A DNA stretch of 64,000 bases from positions 3,534,001 to 3,598,000 of the forward strand of contig CM054117.1 in assembly GCA_028673005.1 (NCBI GenBank), given 5' to 3'. This stretch comes from Tanypteryx hageni. Taxonomy: Eukaryota > Arthropoda > Insecta > Odonata > Petaluridae. The notes under the pieces were generated by a model that was not told where the DNA came from, searched no databases, and saw only the letters and a list, made by a program, of their open reading frames with translations. Every line of letters begins with the position of its first letter. The first letter of the stretch is position 1. The position numbers were made by a program, and so were the translations under genes. Positions 1 through 64,000 of this stretch are shown here, in pieces.

Positions 1-2127
1 ATTCCACCTCACCCTCCACCTCGACCTACACCTCGGACTCCACGTCTACCTCCTCGTCGACCTCCACCTCGAACTCCACCTCGGCCTCCACGTCGACCTC
101 CACCTCCAACTGCACGTCAAACTCCACCTCGGCCTCCACCTCGGCCTCCACCTCGACCTACTCGTCCATCTCCACCTCTACCTCCACCTCCAACTCCACG
201 TCGACCTCCACCTCGACCTCCACCTTGGCTCTCCACGTCTACCTCCACGTCGACCTCCACGTCGACCTTTACCTCGACTTCCACCTCGGCCTCCATGTCA
301 GCCTCCACATCGAACTTCACCTCCAACTTAACCTCCACCTCGACCTCCAATTTGGCCTCCACTTCGACCTCCACCTCTAACTCAACATCGACCTCTACCT
401 TGGCCTCCACCTCGACCTCCACCTCTGCTTCCACCACGACCTCCAGGTCCATCTCCACCTCGACCTCCTACTCGACCTCAACCTCGGCCTCCATTTCGAC
501 CTCCACCTCGACCTCCACCTCGACCTCCACCTCGGCCTCCACCTCGACCTACTCGTCCATCTCCACCTCGACCTCCATCTCCAACTACACGTCGACCTCC
601 ATCTCGGCCTCCACTTCGACCTCCACCTCGGCCTACACCTTGACCTCCTCGTTCATTTCCACCTCGACCTCCACGTCGACCTCCGCGTCGACCTTCACCT
701 CGACCTACTCCTCGACCTTCACCTCGACCTGCAATTCGAACTCCAACTCGGCCTTCACCTAAGCCTCCACCTAGGCCTCCATCTCCAACTCCACTTCGGC
801 CTCCACCTTCAACTACTAATCAACCTCGATCTTTACTTTCACCTCGGCATCCACTTCGATCTACACATTGACATCCACCTCTGCCTCCATCTCGACCTCC
901 ACGACCATCTCCAATTCTACCCTCACCTCGACCTACACCTCACCCTCCACCTCAACCTTCACGTCGCCCTCCACGTCGACATCCACGTCAACCACCACCT
1001 CGACCTCCACCTCCAACTCCACTTCGTCCTCCACGTCGACCTCCACGTCGACCTTCACCTCGATCTCCTCCTCGGCATCCAAGTCCATCTCCACCTCGGC
1101 CTTCATCTCCAACTCCACATCAACCTCCACCTCGACCTCCACATCGACCTCCACTTCGACCTCCAACTCCACATCAACCTCAACCTCGCCTTCACTTCGA
1201 CCTCCACCTCGGCATCCACTTTGACCTCCACCTCGGCCTCCATCTCGACCTCCACCTCGACCTCCACCTCGGCTCTCCACGTCGACCTCCACGTCGACCT
1301 CCACGTCGAACTCCACCTCGACTTCCACCTCGGCCTCCATCTCAGCCTCAACATCGACCTACACCTCCAATTCAACCTTGACCTCCACCTTGGCCTCCAC
1401 CTCGACCTCCATTTTGACCTCCACCTCGACCTCCACCCCGACCTCCACGTCCATCTCCAATTTGACTTCAACTTCGGCATCCACTTCGACCTCCACCTCG
1501 ACCTCTACCTCGACCTTCAACTTGACCTCCACCTCAACCTCCACCTCTGCCTCCACCTAGGCCACCACCTCGGCCTTCACCTCGACTTCATCACCTCGAC
1601 CTCCACGTTCAACTATACGTCCACCTCCACGTCGACCTACACGTCCAAATCCACTTCGTCCTCCACGTCGACCTCCACGTCGACCTTCACTTCGACCTTC
1701 ACATTTACCTCCACCTCGACCTCCACGTCTATCTCCACCTCGGCCTCCACCTCCAACTCCACCTCAACCTTCACCTCGATCTCCTCCTCGGCATCCACGT
1801 CCATCTCCACCTCGGCCTCCACCTCCAACTCCACATCAACCTTGACCTCGAGCTCCACCTCGAACTCCACATCGACCTCCACCTCGACCTCCACCTCGAC
1901 CTCCACCTCGACCTCCACCTCGACCTTCACCTCGACCTCCACCTCGACCTCCACCTCGACCTCCACCCCGACCTCTACGTCGACCTCCACGTCGACCTCC
2001 ACCTCGAACTCCACATCAACCTCCACCTCGACCTCCACCTTGGCATCCACTTTACCCTCCACCTCGACCTGCACCTCGGCCTCCATCTCGATCACCACGA
2101 CCATCTCCAATTCTACCTCAACCTCGA
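1..2127. repeat. Higher-order satellite unit, copy 1 (2127 bp)
   Basis: The sequence starting at base 1 (ATTCCACCTCACCCTCC) recurs at 2128 and at 4230. The stretch 117-458 is reproduced with the same translation at 2244-2585 and 4346-4687. This copy contains blocks missing or replaced in copy 2, for example around 1250-1380 and 1680-1725. Confidence 0.9.
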
Positions 2128-4229
2128 ATTCCACCTCACCCTCCACCTCGACCTACACCTCGGACTCCACGTCTACCTCCTCGTCGACCTCCACCTCGAA
2201 CTCCACCTCGGCCTCCACGTCGACCTCCACCTCCAACTGCACGTCAAACTCCACCTCGGCCTCCACCTCGGCCTCCACCTCGACCTACTCGTCCATCTCC
2301 ACCTCTACCTCCACCTCCAACTCCACGTCGACCTCCACCTCGACCTCCACCTTGGCTCTCCACGTCTACCTCCACGTCGACCTCCACGTCGACCTTTACC
2401 TCGACTTCCACCTCGGCCTCCATGTCAGCCTCCACATCGAACTTCACCTCCAACTTAACCTCCACCTCGACCTCCAATTTGGCCTCCACTTCGACCTCCA
2501 CCTCTAACTCAACATCGACCTCTACCTTGGCCTCCACCTCGACCTCCACCTCTGCTTCCACCACGACCTCCAGGTCCATCTCCACCTCGACCTCCTACTC
2601 GACCTCAACCTCGGCCTCCATTTCGACCTCCACCTCGACCTCCACCTCGACCTCCACCTCGGCCTCCACCTCGACCTACTCGTCCATCTCCACCTCGACC
2701 TCCATCTCCAACTACACGTCGACCTCCATCTCGGCCTCCACTTCGACCTCCACCTCGGCCTACACCTTGACCTCCTCGTTCATTTCCACCTCGACCTCCA
2801 CGTCGACCTCCGCGTCGACCTTCACCTCGACCTACTCCTCGACCTTCACCTCGACCTGCAATTCGAACTCCAACTCGGCCTTCACCTAAGCCTCCACCTA
2901 GGCCTCCATCTCCAACTCCACTTCGGCCTCCACCTTCAACTACTAATCAACCTCGATCTTTACTTTCACCTCGGCATCCACTTCGATCTACACATTGACA
3001 TCCACCTCTGCCTCCATCTCGACCTCCACGACCATCTCCAATTCTACCCTCACCTCGACCTACACCTCACCCTCCACCTCAACCTTCACGTCGCCCTCCA
3101 CGTCGACATCCACGTCAACCACCACCTCGACCTCCACCTCCAACTCCACTTCGTCCTCCACGTCGACCTCCACGTCGACCTTCACCTCGATCTCCTCCTC
3201 GGCATCCAAGTCCATCTCCACCTCGGCCTTCATCTCCAACTCCACATCAACCTCCACCTCGACCTCCACATCGACCTCCACTTCGACCTCCAACTCCACA
3301 TCAACCTCAACCTCGCCTTCACTTCGACCTCCACCTCGGCATCCACTTTGACCTCCACCTCGGCCTCCATCTCGACCTCCACGACCATCTCCAATTCTAC
3401 CTCCACCTCGACCTCCACCTCACCCTCCAACTCAACCTCCAACTCGACCTCCACCTCTGCCTCCACTTCGACCTCCACCTCCAATTCAACCTTGACCTCC
3501 ACCTTGGCCTCCACCTCGACCTCCATTTTGACCTCCACCTCGACCTCCACCCCGACCTCCACCTCCACCTCAACCTCGGCCTCCACCTCGGCCTCCACCT
3601 CGACCTCCACGTCCATCTCCAATTTGACTTCAACTTCGGCATCCACTTCGACCTCCACCTCGACCTCTACCTCGACCTTCAACTCGACCTCCACCTCAAC
3701 CTCCACCTCTGCCTCCACCTAGGCCACCACCTCGGCCTTCACCTCGACTTCATCATCTCGACCTCCACGTTCAACTATACGTCCACCTCCACGTCGACCT
3801 ACACGTCCAAATCCACTTCGTCCTCCACGTCGACCTCCACGTCTATCTCCACCTCGGCCTCCACCTCCAACTCCACCTCAACCTTCACCTCGATCTCCTC
3901 CTCGGCATCCACGTCCATCTCCACCTCGGCCTCCACCTCCAACTCCACATCAACCTTGACCTCGAGCTCCACCTCGAACTCCACATCGACCTCCACCTCG
4001 ACCTCCACCTCGACCTCCACCTCGACCTCCACCTCGACCTTCACCACGACCTCCACCTCGACCTCCACCTCGACCTCCACCCCGACCTCTACGTCGACCT
4101 CCACGTCGACCTCCACCTCGAACTCCACATCGACCTCCACCTTGGCATCCACTTTACCCTCCACCTCGACCTGCACCTCGGCCTCCATCTCGATCACCAC
4201 GACCATCTCCAATTCTACCTCAACCTCGA
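2128..4229. repeat. Higher-order satellite unit, copy 2 (2102 bp)
   Basis: Second copy of the roughly 2.1-kb unit. It is near identical to copy 1 except for replaced or deleted internal hexamer blocks (around 3377-3600 and 3835), which give a net difference of 25 bp. Confidence 0.9.
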
Positions 4230-5233
4230 ATTCCACCTCACCCTCCACCTCGACCTACACCTCGGACTCCACGTCTACCTCCTCGTCGACCTCCACCTCG
4301 AACTCCACCTCGGCCTCCACGTCGACCTCCACCTCCAACTGCACGTCAAACTCCACCTCGGCCTCCACCTCGGCCTCCACCTCGACCTACTCGTCCATCT
4401 CCACCTCTACCTCCACCTCCAACTCCACGTCGACCTCCACCTCGACCTCCACCTTGGCTCTCCACGTCTACCTCCACGTCGACCTCCACGTCGACCTTTA
4501 CCTCGACTTCCACCTCGGCCTCCATGTCAGCCTCCACATCGAACTTCACCTCCAACTTAACCTCCACCTCGACCTCCAATTTGGCCTCCACTTCGACCTC
4601 CACCTCTAACTCAACATCGACCTCTACCTTGGCCTCCACCTCGACCTCCACCTCTGCTTCCACCACGACCTCCAGGTCCATCTCCACCTCGACCTCCTAC
4701 TCGACCTCAACCTCGGCCTCCATTTCGACCTCCACCTCGACCTCCACCTCGACCTCCACCTCGGCCTCCACCTCGACCTACTCGTCCATCTCCACCTCGA
4801 CCTCCATCTCCAACTACACGTCGACCTCCATCTCGGCCTCCACTTCGACCTCCACCTCGGCCTACACCTTGACCTCCTCGTTCATTTCCACCTCGACCTC
4901 CACGTCGACCTCCGCGTCGACCTTCACCTCGACCTACTCCTCGACCTTCACCTCGACCTGCAATTCGAACTCCAACTCGGCCTTCACCTAAGCCTCCACC
5001 TAGGCCTCCATCTCCAACTCCACTTCGGCCTCCACCTTCAACTACTAATCAACCTCGATCTTTACTTTCACCTCGGCATCCACTTCGATCTACACATTGA
5101 CATCCACCTCTGCCTCCATCTCGACCTCCACGACCATCTCCAATTCTACCCTCACCTCGACCTACACCTCACCCTCCACCTCAACCTTCACGTCGCCCTC
5201 CACGTCGACATCCACGTCAACCACCACCTCGAT
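4230..5233. repeat. Higher-order satellite unit, copy 3, truncated
   Basis: Follows copies 1 and 2 closely for about 1.0 kb, then departs near 5233 (ACCACCTCGATTTCC instead of ACCACCTCGACCTCC). After that the array continues in other block orders. Confidence 0.85.
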
Positions 5234-5398
5234 TTCCACCTCGACCTCCACTTCGACCTCCACCTCGACCTCCACCTCCAACTCCACTTTCACCTCGACC
5301 TCCACGTCCATCTCCAATTCGACCTAAACCTCGGCATCCACTTCGATCTCCACCTCGACCTCTACCTCGGCCTCCACCTCGACCTCCACCTCAACCTC

Positions 5399-6262
5399 CA
5401 CCTCTGCCTCCACCTAGGCCACCACCTCGGCCTTCACCTCGACTTCATCGTACATCTCCAACTCGACCTCCACGTTCAACTACACGTCCACCTCCACGTC
5501 GACCTACACGTCCAACTCCACTTCGTCCTCCACGTCGACCTCCACGTCGACCTTCACTTCGACCTCCACGTTCAACTACACGTCGACCTTCACATTTACC
5601 TCCACCTCGACCTCCACGTCTATCTCCACCTCGGCCTCCACCTCCAACTCCACCTCAACCTTCACCTCGATCTCCTCCTCGGCATCCACGTCCATCTCCA
5701 CCTCGACCTTCATCTCCAACTCCACATCGACCTCCACCTCGACCTCCAACTCGACCTCCACATCGACCTCCACCTCGACCTCCAACTCGACCTCCACCTC
5801 GACCTCCACATCAACCTCCACCTCTGCCTCCACCTAGGCCACCACCTCGGCCTTCACCTCGACTTCATCGTACATCTCCAACTCGACCTCCACGTTCAAC
5901 TACACGTCCACCTCCACGTCGACCTACACGTCCACCTCCACGTCGACCTACACGTCCAACTCCACTTCGTCCTCCACGTCGACCTCCACGTCGACCTTCA
6001 CTTCGACCTCCACGTTCAACTACACGTCGACCTTCACATTTACCTCCACCTCGACCTCCACGTCTATCTCCACCTCGGCCTCCACCTCCAACTCCACCTC
6101 AACCTTCACCTCGATCTCCTCCTCGGCATCCACGTCCATCTCCACCTCGACCTTCATCTCCAACTCCACATCGACCTCCACCTCGACCTCCAACTCGACC
6201 TCCACATCGACCTCCACCTCGACCTCCAACTCGACCTCCACCTCGACCTCCACATCAACCTC
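5399..6262. repeat. Satellite sub-repeat, 420/444-bp tandem pair
   Basis: The block starting CCTCTGCCTCCACCTAGG at 5401 recurs at 5821. The second copy carries an extra 24 bp around 5930-5955 (two more hexamer pairs), so the offset grows from 420 to 444 bp. Confidence 0.8.
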
Positions 6263-7447
6263 CACCTCGACCTTCACCTCGGCCTCCATCTCGATCTCCA
6301 CGACCATCTCCAATTCCACCTCACCCTCCACCTCGACCTACACCTCGGACTCCACGTCGACCTCCTCGTCGACCTCCACGTCGACCTCCACGTCGAACTC
6401 CACCTCGGCCTCCACCTCGACCTCCACCTCCAACTGCACGTCGACCTCCACCTCGACCTCAACCTAGACTTCCACCTCGACCTCCACCTTACCCTCCACC
6501 TTGACCTCCACATCCAACTCCACCTCCACCTCGACCTCCACCTCGGCCTCCACATCGACCTCCACCTCCAAATCAACGTCGACCTCCACCTCGACCTCCT
6601 AGTCGACCTCCACCTCGGCCTCCACCTCGGCCTCCACCTCGGCCTCCTCCTCGGCCTCCACCTCGACCTACTCGTCCATCTCCACGTCTACCTCCACCTC
6701 CAACTCCACGTCGACCTCCACCTCGGCCTCCACCTCGACCTCCTCGTCCATCTCCACCTCGACCTTCATCTCCAACTCCACATCGACCTCCACCTCGGCC
6801 TCCTCCTCGGCATCCACGTCCATCTCCACCTCGACCTTCATCTCCAACTCCACATCGACCTCCACCTCGACCTCCAACTCGACCTCCACATCGACCTCCA
6901 CCTCGACCTCCAACTCGACCTCCACCTCGACCTCCACATCAACCTCCACCTCGACCTTCACCTCGGCCTCCATCTCGATCTCCACGACCATCTCCAATTC
7001 CACCTCACCCTCCACCTCGACCTACACCTCGGACTCCACGTCGACCTCCTCGTCGACCTCCACGTCGACCTCCACGTCGAACTCCACCTCGGCCTCCACC
7101 TCGACCTCCACCTCCAACTGCACGTCGACCTCCACCTCGACCTCAACCTAGACTTCCACCTCGACCTCCACCTTACCCTCCACCTTGACCTCCACATCCA
7201 ACTCCACCTCCACCTCGACCTCCACCTCGGCCTCCACATCGACCTCCACCTCCAAATCAACGTCGACCTCCACCTCGACCTCCTAGTCGACCTCCACCTC
7301 GGCCTCCACCTCGGCCTCCACCTCGGCCTCCTCCTCGGCCTCCACCTCGACCTACTCGTCCATCTCCACGTCTACCTCCACCTCCAACTCCACGTCGACC
7401 TCCACCTCGGCCTCCACCTCGACCTCCTCGTCCATCTCCACCTCGAC
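6120..7447. repeat. Satellite sub-repeat, 684-bp tandem pair
   Basis: 6274-6576 and 6958-7260 encode the same minus-strand translation at an offset of 684 bp. The match runs from roughly 6124 to 6763 against 6808 to 7447. Confidence 0.85.
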
Positions 7448-7974
7448 CTCCACGTCGACCTCCGCGTCGACCTTCACCTCGACATCCACCTCGGCCTTTT
7501 ACCTCGACCTCTACGTCCATCTCCAATTAGACCTCAACCTCGGCATCCACTTCGACCTCCACGTCCATCTCTACCTTGGTCTCAACCTCCAACTCCACGT
7601 CCTTCTCCACCTAGACCTCCACTTCGACCTCCACCTCGGCCTCCACCTCGGCCCTCACCTCGACCTCCTCGTCCATCTCCACCTCGACCTCCACGTCCAA
7701 CTCCACGTCGACCTCCACGTCGAACCTCCACGTCGACCTTTACCTCGACCTTCACCTCGACCTCCACCTCAAACTCCACGTCGACCTTCTCGTCGACCTC
7801 CACCTCGACCTCCACATCCATCTCCACCTCGACCTCCACCTTGGCCTCCGCCTCGACCTCCACGTCCATCTCCTCCTCGGCCTCCACGTCCAACTCCACG
7901 TCCACCTTCAATTTGACATCCAACTCGACCTCCACCTCGACCTCAACGATGAAATGCTTATAGACATCAAGGAC

Positions 7975-8690
7975 CTTATACTAGTTTGTTAGAAGGTGCT
8001 TTTTCCGTGAGATATTTCATCATGGTAAATATTTCTTTAATTTAAAGTTTTCTCCTCTTGACGGATTTTCGTTTATTCATTATGGAAAAAGTAATGGAGT
8101 AAAACAATTGCTAATTTTTATTAGGATTATACTTTTTCCACATTGGGCTTATAATGCCACACGTTTCTGCCAAATTTTAAATGTATAGTACAATTAGAAG
8201 TGAAATAACATTTATCTAATTGTTTAAATTTAATAATTTTATCGGCCAAAATAACGACTATATGTATTAATTGAAATTTTTATTCGTTTACATAGACTAA
8301 CTTCTAAATAATGCAAAAATTTCAGCTACCTACCTTGCGGCGTAGTGTCAAGGTATCTACCAATTTGTTTAAACTTTAAGAATTTTTAACTGCCAAACAA
8401 ATTAAGATATCAAAATTTCTATAATCCCTGTTTCGTTTTATTTACAAATCCTACCTCTAAAAAAAATTTCGGCTTCGTAGCACATTTGGAAATACTTAAA
8501 CCTTGAAAATTTGTTTAAACAATTGCGAATTTTTAACTGCCGCATTGTTTTAATTTTTCAAGATTTTCGTTTTTTCTAGTCGGTTTTGCACAAATTCCTA
8601 CTAAAGAAAAAAATTTCTCTTCTCCAGCTCATCTGAAAGTGCCTAAATATTAATATCCTTCTATATGTATGTTATATCCTCCTCCTCCTT
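7975..8690. repeat. Left half of long-inverted-repeat element X
   Basis: AT-rich non-coding sequence. It begins with an ACTAGT...AGAAGGTGCTT motif and parallels 49918-50640 block by block (for example TAATGCCACACGTTT against TAATGCTACACATTT, and GAATTTTTAACTGCC in both). Only one arm plus some interior is present. The satellite array ends just before it, so the element lies at or near the satellite junction. No reading frame of note. Confidence 0.65.
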
Positions 8691-8934
8691 CTGTGTAAGA
8701 AACGTCTATATATAATGATATAAATGGGTACTTCTGTTCCTTTGTGGCTCCCTTTGTTACGCTAAAAAAATCGTATAATCCGATAAAAGTTCAAAATATA
8801 TTTTTGAAATATTTTAAGGTGATGGCGGAAAAAATTTCAAAAAAACTCCCATGTTTGACTGCAAGTTTGGCATTTTCTTTTACCATATGATTTCACGTAA
8901 AAATCGACTTTTCGTCTTGCAGGCTTTTGTTAAT

Positions 8935-9205
8935 TTTCAGATCTAAATTAGAAGTAATTAAACTATGATCTTCGGATCTAGCCCATGTTAAAGAATAACC
9001 TATGAAGTTTCTTATTCTGTTCATCTTTTTTTACGTACATTTCAAAATTTTTCATGCTAACCTTTTAATTCACATATTTTGGGAAAATCTTAGCATTTAA
9101 TTTGGATGTTGCCTTGCTAACCAATTATATTGTTATACCTCGAAATCTTATTCCTATTTCAATCCTTACTGGTGAAAGCGTGCTTTGAATTCTCTTACAA
9201 TTAAT
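8935..9205. repeat. Dispersed repeat, inverted relative to 49565-49855
   Basis: The reverse complement of this block matches 49565-49855 along its length. It includes TGATCTTCGGATCTAGCCCAT, TTTCTTATTCTGTTCATC and CGTGCTTTGAATTCTCTTAC. It is non-coding. In both places it lies close to element X, so the two repeats may be parts of one larger family. Confidence 0.75.
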
Positions 9206-9300
9206 AGGCAAATGCCGGCACCGTGTTTCCCTCCTCCCTTCCCCGGTTATTCATTGCACTACCTCTGAGATACCCATTTGGGCAGTAAGAGAGGCGAATT
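9205..9300. repeat. Inverted repeat partner of 12735-12835
   Basis: GGCAAATGCCGGCACCG...CTACCTCTGAGATA...GGCGAATTGGCTGGGCA is the reverse complement of 12735-12835. It lies directly upstream of a Penelope-like tail, so it may be part of that element. Confidence 0.7.
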
Positions 9301-9344
9301 GGCTGGGCACTCAAACAAACAAACATGGCACTCAGGGTCCCTGA

Positions 9345-9480
9345 AGATGGCAACGCAGATAGTCGCCGAAACGTCGGATGAGAACTCCGTAATAACCGGA
9401 TTGGAAACCCAAGAAAGGTTCACCAGAATTCCTAATAGGTTACATAATAATAAATATTTTAAGAAACCGAGAAATTTTTA
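9345..9480 (+). mobile_element. Penelope-like element 3' tail with hammerhead-like motif
   Basis: CTGAAGA at 9351-9357 is followed by a segment closing in GGC/GCC and by CGAAAC at 9367-9372. This is the arrangement conserved in the terminal regions of Penelope-like retroelements, where degenerate hammerhead ribozymes are known. The next 100 bp (ATAATAAATATTTTAAG...) resemble a retroelement tail. No Penelope reverse transcriptase or GIY-YIG frame is left here. Family assignment is by motif only. Confidence 0.5.
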
Positions 9481-9489
9481 GACTTGACT

Positions 9490-9785
9490 AACAAGGGGAG
9501 GACCCGTACGTGGGGTCACGGATTTTGCTGAAACTTGGTAGGCACGTAACGCTGTACTCCAGGATCACAACCAACCCCCCTTTTGGGCGTATATGATTAG
9601 TAGTTTTTATGCAAATTGAGTTTTTCGCGGTGAAGTTTTACTCGGTATCCACAATCATTTTTCATTTTTTTCTTCACTACATTTTCGTTCTCGGAATTTT
9701 TCACATTCTCTTGTTCACCACACGGCAGACATGCTAGAATTTACTGTCAGATCAGATCTTCCTTCATTTGTCTCTGTATACGTTT
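9490..9785. repeat. Long inverted repeat, left arm
   Basis: GGGGTCACGGATTTTGCTGA...TTTGTCTCTGTATAC is the reverse complement of 13440-13905. The two arms face inward around 3.6 kb that hold a hAT pseudogene and other insertions. The right arm contains an extra block at 13612-13786 that is absent here. Confidence 0.8.
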
Positions 9786-10311
9786 TAACTAATATTTATA
9801 TTCATAGTACATGGTAAAAAATCCATAAAATATTTTTGCGAACACTGTAATCGATGCTTTTAAAGATCCGTAATTGGCGATAAATATATCAGCCATAGAA
9901 TCATTGCCAATCTTTTAAGAATATCAATTGGTGAAGACAGTCCTAAATATATCCATTCTTTTTCCTGATCCTTTGCTCATATTGTTCGTCATGCGTTCGT
10001 GATGATCTGCCTTTGATTCTTGCGAGTGGACTGCGAAATCGGAGTTACGGATCAGAAGCAAGGAACAGGGACCATACACTAGTGCTGGTTAATGCATGTT
10101 AAAAATATTTTTATTGTATCTTCAAGACAGGCGTGTAATGCTCTCCATGCCCTACATCTTTTTATGCCCGCATGGTACGATTGATTAGTAAACCATAGGT
10201 TACTGAAACATTTACGGGCGCCGTAGGTGTATTAAAATATTTTTCCCTGTATAAACGCTTTGAAGAAAACACTGCATGTTACATCTGTCAAACCGTTCAC
10301 GATAGCGAGTT
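9786..10311. other. Non-coding interior sequence
   Basis: AT-rich interior between the left inverted-repeat arm and the DDE fragment. I see no convincing exon, terminal repeat or RNA gene. Confidence 0.4.
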
Positions 10312-10339
10312 TTACACCCATCTTGAGGGATCACCACTG

Positions 10340-10641
10340 TCCCTTTGTTTGTTGCCTTCCCTTTCGAGGGAAGGGGATAGTAGCTGGGAACGGCTGTGCA
10401 GACGTTTTGAGAATATATTCGTGACTTGTACGAAGTCGGGAAAATTACAGACAAGCACATACGAAAGGTATTTGGAGGAAGTCTTTAAGCCGTATGTCAA
10501 AGAAAGGAAGTTCCTGCTGCTGATAGATTCGTGGTCAGGACAGACAAGCCAGGCCCTGTACGACGAACGATTTATAGATGAAAATAACGAGCCTACCTGT
10601 AACGTTAAGGTTATACCTCCTAAATGTACATCCGTGTGCCA
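10340..10641 (+). pseudogene. DDE-type transposase fragment
   Basis: A plus-strand frame of about 100 codons contains LLLIDSWSGQT, then a Cys, then VKVIPPKCTSVC. This is the layout of a DDE endonuclease core: an Asp at the end of a beta strand followed by a conserved IPPKCT turn before the last acidic residue. The frame stops making sense at about 10641, where hAT sequence on the other strand begins, so the last acidic residue and C-terminus are missing. The N-terminal DNA-binding domain is also absent. I infer a truncated transposon joined to, or inserted in, the neighbouring hAT relic. The exact superfamily is uncertain (IS630/pogo-like is my best guess). Confidence 0.55.
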
Positions 10642-12059
10642 TCCTTCTACTTCAGAAAACTGACGAAACCTAAAATTAAATTCCTTCAGGAGAGTTTCAA
10701 TGTGTTGTGAAAATGGTTCAGTGGTAACATTTTCATCATTCAGACTCTCAATAATATATTTTAAATTCGGGAAATGTGATAATGAATTTCTCTCTAGGCG
10801 AGACTTCCACAATGCCAATTTACATTTGAATGCATCTACTGCACTTATCATTTTTGAAATGTGTTGATTTTTCCCTTGCATCTCCATATTCAGTTCGTTC
10901 AATTTTATAGTTATATCAACAAGAAATCCGAAATCCATCAACCAAGCTTTGTCATCCAACTGCATAATAATCATTTCTTGACTTGAGAAATTCCTTTACC
11001 TCTATAAGATTTATAAACCTCACAAGTATTTTGCCTCTGCTGAGCCATCTAACTTCGGTATGTAAAAGGAGATCATCGAATTCGGAATCTTCACCTTGTA
11101 AAACCAGTTTAAACAATAGGTGTTGCATTGGTATGACTCTTATGGAATTTATTATTTTTGTTATTGTTTTCATGACATGTTGAAAATAAAGAGCTTTTGC
11201 GCATAACATTTCTTGTTGTATAACGCATGATATGAAATAAATTTTGGAAAGAAAGGGTCTTCTTTACATAGCGCAATAAATCCATTTTTACAACATGTCA
11301 TCGAAGGTGCACCGTCTGTAGTAATTGCGGTCAACTTCATTAATGGTATATTACTTTCTTGGACATATTTTTTAAAAGCTGAAAAAATGTCTTCACCTCT
11401 TGTTCGTCCCTTTAATGGAAGAATTTTAAGAAATTCTTCCTTTCCTGGAAAATCATTCAACACTATCTTCACAACCATAGCCAATTCAGATGTGTCTGAT
11501 ATGTCTGTTGACTCATCCAGATGCAACGAGATGAAAATACATTTTTGTAAATCATGTCAACTCTTTCTCTATATTGGTTGCAATAACTTCAATTCTTCTC
11601 GTAACTATTCTTTCTGATAACTGAATCGTGTTGATTGCTGAGGTAATTTCATTGTTATTTTTAAAATCTTCGAAAAGTGAGTCAGCAATTGCTAACATGG
11701 CTTCTTTTACAATTTCGCCATCTTCAAAAGGCTTTTTCCTCTTAGCCAACAAATGCGAAATTTTAAGTGATGCAATCGTTGCTCTTTTTGATTGCAGCAC
11801 TGGTCTGGTAAAAATGCTCTGTTTAGTTAAAATAGATTTCATATCAGAAATTTTCTTTTTCCTGATCTCAGAGTTTAACGGATAACTAGTATTAAAATTT
11901 CCATGGATCGTATTAAAATGTCTTTCAACGTTACTTTTCTTTGAAAGTGAGACAAGCATTGCACAATAAGCAAACACACTTTCCTTTCAAATCAATAAAA
12001 CAGAATTGTTCTTCCCAATCAACATTGAAGTAATATGTCCTTTGCCTCTTATTACTCAT
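10641..12059 (-). pseudogene. Broken BED-finger hAT transposase (GTF2IRD2/ZBED-like)
   Basis: Reading right to left from an ATG at 12059, the frame gives a BED-type zinc finger with CVCLLC and, after a frameshift near 11960, HFNTIH. Next comes a helical linker, then LDESTDISDTSELAMVVK, the first catalytic block of this hAT clade. It is followed by ITTDGAPSMTCCK, holding the second Asp, and by VRWLSRGKIL, a conserved segment. At least three shifts of frame split the gene (near 11960, 11540 and 11190). The C-terminal dimerisation block is missing because the gene is cut at about 10641 by unrelated sequence. The same clade occurs at 28611-30537. It is clearly non-functional. Confidence 0.85.
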
Positions 12060-12257
12060 AATGGGTATGAAATTCTCTACAAATGAATTAATAAAGACAA
12101 CACACTGATTATCGAGAAAATATCAGCAATATTGTGAACTGTTGGTCAATTTAAATTGATTTATGTTTAACCAATGAAGAGGGAAATGAGCTATCACTGG
12201 CTGATATTGTAAGAGACGAAGAAAAATCTCCCACTTTGTATACTAATTGTAAGTAAA
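12060..12257. other. Upstream sequence of the hAT relic
   Basis: AT-rich and non-coding. I looked for a CAGNGGTNGGCAA-type hAT terminus here and did not find one. Confidence 0.35.
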
Positions 12258-12425
12258 GAACAGAACTCCGAAACCAACGACTCACAACAATAACTCGAGC
12301 CAAGTTATGCTAAAGGCGGAGAACAGAACTCAGAAACCAAAGACTTTCAACAATAACTTAAGGCAAGTTATGCTACAAGACGGAAGAAAGAACTTTGAAA
12401 CCAACGACTTTTGACAAGAATTTGG
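12258..12425. repeat. Tandem repeat, about 64-bp unit, 2.6 copies
   Basis: GAACAGAACTCCGAAACCAACGA at 12258 recurs as GAACAGAACTCAGAAACCAAAGA at 12321 and AAGAACTTTGAAACCAACGA near 12387. Each is followed by a form of CAACAATAACT and CAAGTTATGCTA. Confidence 0.8.
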
Positions 12426-12734
12426 GAGTTTCACGCGACATAGGGAAATAGTTTTCCCGTATCGAGCGCCTACCTCCAAATAGCCTGAACCGGCTAACGG
12501 AGCTATAGTACACGACGGGTTGAGAATAAGGGTCTCAGTTAGCCTTGCACCCGTAATAGCGATTGAAGGCGACAGGACACCTTCACCTAGCATAAACTAG
12601 AGGCGGAGAATTCCCTATCTTTTCGTACAGTTCGTACGAGAACGTTTGTATGAATTGTCAGCACAGACACGGCAATCACACAAACACGATAGCGGCTTCT
12701 CCTACTCTCGGCAAGTAATCTCCGAATTTGAATG

Positions 12735-12835
12735 CCCAGCCGATTCGCCTCTGTCCTACGCACAGTGGATATCTCAGAGGTAGTGCAATGAATAGGCGGG
12801 GAAGGGAGGAGGGAAACCCGGTGCCGGCATTTGCC
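12735..12835. repeat. Inverted repeat partner of 9205-9300
   Basis: TGCCCAGCCGATTCGCCTCT...TATCTCAGAGGTAGTGCAATGAA...GTGCCGGCATTTGCC is the inverse of the block at 9205-9300. It lies inside the 9490-13905 inverted repeat. Confidence 0.7.
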
Positions 12836-12964
12836 TGCTCTTACGAAGAACACCAGGGGGGCCAACAGCTTAACGTCCCTTCAGAAGGACGGAACAGCTG
12901 AATTTGCGCGGTCTCCTCCAACCACACAAACAGGGGGCCGGGCGACCTTCGAAAAATCCTACAC

Positions 12965-13053
12965 TGGAAGGAATCGTACCCGAAGCCTTTTCAAGCAGCA
13001 GGCGAGTATCAGCCAGCGTCCTAACCACTACACCACCGGCACCCCGAGTAATC
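12965..13053 (-). repeat. tRNA-derived SINE head or tRNA pseudogene
   Basis: On the minus strand, GGTGCCGGTGGTGTAGTGG TTAGGACGCTGGCTG has a good box A (TGGTGTAGTGG). It is followed about 35 nt later by GGGTACGATTCC, a one-mismatch box B. The anticodon region is expanded and does not fold as a proper tRNA, so I call it a SINE head and not a tRNA gene. Confidence 0.6.
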
Positions 13054-13375
13054 TCCGAAAAACGCTATGAAGGATGTATTTATACTAGGGCAGGGTAGGG
13101 AGAAGGGAAAGGGACGTGGATAAACAAGAGAGGGGTAACGGAGGAGTCATTACGAAAAGAACTCTGTTAATGACAACGATGTCTTTATCCAACAACGTAC
13201 GTCCCCATTCTGTTCGCTTATAAGTCCTGACCTTGACGATGTTATTTTGTAACAGACATAAGATTCGGCTAGGTGTGATGTAAGATTAAGATGTTGGTTA
13301 CAAAGTTCTATTCTTCATCTTGTTCCGCAACTTATTGGTCTTCTGAGAGTTTTCCATAATTGTTTAACTTGAGTT

Positions 13376-13455
13376 CTCTCTTTTTGGCTGGCGGGCGACA
13401 CACAAATGTCTTGCGGGCGCCATGGCGCCCGCGGTCGACGCGTTGCCGACCTCTG
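13376..13455. mobile_element. hAT-type terminal fragment
   Basis: CTCTCTTTTTGGC...GCGGGCGCCATGGCGCCCGC...GCGTTGCCGACCTCTG ends in the inverse of CAGAGGTCGGCAA, a typical hAT terminus. It closely matches 60540-60626. A GC-rich palindrome (GGGCGCCATGGCGCCC) precedes the end. The matching opposite end is not in the window. Confidence 0.6.
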
Positions 13456-13905
13456 GTATACAGAGACAAATGAAAGAAGATCTGATCTGACAGTAAATTC
13501 TAGCATGTCTGCCGTGTGGTGAACAAGAGAATGTGAAAAATTCTGAGAACGAAAATGTAGTGAAAAAAAAATGAAAAATGATTGTGGATACCAAGTAAAA
13601 CTTCACCGCGAAAAAGGAAAACAGGAATAATAAAATAAGCGAGGAATAAAAGCGACCGAAACTGGCTGCAAACTCCAGACCTTGAAAATGCTAGCCCAGC
13701 TTCCTAGTGCTAAGCTACGGATTACGATTAAGACTTGCGCCGTCGTGACTTTATCGTGCGCGTCGCAAAAATGCGAACTTTAAACGCAATTTGCATAAAA
13801 ACTACTAATCATAAACGCCCAAAAGGGCAATTTTTTTGTGATCCTGGCGTCTAGCGCTACGTACCTACCAAGTTTCAGCAAAATCCGTGACCCCACGTAT
13901 GTGTA
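13440..13905. repeat. Long inverted repeat, right arm
   Basis: Inverse of 9490-9785. It starts with GTATACAGAGACAAATG directly after the hAT terminus and ends CCAAGTTTCAGCAAAATCCGTGACCCC. It is interrupted by an insertion at 13612-13786. Confidence 0.8.
13612..13786 (-). repeat. tRNA-derived SINE-like insertion
   Basis: About 175 bp present in the right arm but absent from the left arm. The minus strand reads GTAGCTTAGCACTAGGAAGC then TTTTCAAGGTCTGGAGTTTG. This keeps the order of a tRNA D-arm and anticodon region, but box B is degraded. It is an insertion into the arm or a deletion from the other arm; the tRNA-like core favours insertion. Confidence 0.5.
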
Positions 13906-14017
13906 TTTGTAAGAACAATTATACTCAAACCATAACCTTCTTATATTGGATATAGCCACAAAGCTCCAACAATTAAGAAAAGAAAAAGGAGCGTTACTAA
14001 GACGTAACTAAGCGTCA

Positions 14018-14206
14018 ATTTTGGGAATAACTTTGAAACAGAAAAAAATCTGTTATGACCGGGAATCGAACCCGGGTCTTCCACTTACCGGGCGGATATT
14101 CTACCACTGTTTCTGAACGCGGGTGTTTTTCTTAGTTGGGTCCGGGCTAGCCAAGCTAGTATCAACCAGCCCCAAGAATTTTTTGTTTCAAAGTTATTCC
14201 CAAAGT
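14018..14206 (-). repeat. tRNA-like SINE flanked by inverted repeats, copy 1
   Basis: The minus strand contains GACCCGGGTTCGATTCCCGGTCATA, an intact T-arm and box B, preceded by GGTAGAATATCCGCCCGGTAAG. Compared with 26447-26690, about 30 bp covering the acceptor and D-arm are deleted. The whole is bracketed by TTTGGGAATAACTTTGAAACA and TGTTTCAAAGTTATTCCCAAA, a 20-bp inverted repeat. Element borders therefore look MITE-like although the core is tRNA-derived. Confidence 0.7.
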
Positions 14207-14229
14207 TACAGCTTATACCATTCTGCATA

Positions 14230-15000
14230 GTTTAATAATATTCCACCAATTTCTAAGCGTCAATTGTTAACAATAGTCGTCGGTAGTCGTGGTGGTGGAA
14301 GCTAAAAATATAAGATATCTCTTAAACAATGGGAAAATGTTTCAAACAAATTTTGTAGAAAATAAAATTTCCTACAACCTTTATTCTAATATATTTTTAC
14401 ATTCATCAAATATTAAAGCCAATATTTCAAAATAACGGATAAGTGACAAGAGTAAACACCCACTTCCGGTTGACCGAATTTTACCAAAATCAGTTCTTGT
14501 GACTTTTATAAAAATATTAAATATAAAATTTTGCGTTGACCTTGTTAATAGTTTTTGAGTTAGAGCAGGCACAAAAAAGCTATCACACACACACACACAT
14601 ACATCATCAAGAAAATGGTCAAAACGTGTTCAGGAGACCTCAAAACATGTATTTCCATTGAAATCTCGAACTCGATTTTTTCATGAAAACAATACTTTCC
14701 CATATATTACGTATTTTGAGAAAGTAAAAAAAACTGTTGTCTATCTGAAAGAACGGAGATCTTAATTATTGAAAGCAGAATTCAAATACCTACCGAATTA
14801 GCGTAAATAACTGCTTTTAATCGGAAAAAGTGTGAATTTTTCCTCTTTTCAACAATGGAAATCTTTCAATTGTCATTAAAGTTGCAAACGATTTTTATTG
14901 TTTATTAATTGTGGTAGCTCTGCTCTTAAGTTCCGCTTTAAAAATATTGATTTCCTTATGGTATTTAGTAAAAACCATATATATAATATTTAGTTGACAT
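14230..15000. other. AT-rich intergenic sequence
   Basis: No exon seen. Holds a short (CA)n run at 14580-14600 and one copy of a dispersed repeat (14770-14860). Confidence 0.4.
14770..14860. repeat. Dispersed repeat Y, copy 1
   Basis: GCAGAATTCAAATACCTACCGAATTAGCGTAAATA-ACTGCTTTTAATC. Related sequence occurs at 37885-37950, 48390-48450 and 55005-55060, all in the same orientation, with about 60 bp shared. Confidence 0.7.
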
Positions 15001-15008
15001 CCGTTGAG

Positions 15009-15600
15009 CCAATTCCTTCCAAATCCATATTTACTGAAATACTTTAATTTGTAATTGTGGCTCCCCTGTTCAGTTGATCCAGGGGAGCCACAATATGCTA
15101 TTATGTCTCTGTATATATGTGTACATAATAAATATTATAATATGGTTAAAATCGATGAGGAAAGTTCAACACAAACACTTATAAAATGAAAATTTTTATT
15201 ACTTTATTTTGTCAGCCCTTCTTTGTATATCTATCCATAAATCTTATTTTTGTTTTTTTATCTCGCACAACTCCTTCATACGAAATTGCGTTGATATCGG
15301 GTATGCCAATTCCTTCCAATTATCGTAATGTTTGACTTTGCAATTGTGGCACTCCTACTCAGTTAATCGGGTGGAAGTATGACATTTTGGTCATAAATTT
15401 ATGTGAAAATTCTATTTACCAAATTTTCTTGAATTGGGTTAGGCCATTTCGTTCCAAAAGTATAACTACAGAAAATTTCATTTTGCAATTGTGTCACCAC
15501 TGCTTTGTCAACCCGGTCCAAATATGTCATTTTGGTCATGTATTTATGTGATGATTTTATGTACCTATCGAATTTGGTTGAAATCGGTTCGACCAGACCT
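15009..15600. repeat. Diverged tandem repeat, three units
   Basis: GCCAATTCCTTCCAA...CTTT..AATTGTGGC units start near 15009, 15305 and 15450. The last two share GTCATTTTGGTCAT and ATTTATGTGA. They are followed by GAAATCGGTTCGACCAGACCTTCC, the type of text often seen in arthropod non-coding repeats. Confidence 0.6.
15054..15094. repeat. Perfect 14-bp hairpin, 13-bp loop
   Basis: ATTGTGGCTCCCCT at 15054-15067 is exactly complementary to AGGGGAGCCACAAT at 15081-15094. The stem is GC-rich in an AT-rich context. Confidence 0.85.
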
Positions 15601-16067
15601 TCCCTGATATATACGTAAAGGCAGACGGACATTGCCGAAATTTGGACCGACCGTTCCATGGGGACCCCTAGAAATCGTGAAATTTTGATCGACCCTACAT
15701 TACGATCCTTGTCCCCGTAGACCGATTTATCCATTTTAGGCTCGAAAGCGTGTCTCATCAAAACATTGATAGTATTGGAGAATTCATCAAAATCGGTCAA
15801 TTTGTTGCTGAGATCTCTTCAATAAACGCATTTGGATCAACAATGGGGACCCTCGCGCCCCCGCAAGACCATTTGAATTATTTTTGACACTACAGCTCTT
15901 TAATTAACCTTCTATCTTTCCAGTCTACTTTCTTTGCTTTTAGTATTTCCATGAGTTATTTCACTGTATATGATAACATTTATAAATTAGAAATTAATTA
16001 ACGTAATTATACAATTTTCGATGCTCTTTTGTTCATTTCAATAAAATATTAATTAAAAATTTTACAA
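15601..16067. other. Non-coding sequence
   Basis: A 133-codon minus-strand open frame at 15399-15800 lies across this border. It has no recognisable domain and consists of repeat sequence, so I do not call it a gene. Nothing else seen. Confidence 0.35.
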
Positions 16068-16580
16068 CTGGAGAACCGCTGAACATATGTTAATGAAATT
16101 TGGTATTGGGGAGTTTTACTAAAAGTTGTCAGATGATTCCAATTTTGGTTAAAATCGGATTACAATAACGACCACTTTACATGAAGATCTTTATGTAGCT
16201 TACAATGTACTTCTGTTTCAAGTGGGGAACCGCTGGATATATTTTGATGAAATTTGGTATTGGGAAGTTTTACTAAAATCGGTCAACTAATTCTAATTTT
16301 GTTAAAATCAGACAACAATAACGACCGCTTTACATGAAGATCTACATGTATTTTACAACGAGCCTCTTTTTCACGTCGGGAACCACTGGACATATTATGT
16401 TTAACTAAAATTTGTCGACCAACTTCAATTTTGGTGAAAATCGGACAATTATGACCACTTTATATGAAGAACTACATGTAGTTTACAATATATGTTTCAA
16501 CTCGGGAACTGCAGGACCTATTTTGATGAAATTTGGTATTGGAGAATTATACTAAAATTTATCGATCTCAAAGAACGCAT
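16068..16580. repeat. Diverged tandem repeat, about 153-bp unit, 3.5 copies
   Basis: Units start with GGAGAACCGCTGAACATAT (16069), GGGGAACCGCTGGATATAT (16223), GGGAACCACTGGACATAT (16378) and GGGAACTGCAGGACCTAT (16503). Each is followed by GATGAAATTTGGTATTGG and ATGACCACTTTA-CATGAAGA variants. Confidence 0.85.
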
Positions 16581-16793
16581 TTGGAAACTATGTACACTGA
16601 CATAGAGTACACATTTCCATATTTGTTTAATAAAAATCTTAAATATACAGTTTTGTGCTGATTCGGTACGTAGTTTTCACCTATACTTAAATTCAAATCA
16701 GAGTATGCACAACAAAATTTCTACTACACAGACATCATTGAGAAAATAGTGAAAACATTATCCGAGGACATAAAAATGCATTACCGTATTTAC

Positions 16794-17527
16794 TCGCATA
16801 TCAGCCACACTTGTTTTTCCCATAATTTTCATCTCCAAAACGAGGATGCGGCTTATATGCGAGGAAAAATAATAGGAAAATCCAAAAATGTGAGATAATT
16901 GTTAAAATTCGCTATGCCTTTGCTAAGTGGGTGGGTAATGTAATTTGCAGTATGTGACGTATAAAAACATAACATAATCACCGAAACAAATAAATAGGAT
17001 AAGAAATGTTATTATTAATGATGCAAGGAGTTACAGACATCAATTTTTACAGGCAATCGCTACGGTAGTGCCAGGGGCCTGTGAGAAAAATTCCGTAGTT
17101 TAACAAATATCAAGACATCATCACAGTTCAGTCTCATATTCCAATAATTCTATTGTAAGAAACATTCTGGTGATGTTTCCTTCGATTTGAAAGTTGTGAT
17201 TTTTCGTCGCTGTCCACGTGCAGCATGTTTCAGTAAAATGCACATTCTGAGATTTTTGATAATATTGTACTTTGTATCCCGCAAAATGCTGATCGGTTAC
17301 AAATAATTCACTGAAATACTGTATTATTACAGACAATACCAATGTTTACTGATATTTGTGTACAGTTAATGATACATATTAGTAATTACCTAGAATGTTT
17401 TATGCCTAATCACGACCTTTGAAGCATGGCTTATTTTCAGAAATCCCCCCCCCCCCCCCTAGATTCAATCTCAAAAAACTAGGGTGTGGATTATATGCAG
17501 TGGCGGCTTATATGCGAGTAAATACAG
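16794..17527. mobile_element. Pogo-type MITE, 734 bp, TA target duplication
   Basis: The ends CCGTATTTACTCGCATATC and GATGCGGCTTATATGCG are mirrored by GCGGCTTATATGCGAGTAAATACAG. TA flanks both sides (16792-16793 and 17528-17529). The TIR resembles those of the pogo elements at 18692 and 24094. No transposase frame is present. A run of about 14 C at 17447-17460 lies near the right end. Confidence 0.8.
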
Positions 17528-17612
17528 TATTCCTGTTGAAATCTCAAATTCAATTTTTTCATGGATACATTCTCTACTGAACAAGGAGAAAGTTAAAAGA
17601 ACTAATGCTCAC

Positions 17613-17875
17613 CAGAAACTGAAATGACTTTCCTCTGAGCACGTAGGCTAGCCACTTATTGTTCTGCTGCTGATCATGCAAAGGAGTTTTAATGCTGCCA
17701 TTGCCAACAGTGAAAACTTCCGAGTCTGATGAGTCCATTGGGATAGTCTTGCTCTGGGAGATATTAGACCCCGCATTTGCAGCAGAGATAGCCAATGAGA
17801 AACTGCCTCTAGGGTCAGCGCTTGTTAGGCTACTCAAACTAGAAGTTGAGCTGCTCCGACTGCCTCCACCAGCAC
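17613..17875 (-). CDS. Serine-rich exon of an unidentified host gene
   Basis: Minus-strand exon candidate of 263 bp. The acceptor CATTTCAACAG precedes 17875 and the canonical donor CTG|GTGAGC follows 17613. It is open throughout in the frame AGGGSRSSSTSSLSSLTSAD...LHDQQQNNKWLAYVLRGKSF. The first two bases complete a split codon and the exon ends on a codon boundary. Composition is unlike the flanking repeats: balanced codons, Ser-rich then mixed, with no transposon motif. I do not recognise the family; it looks like an internal linker of a large protein. Neighbouring exons are not certain, although 23875-23924 could belong to the same gene. Transposon nests separate it from everything to the right. 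Confidence 0.6.
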
Positions 17876-18232
17876 CTGTTGAAATGCAACAATGTATTGC
17901 TTTTAACTATTGGGCAGAAAGTACTTAAGCTGAAAAATTTTAATCAGCCAATAAACACAGACATAAAATGTCATAAAAGTTTGAGAGAGTATTTAAAAGA
18001 ATGCTGGCAAAGAGTATAATCCTTAATTTAGAAGAAAAAAGTTCCAAGCACAAAACCCAGTTATAGAAACAACTCACATTTATACAACTTAAATTGTACT
18101 AAAAAATTAAAATCTTTAACTTAAAGAGAATTTAGTTGAAAAAGAATAATTTAATAGTTCCATTAATAATATAGCAATACTCAAGAGAGATTATCATATT
18201 GAGATTTTAGCTGGAGCCTAAACAGTTCTGTG
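17876..18232. other. Putative intron sequence, minus-strand gene
   Basis: AT-rich. No splice-bounded frame, repeat or RNA gene recognised. Confidence 0.4.
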
Positions 18233-19318
18233 AAGTTACACCCCAAGGCTTTTCGCCCAGTTCACCCACCAGAAGTTTCCCACAATGCGGCATTTCACCC
18301 ACGATGTTATTAGAATGTTATTTATACTTGAATACAATCTATGATGTCTAGAGGATAAAGGTTTGTTGACTTGATTTTCTTATTATAATTCTCCACAGTA
18401 TTTCAATTTTAGCTTATTTATTAAATCCAAATTATTTCTACACTTAATTATGTTTAGTACATAATGAAAAATACTATATTAATAGAGGAGGAGAATAAAA
18501 GGGTGTTGCGAGACATGGTGATACAATACAAAGTAAGTAAAAGGTAAGGTAAGGTTTCTTCATAAGAATTAGGTCCCAGGACGATTCTACCGGAGACCTG
18601 CAGCGCGTACGTGAATTTTCTCTCTCCTTATATTAGAGGAGAAGCATAGAATTGGGATAGACAAAAGTTAAAATAAAAACTTGACAATATACCGTATTTA
18701 CCCGAAAGGAAGACGAGGTATTTTCACAAAAATGCCATTAAAATATAAGGTATCGTCTTAGAATCGAGTATGAGGATTTAAGGTTAGAATACACCCCAAT
18801 TTTAAATGTGCCATGAAATACCCAGATGTCCAGTATATGTCCGTTAAAATATTTATTATTGCATAAAGTCATACATCGTATTTAATTAATTACTACAATT
18901 ATTTTAAAATTTAAGGTCAAATGTCTTAAAATTGCTCCTACAGACCAATGGTTCCATTTCGGCGGTAGGGAAGTGTTTAGAGCTGAGTAGGTAATTGCGT
19001 GACAAATTGAAAAAAAAAATTACTACAGCTGGGCGGTTCCGTGCGTAATATGAAACACAATGTCATGTAGGCACCAATTAAGGTGTCTATTAATACAATT
19101 TAAACAAGACTGATACAATTTAAACGTATCTACTACAATTTTAACATGATGCTTTGCTATAGTTAATGGTTTCAGACATTACATTATGATGCTTTGCATG
19201 AAGTGGACGTGAGTTTTAGAGTAAAATATTTACGATAGCACTTGAGTAGTACACACTTAGCTGAGTTTTAAAGTGAAATAATGACAAGTTATTATTTATA
19301 ACTTTTATATATGATACC

Positions 19319-22078
19319 CAGTGGCGGCTCGTAGCTAAAATTAGTGGGGGTGCTGCTCCAGAAAATTTTTAGCCTTTGTTTTAAAATTGTGTAAAAGGAA
19401 AAAAACATGTATAAAAAGAAAATTTATTCAGGAACTTGATAAAATCTTAACAAAAAAAACAAACATTTTTTACTTACTTTAACTTAAATTGTTACAGTTC
19501 AAGCTTGATCTATTCATTTAAAAATTAAATCCATTCTTCTTGTTTTAATTTGCGCAAAAAGTTCAATAATTTTCTCCTTGATCTCTGGATGACAATTGAG
19601 GAAATTTTTCTCCATTGAAAGTACTGCAAGTACTGCAAGTTTTTATTCTTTTCAATGTTGAAAAGCAGCGCTCGGCCTCTGATGTAGTCATGGGAATTGT
19701 CAAGAGGATTTTTATCAGTTTCGTAATTTCACTAAAAACATCATCTAGATTATTTTCCAAGATAAATTTCAGCAGCTCAATTAATTTGCAATATTCATGA
19801 ATATCAGTCCTACAATAGAATACTTTTAGTTCAGTTTCAAGCTTTTCTTTGTCAATCATGGGATAAGATTCAGTGGTCAGTACTATCTCTTTTGTGGGAT
19901 GTTCATTCTTAAATCTAGTGAAGCATTTCTTGTTGAACAATTTAGCAGCTACTAAGTGTTTAGTGGAAGAATATCTGTCCATTATAACAACACATATATA
20001 GTCACACACTTCCTTAGCTTCTGCCATGAGTGTCTTTGAAGGATTCTCACAGTACTTTGAGTTTCTCAATTCTAAAATAGCAGTTTTGAAATTTGTTATA
20101 TATTCATTAACTTTAAACACACTAATTTCTCGAGATTGCATTTGGTTGTAAATTATTTCAACATGAGGCATAATCTGATGAAAAAGCTCTAACCAAAACC
20201 TGAAATTATCATCATTCAGGTATTTTAAAATTCCTGTTGCTTCTGCAATGGTTTGATCTGCATTTGATGTTGACTGAATTTCAGTAAGGCAGTTTTTTAA
20301 AGGTTGCAAATTTTCATGAACTCTGTTTATGGTCCGTATGTTGAAATTCCACCTTGTAGAGGATGGACGTGGAATGCTGACGTCCATATGTTTCTTGAGA
20401 ATGGACACACGTTGTGGTGATTTTGAGAAGAATGTTGAAATAGCCAGAATGTTAGAGAAAAATATTCTTGCGTTTCGTGTAATACTTGCTGCATTTCTCA
20501 TTATTAAATTAAGTTGATGTGCATAACAGTGAATGAAATGTGCATTACTATAAACTGCTTTTATTTTTGCTTGAACTCCTGCTTTTTTGCCTTTCATGAC
20601 ATTCGCACCATCAAATGTCTGAGCTATCAGTTTTTGTCCATTTCCTTGAAGGATTATGTCCAATTGTTCTAAAATACGTTTTGATATGCCATCTGCAGTT
20701 TGATTTTCTGGAATAAAGAATCCCCAAAAACACTCAAATATTTCTTCATTCAATACGTACCGTAGAACAAGGACCATTTGAGTGTGTTCCGAAACATCTG
20801 TTGTGTCATCAGCCATGACAGCTACAAAGGAAGCTTTTCTAATTTCCGTCCTTATCTTCTCATGGTATATTTGTAGTAGGCAGTCAAGTATCTCATTCTG
20901 AATGGTCTTAGAAACACCTTTGAAGACTGCACTGGTTTCTAAGTGATTCTTCAAATCTGAATCTAATTTAGATGCAAAATTTACTAATCCTCTAAATACC
21001 CCTGGATTTACTGAATCGTCTTTTTCATCATGTCCACGTAAGGGAGTTTCAAAGTTTCCACAAAAGTAAATGCAGTCTATTATTTTGGACAAAATTTCAC
21101 GGTTCTTTTTAACTTTTATATTATGCTCATTGATTGAAAGTCTGTATGCCTCACTAAGTTTCTCCTTAATACTTACGGTTCCTAAAAGTGACAGTGAAAC
21201 AACATTATCAACGTGCTTCTTTGACTTCTCATGCTTTTCAGTTTTTTCTTTCATTTTGTTTATATTTCTAAAACCATCTTTTGTCCACGGTACATCACCT
21301 CCAAACAGCAAACACGGGAAGCAAAACAGTGCATTTTTTACTTCACAGCCGCAAAGCCAACTTTTCCGTTGGTACCATTCAGAATTAAAGCTACGAATAT
21401 ATTTCTTGTTGTTGCTTTTGCCTGGCTGAGGTATTAAAATATCAGGTGTTGAATAACCTCTTTTCTTAACTGTAACTTTCTCATGGAGAGATAGCTGTGA
21501 AAACTTAAGCTGTTGAAGTTCACTTACAGTCACAGAACTTATTTCTTGGGGATGCAAGGCCATGGTTAAAGTTTTCTGTTAAATAAAAGAACCGAAAAAA
21601 AATGAATCAAATAGAATAGCTGGAAGCAGAATAATAATCTAATTCTACACTCTTCTACACTTTATCACATTCAAGAATATGGTACACGGTTTTTAAGCAC
21701 AACACACGCTGAGTAAAAAAAAACTTCCTTCCACCATCACGCCAGAGCCGGCACTGCGAGAGCAACAGTGCTCTCTCTACCTGGCAGTCCTGCCTTCCTC
21801 CCCACCCCCCTCCTATGTGCGCATGCGCACAACAGTCAAACACCACGTCGCTGGCACTGTGAAGCGCACAGTTCCATACAAAGATTTTTGTATCTTTTTC
21901 ATAAACTGGGGGTTGGCTACTGAAGTACTGACATTAAGCTTAAGTAATATATATTGTACTACAAAAATAAAGAAAGAATTACAGAAAAAAGGACTCATCA
22001 TATTAAATGTTATCGATAATATCAAGTGGAAATAGGGGGTGCTGCAGTTTCGCAGTGCCTATACACGAGCCGCCACTG
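19319..22078 (-). mobile_element. hAT element, 2760 bp, inserted in the pogo element
   Basis: TIRs CAGTGGCGGCTCGT at 19319 and its inverse ACGAGCCGCCACTG ending at 22078 are perfect over 14 bp. Both ends then carry a GGGGGTGCTGC block. The flanking 8-mers are ATGATACC (19311-19318) and AAGATACC (22079-22086), an 8-bp target duplication with one mismatch. It carries a single long transposase frame on the minus strand. The insertion point lies 17 bp upstream of the pogo transposase ATG. Confidence 0.93.
19563..21563 (-). CDS. hAT transposase, TTF-type finger, frameshifted C-terminus
   Basis: A 666-codon frame from an ATG at 21563. The N-terminal half has a TTF-type zinc finger (around residues 60-90: WYQRKSWLCGCEVKNALFCF with paired Cys). 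The catalytic core follows: VMADDTTDVSEHTQMVLVLR holds the first Asp, QTFDGANVMKGKKAGVQ the second, and the middle has FIHCYAHQLNLIM. The dimerisation block LLTIPMTTSEAERCFSTLKR sits near residues 625-640. After RIKT (about residue 642) the frame departs from the family. The expected ending, which should finish like AVLSMEKNF...RRMDLIFK, is visible in the next frame. I infer a small deletion plus frameshift near 19637, at a repeated CTTGCAGTA. The protein is close to complete, but its extreme C-terminus is lost. It resembles ZMYM1-like hAT proteins. Confidence 0.85.
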   Translation of the reverse strand: MALHPQEISSVTVSELQQLKFSQLSLHEKVTVKKRGYSTPDILIPQPGKSNNKKYIRSFNSEWYQRKSWLCGCEVKNALFCFPCLLFGGDVPWTKDGFRNINKMKEKTEKHEKSKKHVDNVVSLSLLGTVSIKEKLSEAYRLSINEHNIKVKKNREILSKIIDCIYFCGNFETPLRGHDEKDDSVNPGVFRGLVNFASKLDSDLKNHLETSAVFKGVSKTIQNEILDCLLQIYHEKIRTEIRKASFVAVMADDTTDVSEHTQMVLVLRYVLNEEIFECFWGFFIPENQTADGISKRILEQLDIILQGNGQKLIAQTFDGANVMKGKKAGVQAKIKAVYSNAHFIHCYAHQLNLIMRNAASITRNARIFFSNILAISTFFSKSPQRVSILKKHMDVSIPRPSSTRWNFNIRTINRVHENLQPLKNCLTEIQSTSNADQTIAEATGILKYLNDDNFRFWLELFHQIMPHVEIIYNQMQSREISVFKVNEYITNFKTAILELRNSKYCENPSKTLMAEAKEVCDYICVVIMDRYSSTKHLVAAKLFNKKCFTRFKNEHPTKEIVLTTESYPMIDKEKLETELKVFYCRTDIHEYCKLIELLKFILENNLDDVFSEITKLIKILLTIPMTTSEAERCFSTLKRIKTCSTCSTFNGEKFPQLSSRDQGENY

Positions 22079-22094
22079 AAGATACCCCAAACAA

Positions 22095-23320
22095 ATGGCA
22101 GATCGCGTAGAGAAAAAAGGAACTGCGGTAAGAGGGAATGTATTGAAAGGAATTAGAAGAAATTATGACAGAAATTTTAAGTTAATGGTGGTGCGCTATG
22201 CTGAAGAAACCAATAATTCTGTGGCAGGGAGGAAACACAATGTGACTGAAGCAAATGTACGGAGATGGAAGCAAGCAAAAGAGAAACTTGAAGGTGCTAA
22301 CTCAACACAGAGATCATTTAGTGGACCAAAACGAGGCCGATTTGATGCATTAGAAGAGGAAATTCCAAACTTTGCACGTATTCAAAGAATGGACGGTAAA
22401 CCGGTGATGCGGGATATCTTTAAATTGAATGCCCAAGAATTAGCATGATCGCAAAACATTCCACACCAATAATTTAAGGCTAGTAATGGATGGTGTGTGC
22501 GTATGATGCGTCGTGATGGTTTTAGCCTGCGACGAAGAACTTCACTTTGCCAGCATCTACCTCCCGACTTCACGGACAATCTAATAACTTTCCAGAGGCA
22601 CGTAATTCGGTTGCGGAAAAGTCACAATTACCTTCTGAGCCAAATGGGTAATGCAGATGAGATACCTATTTACTTCGACATGCCATCCAATTACACAGTC
22701 AACGAAAAAGGTGCAAAAAATGTCATCATAAAAACTTCCGGGAATGAAAAACTGCGCATTACTGTAATGCTGGCTGTATTAGCGGACGGAACAAAGTTAT
22801 GTTATTTTAAAATGCAAAACTGTGCCTAAGGAAGTACTACCAAATGGAATAATTGTTAAATGTCAAGGCCAAGGATGGATGTCAGCTGATTTAATGAAGG
22901 ACTGGCTAAGCATAGTGTGGAATAGACGACCTGGGGCACTTTTAAGGCAGACAGCAATGCTTGTCTTAGATGCGTTCAAAGGCCACCTTACAGAGGAAGT
23001 TCAAAATACCCTTCATGGTATGAATACTGACATTGTAGTTATACCAGGAGGTATGACATCACAAATTCAAGTGCTAGATGTTGTAGTGATGAAGCCCTTT
23101 TAGGATTACATAAAGTCATTTTATTCAGCATGGCTTTTGGCAGAGGACCATGAATTAACTCCTACAGGAAAAATTAAGAAGCCCAGTATACCACTTCTCT
23201 GTAATTGGATCATTGCAGCATGGAAAAAATAGATCCCAATAGTATCTCAAGAGGGTTCAAGAAATGCTGCATATCAAATTCCATGGGCGGTATGGAAGAC
23301 GACTTGTTCGAATTTGAATA
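22095..23320 (+). pseudogene. Pogo/Tigger-like transposase pseudogene
   Basis: From ATG 22095 the frame starts with an N-terminal HTH segment (KGIRRNYDRNFKLMVVRYAE). It meets in-frame stops at 22446 and shortly after, then continues in the same frame as GWCVRMMRRDGFSLRRRT, a CENP-B-type HTH. The DDE core follows: MGNADEIPIYFDMPSNYTV gives the first Asp. After a frameshift near 22815 come MLVLDAFKGHLTEEV (second Asp) and IQVLDVVVMKPF (third Asp). Another stop at 23101 precedes SFYSAWLLAEDHELTP. All three catalytic residues are still legible, so the loss is by scattered point damage. POGK/Tigger-type proteins are the closest relatives I know. Confidence 0.85.
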
Positions 23321-23874
23321 AGTTGTGATGAATGAACAGGACAGCAAGAATAACGGAAGGAAACAGAAGAGAGGGAGATATAAGTAGTAAATTTACTTTT
23401 TGTTGTCCATCCTCTTATGCTAGCTTGTTATATATATATGTAAAAGTTTTTTGTAAGTGAACCTAAATTTATTTAGGGGTCATCTTAAATTCAAGGTCGT
23501 CTTCCTTTCGGGTAAATACGGTAGTTTAAAATGTGATTTTTATTTCAAGGTTTTATAGGGATAAATTTATTTTATTGCAATTGTCTTTATCGAAATAAGG
23601 AAATCAAATCAACAACTCTTTATCTGCTAGATGTCAGAGACTGTATATTTGAATATAAATAACATTCTAACAACAGCATGGATGAAACGTCGTGTTGGGG
23701 AAATCTTCTGACAGGTGAACTGGCACGTAGGTGAAAAACCTATCCTTGAAATGTCTTTGGGTGAAACCACCTCAACATATGAACTGCTGTGAGGAAGCAC
23801 ACGTGCAAAATAGTTAAGGCCAACTGAAGCTGGGAGTGAATGATATCTGCAGACAATTTCCTCCTTTCACTCAC

Positions 23875-23924
23875 AGGTGTTGTCACCCTTTGCATATGAT
23901 CTATAATTTCTACAACTTGAAAAA
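23875..23924 (-). CDS. Possible 50-bp host micro-exon
   Basis: On the minus strand, CCTTGCAG precedes 23924 and a perfect GTGAGT donor follows 23875. Between them one frame reads FQVVEIIDHMQRVTTP. It needs one base from the previous exon and ends on a codon boundary. The exon at 17875 needs one leading base, so the two cannot be joined directly. At least one unseen exon would be required. The frame also stays open past the donor for some 40 codons, so a longer exon is possible. Weak evidence overall. Confidence 0.3.
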
Positions 23925-23984
23925 CTGCAAGGAACTGACATAAACTAAATCATTCAAGGATGTAATAATTTATTTAAAAGTAAT

Positions 23985-24075
23985 ATCAACAACCAGTAGA
24001 ACTGCCTAACTTGAATAATAGATGGAAATAATCAGTGCTTGAAAAAATTTATTTTAAATATAAAAGATAAGAGAG
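23985..24075. repeat. Dispersed repeat Z, copy 1
   Basis: CAGTAGAACTGCCTAACTTGAATAATAGATGGAAA parallels 33238-33315 (CAGTAGAACTGCCTAACTTTAATAACATGGAAA). The CAGTAGAAC start resembles some Tigger termini, but no partner end was found. Confidence 0.5.
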
Positions 24076-24093
24076 ACCAATGTTTTATATATA

Positions 24094-25344
24094 CCTTATT
24101 GTCCCAAATATAATACGTTTTTTCCAAAAAATGAAATTTTTAAAGTAGCCCCTGCGTTATATTCAAGTACTAGTGATTTTAAAAGATCGTAAAATCATGT
24201 TTCGAAAAACCACCGTGCATTCGGCACATCTGTTTAAGAGATACAAGATACTTGTTACATTGTAGACACATTAGGTGTACATGTTAAATTGTACTCAAAA
24301 AGCGTTTGAGGCGAGAATAGGTCGAGTTCAGCCGGTGAACCCCTCAATAGTCATTGAATAGGCATTGAAGCTATCAGTGCATCAGCGTATTCTTTGTACC
24401 TACCTTAGCGAGTATTTAACCATCCGTTATTTTAACAATGGTGACAAAAAGTGTGTCGAAAAAAAAGGTTCTTCCAAATACAAGGTTAGCAGAGGAATCC
24501 GACGAAGTTATGATATGAATTTTAAAATAGTCAGCTCAAGAGTTGGAAAAACAGACAATATTCAAACTTTGAAAAAATATGATGTTCCTGAAATAAATAT
24601 ACGTCTATGGTGGAAGCAATTAGAAAAATTTTAATGTGCAATTTCAACCAGGAGGGCATTTAGGGGACCTTCAACTGGGAGATTTGAAGACCTCAAGAAT
24701 CTTATTTTCGAATTTGTTTTAGAAAAGCAAAGTGAAGATTTTCTCATCACTTGAGAAGAGGTGAGGGAATGTAAAATTCCACACACTGATTTCAAAGCAA
24801 GCATCATCGGCTGGTGTAGAAGGATGATGCATAGAAAAGGCCCTCCTCTACAATGCCCCACTTCCCTAGCTTAATGTCTGCCTAGTGATTACAGTGAGAA
24901 GTTGATCGCTTATGAGAGTTATGACATATGCTTACGGAAAAAACATAACTAATCTCTAGACCAGACAGGGAATGCAGATCAAATCCCAGTGTTTTGATAT
25001 GCTGTCAAACATCACTGCCAACGAAAAAGGCGCTAAATTGGTGTTGTTAAAATTCTTCGGAAATGAGAAATCAAGGATAACTGTTATGCTTGCAGTCACA
25101 GCCGACAGGCAACAACTGACTCCCTACGTAATTTAAAATCGTAAAAGGACACCAAAGGAAAAGTTACCATTAGGTGTAATCTTTCGCACGCAGAAGGGAT
25201 GGGTGAACAAGGAACTTGTGTTAGATTGGCTGAAGGCTATTTGGGGTCGCGTTATATTCAAGGTTTAGTTTTTTCTTGAAAAACTTACCAAAAATCTTAG
25301 GGTTGCATTATATTCGAGGTCGCCTTATATTCGGGACAATACGG
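24094..25344 (+). mobile_element. Second pogo-like element, 1251 bp, degraded
   Basis: The left end CCTTATTGTCCCAAATATAA mirrors the right end TTATATTCGGGACAATACGG. TA duplications lie at 24092-24093 and 25345-25346. Inner ends repeat the same theme (GCGTTATATTCAAG and GCATTATATTCGAGG). The interior is related to the transposase of the element at 18692 but heavily deleted. Confidence 0.85.
24437..25270 (+). pseudogene. Degenerate pogo-like transposase
   Basis: The segment GIRRSYDMNFKIVSSRVGKT near 24500-24560 is homologous to GIRRNYDRNFKLMVVRYAEE of the 22095 copy. Later traces include a TANEKGAK-like stretch (around 25015-25035) and a WVNKELVLDWLKAIWG-like stretch near 25200-25245. Frames change several times and the DDE core is mostly gone. 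It is non-functional. Confidence 0.7.
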
Positions 25345-25346
25345 TA

Positions 25347-26265
25347 TGTACTTTTAGGTTGGTTTGACATAGGTTGGAGTGAAATATTTTATTAATTATC
25401 AAAGAAATCTAATCTATATAATAACAAGCTATGGTAGGTACATCTGGTACAGCGGTTCCCAAAATGAGGTACATGAAAAATGTGTAGTGAGGCCAGAGTC
25501 TGACTGCAGCTTTGTAGAGCATAAGAGAATGTACCTCAGTGAATAGAGACACCCAAAAGTGTTAGGAAACCGTGCTATCACTCTGTATGCTGTATGTTCA
25601 AAAAAGCTATATTACTTTTCCTATTGAGTGACTGCTGTTTAATTACCTTAATTGCATTATTTTTTTAAATTGAAGAATCTATAGTAATGTGTCTTTTGGG
25701 GTAGTTGTAATATTTTCTGCGGCATTTATTTTGAACAAAACAATAGAAATTCGTTCATCTTCCCTCAATTTTGTCAGGTCTCTTTTGTGTTGTTTAACCC
25801 CTTAACGTCGAGTGACATACTGAGTAAGATGGTGGCAAACTTCATATGCTGTCGACTGACGTACTCAGTACGCTGCAGTAATCACTCACCTTTTTTATTT
25901 TTTGACACGATGAATTTTCTTAAATCTGGATAAACTTGATATATCTTGAAAGAGGAACCTTAGGCCTATATATTTATCATCATTTTCTAATTTTTATTAT
26001 CTTTCTTATAACATTTAATATGCATTAAATTTCGATTGATTTTTTATATAGCTACGCGATTTGGAGAATCGCATATTCTAAAAAACCCCTATCCAACACT
26101 GAGGTGAACCATATCTCAACACGAATGCCACTGTGAAGTGAAAGGACTCTGCTGACTCTTCTTATCTGCCCACAGACTTCTCTTTCTCTTAGGGGGTGAC
26201 TGGCCATGTAAACTTAGGAAACTGATGGTCTGGTACGTATGACCAATGGCTGAGCTTATATTGAA
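25347..26265. other. Repeat-poor AT-rich sequence
   Basis: No convincing exon. TTAACCCCTTAACGTCGAGTGAC near 25796 looks like a piggyBac-type TTAA terminus, but no well-matched opposite end was found. Confidence 0.35.
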
Positions 26266-26306
26266 CTATATATATATACTTATATATATATATATATATA
26301 TATATA
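26266..26306. repeat. (TA)n microsatellite
   Basis: About 40 bp of TA repeats with one interruption (TATATACTTATATATA). Confidence 0.95.
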
Positions 26307-26446
26307 GTGGAACTTCCATAACTCGAATGTCAATAATATGAATTTTCCATAACTCGAAGTGAATTAATTTTATCGGGTAAAATCTCATTGGGAAAAACAT
26401 ATTTTCATAAATCCGAAGATCCTATGCAGAGAGGCATAAACTGTAA
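26307..26446. mobile_element. Tigger-like terminal fragment
   Basis: GTGGAACTTCCATAACTCGAA followed by TTTTCCATAACTCGAAGTG resembles Tigger/pogo ends with their internal reiteration of a CATAACTCGAA motif. It is cut at 26447 by the tRNA-like SINE. Confidence 0.5.
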
Positions 26447-26690
26447 AGTTGGGAATAATTTTGAAACAAGAAAAAGTCTGCTATGACCGGGAATCAAACC
26501 CGGGTCTTCCACTTGCCGGGCGAATATTCTATCACTGAACTATCGTAGCAGATCAATTTTCTCGATTCTGAACGCAGATGTTTTCTTGGTTGGAACGGAA
26601 CAAGCCAAGTTAGTATCAAACGGCCCCAATGGATGTCCTCGAAGAGATACATCGAAGAAAACTCCTCCCTCTCCCTCTGATTTTTGTATG
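26447..26690 (-). repeat. tRNA-like SINE, copy 2 (most complete)
   Basis: The minus strand at about 26471-26549 reads as a nearly full tRNA: TACGATAGTTCAGTGATAG (D-arm, box A), loop CCGGCAA on a 5-bp stem, then GACCCGGGTTTGATTCCCGG (T-arm, box B), with acceptor ends CTGC...GCAG. Position 33 is C, not the invariant U, and the loop would give anticodon GGC, so it is a tRNA-like SINE head, not a gene. The tail (TTGGAACGGAACAAGCCAAG...GGCCCCAATGGATGTCCTCGAAGAG) is shared with 14018-14206 and 37775-37857. Confidence 0.75.
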
Positions 26691-27184
26691 TGCTACAAAG
26701 CTCCTTTACCTCATGGTAGGAAATTCAGACTTGCTTATCCCATTTGAAACTGATAACACATCCAACATAAAAATATATTTTACGTCGTAGTAAACGCATT
26801 GATTTATCTATGTATCGAAAATCGAATGCCGTCGTGGAAAAGTTTGGCGGAATGAGGCCGTCGCTTTCCCGTTAGTGTCTGCTTCCGAGTCGCAATCATT
26901 TTTTTATTAAAATGACAATCGGAACCAAAGAACTGGATTGTAAACACTCGGTTCCGGTTATTTCGGTTCTTGAGAGAACTGGTAGAACCAAGGAACCAAT
27001 CATCCCATTCCTACTTTACACCAACAAAAATGCCTGAAATGAAGCTATCAGATAGAAAAAGTAAAAAATAATTGAAATATTTCAATTATAAAATGACATT
27101 TTTTGGGAAACTTGGTTGAAAATAAAATGCGCTGTGAAAGGGTTAGAAACCGTCAAATATAGGAAATTTCAGTCAAACAAATAA
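26691..27184. other. Non-coding AT-rich sequence
   Basis: Nothing recognisable apart from short traces of the SINE tail at the left edge. Confidence 0.35.
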
Positions 27185-27290
27185 CAGAACCCATAAAACA
27201 ACTTTTGGAGGTTGCTGGATTTGAACCACCTGCATTAGGTTTTGTAGTATGATATCATAACCATTGCATCAACAGGACACATGCTCGAGG
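27185..27290 (-). repeat. tRNA-like relic
   Basis: The minus strand contains TGATGCAATGGTTATGATATCA, box A-like, and GGTGGTTCAAATCCAGCAACC, an exact box B with a short T-stem. No full cloverleaf forms. Probably a tRNA-derived SINE fragment. Confidence 0.5.
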
Positions 27291-27308
27291 GAGATAAAAT
27301 TAACTTGT

Positions 27309-28300
27309 CAGTCCTCAAATTACGACTGTCCGACTTAAGATGCTCCGGACTTAAGACATTTACAAATTTAGGAACGTGTGCCGGATTTAAGGTGCCACTC
27401 CACCCTTGCGACACAGCCCGCTGACCTGGATGAAACGAGGTTTGGCACTTCAAGGTCGATTAAGGCTACAACGTATACGGGAGGTAACAACACGCCACGC
27501 AAAACGTTCTACAATGTAATTTAACACGACTTCACATAAGAACCAGTGAAACTATTGTCTCCTTAAATCCCTTCTACACAAGTTATTAGATTTTGGACGA
27601 CGAAAGACATTCAGAGTGATTCAGAGCATGATTAAAACCAGAGGTAGAAGAGAAGTAGTATCGGTAAAACATAATTTAAGCACATAGGGTAATTTATATT
27701 TCAACAGCTTAAGGGCTTAATCCCTTGGAAAACGGCGATTATGTAACGATTATGAAATTGTTATTTTTTGTGGCATTTCTCAACTTATGAGTCATTTAGT
27801 CTATGTTACGATGCTAGTTTTTTGTGGAGAAATGCATATTGTTTGCATTATTTTTTTAAAACTTTATCTGTGCCCTTAAAAATTGCTAATAAGAGAAAAT
27901 CGAGTGTTGGAGATATTTCAGGTTCTAAGAAGCGTAGAACCATAACAATGGATACGAAGTTGGATATAATTAAGCACTCTGAAAAAGGTCAGGCACCTGC
28001 CAGCATTGTATATAAGTACATTATTCCTTCAGTAATTTTTTCGACTTTCTGCTTTTCGATGATATTTTTCCAAGTCATTATTGCATCCCTATTAGAATAA
28101 AATGTTTTTCTAGTCTTTATATGTTATTTTACGTCTATTTTTTCCTGAATACAATATTACGGGAAATTTTATAAAAATGCATTTCCTATCTGGCCGCTGG
28201 GATGGAAAAGTAACCAAAATTTTTAACATTGCTCTTATGGCAAAATGTGCTTCGACTTACAATGCTTCAACTTAAGATGCGACTTTCAGCAACCAATTGT
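27309..28300 (+). mobile_element. Tigger-like element remnant
   Basis: The left border CAGTCCTCAAATTACGAC TGTCCGACTTAAGATG and the right border TTCAACTTAAGATGCGACTTTC share the CGACTTAAGATG theme in opposite senses. The interior frame near 27880-28015 reads KRKSSVGDISGSKKRRTITM then DTKLDIIKHSEKGQAPASIV, the start of a Tigger/CENP-B-type DNA-binding domain. The frame ends at 28100 without any DDE core. It is deletion-derived and inactive. Borders are approximate. Confidence 0.6.
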
Positions 28301-28610
28301 GTCATGAGTGCCAGGACTGCCTGTATTTCAATTACCTACATTGTTTACATCAGGGGTGGGCAACCTTATTTTACCGTGTAGCCACAGGTGTGGCGAATAA
28401 GGAGAGAAATTCGCCACAACATCCAAAAACTGAGGAATCGGGTTGCTCGATCAAAAATTTAAAAAATGATACAGTTTGAACAAGTTTATTTAAACATGTA
28501 CACATCGACTACTCAGTTACAAATGCTTCATATGAAATATATAAAAATTGTTTAATATGAAAGTATAAGAAATATTAATACGAAATTTGGCAATCGAATT
28601 CTCTGACAAG

Positions 28611-30537
28611 TTACAGAAATATTGGCTGTATATCTAAGCGTAATGCACATCTGAGCTCCGCCTCCAAATTGACATCAACAATTTGAGATCTGAATTTTGA
28701 CTTGATAAATCCCATCATAGAGAACGTTGATTCACACACCCAAGTCAACCCAAACATGGACAGTAATTTTGAAATGTCTAATTTCAAAGTTGGCAGATCC
28801 TTCTCAGTCAGAATAAATTTCCACATCTCTGTAACTGATGAATTCTGCCGAATTTACAAGTGTTCCAGACTGTGAAGGCAAAGCAAATCGTTTTCAAACC
28901 CACGCTTATCTAAAGACAGAAGGGTGACAATTTCCTTGCTTGAATTAGCAATATCAAAATGAAATGGATCGCCCATGAATTTAAATGCCTGTTTGAAGTC
29001 AATGAAATCAGAAAAGCGAGATTCAAATTTTCGAGTCAGGTTTTTAATCCAGTTTACATATAATTCCCGCTTCACGTCTAGTAGACTACTCTCTTCATTT
29101 TTTTCTACAAATCTAGCAAGATTCGCAATGTGAGTCAAATCATCCCTCTGAGTTTGTAACAGAAGAAGTTTCAGTTTTAATTTGAATTCTTCAATATGCT
29201 GCGCTTGCTCACATATTACTTTTCCTTTTCCCTGAAGCTTTAATTTTAATTTAATTAATAATTTAAGTTTAATTCATTTAGGTGAGCCATGATATCGCAC
29301 AGAAAATGTAAATCACACTGCCATAAAGGGTTCTTAATGTAAGAAAAATTTTCGATCTGACGTTTCTCAGCAAGAAAATCTCTAATTTGAGGAAGAAAAT
29401 AAAGAAATATTTCCAGTAATTTTCCTCTGCTCAACCATCTCACATTCGCAAAGTCCGTAAGATCCTCGAAATCATAGTCCCCGCATTCTTTCAAAGCCTC
29501 AACAAACTGTCGGTTGATGAGAGAACTTCCACTTCGGATGTAATTCATTATTTTCACTACCATATCCATCGTTTTTTAATGTGTCGGTTCCGGGCATCTG
29601 AGCACACAAATTCTCCTGATGCAGAATGCAATGGAATGAGGACAACAACGTTTTCATGTCATTCTGATTCAAGTACACCTTTAACAGAGAAACAAATCGC
29701 GATTTACTTCCAATCATTGCGGGTGCACCATCCGTTGTAACAAAAGCTAGTTTTTTCAGATCGAGGTCACATCTTTTTGAAGCTTCAGAAAATTTTTTGA
29801 GTATATCAGTTCCACACGTTCGACCTCGCATTCCAGAAAGTATAAGAAATTCTTCACGAATTGTAAGATCGGGGAGCACATACCGAACCCAAAAGGTTAA
29901 CTGCGCCGTATCAGTAAGATCGGTTAACTTATCCAGCGCATGGGAAAAACACAAACATTCTTTCAATTGATTAAACAGCTGCTTTTCTATAGTTGCAAAT
30001 TCTTCACTTTTAGCAGGATATCATTCTTCACCTGTGAATCGCAATTCTCCATCAGAGTTTCCATCACCATGATCAAAAGTTCCTTAACCGTCTCAGCATC
30101 GGAAAATGGTTTCTTCTTGTGAGCCAAAATCCAGGCTGCTTTATAGCTAGCCAACGTCACCAGCTCCTTCGACGAAAGAAACTGCTTCAAGCTGTTCTTC
30201 TGATCATGAAATTGTGATTTTAGACGGACAATTTCACTAACACGACCGCAGCTGCCATCAACTGGAAATTTATTGTCGAATTCACTATGCATATTTCGAA
30301 AGTGCTTATTCAAACTGTCTGCCTTGTTTTCACTAAAACTTTTTTTTTTTCATTTACTTGCGCTACTACAAATTTTAGCTCCCAGCTTTCTTGAAAATTT
30401 CGCGTCACACTTTTCCAATCTCTTGCCTTTTTCTCTTTGGCACTAAGTTCCGATTCAATGAGATCGCCTGCTTCGCTCACATCAGCCCCATCATCAGTTG
30501 CTGGTTTACTTCGTTTTCGAATAACCCACTTATCCAT
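28611..30537 (-). pseudogene. BED-type hAT transposase pseudogene (GTF2IRD2-like)
   Basis: Starts at ATG 30537 (MDKWVIRKRSK). A long A-run near 30345 shifts the frame inside the BED finger. It continues as NKHFRNMHSEFDNKFPV, losing the paired cysteines. The core keeps LDKLTDLTDTAQLTFWVR (first block, with Lys where the family has Glu after LD), FVTTDGAPAMIGSK (second Asp) and FANVRWLSRGKLL. Further shifts lie near 29990, 29590 and 29230. The C-terminal dimerisation block is CESTFSMMGFIKSKFRSQI near 28700. It is homologous to 10641-12059 but is a separate insertion with its own ends. Not functional. Confidence 0.88.
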
Positions 30538-30954
30538 TCCTACGGCTGAAACTGGATACGCCCTTGATGAGCTATAAAAAAACAAAAAATTTTAATGAAA
30601 TTGTTAATTAAAATTTTTTATTATTAAAAGATATAATATAATGATAATATTAAAAGATATAAAATAAAATTTGGAGTTCATCCCAATAATTCAATAAACT
30701 AATTAAAACCCAAAACAACATGCTTAAGTGAAAATAGACGTACAAACTGAACAAAAATATAAATTTACAATAATGACATCAACAATGATAAGAATCGCAA
30801 TTATCAGCATAGTCTTGATGACGTATGCTCTTAAAAAGTAGAGGCTGTCAATAGTTTCATCATCTGACGTGTACGGATTTTTGTGAAAATTTGGTTTATC
30901 GTGCAAAAGACCATTTCGGCTTCCGCACTTGTCAGTGGGATTGTAAGTAAAAAG

Positions 30955-31224
30955 CAGGGCTGTGGAGTCGGTGCGCCAAACCTCCGATTCCGACTCTATT
31001 TCTCTACTGCCCGACTCCGATTGATTCCGACTTCTCTATTTTTGTACTATCAGACTCAAAAACGGAGATTAATTACAGAAACCTAGGATGTATTAACAAA
31101 TGATTAATTAAAGAAACAGGATATTTCTTTAATAAAAATGTGTACAAAATTAGTCGGAATCGGTAAATTTCTATCGACTCCGACTCCACCCAAAATTGAT
31201 TCAATCTCAGACTCCACAGCCCTG
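30955..31224. mobile_element. Nested hAT-type MITE, 270 bp
   Basis: The ends CAGGGCTGTGGAGTC and GACTCCACAGCCCTG are perfect inverses. The flanks GTAAAAAG (30947-30954) and GCAAAAAG (31225-31232) form an 8-bp target duplication with one mismatch. The interior is a mesh of short GACTCCGA/TCGGAGTC repeats. It lies inside the 28351-32615 hAT, upstream of its transposase start, so it is younger than that element. Confidence 0.93.
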
Positions 31225-31879
31225 GCAAAAAGCGTCCACAAGTTTTAAATTCACGTTCATATTTAAAAAACGCGATCTATTTTTTGCGTAGTCTGTTCCA
31301 ATCCTTTAGATTCTTTAATTTTAAGTAATTTATAAGAAAATTAAATTAAGCAATACCCGCGATCTGAAAATTAGATAAATTCCGCAATACCGTAAAAAAT
31401 TGATCGGCCTTCCGGTATTGCAATCCCTAACTAATGGGTTATAATTCCTCGCATTAAGTACATTTATGCATATTATTAATTTCTGCATGGGATCAAAAAA
31501 GGATACTTACAAATATAGGTGCCTGCCTCAGCGCAATGCAAAGATTTTCGAAAATATAGATTCCACTGTAAACCCACAGAATTGGGACTGAAATGTAGCA
31601 GCTTTCGTCTCAGTGGCTAAAACAGGACTAAAAGAGGAAAGATGCATTTTTAACTCGATATCAAATTGAAGATAACTTTGTTTCCTTTGGTGCACTTGGC
31701 GACAGTATGTCAGGTGGTGGCAATACATTTTATTCTTAAGCGCTCTGTGATTTCAACTTGAAACACTACTTTGTTTCCTTTGGGTAAACACGCGTAGCAG
31801 CGGTGATTCTACAATACACTGTTTTTAAATCACAGACTGCACACATCATATCGTCGCTTCTTACGAAAACTATCTTGTT

Positions 31880-32012
31880 TCAAATTATTGGTGAAAAAGA
31901 TCGTTTCATATTATTGGTGAAGAAAATCTCTTCTCAATTTTCTTACGAAAAAAAATTTTTTTTTCAAATTATTGTTGAAGAAAATCTCTTCTCAGTTTTC
32001 TTACGAAAAACA
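31880..32012. repeat. Short tandem repeat, about 58-bp unit
   Basis: ATTATTGGTGAAGAAAATCTCTTCTCAATTTTCTTACGAAAAA is followed by ATTATTGTTGAAGAAAATCTCTTCTCAGTTTTCTTACGAAAAA, with a partial earlier copy. Confidence 0.75.
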
Positions 32013-32699
32013 TCCCTTCTCAACTTTCTTAAAAAGTGTCTCTTCAAATTGATTATGAATAAAATTATGTTTTGATTTTATTAGTTTAAATATTTTTTTA
32101 ATTATTAATTGGGTATTATTAATAAATTTATTATTTTATTTATTAACTATTATTAATTAATTTGACTGTCTATGTCAATATCTAATAACATATAATGTTA
32201 TTAGATATATGCATGTTATCCTTTGAAATTCTTTGAAATAAAATTAGAAAGTGCTGTTTTTCGTAAAATTTAAACGTGCTTTTTAATAATAAATAATATT
32301 GAATAACTGACACAAATAATTAATTAAAAATTAATAAATAGTTTTTGAATTTCCGGTCAAATTAATTAATAATAATTAATAATTTCGAGTAGTACACCTT
32401 CCGTTGAGGAGTAGTATACATAAGCAGCAGGGCACTAGACATCACCCCCTTTCCAATAATATGCAATAATTGTCACGTAGCAACCAGCACAAGTCTTCAA
32501 GAAAAGTTACGTTACATTTTATTGCAGGAAGTAAAATATGGAAAACACTTATTCGCCACTCTTTCATAGCCAATTCGCCACTTGTGGCGATTGGCGACGG
32601 GGTTGCCCACCCATGGTTTACATGCTAAGGAAGCAATGACTGCAGATAAACAAATATAGTTATTTTTTTAATGAATTTTTAGCAGTCTTAAAAAAAATT

Positions 32700-33150
32700 C
32701 ACTTATAGGCTTTGTTTATCTGTCATGCTAACTCTGCCTAAACAAAAGTAGAGAGAGACTTCATTTTTCTGCCAATCGATTTAGTATTCCATCTCATTTT
32801 GGGTGTTTTCTTGTGGAGGTCCGTCTGTCTGACGCACTAACTCCTAAACAAAAGCAGCTCGATACTTCATATTTTCGTCAATCGATTCAATATTTTCTCT
32901 CTTCATGCATGTTTTCTCAGTTTGTCCCTTTGTCTGTCTAAAAATTAAAAAAGCCATTTACTGTCTGCTTCAGCAGCTCTTTCCTTACTTGCTTTAAAAA
33001 ATCCGCTTATGAGTTTATCTGATGCACTAACTTCTAAACAAAGCAGCTAGAGACACTTCATATTTTCACCATTTGATTCAGTATTCTGTTTCAATAAAAA
33101 AACTCCCATTTACTATCACTTTCAGCAGATCCTTTCTGACCTTTTGTTGA
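32700..33150. repeat. Diverged tandem repeat, three units
   Basis: ACTAACTCCTAAACAAAAGCAGCT-type units followed by CTTCATATTTTC and ATCGATTCAATATT lie near 32728, 32838 and 33022. Spacing is uneven (about 110 and 185 bp). Confidence 0.65.
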
Positions 33151-34779
33151 AATTTTAGAGATAGGTGTTCAAGTTCTGTCAATGCATCCAACATGTCCCA
33201 TATTTAACATAAAATTTGTGCCAAAAACAACTTTAATATACAGTAGAACTGCCTAACTTTAATAACATGGAAAGAACAACATGAAAAAAATTATATTAAA
33301 AAAGTATAAACAGGAAAGTCATGTTACTGTGAATACTGACTTCCAGCTATTAGTTCAAATGCAGAGTGATCAAAGAAGGGAAAAATGAAAAACACAAAAT
33401 AAAAAGTAATGTTTTGAATGATTTTGAGAAACTGCTGCAAACTTTCACTATTTTCTTAAGTATAATATATGATACTAGTGTATTGCCCGTCACATGACTC
33501 AATTAATGAATACCTAAATAATGATATTAAATAGACTAGACTCTTATATAATTATTTTTTGTCATTACTGTATTTTGCTGTAAGGTATATACTCTTGTAA
33601 ACTGTAATTTAATTTTCTTATGTTCTTATATATAGGTATATTGACTAGCTTTCCAAATCCTTTTTCTGTCCTTCATATATGTATGTTTCTGTATATTTAC
33701 TTTTTTTATTGACTTGTCCTGTATCATTGTAATGATCTCTGGATTAATAAGTTTATTATTATTATGACGGGTGTCAGTTAATATATGGTTGAAAAACCCA
33801 TCGTAAGACTGGTAATCCTACTGAAACCATACATCTTCAGTAATTGTAACTCATTATTATGGATAATCACAAAATTCGCTTATTTTTCTAGTGTAATTGC
33901 CCTTTGAAATTCAACAGGGAACTTAGAAATTAATAATAACAGCTGTAATTATTGAGTAAGAGCCAGTATAAAATTTGCCAAAACAGAGATTCGGGAGAAT
34001 TTCTTTATCATTCTCGTTTGCTCCAATGACGAGCCCCTTCTCAAAAATGGGGTAATAATAACAAATAAATAAATAATAATATTCCATCCCTCTCGGCATC
34101 TCTCCCTCACTCTGTCTCCCTCCCTTCCTCTCTCTCTTATTTTATTCATTTGTTTTTTATCCTCTATCACGTTTAGTTATAACAATGTTAATATATATTC
34201 ATTTTGTCATTTTTATATGTTCATTCCATCAATGATCTATTCGTATTGTGCCAAATTTGCCCTGATGTATAGATTTATGCTTTTAATGTATTTATCTTGT
34301 TCTAAATTTCATTTATTGATGTCTTTAGTTAATCTAAGTAGGTTTTGCAAATTTTTCACACCCCCCTTCTTGTGTGGGTGTTTTCCTGCAGTGGGTTTTT
34401 ACGTGGATTTCATTATTCAGTAGTCCTTATTTTTTTCACAAAATACCATCTTTTCTTTTCTAATACTTGTATTTTTATTGTATTTACATAATGTTCTATG
34501 CATTTTTGTATATGTTTCATGACGAGGGGTTAGGTGGAAGATGAGGACTTCTTTAGTCTCAATCTCACCCCAAATAAAGACCAAATCAATCAATCTCTTT
34601 CCTCTCTCTCTCCCTTTCTTTGCCTCTTTTCTCCCACCTTCCCCCTTTCTCATTCCCTCCTGTACCAATCCATAGTTATCCCTCTTTATCTCTTTCCACC
34701 CATCCTTTAATAATTCTATACCTCCCTTACTCTCTATGTTTTGCCGTGCAGTTACACAAGTAAAATGTATCCGCCACGC
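33151..34779. other. Intergenic sequence with retroelement-tail traces
   Basis: No gene seen. GATCTCTGGATTAATAAGTTTATTATTATTAT near 33735 and CAAATAAAGACCAAATCAATCAATC near 34570 look like 3' tails of non-LTR elements ending in short tandem repeats. Pyrimidine-rich stretches occur at 34085-34150 and 34590-34700. A second copy of repeat Z is at 33235-33315. Confidence 0.4.
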
Positions 34780-35183
34780 GTCCTCTAAAAGCGCCCGGAA
34801 CACACACACACACAAATCGTTCCTAAATAAACCGCTCGCCTCCGCCGATCCTCATTCTAACGAGCATAATGAAAACTTGTGTCCCCAAGGGAGGCAACGA
34901 CCGCCTCGGGTCGCCGTGACCACCGAGCTCTGTCACTAAGAGCTCATTGTCGAGTGCGTTCTAATCGACCGTGAGTTCCTTGGAAACGGTACCGCTGCGG
35001 ACCTCTCTTGCGATGCGCTTCGTTTCCGGATAAGTGGACGTGGGATCCACCATCCAATCGAACGGTTGGCGCCCGGAGCGACGCCCGGCATGCGGCCGCG
35101 AGACAGCGCGACGGAGAGGAATTAGCGGATTCCGTGAGTCGGCAAGTGGGAAAGGGCGGCCGCACTCCTCGCCTGGCTACGAC
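34780..35183 (+). promoter_or_regulatory. CpG-rich 5' region of the membrane-protein gene
   Basis: Base composition turns sharply GC- and CpG-rich around 34780 and stays so through the first exon, in an otherwise AT-rich window. I infer promoter plus 5' UTR. An upstream ATG at 35013 opens a six-codon uORF (stop at 35031) ahead of the main ATG. I see no clear TATA box. The transcription start cannot be set from sequence. Confidence 0.45.
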
Positions 35184-35905
35184 ATGGACGGTTCCTATAG
35201 CTCCGGACTCGACGTCAAGCGTCGCGCGCTCGGTTGGCGGGTCCTCGGGGCCGCTGTGGCGCTGTGTTTGGGCCTCGCGCTGCTCGCTGCCGTCGTCGTC
35301 CTCGCAATCGCGGGCCCGAGGGCCTTTCCCGCGGGCGAGCGGTTGACGGTCGACGTTCTATCGTCCGATTTGCCGGTAGAGGCGGCGGTCGCTTCTTCTC
35401 CGGTTACTTCTCTTGGCGGGTCGGCGATGCCACCCGCGCCTCTCGCCCCCGTCGCCACGAAGGGCCCGCCCCGGGCGAGGCGCCCCGAGAAGGGGCGAGA
35501 TGGACCCTCGGCTCTCACTTTGAGCCTCCTGGCGACGGAGCTGCTGCTGGTGCACGACGTGCAACGCCTCGCGCGGAGGAATGATTCGTCTCTGGCTGCC
35601 GCTCTCTCGTCCGATCCCGAAGCCCTCGCCTTGTCCTCTCTGTTCTTGCCTCCGGCCCGCGTGAGGCAGCTGGCGGAGGCGAGGGGAGGGGCGGTGGGGC
35701 CCGAGGAGCACGTCGGGGGCCTCTTCGGGGAGCTGAGCGAACTGCTGGTGGACGCCGTGCGACTGGGAAGCAACCTGTGGAAGGCGTACCATAAAGAGGG
35801 CGAAGAGAGGTCCCCACTGCAGTGCGTATGGACGCTCTATTGCCGCAACCTAGAGAAGATGGGCTCCCTTGGAGGGCCCTACGGCCTCGCGGGAAGGATG
35901 AACGG
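35184..35905 (+). CDS. Predicted type II membrane protein, exon 1
   Basis: The first in-frame ATG is 35184 (GACATGG context); upstream in-frame codons lack ATG. The exon encodes 240 residues. Residues 1-19 are short and basic (KRR at 12-14). A hydrophobic helix spans about 20-43 (VLGAAVALCLGLALLAAVVV). A low-complexity Pro/Ala/Ser stretch follows, then helical sequence and QCVWTLYC with Cys214 and Cys220 before GLAGRMN. The basic N-side and single helix predict a signal anchor with the bulk outside the cytosol. The donor AACGG|GTACGT at 35905 leaves two bases that join exon 2 in frame. I do not recognise the family. The coding strand is far richer in GC than any neighbouring element, which argues for a host gene. 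Confidence 0.75.
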
Positions 35906-36627
35906 GTACGTCCTCCGCTGCTCCTTCAGCCTCGCTCTAAGCAAGGATAATTGGGGTTTCTGCAACCGTGGATTCGGTGCGCTCGCATTCCATTTGAATT
36001 TCCAATCCTCCGTTCACGTCTCTCAAAAGAAAGAATCATTAAACGTCCAGATAAAACCTTTTCCCTAGAAGTCGAGATCCGATCGAAGTTGCGTTAACGT
36101 TTCCCATTAGATACATTTGTGCGATTAAATTCTACAATTCCTTTCAACATATTCGTAACTTTCCTCGCGACTACACCTCTAATCTACAAACCACCATCTA
36201 CTGCCTAATCCTATGTCCACCCAACCCCGATTGCTCATATTCCTTCAACAGCGAGATAGAATCGAACCAACTAAAGCACTTATGTCCACTCGTCCTGCTA
36301 CTTCGTCTTCCTAATGGAATTATCTTGTTTGATCTTCTCCAATAAATAGAGCTAAAGACTCAAATTATTAGATGGATAATCAGGAAAGCATGTTTCATTC
36401 GATAAGTGGAAGCAAGTAAGTTTTTTTTTAATTTTAGATAAGTCGAATAAAACATCATATGAGTTGCGAACGATTCGAGCAATAATTGTTCCTTTCGGTC
36501 AGAAATGGAGGCGTGGACCTCTAAATTTTCTTTGTTTTCTAATTCGGGCATTCTTAAAGAGGGTCAATTTCATCACAGTCAAATCCATTAGCGATAGCTT
36601 CTGATCATTCTGGAAGTCTGTACTAAA

Positions 36628-37470
36628 ATTTTCGGTTCCCGGCGATATTTTTCCCCCGAGAAACGGGAATCTGGTTTTCAAATATCTCAGGATTCCCGGG
36701 AATAACAATGGTTAAGCATTTTTAATGTTATATACAACATTATTTTTTTAAACATGATATTTATTATTGATGCACAGTAAATACATAAGTCTTTAATGAA
36801 TCTCAATGGCTTTGACTCCCTCTATGTTGACGATCTGGAGATAACAAGAGAGAAATTACTAATGTACCTACACTATATTGCAATTCCCTCAAAGTTAAAA
36901 TTGAGGGTAGAAAATGTATGGAAGAGGTATAAACAACAACTCATATATAATCCACTTGACCAGGGTTGCTATTTGGTCGATTAGGGGCAGAGGGAGGGGA
37001 GAAGGAAGAAGAATGGGAGGGGAAGGTCATTCGCTTCAGCGCCTAGTTTCAGATTCATGCATTATGCAATCATTACTTTCTGGACTTATTGTTTACTGAC
37101 GACATTCACGGGCGCAAGAAGAAGACATTTAAAATGGAATCAATACCGAGAAACGCAACCTGATCCTTAATCTCAAACTCCAAATAACTCAGTTACTAAA
37201 TAGCATTCACTGAAATAATATTTAATACTCATCAGAAATTCTATAATACAACATGTTTAAATTAAAAAAATTAAAACTATTTTTGATAGATTACCATTTG
37301 GTGCTGAAATTAGGAGTAATATCTGTAAAAAATGATCCAGCTAGGAAAGTAATTCTGGAAAATCTTGAATCGGCACAAAATTCAAACGAACAATTCCCGG
37401 GAAGCATTAAAAATTTTCCCGGGAATCGAGAATAACAAATCTTGAGTAAATTACCGGGAACGAGAATTCC
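36628..37470. repeat. Region with scattered TTCCCGGGAA-type motifs
   Basis: GGTTCCCGGCGATATTTTTCCCCCGAG, ATTCCCGGGAATAAC, ATTCCCGGGAAGCATT and TTTCCCGGGAATCGAGAATAAC lie at the two ends of this block, partly in opposite senses. This suggests a decayed element with CCCGGGAA termini. No transposase frame recognised. Confidence 0.4.
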
Positions 37471-37774
37471 CTGTTTCAAAAGTATAGTCTTTACCATAGC
37501 ACTATGGTAAATTGTAATATGTATTATCTTAGAAAGATCACCCTCACTTTTATCTATTTAATTTGATTTTTTGTAGAAGACAGTAAGTAGGGAAGAGGAA
37601 AGCGATATGGTTTCCCGGAATTTTATCTGCTGTTTGGTACTCCTTTTTTATGTTAAATTATAAATTTTTGCATTTTTAAATTTACGCTCTACATGGAACA
37701 TGTTCTAAAAATTCCCGCGTAGTTGTCGAAATCTGACTGCCAAGTTTGGAATATTTGTTGACGCTCACCTTCAA

Positions 37775-37857
37775 TCCCATCATTTGATAGGGAGAAGTTT
37801 TCTTCGGTGTATCTCTTCGAGGACATCCGTTGCGGCTGGTTGATACTAGCTTTTGTA
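37775..37857 (+). repeat. tRNA-like SINE tail, copy 3 (fragment)
   Basis: The reverse complement (GCTAGTATCAACCAGCCGCAACGGATGTCCTCGAAGAGATACACCGAAGAAAAC, given only as position here) matches the tail at 26605-26670. The tRNA-like head is absent. It lies in intron 1. Confidence 0.65.
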
Positions 37858-37884
37858 GATGAAAGAATGAAAAGATTAATTTTT

Positions 37885-37950
37885 GAAGACGAAATTCAAA
37901 TCCGTGCCGAATTAGCGTAAATATTTGTTTTTTTGTGCAAAGAAAGCATA
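37885..37950. repeat. Dispersed repeat Y, copy 2
   Basis: GAAATTCAAATCCGTGCCGAATTAGCGTAAATATTTG matches 14770-14860. Confidence 0.65.
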
Positions 37951-38224
37951 TTTTTCTGAAGCACAACAATGTAGCATAGCAACGAGCTCAAGTTTTTTAA
38001 AGGCAAATGGCAATCTAATTAATGGTATCATTAGCTCGACGCTTTCAATAATAATTAAGGACGTCATAGTGGATTATTGATTTTGATCTAATCAACTAGC
38101 AACAAATGCTATGATGCAGACCGTAGACTAAACGTTCTCCTTACCATTTTGGGTCTGTTTTTGTCAATGCTCCTCATTTTTCACACTCGAATTTGTCTCT
38201 TCTTTTCCGTGCGTTCTTCGTTTG

Positions 38225-38460
38225 CACCGTACTGGGATAACGGAGGAAGATCGGAGTATGGGGAAAAGGGAGAATGAAAAGGAAGGAGAGAGAGAATAGA
38301 AAGAGAGGGAAAGAGAGAGAGGTAGAGAATGAAGGATAGCGGAAGTTTGGGAAAGCGGGAGATTTGGTGGGAGGGAGGGAGGGGGGGAAAGAGGGAGGTA
38401 GAGGGAGAGAGGTGGGTGAGAGAGCGAGAGAGTGGGAGGAAGGGATAGAGAAGGAAAATA
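38225..38460. repeat. Purine-rich tract (GGGA/GAGA)n
   Basis: Over 200 bp with few pyrimidines on the plus strand, mostly GAGAGAGAGG and GGGAGGGAGG variants, in intron 1. Confidence 0.9.
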
Positions 38461-38942
38461 GGAGTAGATATTATTTAATACCTTAAATATATTCTGAAAG
38501 GAGGAGGTTCAGGGTTGCACACGTACAGCGGACGAATTCACCTCGCGGAACGAGTCACGCGGTTGTAGAGCGTAGGGGCGGAGCTCCTAGTACCTACGTA
38601 TATATAAAATCAGATCGGACATGCCCCTGACGTTTATGTCACTTCCCACAGGAAGCAGACTCTGATGGGTAAGCTGATGTAGGCTCAAAGCGCCATATTC
38701 ACTTTGTTCTTTGTAAAATATTTTATTTTGATCACTGCGAGATAAATGTACACGTGCCTCGCGACTACGTTTAGTTTTGCGAGAAAGTATGAAATTAATA
38801 TATTTAGAGGTGTTACGCATGTATTATGTTTGCGTGTCATTATTCTTGTTATATTTTCTCATAAAATCCATTGACGATAAGGGTGAACCAATATTCCGTC
38901 TCTCTTTCTCTCCCGACGACCGCCGTTTCATCCTTCTTGCAG

Positions 38943-39131
38943 TCTGGGACTCCGATTGGCAATGAAGGACGCTGGAGCCGAAGACGTTTTCGCGTTCGTT
39001 GCCAGGGAATTGCAGGTGGCGGCGTTGAGTGGAGCTCTCGGGGGCAGAAGGAGGGGCAGAGGGGCGGATGGGGACCATGGGTGGATCCTCGGGGGCGGCG
39101 TCGATCTGGATTGCCCACGCCTCTTTCCAAG
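38943..39131 (+). CDS. Predicted type II membrane protein, exon 2
   Basis: Bounded by CTTCTTGCAG and CCAAG|GTGAGC. GC-rich like exon 1. The first base completes Gly241. The frame then reads LGLRLAMKDAGAEDVFAFVA, a basic stretch GGRRRGRG and GGVDLDCPRLFP, with Cys298. The other two frames across this exon are also partly open, but only this one is in phase with exon 1. It ends with two bases of a split Arg codon. Confidence 0.7.
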
Positions 39132-40616
39132 GTGAGCCCCTCGAACCGCCTCCGATGCTCATCTCCTCTCGAACACTCACTGAGAGCGATTTTTCCCTAA
39201 CTCAGCACATTATTCCTCGATTAAAAGTCAACTTTAATTTTTTTACACTAAATAGAGATAGCGTCGAGAGAGCAAAATGTGAATCCAGGCTTCTTATTGA
39301 AAAGATGTTTTCAGATCTCTAAATTTAAAAAAATCATTACAGAATATTTCCAAAATTAATTGAAATTCAAATTGAAGCTGTCAGACGACTACATCGTTTT
39401 TGTCTGCTCTCAACTAAAACAAAATATTTTTAGAGCGTTCAATAGAAGAAAATGTTAACATGAAGTAACATATTCGGATCAATATTGTAAATATTGGGCA
39501 GAGTTAATTTCGCTACTGGACATTTATTGAGCATAAAGAATAAAAGATAATCAGTTGCAGATATCCCGTACCGCCATAATCGTCAATCTAATGGCGAATT
39601 TAACTTTATTTATTGAATATATTTAAAATAAAAAAATTGGATTGGATTGGATTCTGGTTTCATTTCAGCAATGTCAGTCGACTTCTTGAATGTCATCATT
39701 AAGATTATGGTTGAAAATCTACATAACGTAGAGAAACCTCCAATTCTTTGCTGGCCGCATGGATTTCTATCGGTTCTGTATCCAAAATCAAGATACTCAT
39801 CTTTCCTGTTTCATATTTTCACTGTCGGTATGAATTACTCAAGAGCAGAGATTTGGTTGGATATGGCTAAAACCTATCGGAAATGAGAATTATAATTCAT
39901 CTATGGATGTATGAATTACGCTTAATCCGTTCTTTTGATTACTTAATAGTCATCGACCGGTCAATATCTCTTTCTAAAAATCCGAAAGCATCAAGCGAAA
40001 TTCATTTAGTAAGTTCAGTGTCCGATTTCGCTACTTGCCTCTAAATTATTTCAAGTTACAATTTTTTTCGATCGGACCTTCAAGATAATTGTTTCTTTAG
40101 ATGTTTGGCACCAAATAATCCGTTTTTGTGGTAAGAAAGAAATTTGATAAGGCGACATAAAGTAAAATTCAAATAGGTCGTAATACAGCGAGGTGAGACG
40201 TAGGGTCATGCCGTAGACGGCGGGGAGTCGAAGGCATCGAGTTATGATAAACAATGGAAATGCAACATTCCTTTTTGTTGAAAATTCGTGAATTATAAAT
40301 CATCAACATATTGGTATTGTCACGCTGACCATGTGTGTCTTTTAAACGATATTTTGCGGTTAGTAATAAGAAAATGGGAATATATCGAAATTATTACCAA
40401 CTTCATTAAATTAAACTTTAAATTATTATTTTTTATATTATTTATATTATATTATTATGATAATATAGAAATTATTTCTATTACATTTTCTCGTTATTTT
40501 CAATTTGGACAAAAATAATTAAAAATTCTTATGGCTCACTTTTGACCCAGTCTTGGGCATATACGTTAAAAAAATCATCTTGGGCATCGGAGTGCTAATC
40601 AATTTGCTGGAAATTG

Positions 40617-40840
40617 GTTTTAGGCCTCAGACCCCCCAAAGTAAATTTCCGGGTATGTGCATGGTTCGAGAGACAAGAGATTCTTAATAGGAGACCCTAA
40701 GAGTTTCCCTTTAATTCCTATCTTTTCCAAAACCCGTCGGTTCACGTGTGGCTCCAACTGCACAACGTTGGTAAAAATACGGCTCTTGGACCACTTGGTA
40801 TTCTGGGAAAACTGGAAATTATACAGTGTGAGGCCTAAAA
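40617..40840. mobile_element. Small MITE-like element
   Basis: TTTTAGGCCTCA at 40617-40628 is the exact inverse of TGAGGCCTAAAA at 40829-40840. The length is 224 bp with no coding frame of note. No clear target duplication. Confidence 0.6.
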
Positions 40841-40879
40841 AAACTGTGAAGTCGTAAATGATATTTTGTATCCTTTTCA

Positions 40880-41215
40880 TTCCCCACTTCTCGACCTCCC
40901 ATTAATCTAATTATCCCTCCCAATTATTCCCATTGCCTTCTCATTACTCAACTTACTGGACTTCATTTAGCTCAACCGATTTCCCCAATCCCCTTCCCAC
41001 GAACATACGTTCACTCCTTTCCCCCAATGATCGCTCGCTCCACCAGCCCTTTCATTATCCTCCCCCAACTCACCCTGACCCACCCACCCATTGTTCCTAT
41101 TACTATAAATTGCTACCGACTTTGAGTTTACTTCACCTGATGATGTCGCATCGCAACGAAACCTAGGTCGTATATAATAAACATTTATGTGGAATTACCA
41201 AATAAGTCTCTTTAT
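40880..41215 (+). mobile_element. Penelope-like element tail with hammerhead-like core
   Basis: A pyrimidine- and proline-codon-rich stretch (40920-41100) is followed by CTGATGA (41137-41143), 13 bases and CGAAAC (41157-41162). Next come ATAATAAACATTTATGTGGAATTACC and AAATAAGTCTC. CTGATGA...CGAAAC is the hammerhead consensus core, and Penelope-like elements are known to carry such motifs in their terminal repeats. The 13-base helix II segment allows only a very short stem. Confidence 0.55.
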
Positions 41216-41373
41216 TTCTACAATATGAAAAAATTCCACAAAGTGACGGCTGAAACCATTAACTATGGCGTGCATTTTGATAAAATATAATCTTTAAATT
41301 GAGAGTTTTTATAAAGAAAAATATAACTAATTCGTTTTCGCGTTTATGAATTTAACTATGCATAATATTAAAA

Positions 41374-43670
41374 ACCCTCCCTAAGGACTGCATAACATTT
41401 CAGAGGTGGGAGGGTTTGTGTACTCTTATGAACCAAAGAGCGAGAGATAATTCTTCTGGTAGGACCATCCAAGCCGGAAAGGTCTGAAGGAAAGAGTTAG
41501 ACTTAGAAGCAGTCTTGGGGGTTTTACATAGCCCTGTGCAAGGGCAGCAGCTTGCACAGTACCTCTGTAGGTGGTGATCATGTGGATCTAAACAGCTACA
41601 GATGGGTAATCACTCTTGTGAAACTGCGATGAGGAAAGCAAGGGGAAACTACCTCATTATATTTCCCATCATAGGCTGAAAAGGTGCAAATACCTCTATG
41701 GATCTTTCTAGGGTAAAATATTCCGGAGGTAAAATAGTCCCCTAATTGGATCTCCGGGTGGGGACTACCCTAGGAGATGCGCAAAGGAAATGTAACATTA
41801 ATAAGAAGAAAGCAAGTAGTGAGAAATTAAGAATAGGCACAAGGAATGTTAGGACTATGGATTCAGGGTGTAAACTAGAGAACTTAAAAAGGGAAATGAG
41901 AAGGAATAATGTAGGTATAGTAGGTCTTAGTAAATTTCGATGGGAAGGAGAAGGCGAGATAAATTCAGACGAATTTAAGATAATTTACTCAAAAGGGGAG
42001 TGGGGATTATAATGAGAAAAGAGATATCTGAAAGAATTAGCAAGGTAATGACAGTTAATGATAGATTAATAGCCGTCAACCTTCAGATGGAGCCAGTGGA
42101 AATGCTTATAATTCAAGTGTATATGCCAACGACTAATGCTGGCGACGACGAAGTAGATGAAATGTATGAACAGATTATGGAGATATTGGAGGAGCAGGGT
42201 AAAGGAAGGATCACCACCATAGTAATGGAAGGCTGAAACAGTGTAGTCGGAGAGGGACAGGAAGATAACATAGTGGGAAAATATGGACTAGGGAGGAGAA
42301 ATGAAAGAGGGGAGAAACTTGTGAAATTCTGCTACAGAAATAGATTGATTGTAACTAATACATGGTTTAAGCATCACCAGCGGAGACTTTACACATGGAG
42401 AAGTCCAGGAGACCAGAAACGATACCTGATATATTACATACTAGTCAATGAAAGATTTAGAAATAGCATTAAAAATGTGAAAACACTACCAGGGGCAGAT
42501 ATTGATTCCGATCACAACCTTTAGGGGGCAAATACATAATGTAGACTGAAGAGCGTGAAGAGAAACATAAGAGTTAACAAGAAATGGAACTTAGAGGAAC
42601 TCCTTAAGAACAAGGAGGCTATCATGACTGAGCTGGAGGAAAAGTTGGGGGAGAGAGCTGATGAAAATAGGAAGAGTGTAGATGAGGAGTGGAGATACAT
42701 CCATAGCAACATTAAAGATGTAATGGAAAAGAAGGTAGGAAAGATAACGGGTGAAAGAAACAAAAAACCCTGGATCACAGCAGCCATGCTGCAAAAAATG
42801 GAGGAGCGGAGAAAGTGGAAGAACATAAACACTGAAGAAGGCCAAAGAAAGTACAAGGAGTTAAATAATGCTTTAAGAAGGGAAACAGATAAAGCCAGAG
42901 AACAGTGGATAAATGAGAAATGCGAGGAGATTGTCGAATATGAAAGAATTTGTAGAACAGACCTCATGTATAGCAAAGCAAGGGAACTATTCAAGGAAAA
43001 AGCAAGAAAGATAGGACGTAAAGGAATCATGAACAAAAGTGGTAAAATAGTATCGGAGTCAGACAATGTAAAGAATGTCTGGAAAGAATACATTGAGGTT
43101 CTGTATGACAAAGAAGGAAAGCCAAGAAATATTGAATTAAATGAAAAAGAGGATGTGGAAAAAGATCAGCTAGGACCAAGTATTCTCGAGTCTGAAGTTA
43201 AAAAAGCAATTGATGACATGAAAATAAGGAAGGCAGTTGGGAGTGATGATATACCCGTGGACGTTCTCAGGGTTTTGGGATCTAAAGCAGTTAAGCAACT
43301 CACAAAATTCTTTAACCAAGTATAGGATACTGGCATATGGCCTGAAGATTTTTTAGATGTTGTGATGGTACCACTGGAGAAAAAGAACAATGCAAAAAGT
43401 TGTAAGGATTACAGAACTATTAGTTTAATTTCTCATACAGCTAAAGTTTATCCAGAATAATAACCAAAAGAATTGAAGGTAAAATAGAAAAGGAGCTGCA
43501 AGATAATCGGTTTGGTTTCAGAAGAAGAAGAGGGACTAGAGACGCTATAGGATGTATGAGGATGATGATAGAAAGAGCGCTAGAAGTCAATAAAGGCATG
43601 TATTTTTGTTTTGTAGACTGGAAGAAAGCTTTTGACCGAGTGAAATGGGATGAAATGTTGGGTGGGTGAG
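41374..43670 (+). pseudogene. RTE-like LINE, copy 1 (3'-truncated, dead)
   Basis: Begins at ACCCTCCCTAAGGACTGCATAA, which is also the outer edge of copy 2. It encodes an apurinic-type endonuclease: RIGTRNVRTMDSGCKLENLK then VGIVGLSKFRW, and IDSDHNL as the SDH motif. A linker and the first reverse-transcriptase blocks follow (AVGSDDIPVDVLR, KSCKDYRTISLIS, DNRFGFRRRRGTRDAI, CFVDWKKAFDRVKWDEM). The frame is broken by a stop at 42235 (MEG-stop-NSVVGEG), a stop at 43323 and several shifts. It ends abruptly at about 43670, before the YADD block. Copy 2 shares both stop positions. Confidence 0.88.
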
Positions 43671-44212
43671 AACTCCATTGCAGAGGTCTCGATCCTTCAA
43701 CGCACCCACTGATGCTCTCAAGGTACGCACCACCACTTTAAAGATATGATTATGGGTTTACAAAATGATTAGGATAGTCATGAGGAATATTTCCTCCAAG
43801 GACACAAGATGCTATCACTCCTACTTTCCTTTGAATTCTGGAATATTTAAGAAGATAGCCATAAGAGCCATTGCATCCTTCTTTCTTCTTTCTATTGGAC
43901 TTAATTGCATTTAATTTGCATCGATACAGCCAAATTGTTACATTTTATTTTCACTGAAGCGTTTACGATAATTGTACTAAAGTATGTGTTATTCCTGAAA
44001 GAAATGATGGGTTTAACTATTTATATTACTTGTTAAAAAAACTGTACTCTCTGGTTACTTAAATCGTGTTGGAAGTGACGCTTTTAAGTTAAGCATCCTC
44101 GCACCATTGTCCAGCGCCACTGGTTAAAAACCACCGCTCTGTAGAATTACTGAAATTGGGAACAATTCATCCGCGAAAGAGCAATACATAAATTGCAGTT
44201 GTATCTTTGCAG

Positions 44213-44267
44213 GTGCAGTCCAATGGAGGCTACAGCCGTGGTGTTGAAGATGGTTCTCGAAGATTGA
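44213..44267 (+). CDS. Predicted type II membrane protein, exon 3 (C-terminus)
   Basis: The acceptor TTGTATCTTTGCAG precedes 44213. The first base completes Arg304, then CSPMEATAVVLKMVLED and TGA at 44265-44267. Cys305 gives the motif CPRLFPRC with Cys298, pairing well with CVWTLYC in exon 1. Total coding length is 966 bp, 321 residues. The exon lies in the spacer between two inverted LINE copies. It is short and 5 kb from exon 2, so an alternative terminal exon outside my recognition is possible. The in-phase join and the Cys motif support this choice. Confidence 0.5.
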
Positions 44268-45029
44268 GCGGAAGTGAAGGATTTGGAAGGTCACCTTGGG
44301 ACGAAAAAAGGAGAGCGCATAAACAGAAACAGCTTCGGAAATTCCTTCCTTCCTTTTTGAGAATATCGATGGGAAAATTGAAGAAATGTTTAAAAAATAA
44401 TATTTAAAAAGTAAAGGAAAACCAAAGAAATGTTGATTGCATTTATTGTTCGTCAAATCGATTTAGCGATGGCGTGAAAGGACGGAATGTCGTTTCTCTT
44501 TGTGTCAATCCGGAAAATAGAGAGGGAAGAGAATCTTTTTCTATAGCTACCTCTTAATTAAATACGAGTATATCGTCCCAAGCTACCTTTAAACTGCCAT
44601 TACATGGAGTGAGCGAACGAATTAGACTCGTGCAATAACAATGAGAGAATAGGAGGAAGAGTGAGGGAGGGAGAATGAGAGAGGGAGAGAAAGGGAGGGA
44701 GGGAGAGAGAGGGAGGGAGAGAGAGGGAGGGAGGGAGAGAGAGGGAGGGAGAGAGAGGGAGGGAGAGAGGGAGAGGGAGGGAGGGATAGGGAGGGGTGGA
44801 GAGTAGGGTTGGCTGAAAAAAAAAGTATTTCTGATCTTAATGCACTAGTGTTGAAAAGGTGCAATTTAACCTCGCAAGGGGATTTTTTCCCTTGATATTG
44901 GACAATATGTAGATGTTCCACTGGGAAACTGAAGATTTCAATTTATATAAAACTTGAAAGAAATTCATTATTTTTTAATTTTATCATTTGAGCATCGCCC
45001 TACCATACGACGAATCCCAATCGTCCCCA
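44268..45029 (+). other. Probable 3' UTR and repeat tract
   Basis: AT-rich after the stop. An ATTAAA near 44558 could serve as a poly(A) signal, but no perfect AATAAA is close to the stop. A purine microsatellite fills 44630-44800. Confidence 0.35.
44630..44800. repeat. (GGGA)n/(GAGA)n microsatellite
   Basis: About 170 bp of GAGGGAGGGAGAGAGAGG-type repeat, purines only apart from a few bases. Confidence 0.95.
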
Positions 45030-46085
45030 TCACGAACCCATTCGACTCAGACTGAAGTCGGACAATATCTTCAGATGTCGCTGGGCAATGCACATAGTAC
45101 CAATTTCTCTACATTTTGAGGTTTTTGGTAGTGTGCAGCTCTTTGCTTGGTTAGATCTGAAGCAAGTCTTCGAAACAACCCAGAACTCACGATGTGGAGG
45201 TGGATGCAGGTCGAGTTTATGCCGTGCCCACAGGGGACTGCCCAAAGGCACGAATTGTCCCTTGTGCCCAAAATGAGACATAACTCGTCTCGAGGTGATT
45301 CTTGCTCTCACGAAACCATCTCTGGCCACTTTCCCATACACTGCTATCGATGTTTCATTCACTAGACGCACGGCTCTCTCCACCGCCTGTGTAATACACA
45401 CAGTGTGTATGGCATGGGAATCTTGGTATGGAAGTGTCCACGACGCCCTTAATCATGGAACAGATTCCCTCCACTGTGATGTTCTTCGTCAGGGGCGGTT
45501 CACTGATGGCACAATGTTGCCAGTCAGTCATTTGAACATAATCATTAGCGTCAAAATTCAGATCAGGAATTTTGTACCGCCGCAGCTGGGTACCGTTACT
45601 GACACTTTCCTTGCTCGGAGAATTCGCCGCGGAGCAAGTTTTCGTATGTGCAGACGGTGATCTGTGAGCATTGCGAGGAGTGTGGCCTCTGGATGAGCGA
45701 AGTAGGCGTTTTTCTTGAGAGTTTTGTCCACAACGTCTCTGAGATCTTCTGGAAGTTGTCGGGTTAAGTTGATTAGGGTCCAAAGGTGACGGGCACGCTC
45801 GTGGCACAATGGGTTTCCCTTGATCTTGAACCACATGACAGCATACACTCTTATTATGAAGGTAACTAGAATGCAAAGATTATCATATGGGTCAGAATTA
45901 ACGACATAAAGTCGTAAGACTCTGTTCGCTGCAGTTAACCATCGAAAGTGCGATAATTTTCTCGGATTATTTTCTGGTAAGTCAGGTGGGCAATGGCCCG
46001 AAGCAACTGCTCTGCAAATGCGCAGCAAACATCTTTGGTCTGTACTAAGGTTGCTGTTCACTATTACAGGCAATTCCACTTCCAT
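45030..46085 (-). pseudogene. Pseudogene of an arthropod family of unknown function
   Basis: Minus-strand frame from 46085. It starts with HFRWLTAANRVLRLYVV, then an LVTFIIRVYAVMWFKIKGN stretch, VDKTLKKNAYFAHPEATLLA and IRKLAPRRILRARK. After a one-base shift near 45565 come IPDLNFDANDYVQMTDW and ISEPPLTKNIT. I recall similar repetitive, uncharacterised proteins in insect genomes that carry a PCHTQAVER-like signature followed by RDGFIRA and SR; that is memory, not a search. Here a 16-bp insertion at 45390-45405 splits the signature (PCHT then QAVERAVRLV in another frame). The trace continues through ARDGFVRARITSRRVMSHFG. It is clearly decayed. It could be a captured host gene copy or part of an unknown element. 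Confidence 0.55.
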
Positions 46086-46126
46086 TCTTTGGAAAGTAAC
46101 AATAGGTAACAGCTAATAGCGGTAAT

Positions 46127-48327
46127 AGCGTCTCTAGTCCCTCTTCTTCTTCTGAAACCAAACCGATTATCTTGCAGCTCCTTTTCTATTTTACCTTCAA
46201 TTCTTTTGGTTATTATTCTGGATAAACTTTAGCTGTATGAGAAATTAAACTAATAGTTCTGTAATCCTTACAACTTTTTGCATTGTTCTTTTTCTCCAGT
46301 GGTACCATCACAACATCTAAAAAATCTTCAGGCCATATGCCAGTATCCTATACTTGGTTAAAGAATTTTGTGAGTTGCTTAACTGCTTTAGATCCCAAAA
46401 CCCTGAGAACGTCCACGGGTATATCATCACTCCCAACTGCCTTCCTTATTTTCATGTCATCAATTGCTTTTTTAACTTCAGACTCGAGAATACTTGGTCC
46501 TAGCTGATCTTTTTCCACATCCTCTTTTTCATTTAATTCAATATTTCTTGGCTTTCCTTCTTTGTCATACAGAACCTCAATGTATTCTTTCCAGACATTC
46601 TTTACATTGTCTGACTCCGATACTATTTTACCACTTTTGTTCATGATTCCTTTACGTCCTATCTTTCTTGCTTTTTCCTTGAATAGTTCCCTTGCTTTGC
46701 TATACATGAGGTCTGTTCTACAAATTCTTTCATATTCGACAATCTCCTCGCATTTCTCATTTATCCACTGTTCTCTGGCTTTATCTGTTTCCCTTCTTAA
46801 AGCATTATTTAACTCCTTGTACTTTCTTTGGCCTTCTTCAGTGTTCATGTTCTTCCACTTTCTCCGCTCCTCCATTTTTTGCAGCATGGCTGCTGTGATC
46901 CAGGGTTTTTTGTTTCTTTCACCCGTTATCTTTCCTACCTTCTTTTCCATTACATCTTTAATGTTGCTATGGATGTATCTCCACTCCTCATCTACACTCT
47001 TCCTATTTTCTTCAGCTCTCTCCCCCAACCTTTCCTCCAGCTCAGTCATGATAGCCTCCTTGTTCTTAAGGAGTTCCTCTAAGTTCCATTTCTTGTTTAC
47101 TCTTATGTTTCTCCTAACGCCCTTCAGTCTACATTGTATATTTGCCACCAAAAGGTTGTGGTCAGAATCGATATCTGCCCCTGGTAGTGTTTTCACATTT
47201 TTAATGCTATTTCTAAATCTTTCATTGACTAGTATGTAATATATCAGGTATCGTCTCTGGTCTCCTGGGCTTCTCCATGTGTAAAGTCTCCGCTGGTGAT
47301 GCTTAAACCATGTATTAGTTACAATCAATCTATTTCTGTAGCAGAATTTCACAAGTTTCTCCTCTCTTTCATTTCTCCTCCCTAGTCCATATTTTCCCAC
47401 TATGTTATCTTCCTGTCCCTCTCCGACTACACTGTTTTAGCCTTCCATTGCTATGGTGGTGATCCTTCCTTTACCCTGCTCCTCCAATATCTCCATAATC
47501 TGTTCATACATTTCATCTACTTCGTCGTCGCCAGCATTAGTCGTTGGCATATACACTTGAATTATAAGCATTTCCACTGGCTCCATCTGAAGTTTTACGG
47601 CTATTAATCTATCATTAACTGTCACTACCTTGCTAGTTCTTTCAGCTATCTCTTTTCTCATTATAATCCCCACTCCCCATTCTTTTTTCTCCCCTCCCGA
47701 GTAAATAATCTTAAATTCGTCTGAATTTATCTCGCCTTCTCCTTCCCATCGAAATTTACTAAGACCTACTATACCTACATTATTCCTTCTCATTTCCCTT
47801 TTTAAGTTCTCTAGTTTACACCCTGAATCCATAGTCCTAACATTCCTTGTGCCTATTCTTAATTTCTCACTACTTGCTTTCTTCTTATTAATGTTACATT
47901 TCCTTTGCGCATCTCCTAGGGTAGTCCCCACCCGGAGATCCGATTGGGGGACTATTTTACCTCCGGAATATTTTACCCCAGAAAGATCCATAGAGGTATT
48001 TGCACCTTTTCAGCCTATGATGGGAAATATAATGAGGTAGTTTCCCCTTGCTTTCCTCATCGCAGTTTCACAAGAGTGATTACCCATCTGTAGCTGTTTA
48101 GATCCACATGATCACCACCTACAGAGGTACTGTGCAAGCTGCTGCCCTTGCACAGGGCTATGTAAAACCCCCAAGACTGCTTCTAAGTCTAACTCTTTCC
48201 TTCAGACCTTTCCGGCTTGGATGGTCCTACCAGGAGAATTATCTCCCGCCGGCATAGCTCTTTGGTTCGTAAGAGTACACAAACCCTCCCACCTCTGTAA
48301 GGTTATGCAGTCCTTAGGGAGGGTTAA
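46127..48327 (-). pseudogene. RTE-like LINE, copy 2, inverted (3'-truncated, dead)
   Basis: Near-exact inverse of 41374-43555. The long frame 46348-47400 covers the second half of the endonuclease (IDSDHNLLVANIQC) and the start of the reverse transcriptase. 47437-47991 covers the N-terminus, including a YSGGEKKEWGVGIIM segment that is deleted in copy 1. The stop at the MEG-stop-NSVVGEG position is TAA here and TGA in copy 1. The stop after KFFNQV is TAG in both. The trace continues in broken frames to about 46135 (FGFRRRRGTRDAI). Its outer end, CCTTAGGGAGGGTT at 48327, corresponds to the outer end of copy 1. Confidence 0.9.
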
Positions 48328-48389
48328 ATTAGATAAGAATTCGATAAAAGAACACCTGTCTATAAGAAAACTGAGTTTTTAATTTTTGA

Positions 48390-48450
48390 GAGCAGAATTC
48401 AAATACCAACCAAATTATCGTAAATATCTGCTTTTAATCTGAAAAAAGAA
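48390..48450. repeat. Dispersed repeat Y, copy 3
   Basis: GCAGAATTCAAATACCAACCAAATTATCGTAAATATCTGCTTTTAATC, immediately outside LINE copy 2. Confidence 0.7.
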
Positions 48451-49084
48451 GTCCGAGAAGAAATAAAACACAGATACCGGAGGCTGTCTGAAAATAATTT
48501 AAAATAGTAATATATCATCATACTTTATCTTTCGTTTATAGTACTTCCTTGTAAACAATAATTGTTGATTTTCCTCCAGGTGCCAGGACGGATATGTTAC
48601 GTGGGCTAAAATCTAAAATAAAAATCTAACCTGGATTTGGCTTTGGCACAAATGTAACACTCAAAAGGACTCTGGGGGTTACTACTTTTTAAAAAACTCC
48701 AAAATGGTGAACCATACAATCAAACTTAACTGCAATTAATTAAGTTGCAATATATTACACTTGACGTTGCTACGATAATAATTTCGATGCTTCGTAAAAA
48801 GCGCGAAGCGAATAACGTAATTATTTCGTCTATTTGAGGGTTTAATAGACGCTAATTTAATCGGAGGCGACAATGCGGGATGCCTTGGCAAAATATCGAA
48901 AATAAATGCGTATTTCTGTTAAATTCCTCCGTATAACATCTAGACATTGCAAGAATAAGATATTGTATAGTTTCATCCGTCAAATAAAGCAAAAATGGCG
49001 AAAATTGGTAGATATTTACGTATTTTGATGAATGAAAAAAATCTTGCACTTTGAAAAATCTAAAATCCCGTGTAAACTTATGGG

Positions 49085-49165
49085 AAAATATAATTGTCTC
49101 CCGGAGTCGAATCCGGGACTTTTTCCGGGATGTACTTTCCTAGGGACCACCGCATGGGGATTTAG
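49085..49165 (-). repeat. tRNA-like relic
   Basis: The minus strand has CCCGGATTCGACTCCGGG, a box B with a self-complementary arm, preceded by AAGTACATCCCGG. The T-loop is one base short and no D-arm is evident. Probably a SINE fragment. Confidence 0.35.
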
Positions 49166-49564
49166 CGGTTGTGAAAATTTCAGCTCGTTAGGCTTTGTAG
49201 ATCCGAAGATATTAAGCGTGAAATATTTGAAGGAAACGGCAGACTCCCAGCCAGCCAGACAGACAGACAGGGTGAGTTTTATATAGATATAGAATAGACT
49301 AGGAAGATGCCTGTTGAAATTCAACTGGAAAGTTTTTTGTGAAATAAAAAATGAACATAAATATATCTTGACTTTCTTTGGATGGCAAGAAAACAAACAT
49401 TCGTTCTTTTAGGAGTTCGTTGTTTCAAGTTTTGAACTCCTACGATGATTCTAAGAACCTAATTTTAATATGCGAATGATTAATGTTCTACATTCAAATG
49501 TACTTTTTCTCGTAAATAACGCAACGAATGTTGTTTACATTGGTTGTTATGAAAATAATTTCTC

Positions 49565-49855
49565 TCTACTCAGTCTCGTATTAATTGTAAGAGCATTCAA
49601 AGCACGCTTTCACCGGTAAAGATTGAAATAAGAATAGGATTTCGAGGTTAAACAATATAATTGGTTGGCAAGGCAACATCCCAATTAAATGCCAAGATTT
49701 CCACAAAATATGTGAATTAAACGTTTAACATGAGAAATTTTTAAATGTACGCGGAAGAAGATGAACAGAATAAGAAACTTCATAGTTTATTTTTTTAAAT
49801 GGGCTAGATCCGAAGATCAAAGGTTAATTATTTCTAATTTTGATCTCAAAATCTA
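49565..49855. repeat. Dispersed repeat, inverse of 8935-9205
   Basis: GTAAGAGCATTCAAAGCACGC...GATGAACAGAATAAGAAACTTC...GGGCTAGATCCGAAGATCA, the inverse of the copy beside the satellite array. Confidence 0.75.
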
Positions 49856-49917
49856 TAAATCAAGTAGCTATATTATTATAATATCATGATAAATAGCTGT
49901 TTCTTACATATATAGGA

Positions 49918-51607
49918 TACTAGTAGAAGGCGCTTGCATACTGCAAGCATTTCATCTCAACATAAAAAAACATTCATTATTCATCTTTCATCATTACACA
50001 TATATTTTTAATTCTAAATATTTCACCTCAGCAGCGATTTTCGTTTTTCCCACATGTAAAAATAATATTTTAAAACAATCCCCAAATGTTGCAATTTTAA
50101 AAATTTTACACTTTCTCCATTATGGGGTACTAATGCTACACATTTTAGCCAAATTTTTAAGTTGTAGCACTTCTAGAAGTAAAATAATATTTTTCTAATT
50201 GTTTAAATTTAAATAATTTTTAACGGCCGCCGCAATTCATATATGGTAAAATTGAAATGTTTATTTGTGCAAATTTACTACTCTGTAAATAATTTGAAAA
50301 TTTCAGCTTCCTAGATCATACCTACACAGTTATCTATTTGTTTAAATTTTAAGAATTTTTAACTGCCAAACCAATTAAAATATCAAAATTTGTATAATCA
50401 TTATTTCGATTTTTAAGGATTTCTACTTATGAAAAAAATTTCAACTCCGGGGCACACTCGGAAATGCATAAACCTTGAAAATTTGTTTAAACAATTGCAA
50501 ATTTTTAGCGGCCGCATTGTTGCAATTTTTCAAGATTTTCGTTTTTTCTAGTCGGTTTTGCACAAAATCCTACCTATGAAAAAAATTTCGAATCTCCAGC
50601 TTATATGGAAGTGCCTAAACATTAGTATCCTCCTGTTATATCATTATATATCGACGACTCTTGCAGAGGAGGAAATAACAGGAGGATACTAATGTCCAGC
50701 CCAAACTACAAGAGCTAGAGAGCTCAAAGTTTCAGTTTTTGTAGATATGATAGAGAAACCTACAGATAAAATGAGACTTCTTACCTAAGTGACCTTGAGT
50801 TCGACTCCAGAAATTCCGAAAGTTGCGTTTTTTCCCATAAGAAAAGCATTGCGCCATTTTTGTAAATTAATTATGGGCACTTACCGGTAAACTAGAAAAA
50901 TTAAATTATCAGTGTTGCTAGATGGCCGCAATATCTATTAGGAATTATTGTTACTTTTGCTTACAGTGTCTTGGGTTCGACTCCAGAGACCCCGGAATAT
51001 CTCCCATAAGTTAGCATGGGAAAACGTAATCTAGTGTGTAGACCAATCTAATAAGTTTAGGAAGCTGAAATTTTGCGAGATTAAAGAACTTTTCTCATAA
51101 CCAACTATAAAAATGGAAAATTTTAAAATTGTTAATTTTTAGGGGTTGTTTTAACCCCATTTGAACATTAAAGTTTAATAATTTTTTAGGTTCTACGGGA
51201 TGAGCTAGGAAGCTGCAATTTTCAAATTATTTACAGAACAGTGCATTTGCACAAATAAACATTTCAATCTCTCCATATATATATTGCGGCAACCGTTAAA
51301 AATGTTTAAATTTTAAACAATTAGAAAAATATTATTTTACTTCTAGAAGTGCTACAACTTTAAAATTTGGCTCAAATGTGTAGCATTAGTATCCCATAAT
51401 GGAGAAAATGTAAAATGTTTAAAATTGCAACATTTGTGGATTGTTTTAAACTATTATTTTTACATGTAGGAAAAACGAAAATCGCTGCAAAGGTGAAATC
51501 TTTAGAATTAATAGAATAATTTTAATGGTGAAATATCTGTCTGAAAAATTAATGTTTTTTCAAGGTGAGATGAAATGCTTGCAGCATGCAAGCACCTTCT
51601 ACTAGTA
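49918..51607. mobile_element. Element X: long inverted repeat element, about 1.69 kb
   Basis: 49918-50325 and 51200-51607 are inverse arms of about 410 bp. The tips read ACTAGTAGAAGGCGCTTGCA and TGCAAGCACCTTCTACTAGT. Each tip also contains its own small hairpin (GCTTGCATACTGCAAGC on the left, GCTTGCAGCATGCAAGC on the right). The interior has no protein-coding frame. A half copy lies at 7975-8690 and a tip-like sequence at 55955-55978. Target duplication not certain. Confidence 0.75.
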
Positions 51608-54598
51608 TGTTATATCCTCCTCCTTCCTATTGTGATCTCTTATTGTCCTCGGAAAGAACGAGCCTAGATAACGCTCCGTCCTACAATCGATCTCACGTAT
51701 TTTATCGTCTCGATCATTTCTACCTATATACGTCGGTGCCACAATTATTCCCACTACCTCCTCTTTTAGACATTCTGACCTATATTTCTCTAGAAGTTTC
51801 AACCTTGAGTGCAATCTACGATCCTCCAGTGATACCCAGTTCAAATCGCTCAATAAAGAGGTGACGCTTTCCTTATGTTCGTACTTTTGTTTTACAAATC
51901 TGGCTGCTCTGCGCTGTACTCTTTCTAGTTGAATTATGTGTCCCTTCTCGTACGGATCCCATATGCTCGCTGCGTATTCTACTTGTGGTCTTACCAGTGA
52001 TAAGTAGCATGTTTCGCGTACTTTCTCTGTAGTGTTCCGTACTATTCTACCTATGAATGCCAGTTTCTTGTTGGCCGCGCCTATAACTCGACGAATGTGC
52101 ATGTCCCACGAAAGATCTCGACAAATGGTTACTCCTAAATATTTTACATACTCAGCTTGTCGAATACTCGTTTCATCTATTTTATATTCGAAACCTATAT
52201 CTTTGTTCTTACTTTTCCAGAACGTGACTGCGGCACATTTAGTATAATTAATTTCGATTTGCCATTCCTAGCACCACGCTGAAATGGCTCTTAAGTCTTC
52301 ACGCAGAGACTGATGGTCCTCCTGATTTTTTATTTCTTTATATAGAACGGTGTCATCGGCGAAAAGCCTAATTTTACTACGAACAACCAAGCACATATCA
52401 TTTACATAGATTAAGAAGAGCAGAGGGCCCAATACACTTCCCTGAGGAACACCCGAAGCAACTTTAACGGGGGACGAGTATTTCCCATCGATGACAACTA
52501 TCTGTTCCCTATTCGAGGGGAAGTCTCTCACCCAACCGACAACTTTCGAATTGATACCACATTGTCCTAACTTCGCAATTCATTTCCTATGAGATACTTT
52601 ATCGAACGCCTTTCTTAAATCAATGAATATGGCATTGACCTGAGTATTTTTCTCTCCGCATCGCAACAAATCGTCCACGAACAGGCCGAGCTGCGTTTCG
52701 CATGATCTACCTCTCCGGAATCCGTGTTGGCATCCGCTAAGCAATGAATGACTATCTAAATAGCGCATTACAGAGCTAAAGACTATGTGATCAAGTATCT
52801 TGCACGATAATGAAGTTAAGGATATCGGCCTATAATTTTCGGGGTTCTCTCTGTCGCCACTCTTATGGATGGGCGTAACATGTGCCACCTTCCAATCTTT
52901 AGGAACTACTCCTTCTCTAATGGATTTCTCGAATATAATTTTCAAATACGGCGCGATTTCAGCAGCTAATTCTTTCATTACACGCGCGGGAATTTCCTCC
53001 GGTCCAGGAGATTTATTTGGCTTAATTGAATGAAGTTGGAGCGCGATGCCATTTTCCGAAAATACCAAATCTTCCATCGAATCGCCCTGACGCATAGGAA
53101 TGAGGGTTTCACATTCATCGTCATCACGAGTAAAAGCTTTCTGAAAGTGATGATTTAATAGGTTTGCTTTATCCATACTATCGTGAACTACGTTTCCCGT
53201 TTCCGACCGCAGTGACGCAATAGTGGGGCCCCTACCTTGAACTTCCCTGACGTAAGACCAAAATGCTTTTGGGTTCTCTTTCAAGTTTTCCTGTAAAACC
53301 TTCTTTTTATAATTGTTAAACGCATTACGCATTGCTACTCTGGCTATGGAGCGCGCCTCCTTGTATTGATGCCTTATTATTGCAATCTGTTCGACCGTAG
53401 CTGTTGAGGATGTGTTATTTACGCGAGAGTGGAGTTTTCTTTGACGTCGGAGAGCGCGTCTTACTTCCTGATTGTACCATCTAGGTTCTGCACTATCACG
53501 CTTCAGTTTGCTCGGAATAAATTTATCTGTACACTCTCGCATCATATCTCTGAACATGCACCAGGATTCCTCCGCGTCTGCACTATCGGTTAAATTGCTG
53601 AAATTAGTATATTTATTTCGCAGAAAAGACCTAAATCTTGTGAAATCGGCTTTGGCGAATACATAAAGTTTTCTTTTGGCCTTAACCTGTTTCTCAATAA
53701 TTAACTGAAATTCCACGTACACTGCCTTGTGATCGCTTATTCCCTCAGCATCAGATACTCTATTCATACGCTCAGGAAGATTAGTAACAAATAAATCTAA
53801 TATATTATTAAATCTCGTGGGAAATCTCACTAATTGATACAATGAGTGCTTACCGAAAGTTTCTAGTAACGCCTCACACGATTCACGCTCTCTACCTCCG
53901 GGATAAAAGCAATGATGGCTCCAATCAATTGACGGAAGATTGAAATCGCCCCCGATTATAATGGCTTTATCTTTATTAGACGAATTTAGCGTCGCCACTT
54001 GTTTCTCCAGAGAATGAATAGTTTCCACGCTCGCATTTTGGGGTCTATAAAAAGCGCATATATTTATAGTTTTTGAGTCGCTTCCTTTCACACGACACCA
54101 AACACTTTCGACTTCGTCGTCGTTAATCTGTATTGGGTAACTTTCGTATTTATTGCTAACTGCTATAAAGACTCCACCTCCCGACCGGATACATCGATCT
54201 TTTCTGAAGACGCTATAGTCACGAGGAAAGATCTCCTGACTGGCTATGTCTGCCGTAAGCCAACTTTCAGTGCCTATAACTACATCAGCACGCAGACTAC
54301 GAATAAGATGTTCAAATTCGGCCTCCTTCCTGCAAATGCTGCGACAATAAACCGTAATGATTTTTAATTTCTCGCTATGACTACGTAACGATTCCTCGCG
54401 CTCTACTGAGCTATTATTACTGTTATTATTATTAAGATTATAATTATTATTATTTACTGCCTCCTTATCCTTCCTACTATGTCGACTATTTCTACGCTTG
54501 GAATGTATTCTACTGTTACTTAACGTCGGGTTTATAGCGCTATTAAGGTCGCACGCATTATCTACGGAATTGTTGCATGGAAAATCGTTTATCCCCAT
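51602..54598 (-). pseudogene. CR1/Jockey-type LINE polyprotein with two in-frame stops
   Basis: One continuous frame of 999 codons from ATG 54598, interrupted only by TGA at 52582-52580 and TAG at 52270-52268. The N-terminus has an Asn-rich stretch (residues about 50-65). The endonuclease runs from about residue 80 to 305 (IGTESWL, IIGGDFNLPSIDW, GISDHKAVYVEF). The reverse transcriptase starts near 510 (IKPNKSPGPEEIP, WKVAHVTPIHKSGD, ENYRPISLTSLSCKILD, GFRRGRSCETQL, IFIDLRKAFDKVSH). After the first stop it continues VPQGSVLGPLLFLIYVNDM and IRLFADDTVLY, the catalytic motif. After the second stop comes the C-terminal RPQVEYAASIWDPY and VQRRAARFV. Only two nonsense changes separate it from an open frame, so it is young. 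Confidence 0.92.
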
Positions 54599-54745
54599 GC
54601 CTTCGATAATTCTGTTACCGCACGGATTTCTTACATTTTCCCCTATTGAGCCCTCAATTAATCCCGTACCGGTAAGCTGCCTACATCCTAACCTACCATC
54701 TAATCTACTAACCGTGGCATATATATCATATAAAACCTAAGGTAC
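51608..54745 (-). mobile_element. Near-full-length non-LTR retrotransposon
   Basis: Whole LINE around the polyprotein above. The 3' side ends within GGAGGAGGATATAACATACTAGTAG, directly against the tip of element X. The ORF stop falls at that junction and there is no poly(A). The 5' side runs about 140 bp beyond the ATG. Exact ends are uncertain. Confidence 0.7.
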
Positions 54746-56009
54746 TTTCAGAAGTGTTGCAGAGCTTAAATATGGCATAAATATAGGTCATTAGTTACAA
54801 CTTCTGGAAAAAACCCGAAATTTAAAAAAAGTTATATTTAAGGGGTGTTTTTGACCCCAATGTCCAATTTTTAAAATCCATAAGGAAAGCATTGAAAACT
54901 GTGCAGGGCTATATAAAATTGCTTTTTTAAATTATTTAAATTAAGACACAAGATCGGGATATGCATCATGCTGTAGAATAAATAATGAAGTTCATTTTTC
55001 TTGACAGAATTCAAATCCATGCTGAATTTGCGTAAAAATTTGATTTTAATTATAAAATTATGAAATTTTTCTCGGTGTTCAACAAAGAAAAATATAAACT
55101 ACCATAGCAACGACTCTAATGCCTTTCAATGGGGATTGATTTATCCATACTTTAAGGGCGTTGATTTAATGCTTGGACTGGATACGAAAAAAAGTCACGG
55201 ATGATGTCGCCACAATCCTAACACAAGAAATATCCTAATTTTTACATACATTTCAGCGTTGATATAAAGGCTATTTTCTTCATGATGATTATAGCTATTG
55301 CTGAAACAGAGCAATCAAAGGCATGAAACCGAAAATTTGAAAACTTGGACGCGAGCCGATTGCCAGAGAATTTAGAAGTTCCAATGGATACCCTAATTTT
55401 GCGGAAAATTTAAATTATTGTCTTATTTATATATTAATACGTCATTGATTTTAAACTACGACGTAAACTTATGATGACGTCATTATACTAACGCACTAAA
55501 TTTAGTAAAACGAGAAAAGTATTTTAATGTTGTTACGTATTTTTAACTCTTTTCATTTATTAAATATAACGTGGTCCTGCCTATTTTTCGATGTTTTTAT
55601 CCAATTACGTACCAAAGGCACGGATGATGTTGCCATAATCTTAACACGAAACATCAAAATTTTTCCATAATTTTCGTGTATAGTGTATTGTCTTAATGAT
55701 AATTATTCTTATTGCTCATGCAGAGCGAACTGAGTCACGAAACTGTATATACGAAATCTTGGACACGGGGTGATTGCCAGAGAATTTGTAAATTACGGAT
55801 AGTTGACTTAATTTCGCGGAAAATTATAAATATTCTCCTAAAATTCATGAAATTTATTGTCCAATTCATATATGCTCCACATGGCTGAAGTGCTGTTGCC
55901 CTGGAGATCACGTTGGTAAATTGACGAGTTGAGATCTTGGTGTAAAATGATTTTTTAAGCGCTTGCAATATGCAAGCACCGACAACTCACACATATATAT
56001 ATATATAAA
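54746..56009. other. Non-coding sequence related to element X
   Basis: GGGGTGTTTTTGACCCC at 54842 resembles GGGGTTGTTTTAACCCC in element X, and a tip-like hairpin GCGCTTGCAATATGCAAGCACC lies at 55958-55979. Repeat Y copy 4 is at 55005-55060. A short (TA)n run is at 55995-56009. I infer that the LINE separates parts of X-family elements. No host gene seen. Confidence 0.4.
55005..55060. repeat. Dispersed repeat Y, copy 4
   Basis: ACAGAATTCAAATCCATGCTGAATTTGCGTAAAAATTTG. Confidence 0.6.
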
Positions 56010-56138
56010 CTTAAGGAAATGAAAAGGTAGTGATGAGGGTGGCAACAAGGTGTTGAAGGAAGCCCAGCGGACACTTACCAAGTCGGAGACCAAGTTGGCA
56101 GGCTGCAACACAAAAACAAAAAACACGCAAGCTTATCG
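56010..56138 (-). mobile_element. Penelope-like element, distal part beyond the P insertion
   Basis: On the minus strand this continues the Penelope-like element from 59616. It reads GATAAGCTTGCG, TTTTTTGTTTTTGTGTTGCAG, then 24 bases and GTAAGTG. The pyrimidine tract with CAG followed shortly by GTAAGTG looks like a pair of splice sites around a micro-exon. Whether it acts as such is unknown. Confidence 0.55.
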
Positions 56139-56147
56139 GGCCTATGC

Positions 56148-59100
56148 AAGGCCGTCTCGAAATACAGGCCTGCTACTAGGATTTGTGACGTCACGCGAGT
56201 GATCTGACTAAGCGGGAATATGGCGGCACGATCATCCAAATATACTACATATTCTAGCGTTTATCACAACACATACGTATATATTGTGATAAACGCTGAA
56301 ATTTACCAGAAGTCTTTAATTATTTTCAGAACACAGGATAAAAACTGATTAATAATTTCGTAAATAAAAATCACAAAAATAAGCAATGAGTGTACTTAAC
56401 TTACGTTTAGTGCCACTCTTTTCCCTCTTTATTGCGTCAGTTTTATTTTTACAATAGTTATTCAGTAAAATATTGCTCATGGTTTCAACACAAATTTTTA
56501 CCAGTTTTTTAATTGGCACTCCACAACTACAAACACTTGACATATCTAGGCACATATTTTCCATTTTGAACATCGACAAATTTACCAACATTTTTTTTTA
56601 TTGTTACAATCAATAAATTTCGTTTCGTATTCCTCACTTATTTACAATGCAAAAACACCAAATGTAATAAGACAAATATCCACAACAAATTTCGAAGGCG
56701 ACATTAGCCCTGCACCATATAAAAACTCCAAATATTCGGAATATCCCTCACATTGCATCTCTACAACCATTTCTCTATCAATGCAGAACACTGATTTGCA
56801 TTCACAACAATTAATTTTCTTCTTTATCTGTTTGGAAACATAACCAGCTATGAACACCATCACTTGCATTGAGTCCTCAGATGGTGTGTCACCCTCTTTC
56901 ATAAGAATATCAGAAAAAAAATCTGGAAATTCTTCATCATTTACATCATCAGAGCACTGAACCAAAAATTTTTTTAATGGTAACTCACCAAGCATAGCAG
57001 ATTTCATTTTTAGAATACTAATGATTTTCAGTTTTTTTTTAGTTTCTAATACTTGCTTTATACCAACACTATAGTTCCCACCATTCATGCTGCGATATTG
57101 GCCAAACCTGGATTCCAGCTGATCAGTCTGGAATTTCCCCAATAGAACATATTTAGCAGGAAAATTAAGAAGCAAATGGCAGGAGATATCTATCAAACAT
57201 TGGCTGGTATGCCTCAGTGCTATATATGTATCATTAGACAATTTTCCAAGACAAGAAGATCCCAGATGGGATTCCTTGGCATGCCACTCATCTAACCACA
57301 AACAAAACTTTTTAAGAAATTCTAAACTTGAATCATCAACACTGTGAATTGGATGGCAAAATGTTTCTCTTAAGTGAACACCTTTGAAAGGATGTTTGAC
57401 ATTCACTATTTTCCACCAGCACAATATAATCTCCATAAAGCTTTTTGTTTCAAGGAAACCATCCCCAAATTCACTTGAAAAATGTTCCAAAGCAGCCATA
57501 TTCTTTTCATCAAAAAACTTAACTGTAGCATTTACATTCTGCCTTTCCAAAGGGGATGGATATAAAACTTTCTGAGATAAGGCAGGAGCAGTTTTTATAT
57601 TTTCACCCAACTCTTTATTATAAATCATTTTAAGATGTTGCACAGTTGGCTTCAATAACTGAGTGGCATCATTAAAAGATGGAACATAAAATGTTTGATT
57701 TGTTTTCCACTGATTAAGCCAGTTATTTCTAATCGATTTCAAAAGGTGGACAGTGTCAAATACAATGAATACCTTATGATCCTTATCCATAGGATTTACA
57801 AAACTTGTACCTAAAGTCCCTCCACACAACATCTGAAACATGGTTCTATTTACTCTATTATTATCTGAGATTAATGATACAATTCTATAACCAATCTTGC
57901 CCACAATCTGCAACACTTCTGTTACCAATTCCTTTAAATGGTGTGCTGTAAGTTTTTTTACAGGATAGACAGCATTTACATCCTTATTTTTAGAAAGCAC
58001 AGATGACAGCATAAAGCACTGAAGTGTTGTTGCTTCACCTTGATTGTCAGATGCTTTGCCCAAAACTTTCCCTCCAACATAAGACAGGCCTGGCTTCACA
58101 TAAATTTCATCTAACATGATAGAGATAAGGTTCTCACTAGCATCAAGCAGTTTGAATTTTTCAGATAAATAACTTACATGTGCATTGTTTTTCCCAACTT
58201 TTCCAACCCCCAAGTTTGAACCCAATTGTCTCATGCAAGAAACAGATGGAAGAAGAATGACTTTTGACTGGCAGATGAAATTGTAAGCAGCTGGATAACA
58301 AAAATAAACAGTGCAGCACCAGACTAAAAAAGGGGAAGAATATCTCGGCTTTTTAGAATTTAAAAGCTGCAATTGTTCTATACAAAATTTCAAATTGGAA
58401 TTTTTATCTGAAAACTCTTCCTCAGATGAAATTAATAACTGTAAAGCCATTTCAATCTTTGTAGATGCATCATTAAGTTCATATGAAAATAAATGACTCA
58501 GCAAAGACTCAAATTTTGTCCACCTATCACATAAGGAAGATTTCCCCAAAACCCAGTCTAATTTCATTTTAGGCAGACGAACGTTATTATGCCAAACAGA
58601 TGCACTTAAATCATGAAAAAATTTAACACTTAAAATTATTTTAGGATAATCAACGAAACACATTTTTCCTAAAATTAAGCAATCACTTTCATTAAGGACT
58701 AACCAACCTGAAGTTAAACGCATTTTATAGCCATTCTGTAAACATGCAAATGACTTAATGGTGTCTTCTTCACACCACTGGCTAAATTTCCTTTCTTCAG
58801 CCAGTTTTGCTTCAGCTACCCTGTCTTCTGGGCGTCGTCTGGGTTGACTTGGTTCTGAAAATAAATATGATTGCTGACCTTCGAAAATTGTAGGGTAAGC
58901 ATCATTCTTCAAAGCTAAGTGTTTCCTAGGAACAAGAAGCTCACTGCCATCATCCCGTTTCATCCTGTCTTCGCGAATAACAAAGTTCTCCGAAAAATGT
59001 TTTACACAAACAACAGCTGTGTTACTAGGACTGAAGTCCTTTCTATGGATGTTGTGTAACCACTTGGCTCTTCGCACTGGATCTTTCGGAAAAGAGAAGC

Positions 59101-59615
59101 AAGGAGTATAAGCCTGTCCATCATAGTTAGACTTACATCCAGGCACACAGCATTTCCTTCCCATCGGAAATTTTGAGCAAATACTACATTATTCTTTTTC
59201 AACTCTTAAATGTCCTTAAAAATATTACATTAAGCATATATAATATACATTATATTAATCATATTCTAATTATATTATGCATCCACGCAAAAATCAAAAA
59301 GAGAAACATCTAGTCAACGGAATCAAATTCAAATAATATTAACTTAAATTACTTACCGTTCAGTATTTATTCCTTAATTGTAATTCTTCTCGAACTGGTG
59401 TCCAATATGAATCCAAAAACAGGAACAACTTACAACTTTTCACAGTAAACCACCAAAATTACCTTAAACACACCACTTAGCTACACGTGTTCTCCTTCAA
59501 AAGGCTTTGAAAGCATTGGTGAAACAAATGCGAGTCTGCTTGCGTTCAGATTTCTCTCGTGACGTCAGCGGGCTTTTGAGCCGCCAGTGGCAGGCCTGTA
59601 CTTCGAGACGGCCTT
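56148..59615 (-). mobile_element. P element, 3468 bp, structurally intact
   Basis: The left end AAGGCCGTCTCGAAATACAG and the inverse of the right end (AAGGCCGTCTCGAAGTACAG) agree for 13 bp, and again for CAGGCCTGC after one mismatch. A second, inner inverted block centres on TGACGTCA (56186-56194 and 59560-59567) with CTCGCGTGACGTCA against CTCTCGTGACGTCA. The flanks repeat GGCCTATGC (56139-56147 and 59616-59624), consistent with the 8-bp GC-rich target duplication of P elements. It encodes an uninterrupted transposase. Confidence 0.95.
56642..59164 (-). CDS. P-element transposase with THAP domain
   Basis: 840 codons from ATG 59164, no stop or shift. Residues 1-94 form a THAP zinc finger: Cys5, Cys10, Trp35, Cys53, His56 and the closing AYPTIF at 89-94. 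This would bind the element ends. The RNase H-like core follows: IMLDEIYVKPGL and SLISDNNRVNR are candidate acidic positions. FIVFDTVHLLKSIRNNWL opens the GTP-binding-type insertion typical of P/THAP9. QLESRFGQYRSMNGGNYS supplies the late Glu and the conserved GQYR. The length fits THAP9 and P transposases (roughly 750-900). I see no intron signal that must be removed. The predicted role is cut-and-paste transposition in the nucleus. It is the best candidate in this window for a recently active element. Confidence 0.93.
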   Translation of the reverse strand: MGRKCCVPGCKSNYDGQAYTPCFSFPKDPVRRAKWLHNIHRKDFSPSNTAVVCVKHFSENFVIREDRMKRDDGSELLVPRKHLALKNDAYPTIFEGQQSYLFSEPSQPRRRPEDRVAEAKLAEERKFSQWCEEDTIKSFACLQNGYKMRLTSGWLVLNESDCLILGKMCFVDYPKIILSVKFFHDLSASVWHNNVRLPKMKLDWVLGKSSLCDRWTKFESLLSHLFSYELNDASTKIEMALQLLISSEEEFSDKNSNLKFCIEQLQLLNSKKPRYSSPFLVWCCTVYFCYPAAYNFICQSKVILLPSVSCMRQLGSNLGVGKVGKNNAHVSYLSEKFKLLDASENLISIMLDEIYVKPGLSYVGGKVLGKASDNQGEATTLQCFMLSSVLSKNKDVNAVYPVKKLTAHHLKELVTEVLQIVGKIGYRIVSLISDNNRVNRTMFQMLCGGTLGTSFVNPMDKDHKVFIVFDTVHLLKSIRNNWLNQWKTNQTFYVPSFNDATQLLKPTVQHLKMIYNKELGENIKTAPALSQKVLYPSPLERQNVNATVKFFDEKNMAALEHFSSEFGDGFLETKSFMEIILCWWKIVNVKHPFKGVHLRETFCHPIHSVDDSSLEFLKKFCLWLDEWHAKESHLGSSCLGKLSNDTYIALRHTSQCLIDISCHLLLNFPAKYVLLGKFQTDQLESRFGQYRSMNGGNYSVGIKQVLETKKKLKIISILKMKSAMLGELPLKKFLVQCSDDVNDEEFPDFFSDILMKEGDTPSEDSMQVMVFIAGYVSKQIKKKINCCECKSVFCIDREMVVEMQCEGYSEYLEFLYGAGLMSPSKFVVDICLITFGVFAL

Positions 59616-60290
59616 GGCCTATGCCCTTCTTCAGCGATAGAGTAACTGAGAGTGACACACTGGGCGGGGAATGACAGGGTGATGTGGGGAGGTTCATGAT
59701 CGGAGGAGGCGGGGAGTAGGAAGGGTGGATAGCCAATAAGGAGGGAGTGTGGTGAGGTAAAGTGCGAATAGCTACAAAGTAATAGAGGAGACATTGTAAG
59801 GAGGCTAATAGGGTTAGCGGAGGTTGAGGCCAGGCGGGGAGAAAGAGTCAAGAAGATGTATATGGGCTAGTTCCCAATGACGGAGAAGGGTGGCAGGAGT
59901 GTCATTGGGTAAGGCGCGAATAACCCTTACATTGTAGCAACTATTGAAGGGGACATTGTGGGCATTGGCGTGTAATGCAACTGGGAGGGGGCGTCTGAGA
60001 AAAACACTATTCCGGTGACCGTTCTTACGGATGTTTAACGGATTGCTGGTGAGGCCTACGTAAAACGTGGGACATAGGGTGCAGGTAAGGAGGTAAATGA
60101 CGTTACGGGTGGTGCAGTTGCTTCTAGAGGTGAAAGGGTTGGTGATGTTGGTGGAGAGACTCAAGAAAGAAGATGAGGGTAGGTGGATAGGGCAAGTAAG
60201 GCAGCGAGGTTGGCCTGGATCGGTACTTGGATTTTTAATATTCCATGCTTGAAAAAAGGAGTTAGCAAGAGTATTTTGAAGCATAATAAG
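59616..60290 (-). mobile_element. Penelope-like element, 3' part, target of the P insertion
   Basis: Contains the GIY-YIG frame (59814-60284) and a Pro/Ser-rich 3' stretch. Its end CTGAAGAAGGGCATA is joined across the P element to GGCCGATAAGC at 56138. Upstream it is truncated at about 60290, so the reverse transcriptase is missing. Confidence 0.75.
59814..60284 (-). pseudogene. Penelope-like GIY-YIG endonuclease domain
   Basis: A 156-codon frame. PRCLTCPIHL is the Cys-rich lead typical of arthropod Penelope-like elements. NCTTRNVIYLLTCTLCPTFY then VGLTSNPLNIRKNGHR is the GIY-YIG core, with the Arg and His in place. HWELAHIHLLDSFSPPGLN holds the late Glu region (E in WELAHI). The frame ends naturally after GLNLR. 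It is only the C-terminal domain of a normally larger reverse transcriptase/endonuclease protein, so it is a 5'-truncated copy, though the domain itself is undamaged. Confidence 0.85.
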
Positions 60291-60933
60291 AATATATTTT
60301 CAGGGCACATTTTCTTAATAAGGAATTTTCATCAACTAAATTCCAAACGTTTTCATCATTCTGCTGTGATTTATTATCATTTATTATTATTATTATCATT
60401 CTGTATATTTATTATTTACAATTCTACGTCTTCGGTGTTAATGATGTTAAAGTAGGTAGCAATAATAACAAACCTATCACTGTCCATAAAATTGAAGGGA
60501 TTAACCAAGAATGTCACAATTGGTCTGTTTAGCTAATCTTCTCTTTTTGGCCAGCGGGCGACTGGTAAATGTCTCGCGGGCGCCACGGCGCCCCTGATCG
60601 CCGCGTTGCCGACCTCTGATCTAGGACCTTCAAAACATGGCAGAGAGGAAACTCATTCACATGAAGCATGCATAGCAGCCATTGTAGAGTTCTGTTAACG
60701 ACCTGCTCCATCAGGCGAATCACTCCGTTGTCAACCCCTGTATTTACATTAGAATCCATCACAACCGATTGCAACAAGCCGGTCTGTGGTTATATTGTTT
60801 CTTTGTAGGTACTCAGTAATGCTCCTTTTTATATTGGCAGCATTGGGTCTTCCATTTACAGTAGTATGTCCTACGTATATAGAAGCAGATTCTTACAACA
60901 TAGTAATGTGCTATTCCATTTTAATGTTCCTAT
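60291..60933. other. Intergenic, with a hAT terminal relic
   Basis: Short ATT-rich microsatellite at 60375-60400. A hAT terminus is at 60540-60626. Otherwise nothing recognised. Confidence 0.4.
60540..60626. mobile_element. hAT-type terminal fragment, second copy
   Basis: TCTCTTTTTGGCCAGCGGGCGACTGG...CGCGGGCGCCACGGCGCCC...CGCGTTGCCGACCTCTG matches 13376-13455. The opposite end is missing here too. Confidence 0.65.
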
Positions 60934-63845
60934 TAGAGGCCTGCATACCCGCTGTTTGCCCGACCCGACCCGCGGGTACCCGCAGCGAAAGTTGCGGGTC
61001 GGGTCGGGTATATGGTGCTTCCATGCGGGTTCGGACACAAAAGGCACCGGTACGGGTAAAGAGCGGGTACGAAAACTAGTTTTAATTCCAATTCAATTTG
61101 CCTCGCCAATTTAGGCACAGGAACTTTTCACACAACTTTTACTGCTAGTAAAATCCACCCTCGCGGTCAGAAGTAGCGTTATATAGGGAGATACCAATTT
61201 GCAATTTATGCAGGTAGGCAGATCGCAGGCTTTGTGTATCATGTGTCAAGAAAAGTGACTGACAAAAAACGATTCCTTTTATTATATAAATAGATACAAA
61301 GTTGAAATTAACAAACGATTGTCGATTACGTTTAGTAGTAGAGAATGTGGGGAGGGGGTGAGAAAGAGTGAAGGGGGGAATTATGTAGTACAATGTAATT
61401 ATGGCGGATTGGTTTGTGCGAGAACTCTCCCTTTTAACCAGTTGGTTTTGCCCATTCATGCAAGTAAATCAATCTTTGTGAATTCGCTTTTAAAGAGACG
61501 TGGTTACATATAAGGGTGCCTATTAGCATTTTTATATGTTATTTAACGTCCAAATATATAGTATTTTTTCGTCAAATAATCGCGGGTGAGTTGTATGGTT
61601 TTATACTTTGTTTGCAAGACAAAGGAACGACAGTTATTTTATAAAATTACGTTAGTAAGTTATATGTGATCTCGACGTTTGTGACAGAATATCAATCTAC
61701 AACATCCTTAAAAGGAACCAATATCAGCTGATTGAACGGTATGTAAAATTGTCAGTTATAAGTTAATGTATCTTTCAATTATAAATATGAATTTTAATCG
61801 AAAAATTACTTTTATCTGCTCTTCAGATTTGAACAATGAATACTGATCAGATTAGAAGGAGGCTTTTAAGGTTAGAGAACACTAAGAAGAAAAGAAAATA
61901 ACAAATAAAAAATTTGGGAAACCTTCTGTGAAATTTTAGATGAAAAGGGCGAACTGATTTCAATGACAATCGCTTGCAGTAGTTGTAAAAATGTTTAGCA
62001 TTATGATAATAGGAAGCTGGGAACATTAAGTTTATTGCAATACAAGTGTGAAAATAACAAAAAAGGCGTGCCTAAAATTACAAATTTTCTTGTGCCGAAA
62101 AAATGCGATTTACCAAAATTATCAGCTGAAAAGAAAAAAAAAGGTTTTATATGGCTGTGATGAACTTGTAGTTAGAGATTTGAGACCTTTTGAGATACTG
62201 TCAAGAGATGGGTTTAAAAATTTATTAGAAATGATAATAAAAATGAGTGCAAATCAAAAATGTTATTTTGACTTAGGAGATGCGCTACAACATCCAACAA
62301 CTATTTCGAGAAATCTTAATTCAGTGCCTCAGAAAGGTCGTGAAGAGCTAATTCAAGAAATAAAATCCTACATAGGTACAATAGGGGGTGGGATCACGTT
62401 GGACTTGTGGACAGATAACTACAAAAATGTCAGTTATTTAGGGATCACATTCCACTATGTAAAGAAAGCCTTGTTATGCAATCGTGTTCTGTGCACTAAA
62501 CATCTTGATTCTAACGAAAAGAAAACTGGGGAGTATACAAAAAATGAATTGTTCCTTATTTTAAAACAACACTGTGTCTATAGTAACTTGAAGGATACTC
62601 TTTTTGTCAATCACCGTGGAGCAAATATTAAAGCTGCTTTGAAATTTTTCAATAAAATTAATTGTGCAGCAAACTTAATAAATAATGTTGTAGATATTTC
62701 TATTTCTTCTAATGAAACATCACTTTCTTTAATTCAGAAGTGTAGAAAAGTTGTGAAATAATTTAAAAAGTCAGGCTTACAAGGTGCGCTGAAATCTACT
62801 TTGTAAGGAGACGTCAAGAATTCAATTCTTCGTGTGATCTCTTCAATACTTAAAAATTGAGAGGTAATATACAATATTTAATTGAAAAAAACATGAGTGA
62901 TATGATTTGTGAGGTTGAAATGAAAGATTTATTAGATTTAGTAGAATACCTTAATCCATTCCAGAAAGCATTGATTGAATTGGAAGGAGAAAAATATCCA
63001 ACAATATTTTTGGTTAACTTGTGGCATTTGAAAATAAACGATCATTTAGAAATAGGTTCAACGGAATCTAACATCTAAAACGTGTACGCTTGTAGAGCAA
63101 CCGATGAGAAGGTATAAAATGTCAGACACCTTAGTTCAGTTTATGGATACAGACACAGTAAATGATCACATTTCTCCAGATGAATTGACTTCATATATTA
63201 TGTTAAAACTAACTGACGGCATTACTAATAATTTTGATTTGATGAAGTGGTGGGATAAGCAAAAGAATTGCTTGCCAAGAGTAAGTATTTTAGCGAATCG
63301 TATTTTTTGCAATACCAGCGACCAGTGCTCCATCAGAGAGGTGTTTTTCATTGTCGGGACATGTTTTTAGTGAAAGAAGAGGCAGTTTAGTTCTCTCAAA
63401 TGTAGATGATCTCCTATTTTTAAATGGTCATTTTAAATCTCAGGGTACTATTAATTAATGTTTCCTTTTTTCAATTAAATTATTTTGTAAAATTTGTAAT
63501 TTTGTAAAAATAAATCGTAGATACTTCAGATACATTTTTTCGATCTTAAAAATGAATGTTTATGTACAATTGCATTTCATTTTAATTTATACAATATAAA
63601 TGACTGTGACTCAGAAAAAATATTTTCATCTTTTCACGATTTCTTGTTACGGATTTGTCTCGAGGACCAGACAGTTAAAAAATATGGATCGGGTGGGACA
63701 AGCAGGCCTTCTGTGTGGGTGCGAGCCTGCGGGCACGGGTCTGGTGCGGGTTAATATTCTGCGGGTACGGGTCGGGTACGGGTTAGTAGTCTGCGGGTAT
63801 GGGTCGGGTACGGGTGGAAAATATCATACCCGTGCAGGGCTCTAA
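60934..63845 (+). mobile_element. Hermes-like hAT element, 2912 bp, 8-bp target duplication
   Basis: The ends TAGAGGCCTGCATACCCG and CGTGCAGGGCTCTAA are near inverses. GTTCCTAT flanks both sides (60926-60933 and 63846-63853). Subterminal regions are packed with CGGGTA/GGGTCGGGT repeats (60958-61070 and 63690-63835). The transposase relic is on the plus strand. Confidence 0.93.
61836..63370 (+). pseudogene. Hermes-like hAT transposase pseudogene
   Basis: From ATG 61836. A BED finger is legible in pieces: IACSSCKNV, a stop near 61999, then HYDNRKLGTLSLLQYKC. After a shift in an A-run near 62133 the main frame has VVRDLRPFEILSRDGFKNLL, GGGITLDLWTDNYKNVSYLG (first catalytic Asp kept) and HLDSNEKKTGEYTKNEL. 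At the second Asp, the family's TDRGAN is NHRGANIKAAL here, so that residue is lost. Further stops and shifts follow (62759, 63076). The C-terminal dimerisation region is reduced to LPRVSILANRIFCNTSDQCS. It is inactive, but the layout is complete end to end. Confidence 0.88.
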
Positions 63846-63853
63846 GTTCCTAT

Positions 63854-64000
63854 AATATTTCTTTCCCTTTTTTATTTGAAAAAGTGTTCTGTATTTTCTT
63901 CCGCCAAAAATAGTGCTTCCAATATGTTTACGTCTCTGATTTCCTTCTCTCTTGTTTTCTTCCTCTCCTCTATGTATTCTCATCAAATAACCTAAGATAT
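63854..64000. other. Right edge of the window
   Basis: AT-rich. No feature recognised. Confidence 0.4.

Follow-up and report, generated by a model that had tools for sequence, protein, structure and literature searches.

A probably inactivated P-superfamily element with 7-bp target-site duplications in the genome of Tanypteryx hageni

A stretch of 64,000 nucleotides from Tanypteryx hageni (assembly GCA_028673005.1, contig CM054117.1, positions 3,534,001 to 3,598,000; hereafter referred to as the window) contains a DNA transposon that was described in an earlier note as a structurally complete and possibly still active P element. This locus raises the question whether an element that exhibits both ends and a long open transposase frame is indeed a working transposon or only the best-looking remnant of a decaying family. 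The analyses described below point to the latter with high confidence: the element is very probably an inactivated copy of a P-superfamily family that spread in one burst and decayed neutrally, in which the tail of the transposase was lost while other damage was escaped by luck.

The assignment to the P superfamily, with both ends present, is borne out by the transposase protein as well as by the ends of the element. The limits of the element (Table 1) lie one base further out on each side than the previously proposed positions 56148..59615, and its terminal bases are C and G in all 17 insertions for which both ends are available. The matched terminal inverted repeats that had been reported were confirmed, and a 25-nt pattern of their core, allowing up to three mismatches, identified only these two sites in the window, with 0 expected. 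The inner inverted blocks were likewise recovered. They are 22 nt long, start with TGACGTCA and match at 19 positions, as compared to a best value of 17 among 300 shuffles of both 100-nt ends. On its own, TGACGTCA says little, because this exact 8-mer is its own reverse complement and a further occurrence is situated at 55475, outside of the element. Two additional features were observed between the ends: a hairpin directly inside of the left end at 56251-56302, whose 26-nt arms are 85% complementary and whose equivalent stretch is matched in reverse orientation by many other copies, and a splice-donor-like GTAAGT at 59356 in the 5' untranslated part, indicating a possible leader intron.

Table 1. 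Positions of the element and its parts within the window.
Feature	Position	Strand	Remarks
Whole P-superfamily element	56147..59616	-	3470 bp, CAAGGCC...GGCCTTG; transposase gene on minus strand
Left target-site duplication GCCTATG (7 bp)	56140..56146	+	flank comparison of 17 insertions; single copy at paralogous empty sites
Right target-site duplication GCCTATG (7 bp)	59617..59623	+	flank comparison of 17 insertions; paralogous empty sites
Left terminal inverted repeat	56147..56177	+	31 nt, 29/31 identical to the right one; 3' of gene
Right terminal inverted repeat	59586..59616	-	5' of gene
Inner inverted repeat with TGACGTCA	56186..56207	+	8 nt inside left terminal repeat
Inner inverted repeat with TGACGTCA	59546..59567	-	18 nt inside right terminal repeat
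THAP/DDE transposase ORF, truncated, 840 aa	56642..59164	-	THAP 5-94; DDE D352, D434, E684; D470 of D(2)H motif
Stop codon at codon 841	56642..56644	-	in-frame TAA; listed for none of 29 other fetched copies
A9 homopolymer (T9 on plus strand)	56591..56599	-	tail changes frame here; length varies among copies
Conserved C-terminal tail remnant	56388..56597	-	frame differs from that of the ORF (codon phases 1 and 2)

A 9-bp repeat, GGCCTATGC, had been recorded on both sides of the element. Its letters are present, but the comparison of 17 insertions shows that the real duplication comprises 7 bp and that the two extra bases are due to chance: by coincidence, the neighboring G and C are the same as the end bases of the element itself, which produces the 9-bp repeat in the window. 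The 7-mers flanking the element are identical in 16 of 17 independent insertions and agree at six of seven positions in the remaining one (L004). These counts are based on 17 instead of 18 insertions, as L021 has no left end, and the element boundary was adjusted manually in L012 (one base) and in L019 (two bases). A duplication of 8 bp was rejected, its two boundary readings fitting just 5 and 10 of the 17 insertions. In 10 of 17 insertions, a G precedes the left copy, which suggests a mild target preference and would account for the more frequent fit of one of the 8-bp readings. The joined flanks were found to match repeat copies elsewhere in the genome (at least 44 matches, with 40 of 2795 candidates scored). 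At six of these loci (eight alignments) the empty site was read; it is uninterrupted and carries one 7-mer each, identical in five alignments and one base off in three. These uninterrupted paralogous sites with a single 7-mer lead to the conclusion that the element inserted into a pre-existing repeat.

The protein encoded by the 840-codon ORF matches the Pfam families THAP (E 2.8e-16) and TNP-like RNase H (E 4.4e-13). The four THAP ligands C5, C10, C53, and H56 and the AYPTIF box, which had been read from the translation before, are all found there, the latter as A-Y-P-T-I-F. The DDE triad (D352, D434, E684) aligns to the solved structure of the Drosophila P transposase, and the window copy retains all catalytic residues. 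The segment D..HLLKSIRN is also present, but its aspartate, D470, corresponds to D339 of the D(2)H motif and is not a member of the triad. Taken together, the element exhibits an N-terminal C2CH THAP domain, an RNase H fold that resembles the one of the P transposase and carries both the DDE triad and the D(2)H motif, and short terminal and inner inverted repeats (29/31 and 19/22), all of which are features of the P superfamily.

The end of the protein presents a different picture. The frame of 840 codons is open, without a stop inside, as had been stated, but it is short: all 20 aligned long relatives continue beyond the position of its stop for another 81-94 residues. These relatives (P0002-P0018, P0020, P0021, and P0043) were chosen for length from 92 homologues, the best 20 of which (P0002-P0021) comprise 926-993 residues, while shorter, partial proteins rank below. 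The DNA downstream of the ORF matches the C-terminal ends of 51 of the 92 relatives, mostly within the tail remnant; the other 41, many of which are shorter proteins, show no match to it. Between the TAA and the A9 run, a further stretch still resembles the relatives in the frame of the ORF. In P0002, the tail is predicted to form helices (block pLDDT of 73-84 as far as residue 930, with 31-60 over the final 27 residues), and several tail columns in the alignment of the relatives are nearly invariant. As the tail is present in 20 of 20 relatives, predicted to be helical in P0002 and contains nearly invariant columns, the window protein lacks a conserved part. An intron that removes the stop is thought unlikely, since the relatives have residues aligned across that spot. 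Therefore, the element is not structurally complete: the in-frame TAA, together with the change of frame in the A9 run, removes the conserved C-terminal tail, and the full-length, unbroken transposase frame that defines an autonomous element is absent owing to the stop at codon 841 and the change of frame.

Analysis of the assembly (1.68 Gb, 1022 contigs) revealed at least 73 matches to the element (40 of 150 candidates scored), at least 20 of which, including the window copy, span the whole element or all but 1-2 bases at 95-100% identity. Thirty loci were fetched; partial copies were left unfetched and enter no lesion count. According to their flanks, the 30 copies represent 18 independent insertions, as L010 and L013-L015 occupy one site and L021-L030 another; consequently, L013-L015 and L022-L030 were dropped. 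The closest pairs overall are found within these same-flank sets (0-0.2% and 0.67%), which are read as duplicates of a larger segment and not as jumps. The ten copies L021-L030 lack the first 162 bp and have flanks in common, and the 9.9-kb stretches around four of them (L037-L040) are 98.6-98.8% alike over nearly their full length, indicating one P copy carried inside a much larger amplified segment; these loci are distributed over contigs C1000, C1001, C318, C319, C310, and C5. L003 and L007 are P insertions at different positions in copies of one repeat, where the flank of one spans the insertion site of the other, and both were retained among the 18.

Relative to the majority frame, every one of the 30 fetched copies carries at least one stop or frameshift. 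A search of the genome with the P0002 protein identified no unbroken, protein-spanning match among those listed (at least 73; 48 of 930 candidates scored). With 40 of 150 and 48 of 930 candidates scored and partial copies unfetched, these searches may have overlooked a copy that is intact or younger. A second P-related set matches P0002 residues 1-248 and 382-754 or 382-885 and not the region between them. It is located on contigs C8 (1.0-5.3 Mb), C4 (0.2-1.4 Mb), C310, C339, and C812 and may have arisen by local amplification of a derivative with an internal deletion or of a diverged family. The earlier note had proposed a search for copies with over 98% identity at other sites. Such copies exist, namely three of the 29 other fetched copies (98.07-98.21%) and some unfetched partial ones (98-99%), but the three fetched copies are about as diverged as the rest, with distances of 0.6-0.7% from the majority state.

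Compared with the majority state, the 18 insertions show divergences of 0.61-2.60%. Pairwise distances among 17 insertions, excluding L019, average 1.93% (range 1.07-2.68%; 136 pairs), and the closest independent pair among the 18 is separated by 1.07%, with 40 of 150 candidates scored and partial copies unfetched. In a tree of 17 insertions, terminal branches sum to 0.176 versus 0.041 for internal branches, the latter value including the branch to the outgroup L019, and this star-like shape fits one burst. Neutral substitution rates amount to a few per billion per site per year. At this rate, which may not be that of the host, the burst would be some millions of years old.

The substitution patterns of related copies, whose comparison had also been proposed, show private changes that look neutral: codons 1-840 contain 238 nonsynonymous and 85 synonymous private changes (ratio 0.93, p 0.56) as well as 17 stops, with 20.6 stops expected. 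Changes common to at least two copies (30 nonsynonymous, 16 synonymous, 2 stops; ratio 0.62, p 0.13) lean toward past constraint, though not significantly. Lesions in codons 1-840 average 3.7 over the 18 independent copies, including the window copy, which itself has none and is the best preserved of all 30. This absence of lesions and the lean of the shared changes speak against the decay reading. However, in a Poisson model, in which lesions are taken, as a simplification, to be evenly spread over the copies, the probability that at least one of 18 is lesion-free amounts to 0.36. The open frame therefore needs no selection. The locus illustrates cleanly that, among many decaying copies, the luckiest one can seem intact when a single window is considered.

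Of the alternatives to this reading, a function for the truncated product survives best, although it is improbable. The 840-residue protein might have been retained, or might serve, as a repressor in the manner of the Drosophila 66-kDa P protein, which, according to the available part of a review, is devoid of the C-terminal third of the transposase and yet binds P-element DNA (PMC7776569). This precedent is matched by intact THAP and catalytic residues, by a loss that is confined to the C-terminus and by the lowest lesion count among the 18 independent copies. However, the codon-841 stop is private to the window copy, whose own changes (17 nonsynonymous and 7 synonymous, i.e., 71% nonsynonymous) are close to the approximately 75% expected under neutrality, and the chance calculated above accounts for a lesion-free copy by itself.

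Slightly less probable still is the proposal that slippage, either during transcription or on the ribosome, overcomes the break at the A run, or that this break was introduced in assembly, and that the working protein of the family has the tail. The length of the run varies among copies, and the tail is in frame in six of the 18 independent copies, as read by eye from the printed A runs; L011, one of these six, reads through into the tail. The break is thus not family-wide, and the run seems to be a place where slippage or assembly errors easily arise. In the window copy, however, an in-frame stop precedes the run, so that slippage there would not rescue it; the break at the run could stem from misassembly, but the stop at codon 841 does not hinge on it. 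In addition, the aligned relatives encode the tail in one frame. Equally doubtful is a distinct P lineage, separate from fly P and Galileo, that would be characterized by 7-bp duplications, an asymmetric 8/18-nt end spacing similar to that of fly P and a truncated DNA-binding transposase now acting as a family repressor. Least probable of all is a complete, possibly still active autonomous P element, which would agree with both ends, the open 840-codon frame, the full set of THAP and DDE residues and the three fetched copies above 98% identity, but is left without support by the missing conserved tail, 30 of 30 broken fetched copies, the pattern of one old burst, in which any two of the 18 independent insertions are at least 1.07% apart (40 of 150 candidates scored), and private changes that look neutral.

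In the favored model of an inactivated copy, the intact enzyme of the family would have bound the element ends via its THAP domain, followed by excision by the DDE RNase H active site and joining into new sites, as judged from fold and homology. Insertion duplicated 7 bp of the target, as is evident from the flanks, and the window copy landed in a repeat whose empty counterparts persist elsewhere in the genome. A single burst most likely accounts for the spread of the family, and its copies would then have decayed neutrally. The window copy would have lost the last ~90 transposase residues to a private stop and to a frame break in a slippery A run while being spared other damage by luck. Judged from its sequence, this copy is probably inactive as a source of transposase, and its two ends could serve as substrates if an intact enzyme existed anywhere. 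Nothing found here suggests continuing movement of the window copy.

Other parts of the window contain further repeats and reading frames. An ORF adjoining the element (59814-60284) shows a weak GIY-YIG match (E 0.069, below the cut-off) and perhaps derives from a Penelope-like element. A protein search with a LINE ORF found 586 proteins; among the 120 listed, six carry an organism name, namely four from molluscs and two with bacterial metagenome labels, at 34-38% identity. The corresponding search with a 344-aa ORF gave no match. Positions 3-7944 consist of ~8 kb of the 12-bp minisatellite TCCACCTCGACC (~666 copies, 72% matches) with a strong strand bias. At 19563-21563, a 666-codon open frame with hAT dimerisation and DUF4371 matches was identified, and this fairly long hAT-type frame bears on the claim that the other DNA transposons of the window are all broken.

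Relatives of the transposase are found well outside of flies. Among the 92 homologues listed (7997 candidates scored), ten are given with a species name and all of these are non-dipteran arthropods (a cockroach, a scorpion, three spiders, a whitefly, a prawn, a locust, and two ticks). In addition, the available text of a survey of arthropod DNA transposons names the P superfamily among them (PMC6327564). These ten entries and the survey therefore contradict the suggestion that such elements are uncommon outside Diptera. P0002 shows 43% identity over 100% of the window query and has 91 further tail residues, and Periplaneta americana ANN_13401 (P0020) shows 40% identity over 93% of the query with 89 further tail residues. 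A scan of viral contigs with an alignment-derived pattern yielded 74 pattern matches and no relatives. A literature search limited to open-licence papers found no description of the window family. As far as its sequence permits a classification, the element is a new family of the known P-superfamily kind.

The comparison with described systems places this family beside, rather than within, the canonical P elements. The transposase of Drosophila melanogaster P (PDB 6p5a / 6pe2) shares ~16% identity with that of the window over the aligned fold. Accessible descriptions of fly P give an 8-bp target duplication and four ORFs joined by splicing, in contrast to the 7-bp duplication and the one long ORF found here. 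Its terminal repeats measure 31 bp and are separated from the transposase sites by 9 and 21 bp, according to the consulted portion of a review (PMC7776569). The spacing between inner and terminal repeats in the window element is similarly asymmetric, with 8 nt at the 3' end and 18 nt at the 5' end of the gene; this likeness is suggestive, with the inner blocks as putative transposase sites, and 8/18 nt beside 9/21 may point to an ancient origin of asymmetric end pairing. Zebrafish Pdre2 and THAP9 resemble the window element in their THAP and DDE transposase and their terminal and subterminal inverted repeats, whereas Pdre2 differs by 13-bp terminal repeats and 8-bp duplications in the accessible text of PMC10983969. 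Anopheles P families are described with 8-bp duplications as well (PMC1562414, in part). In these partial sources, the 8-bp duplication is thus common to fly P, Pdre2, and the Anopheles families, and the window family departs from it. The 7-bp duplications found here render 8 bp unfit as a strict test for P-superfamily elements, and a well-sampled family with such duplications is thereby added to the superfamily, an addition of modest importance. In this respect, the closest parallel is Galileo: in the extracts available, most of its copies show 7-bp target duplications and three 8-bp ones (PMC4168063), its transposase combines THAP with DDE and D(2)H motifs (PMC4168063), and it is described as intronless (PMC10990002), but the same extracts give it long foldback-like terminal repeats in place of the 31-nt repeats and 22-nt inner blocks of the window element.
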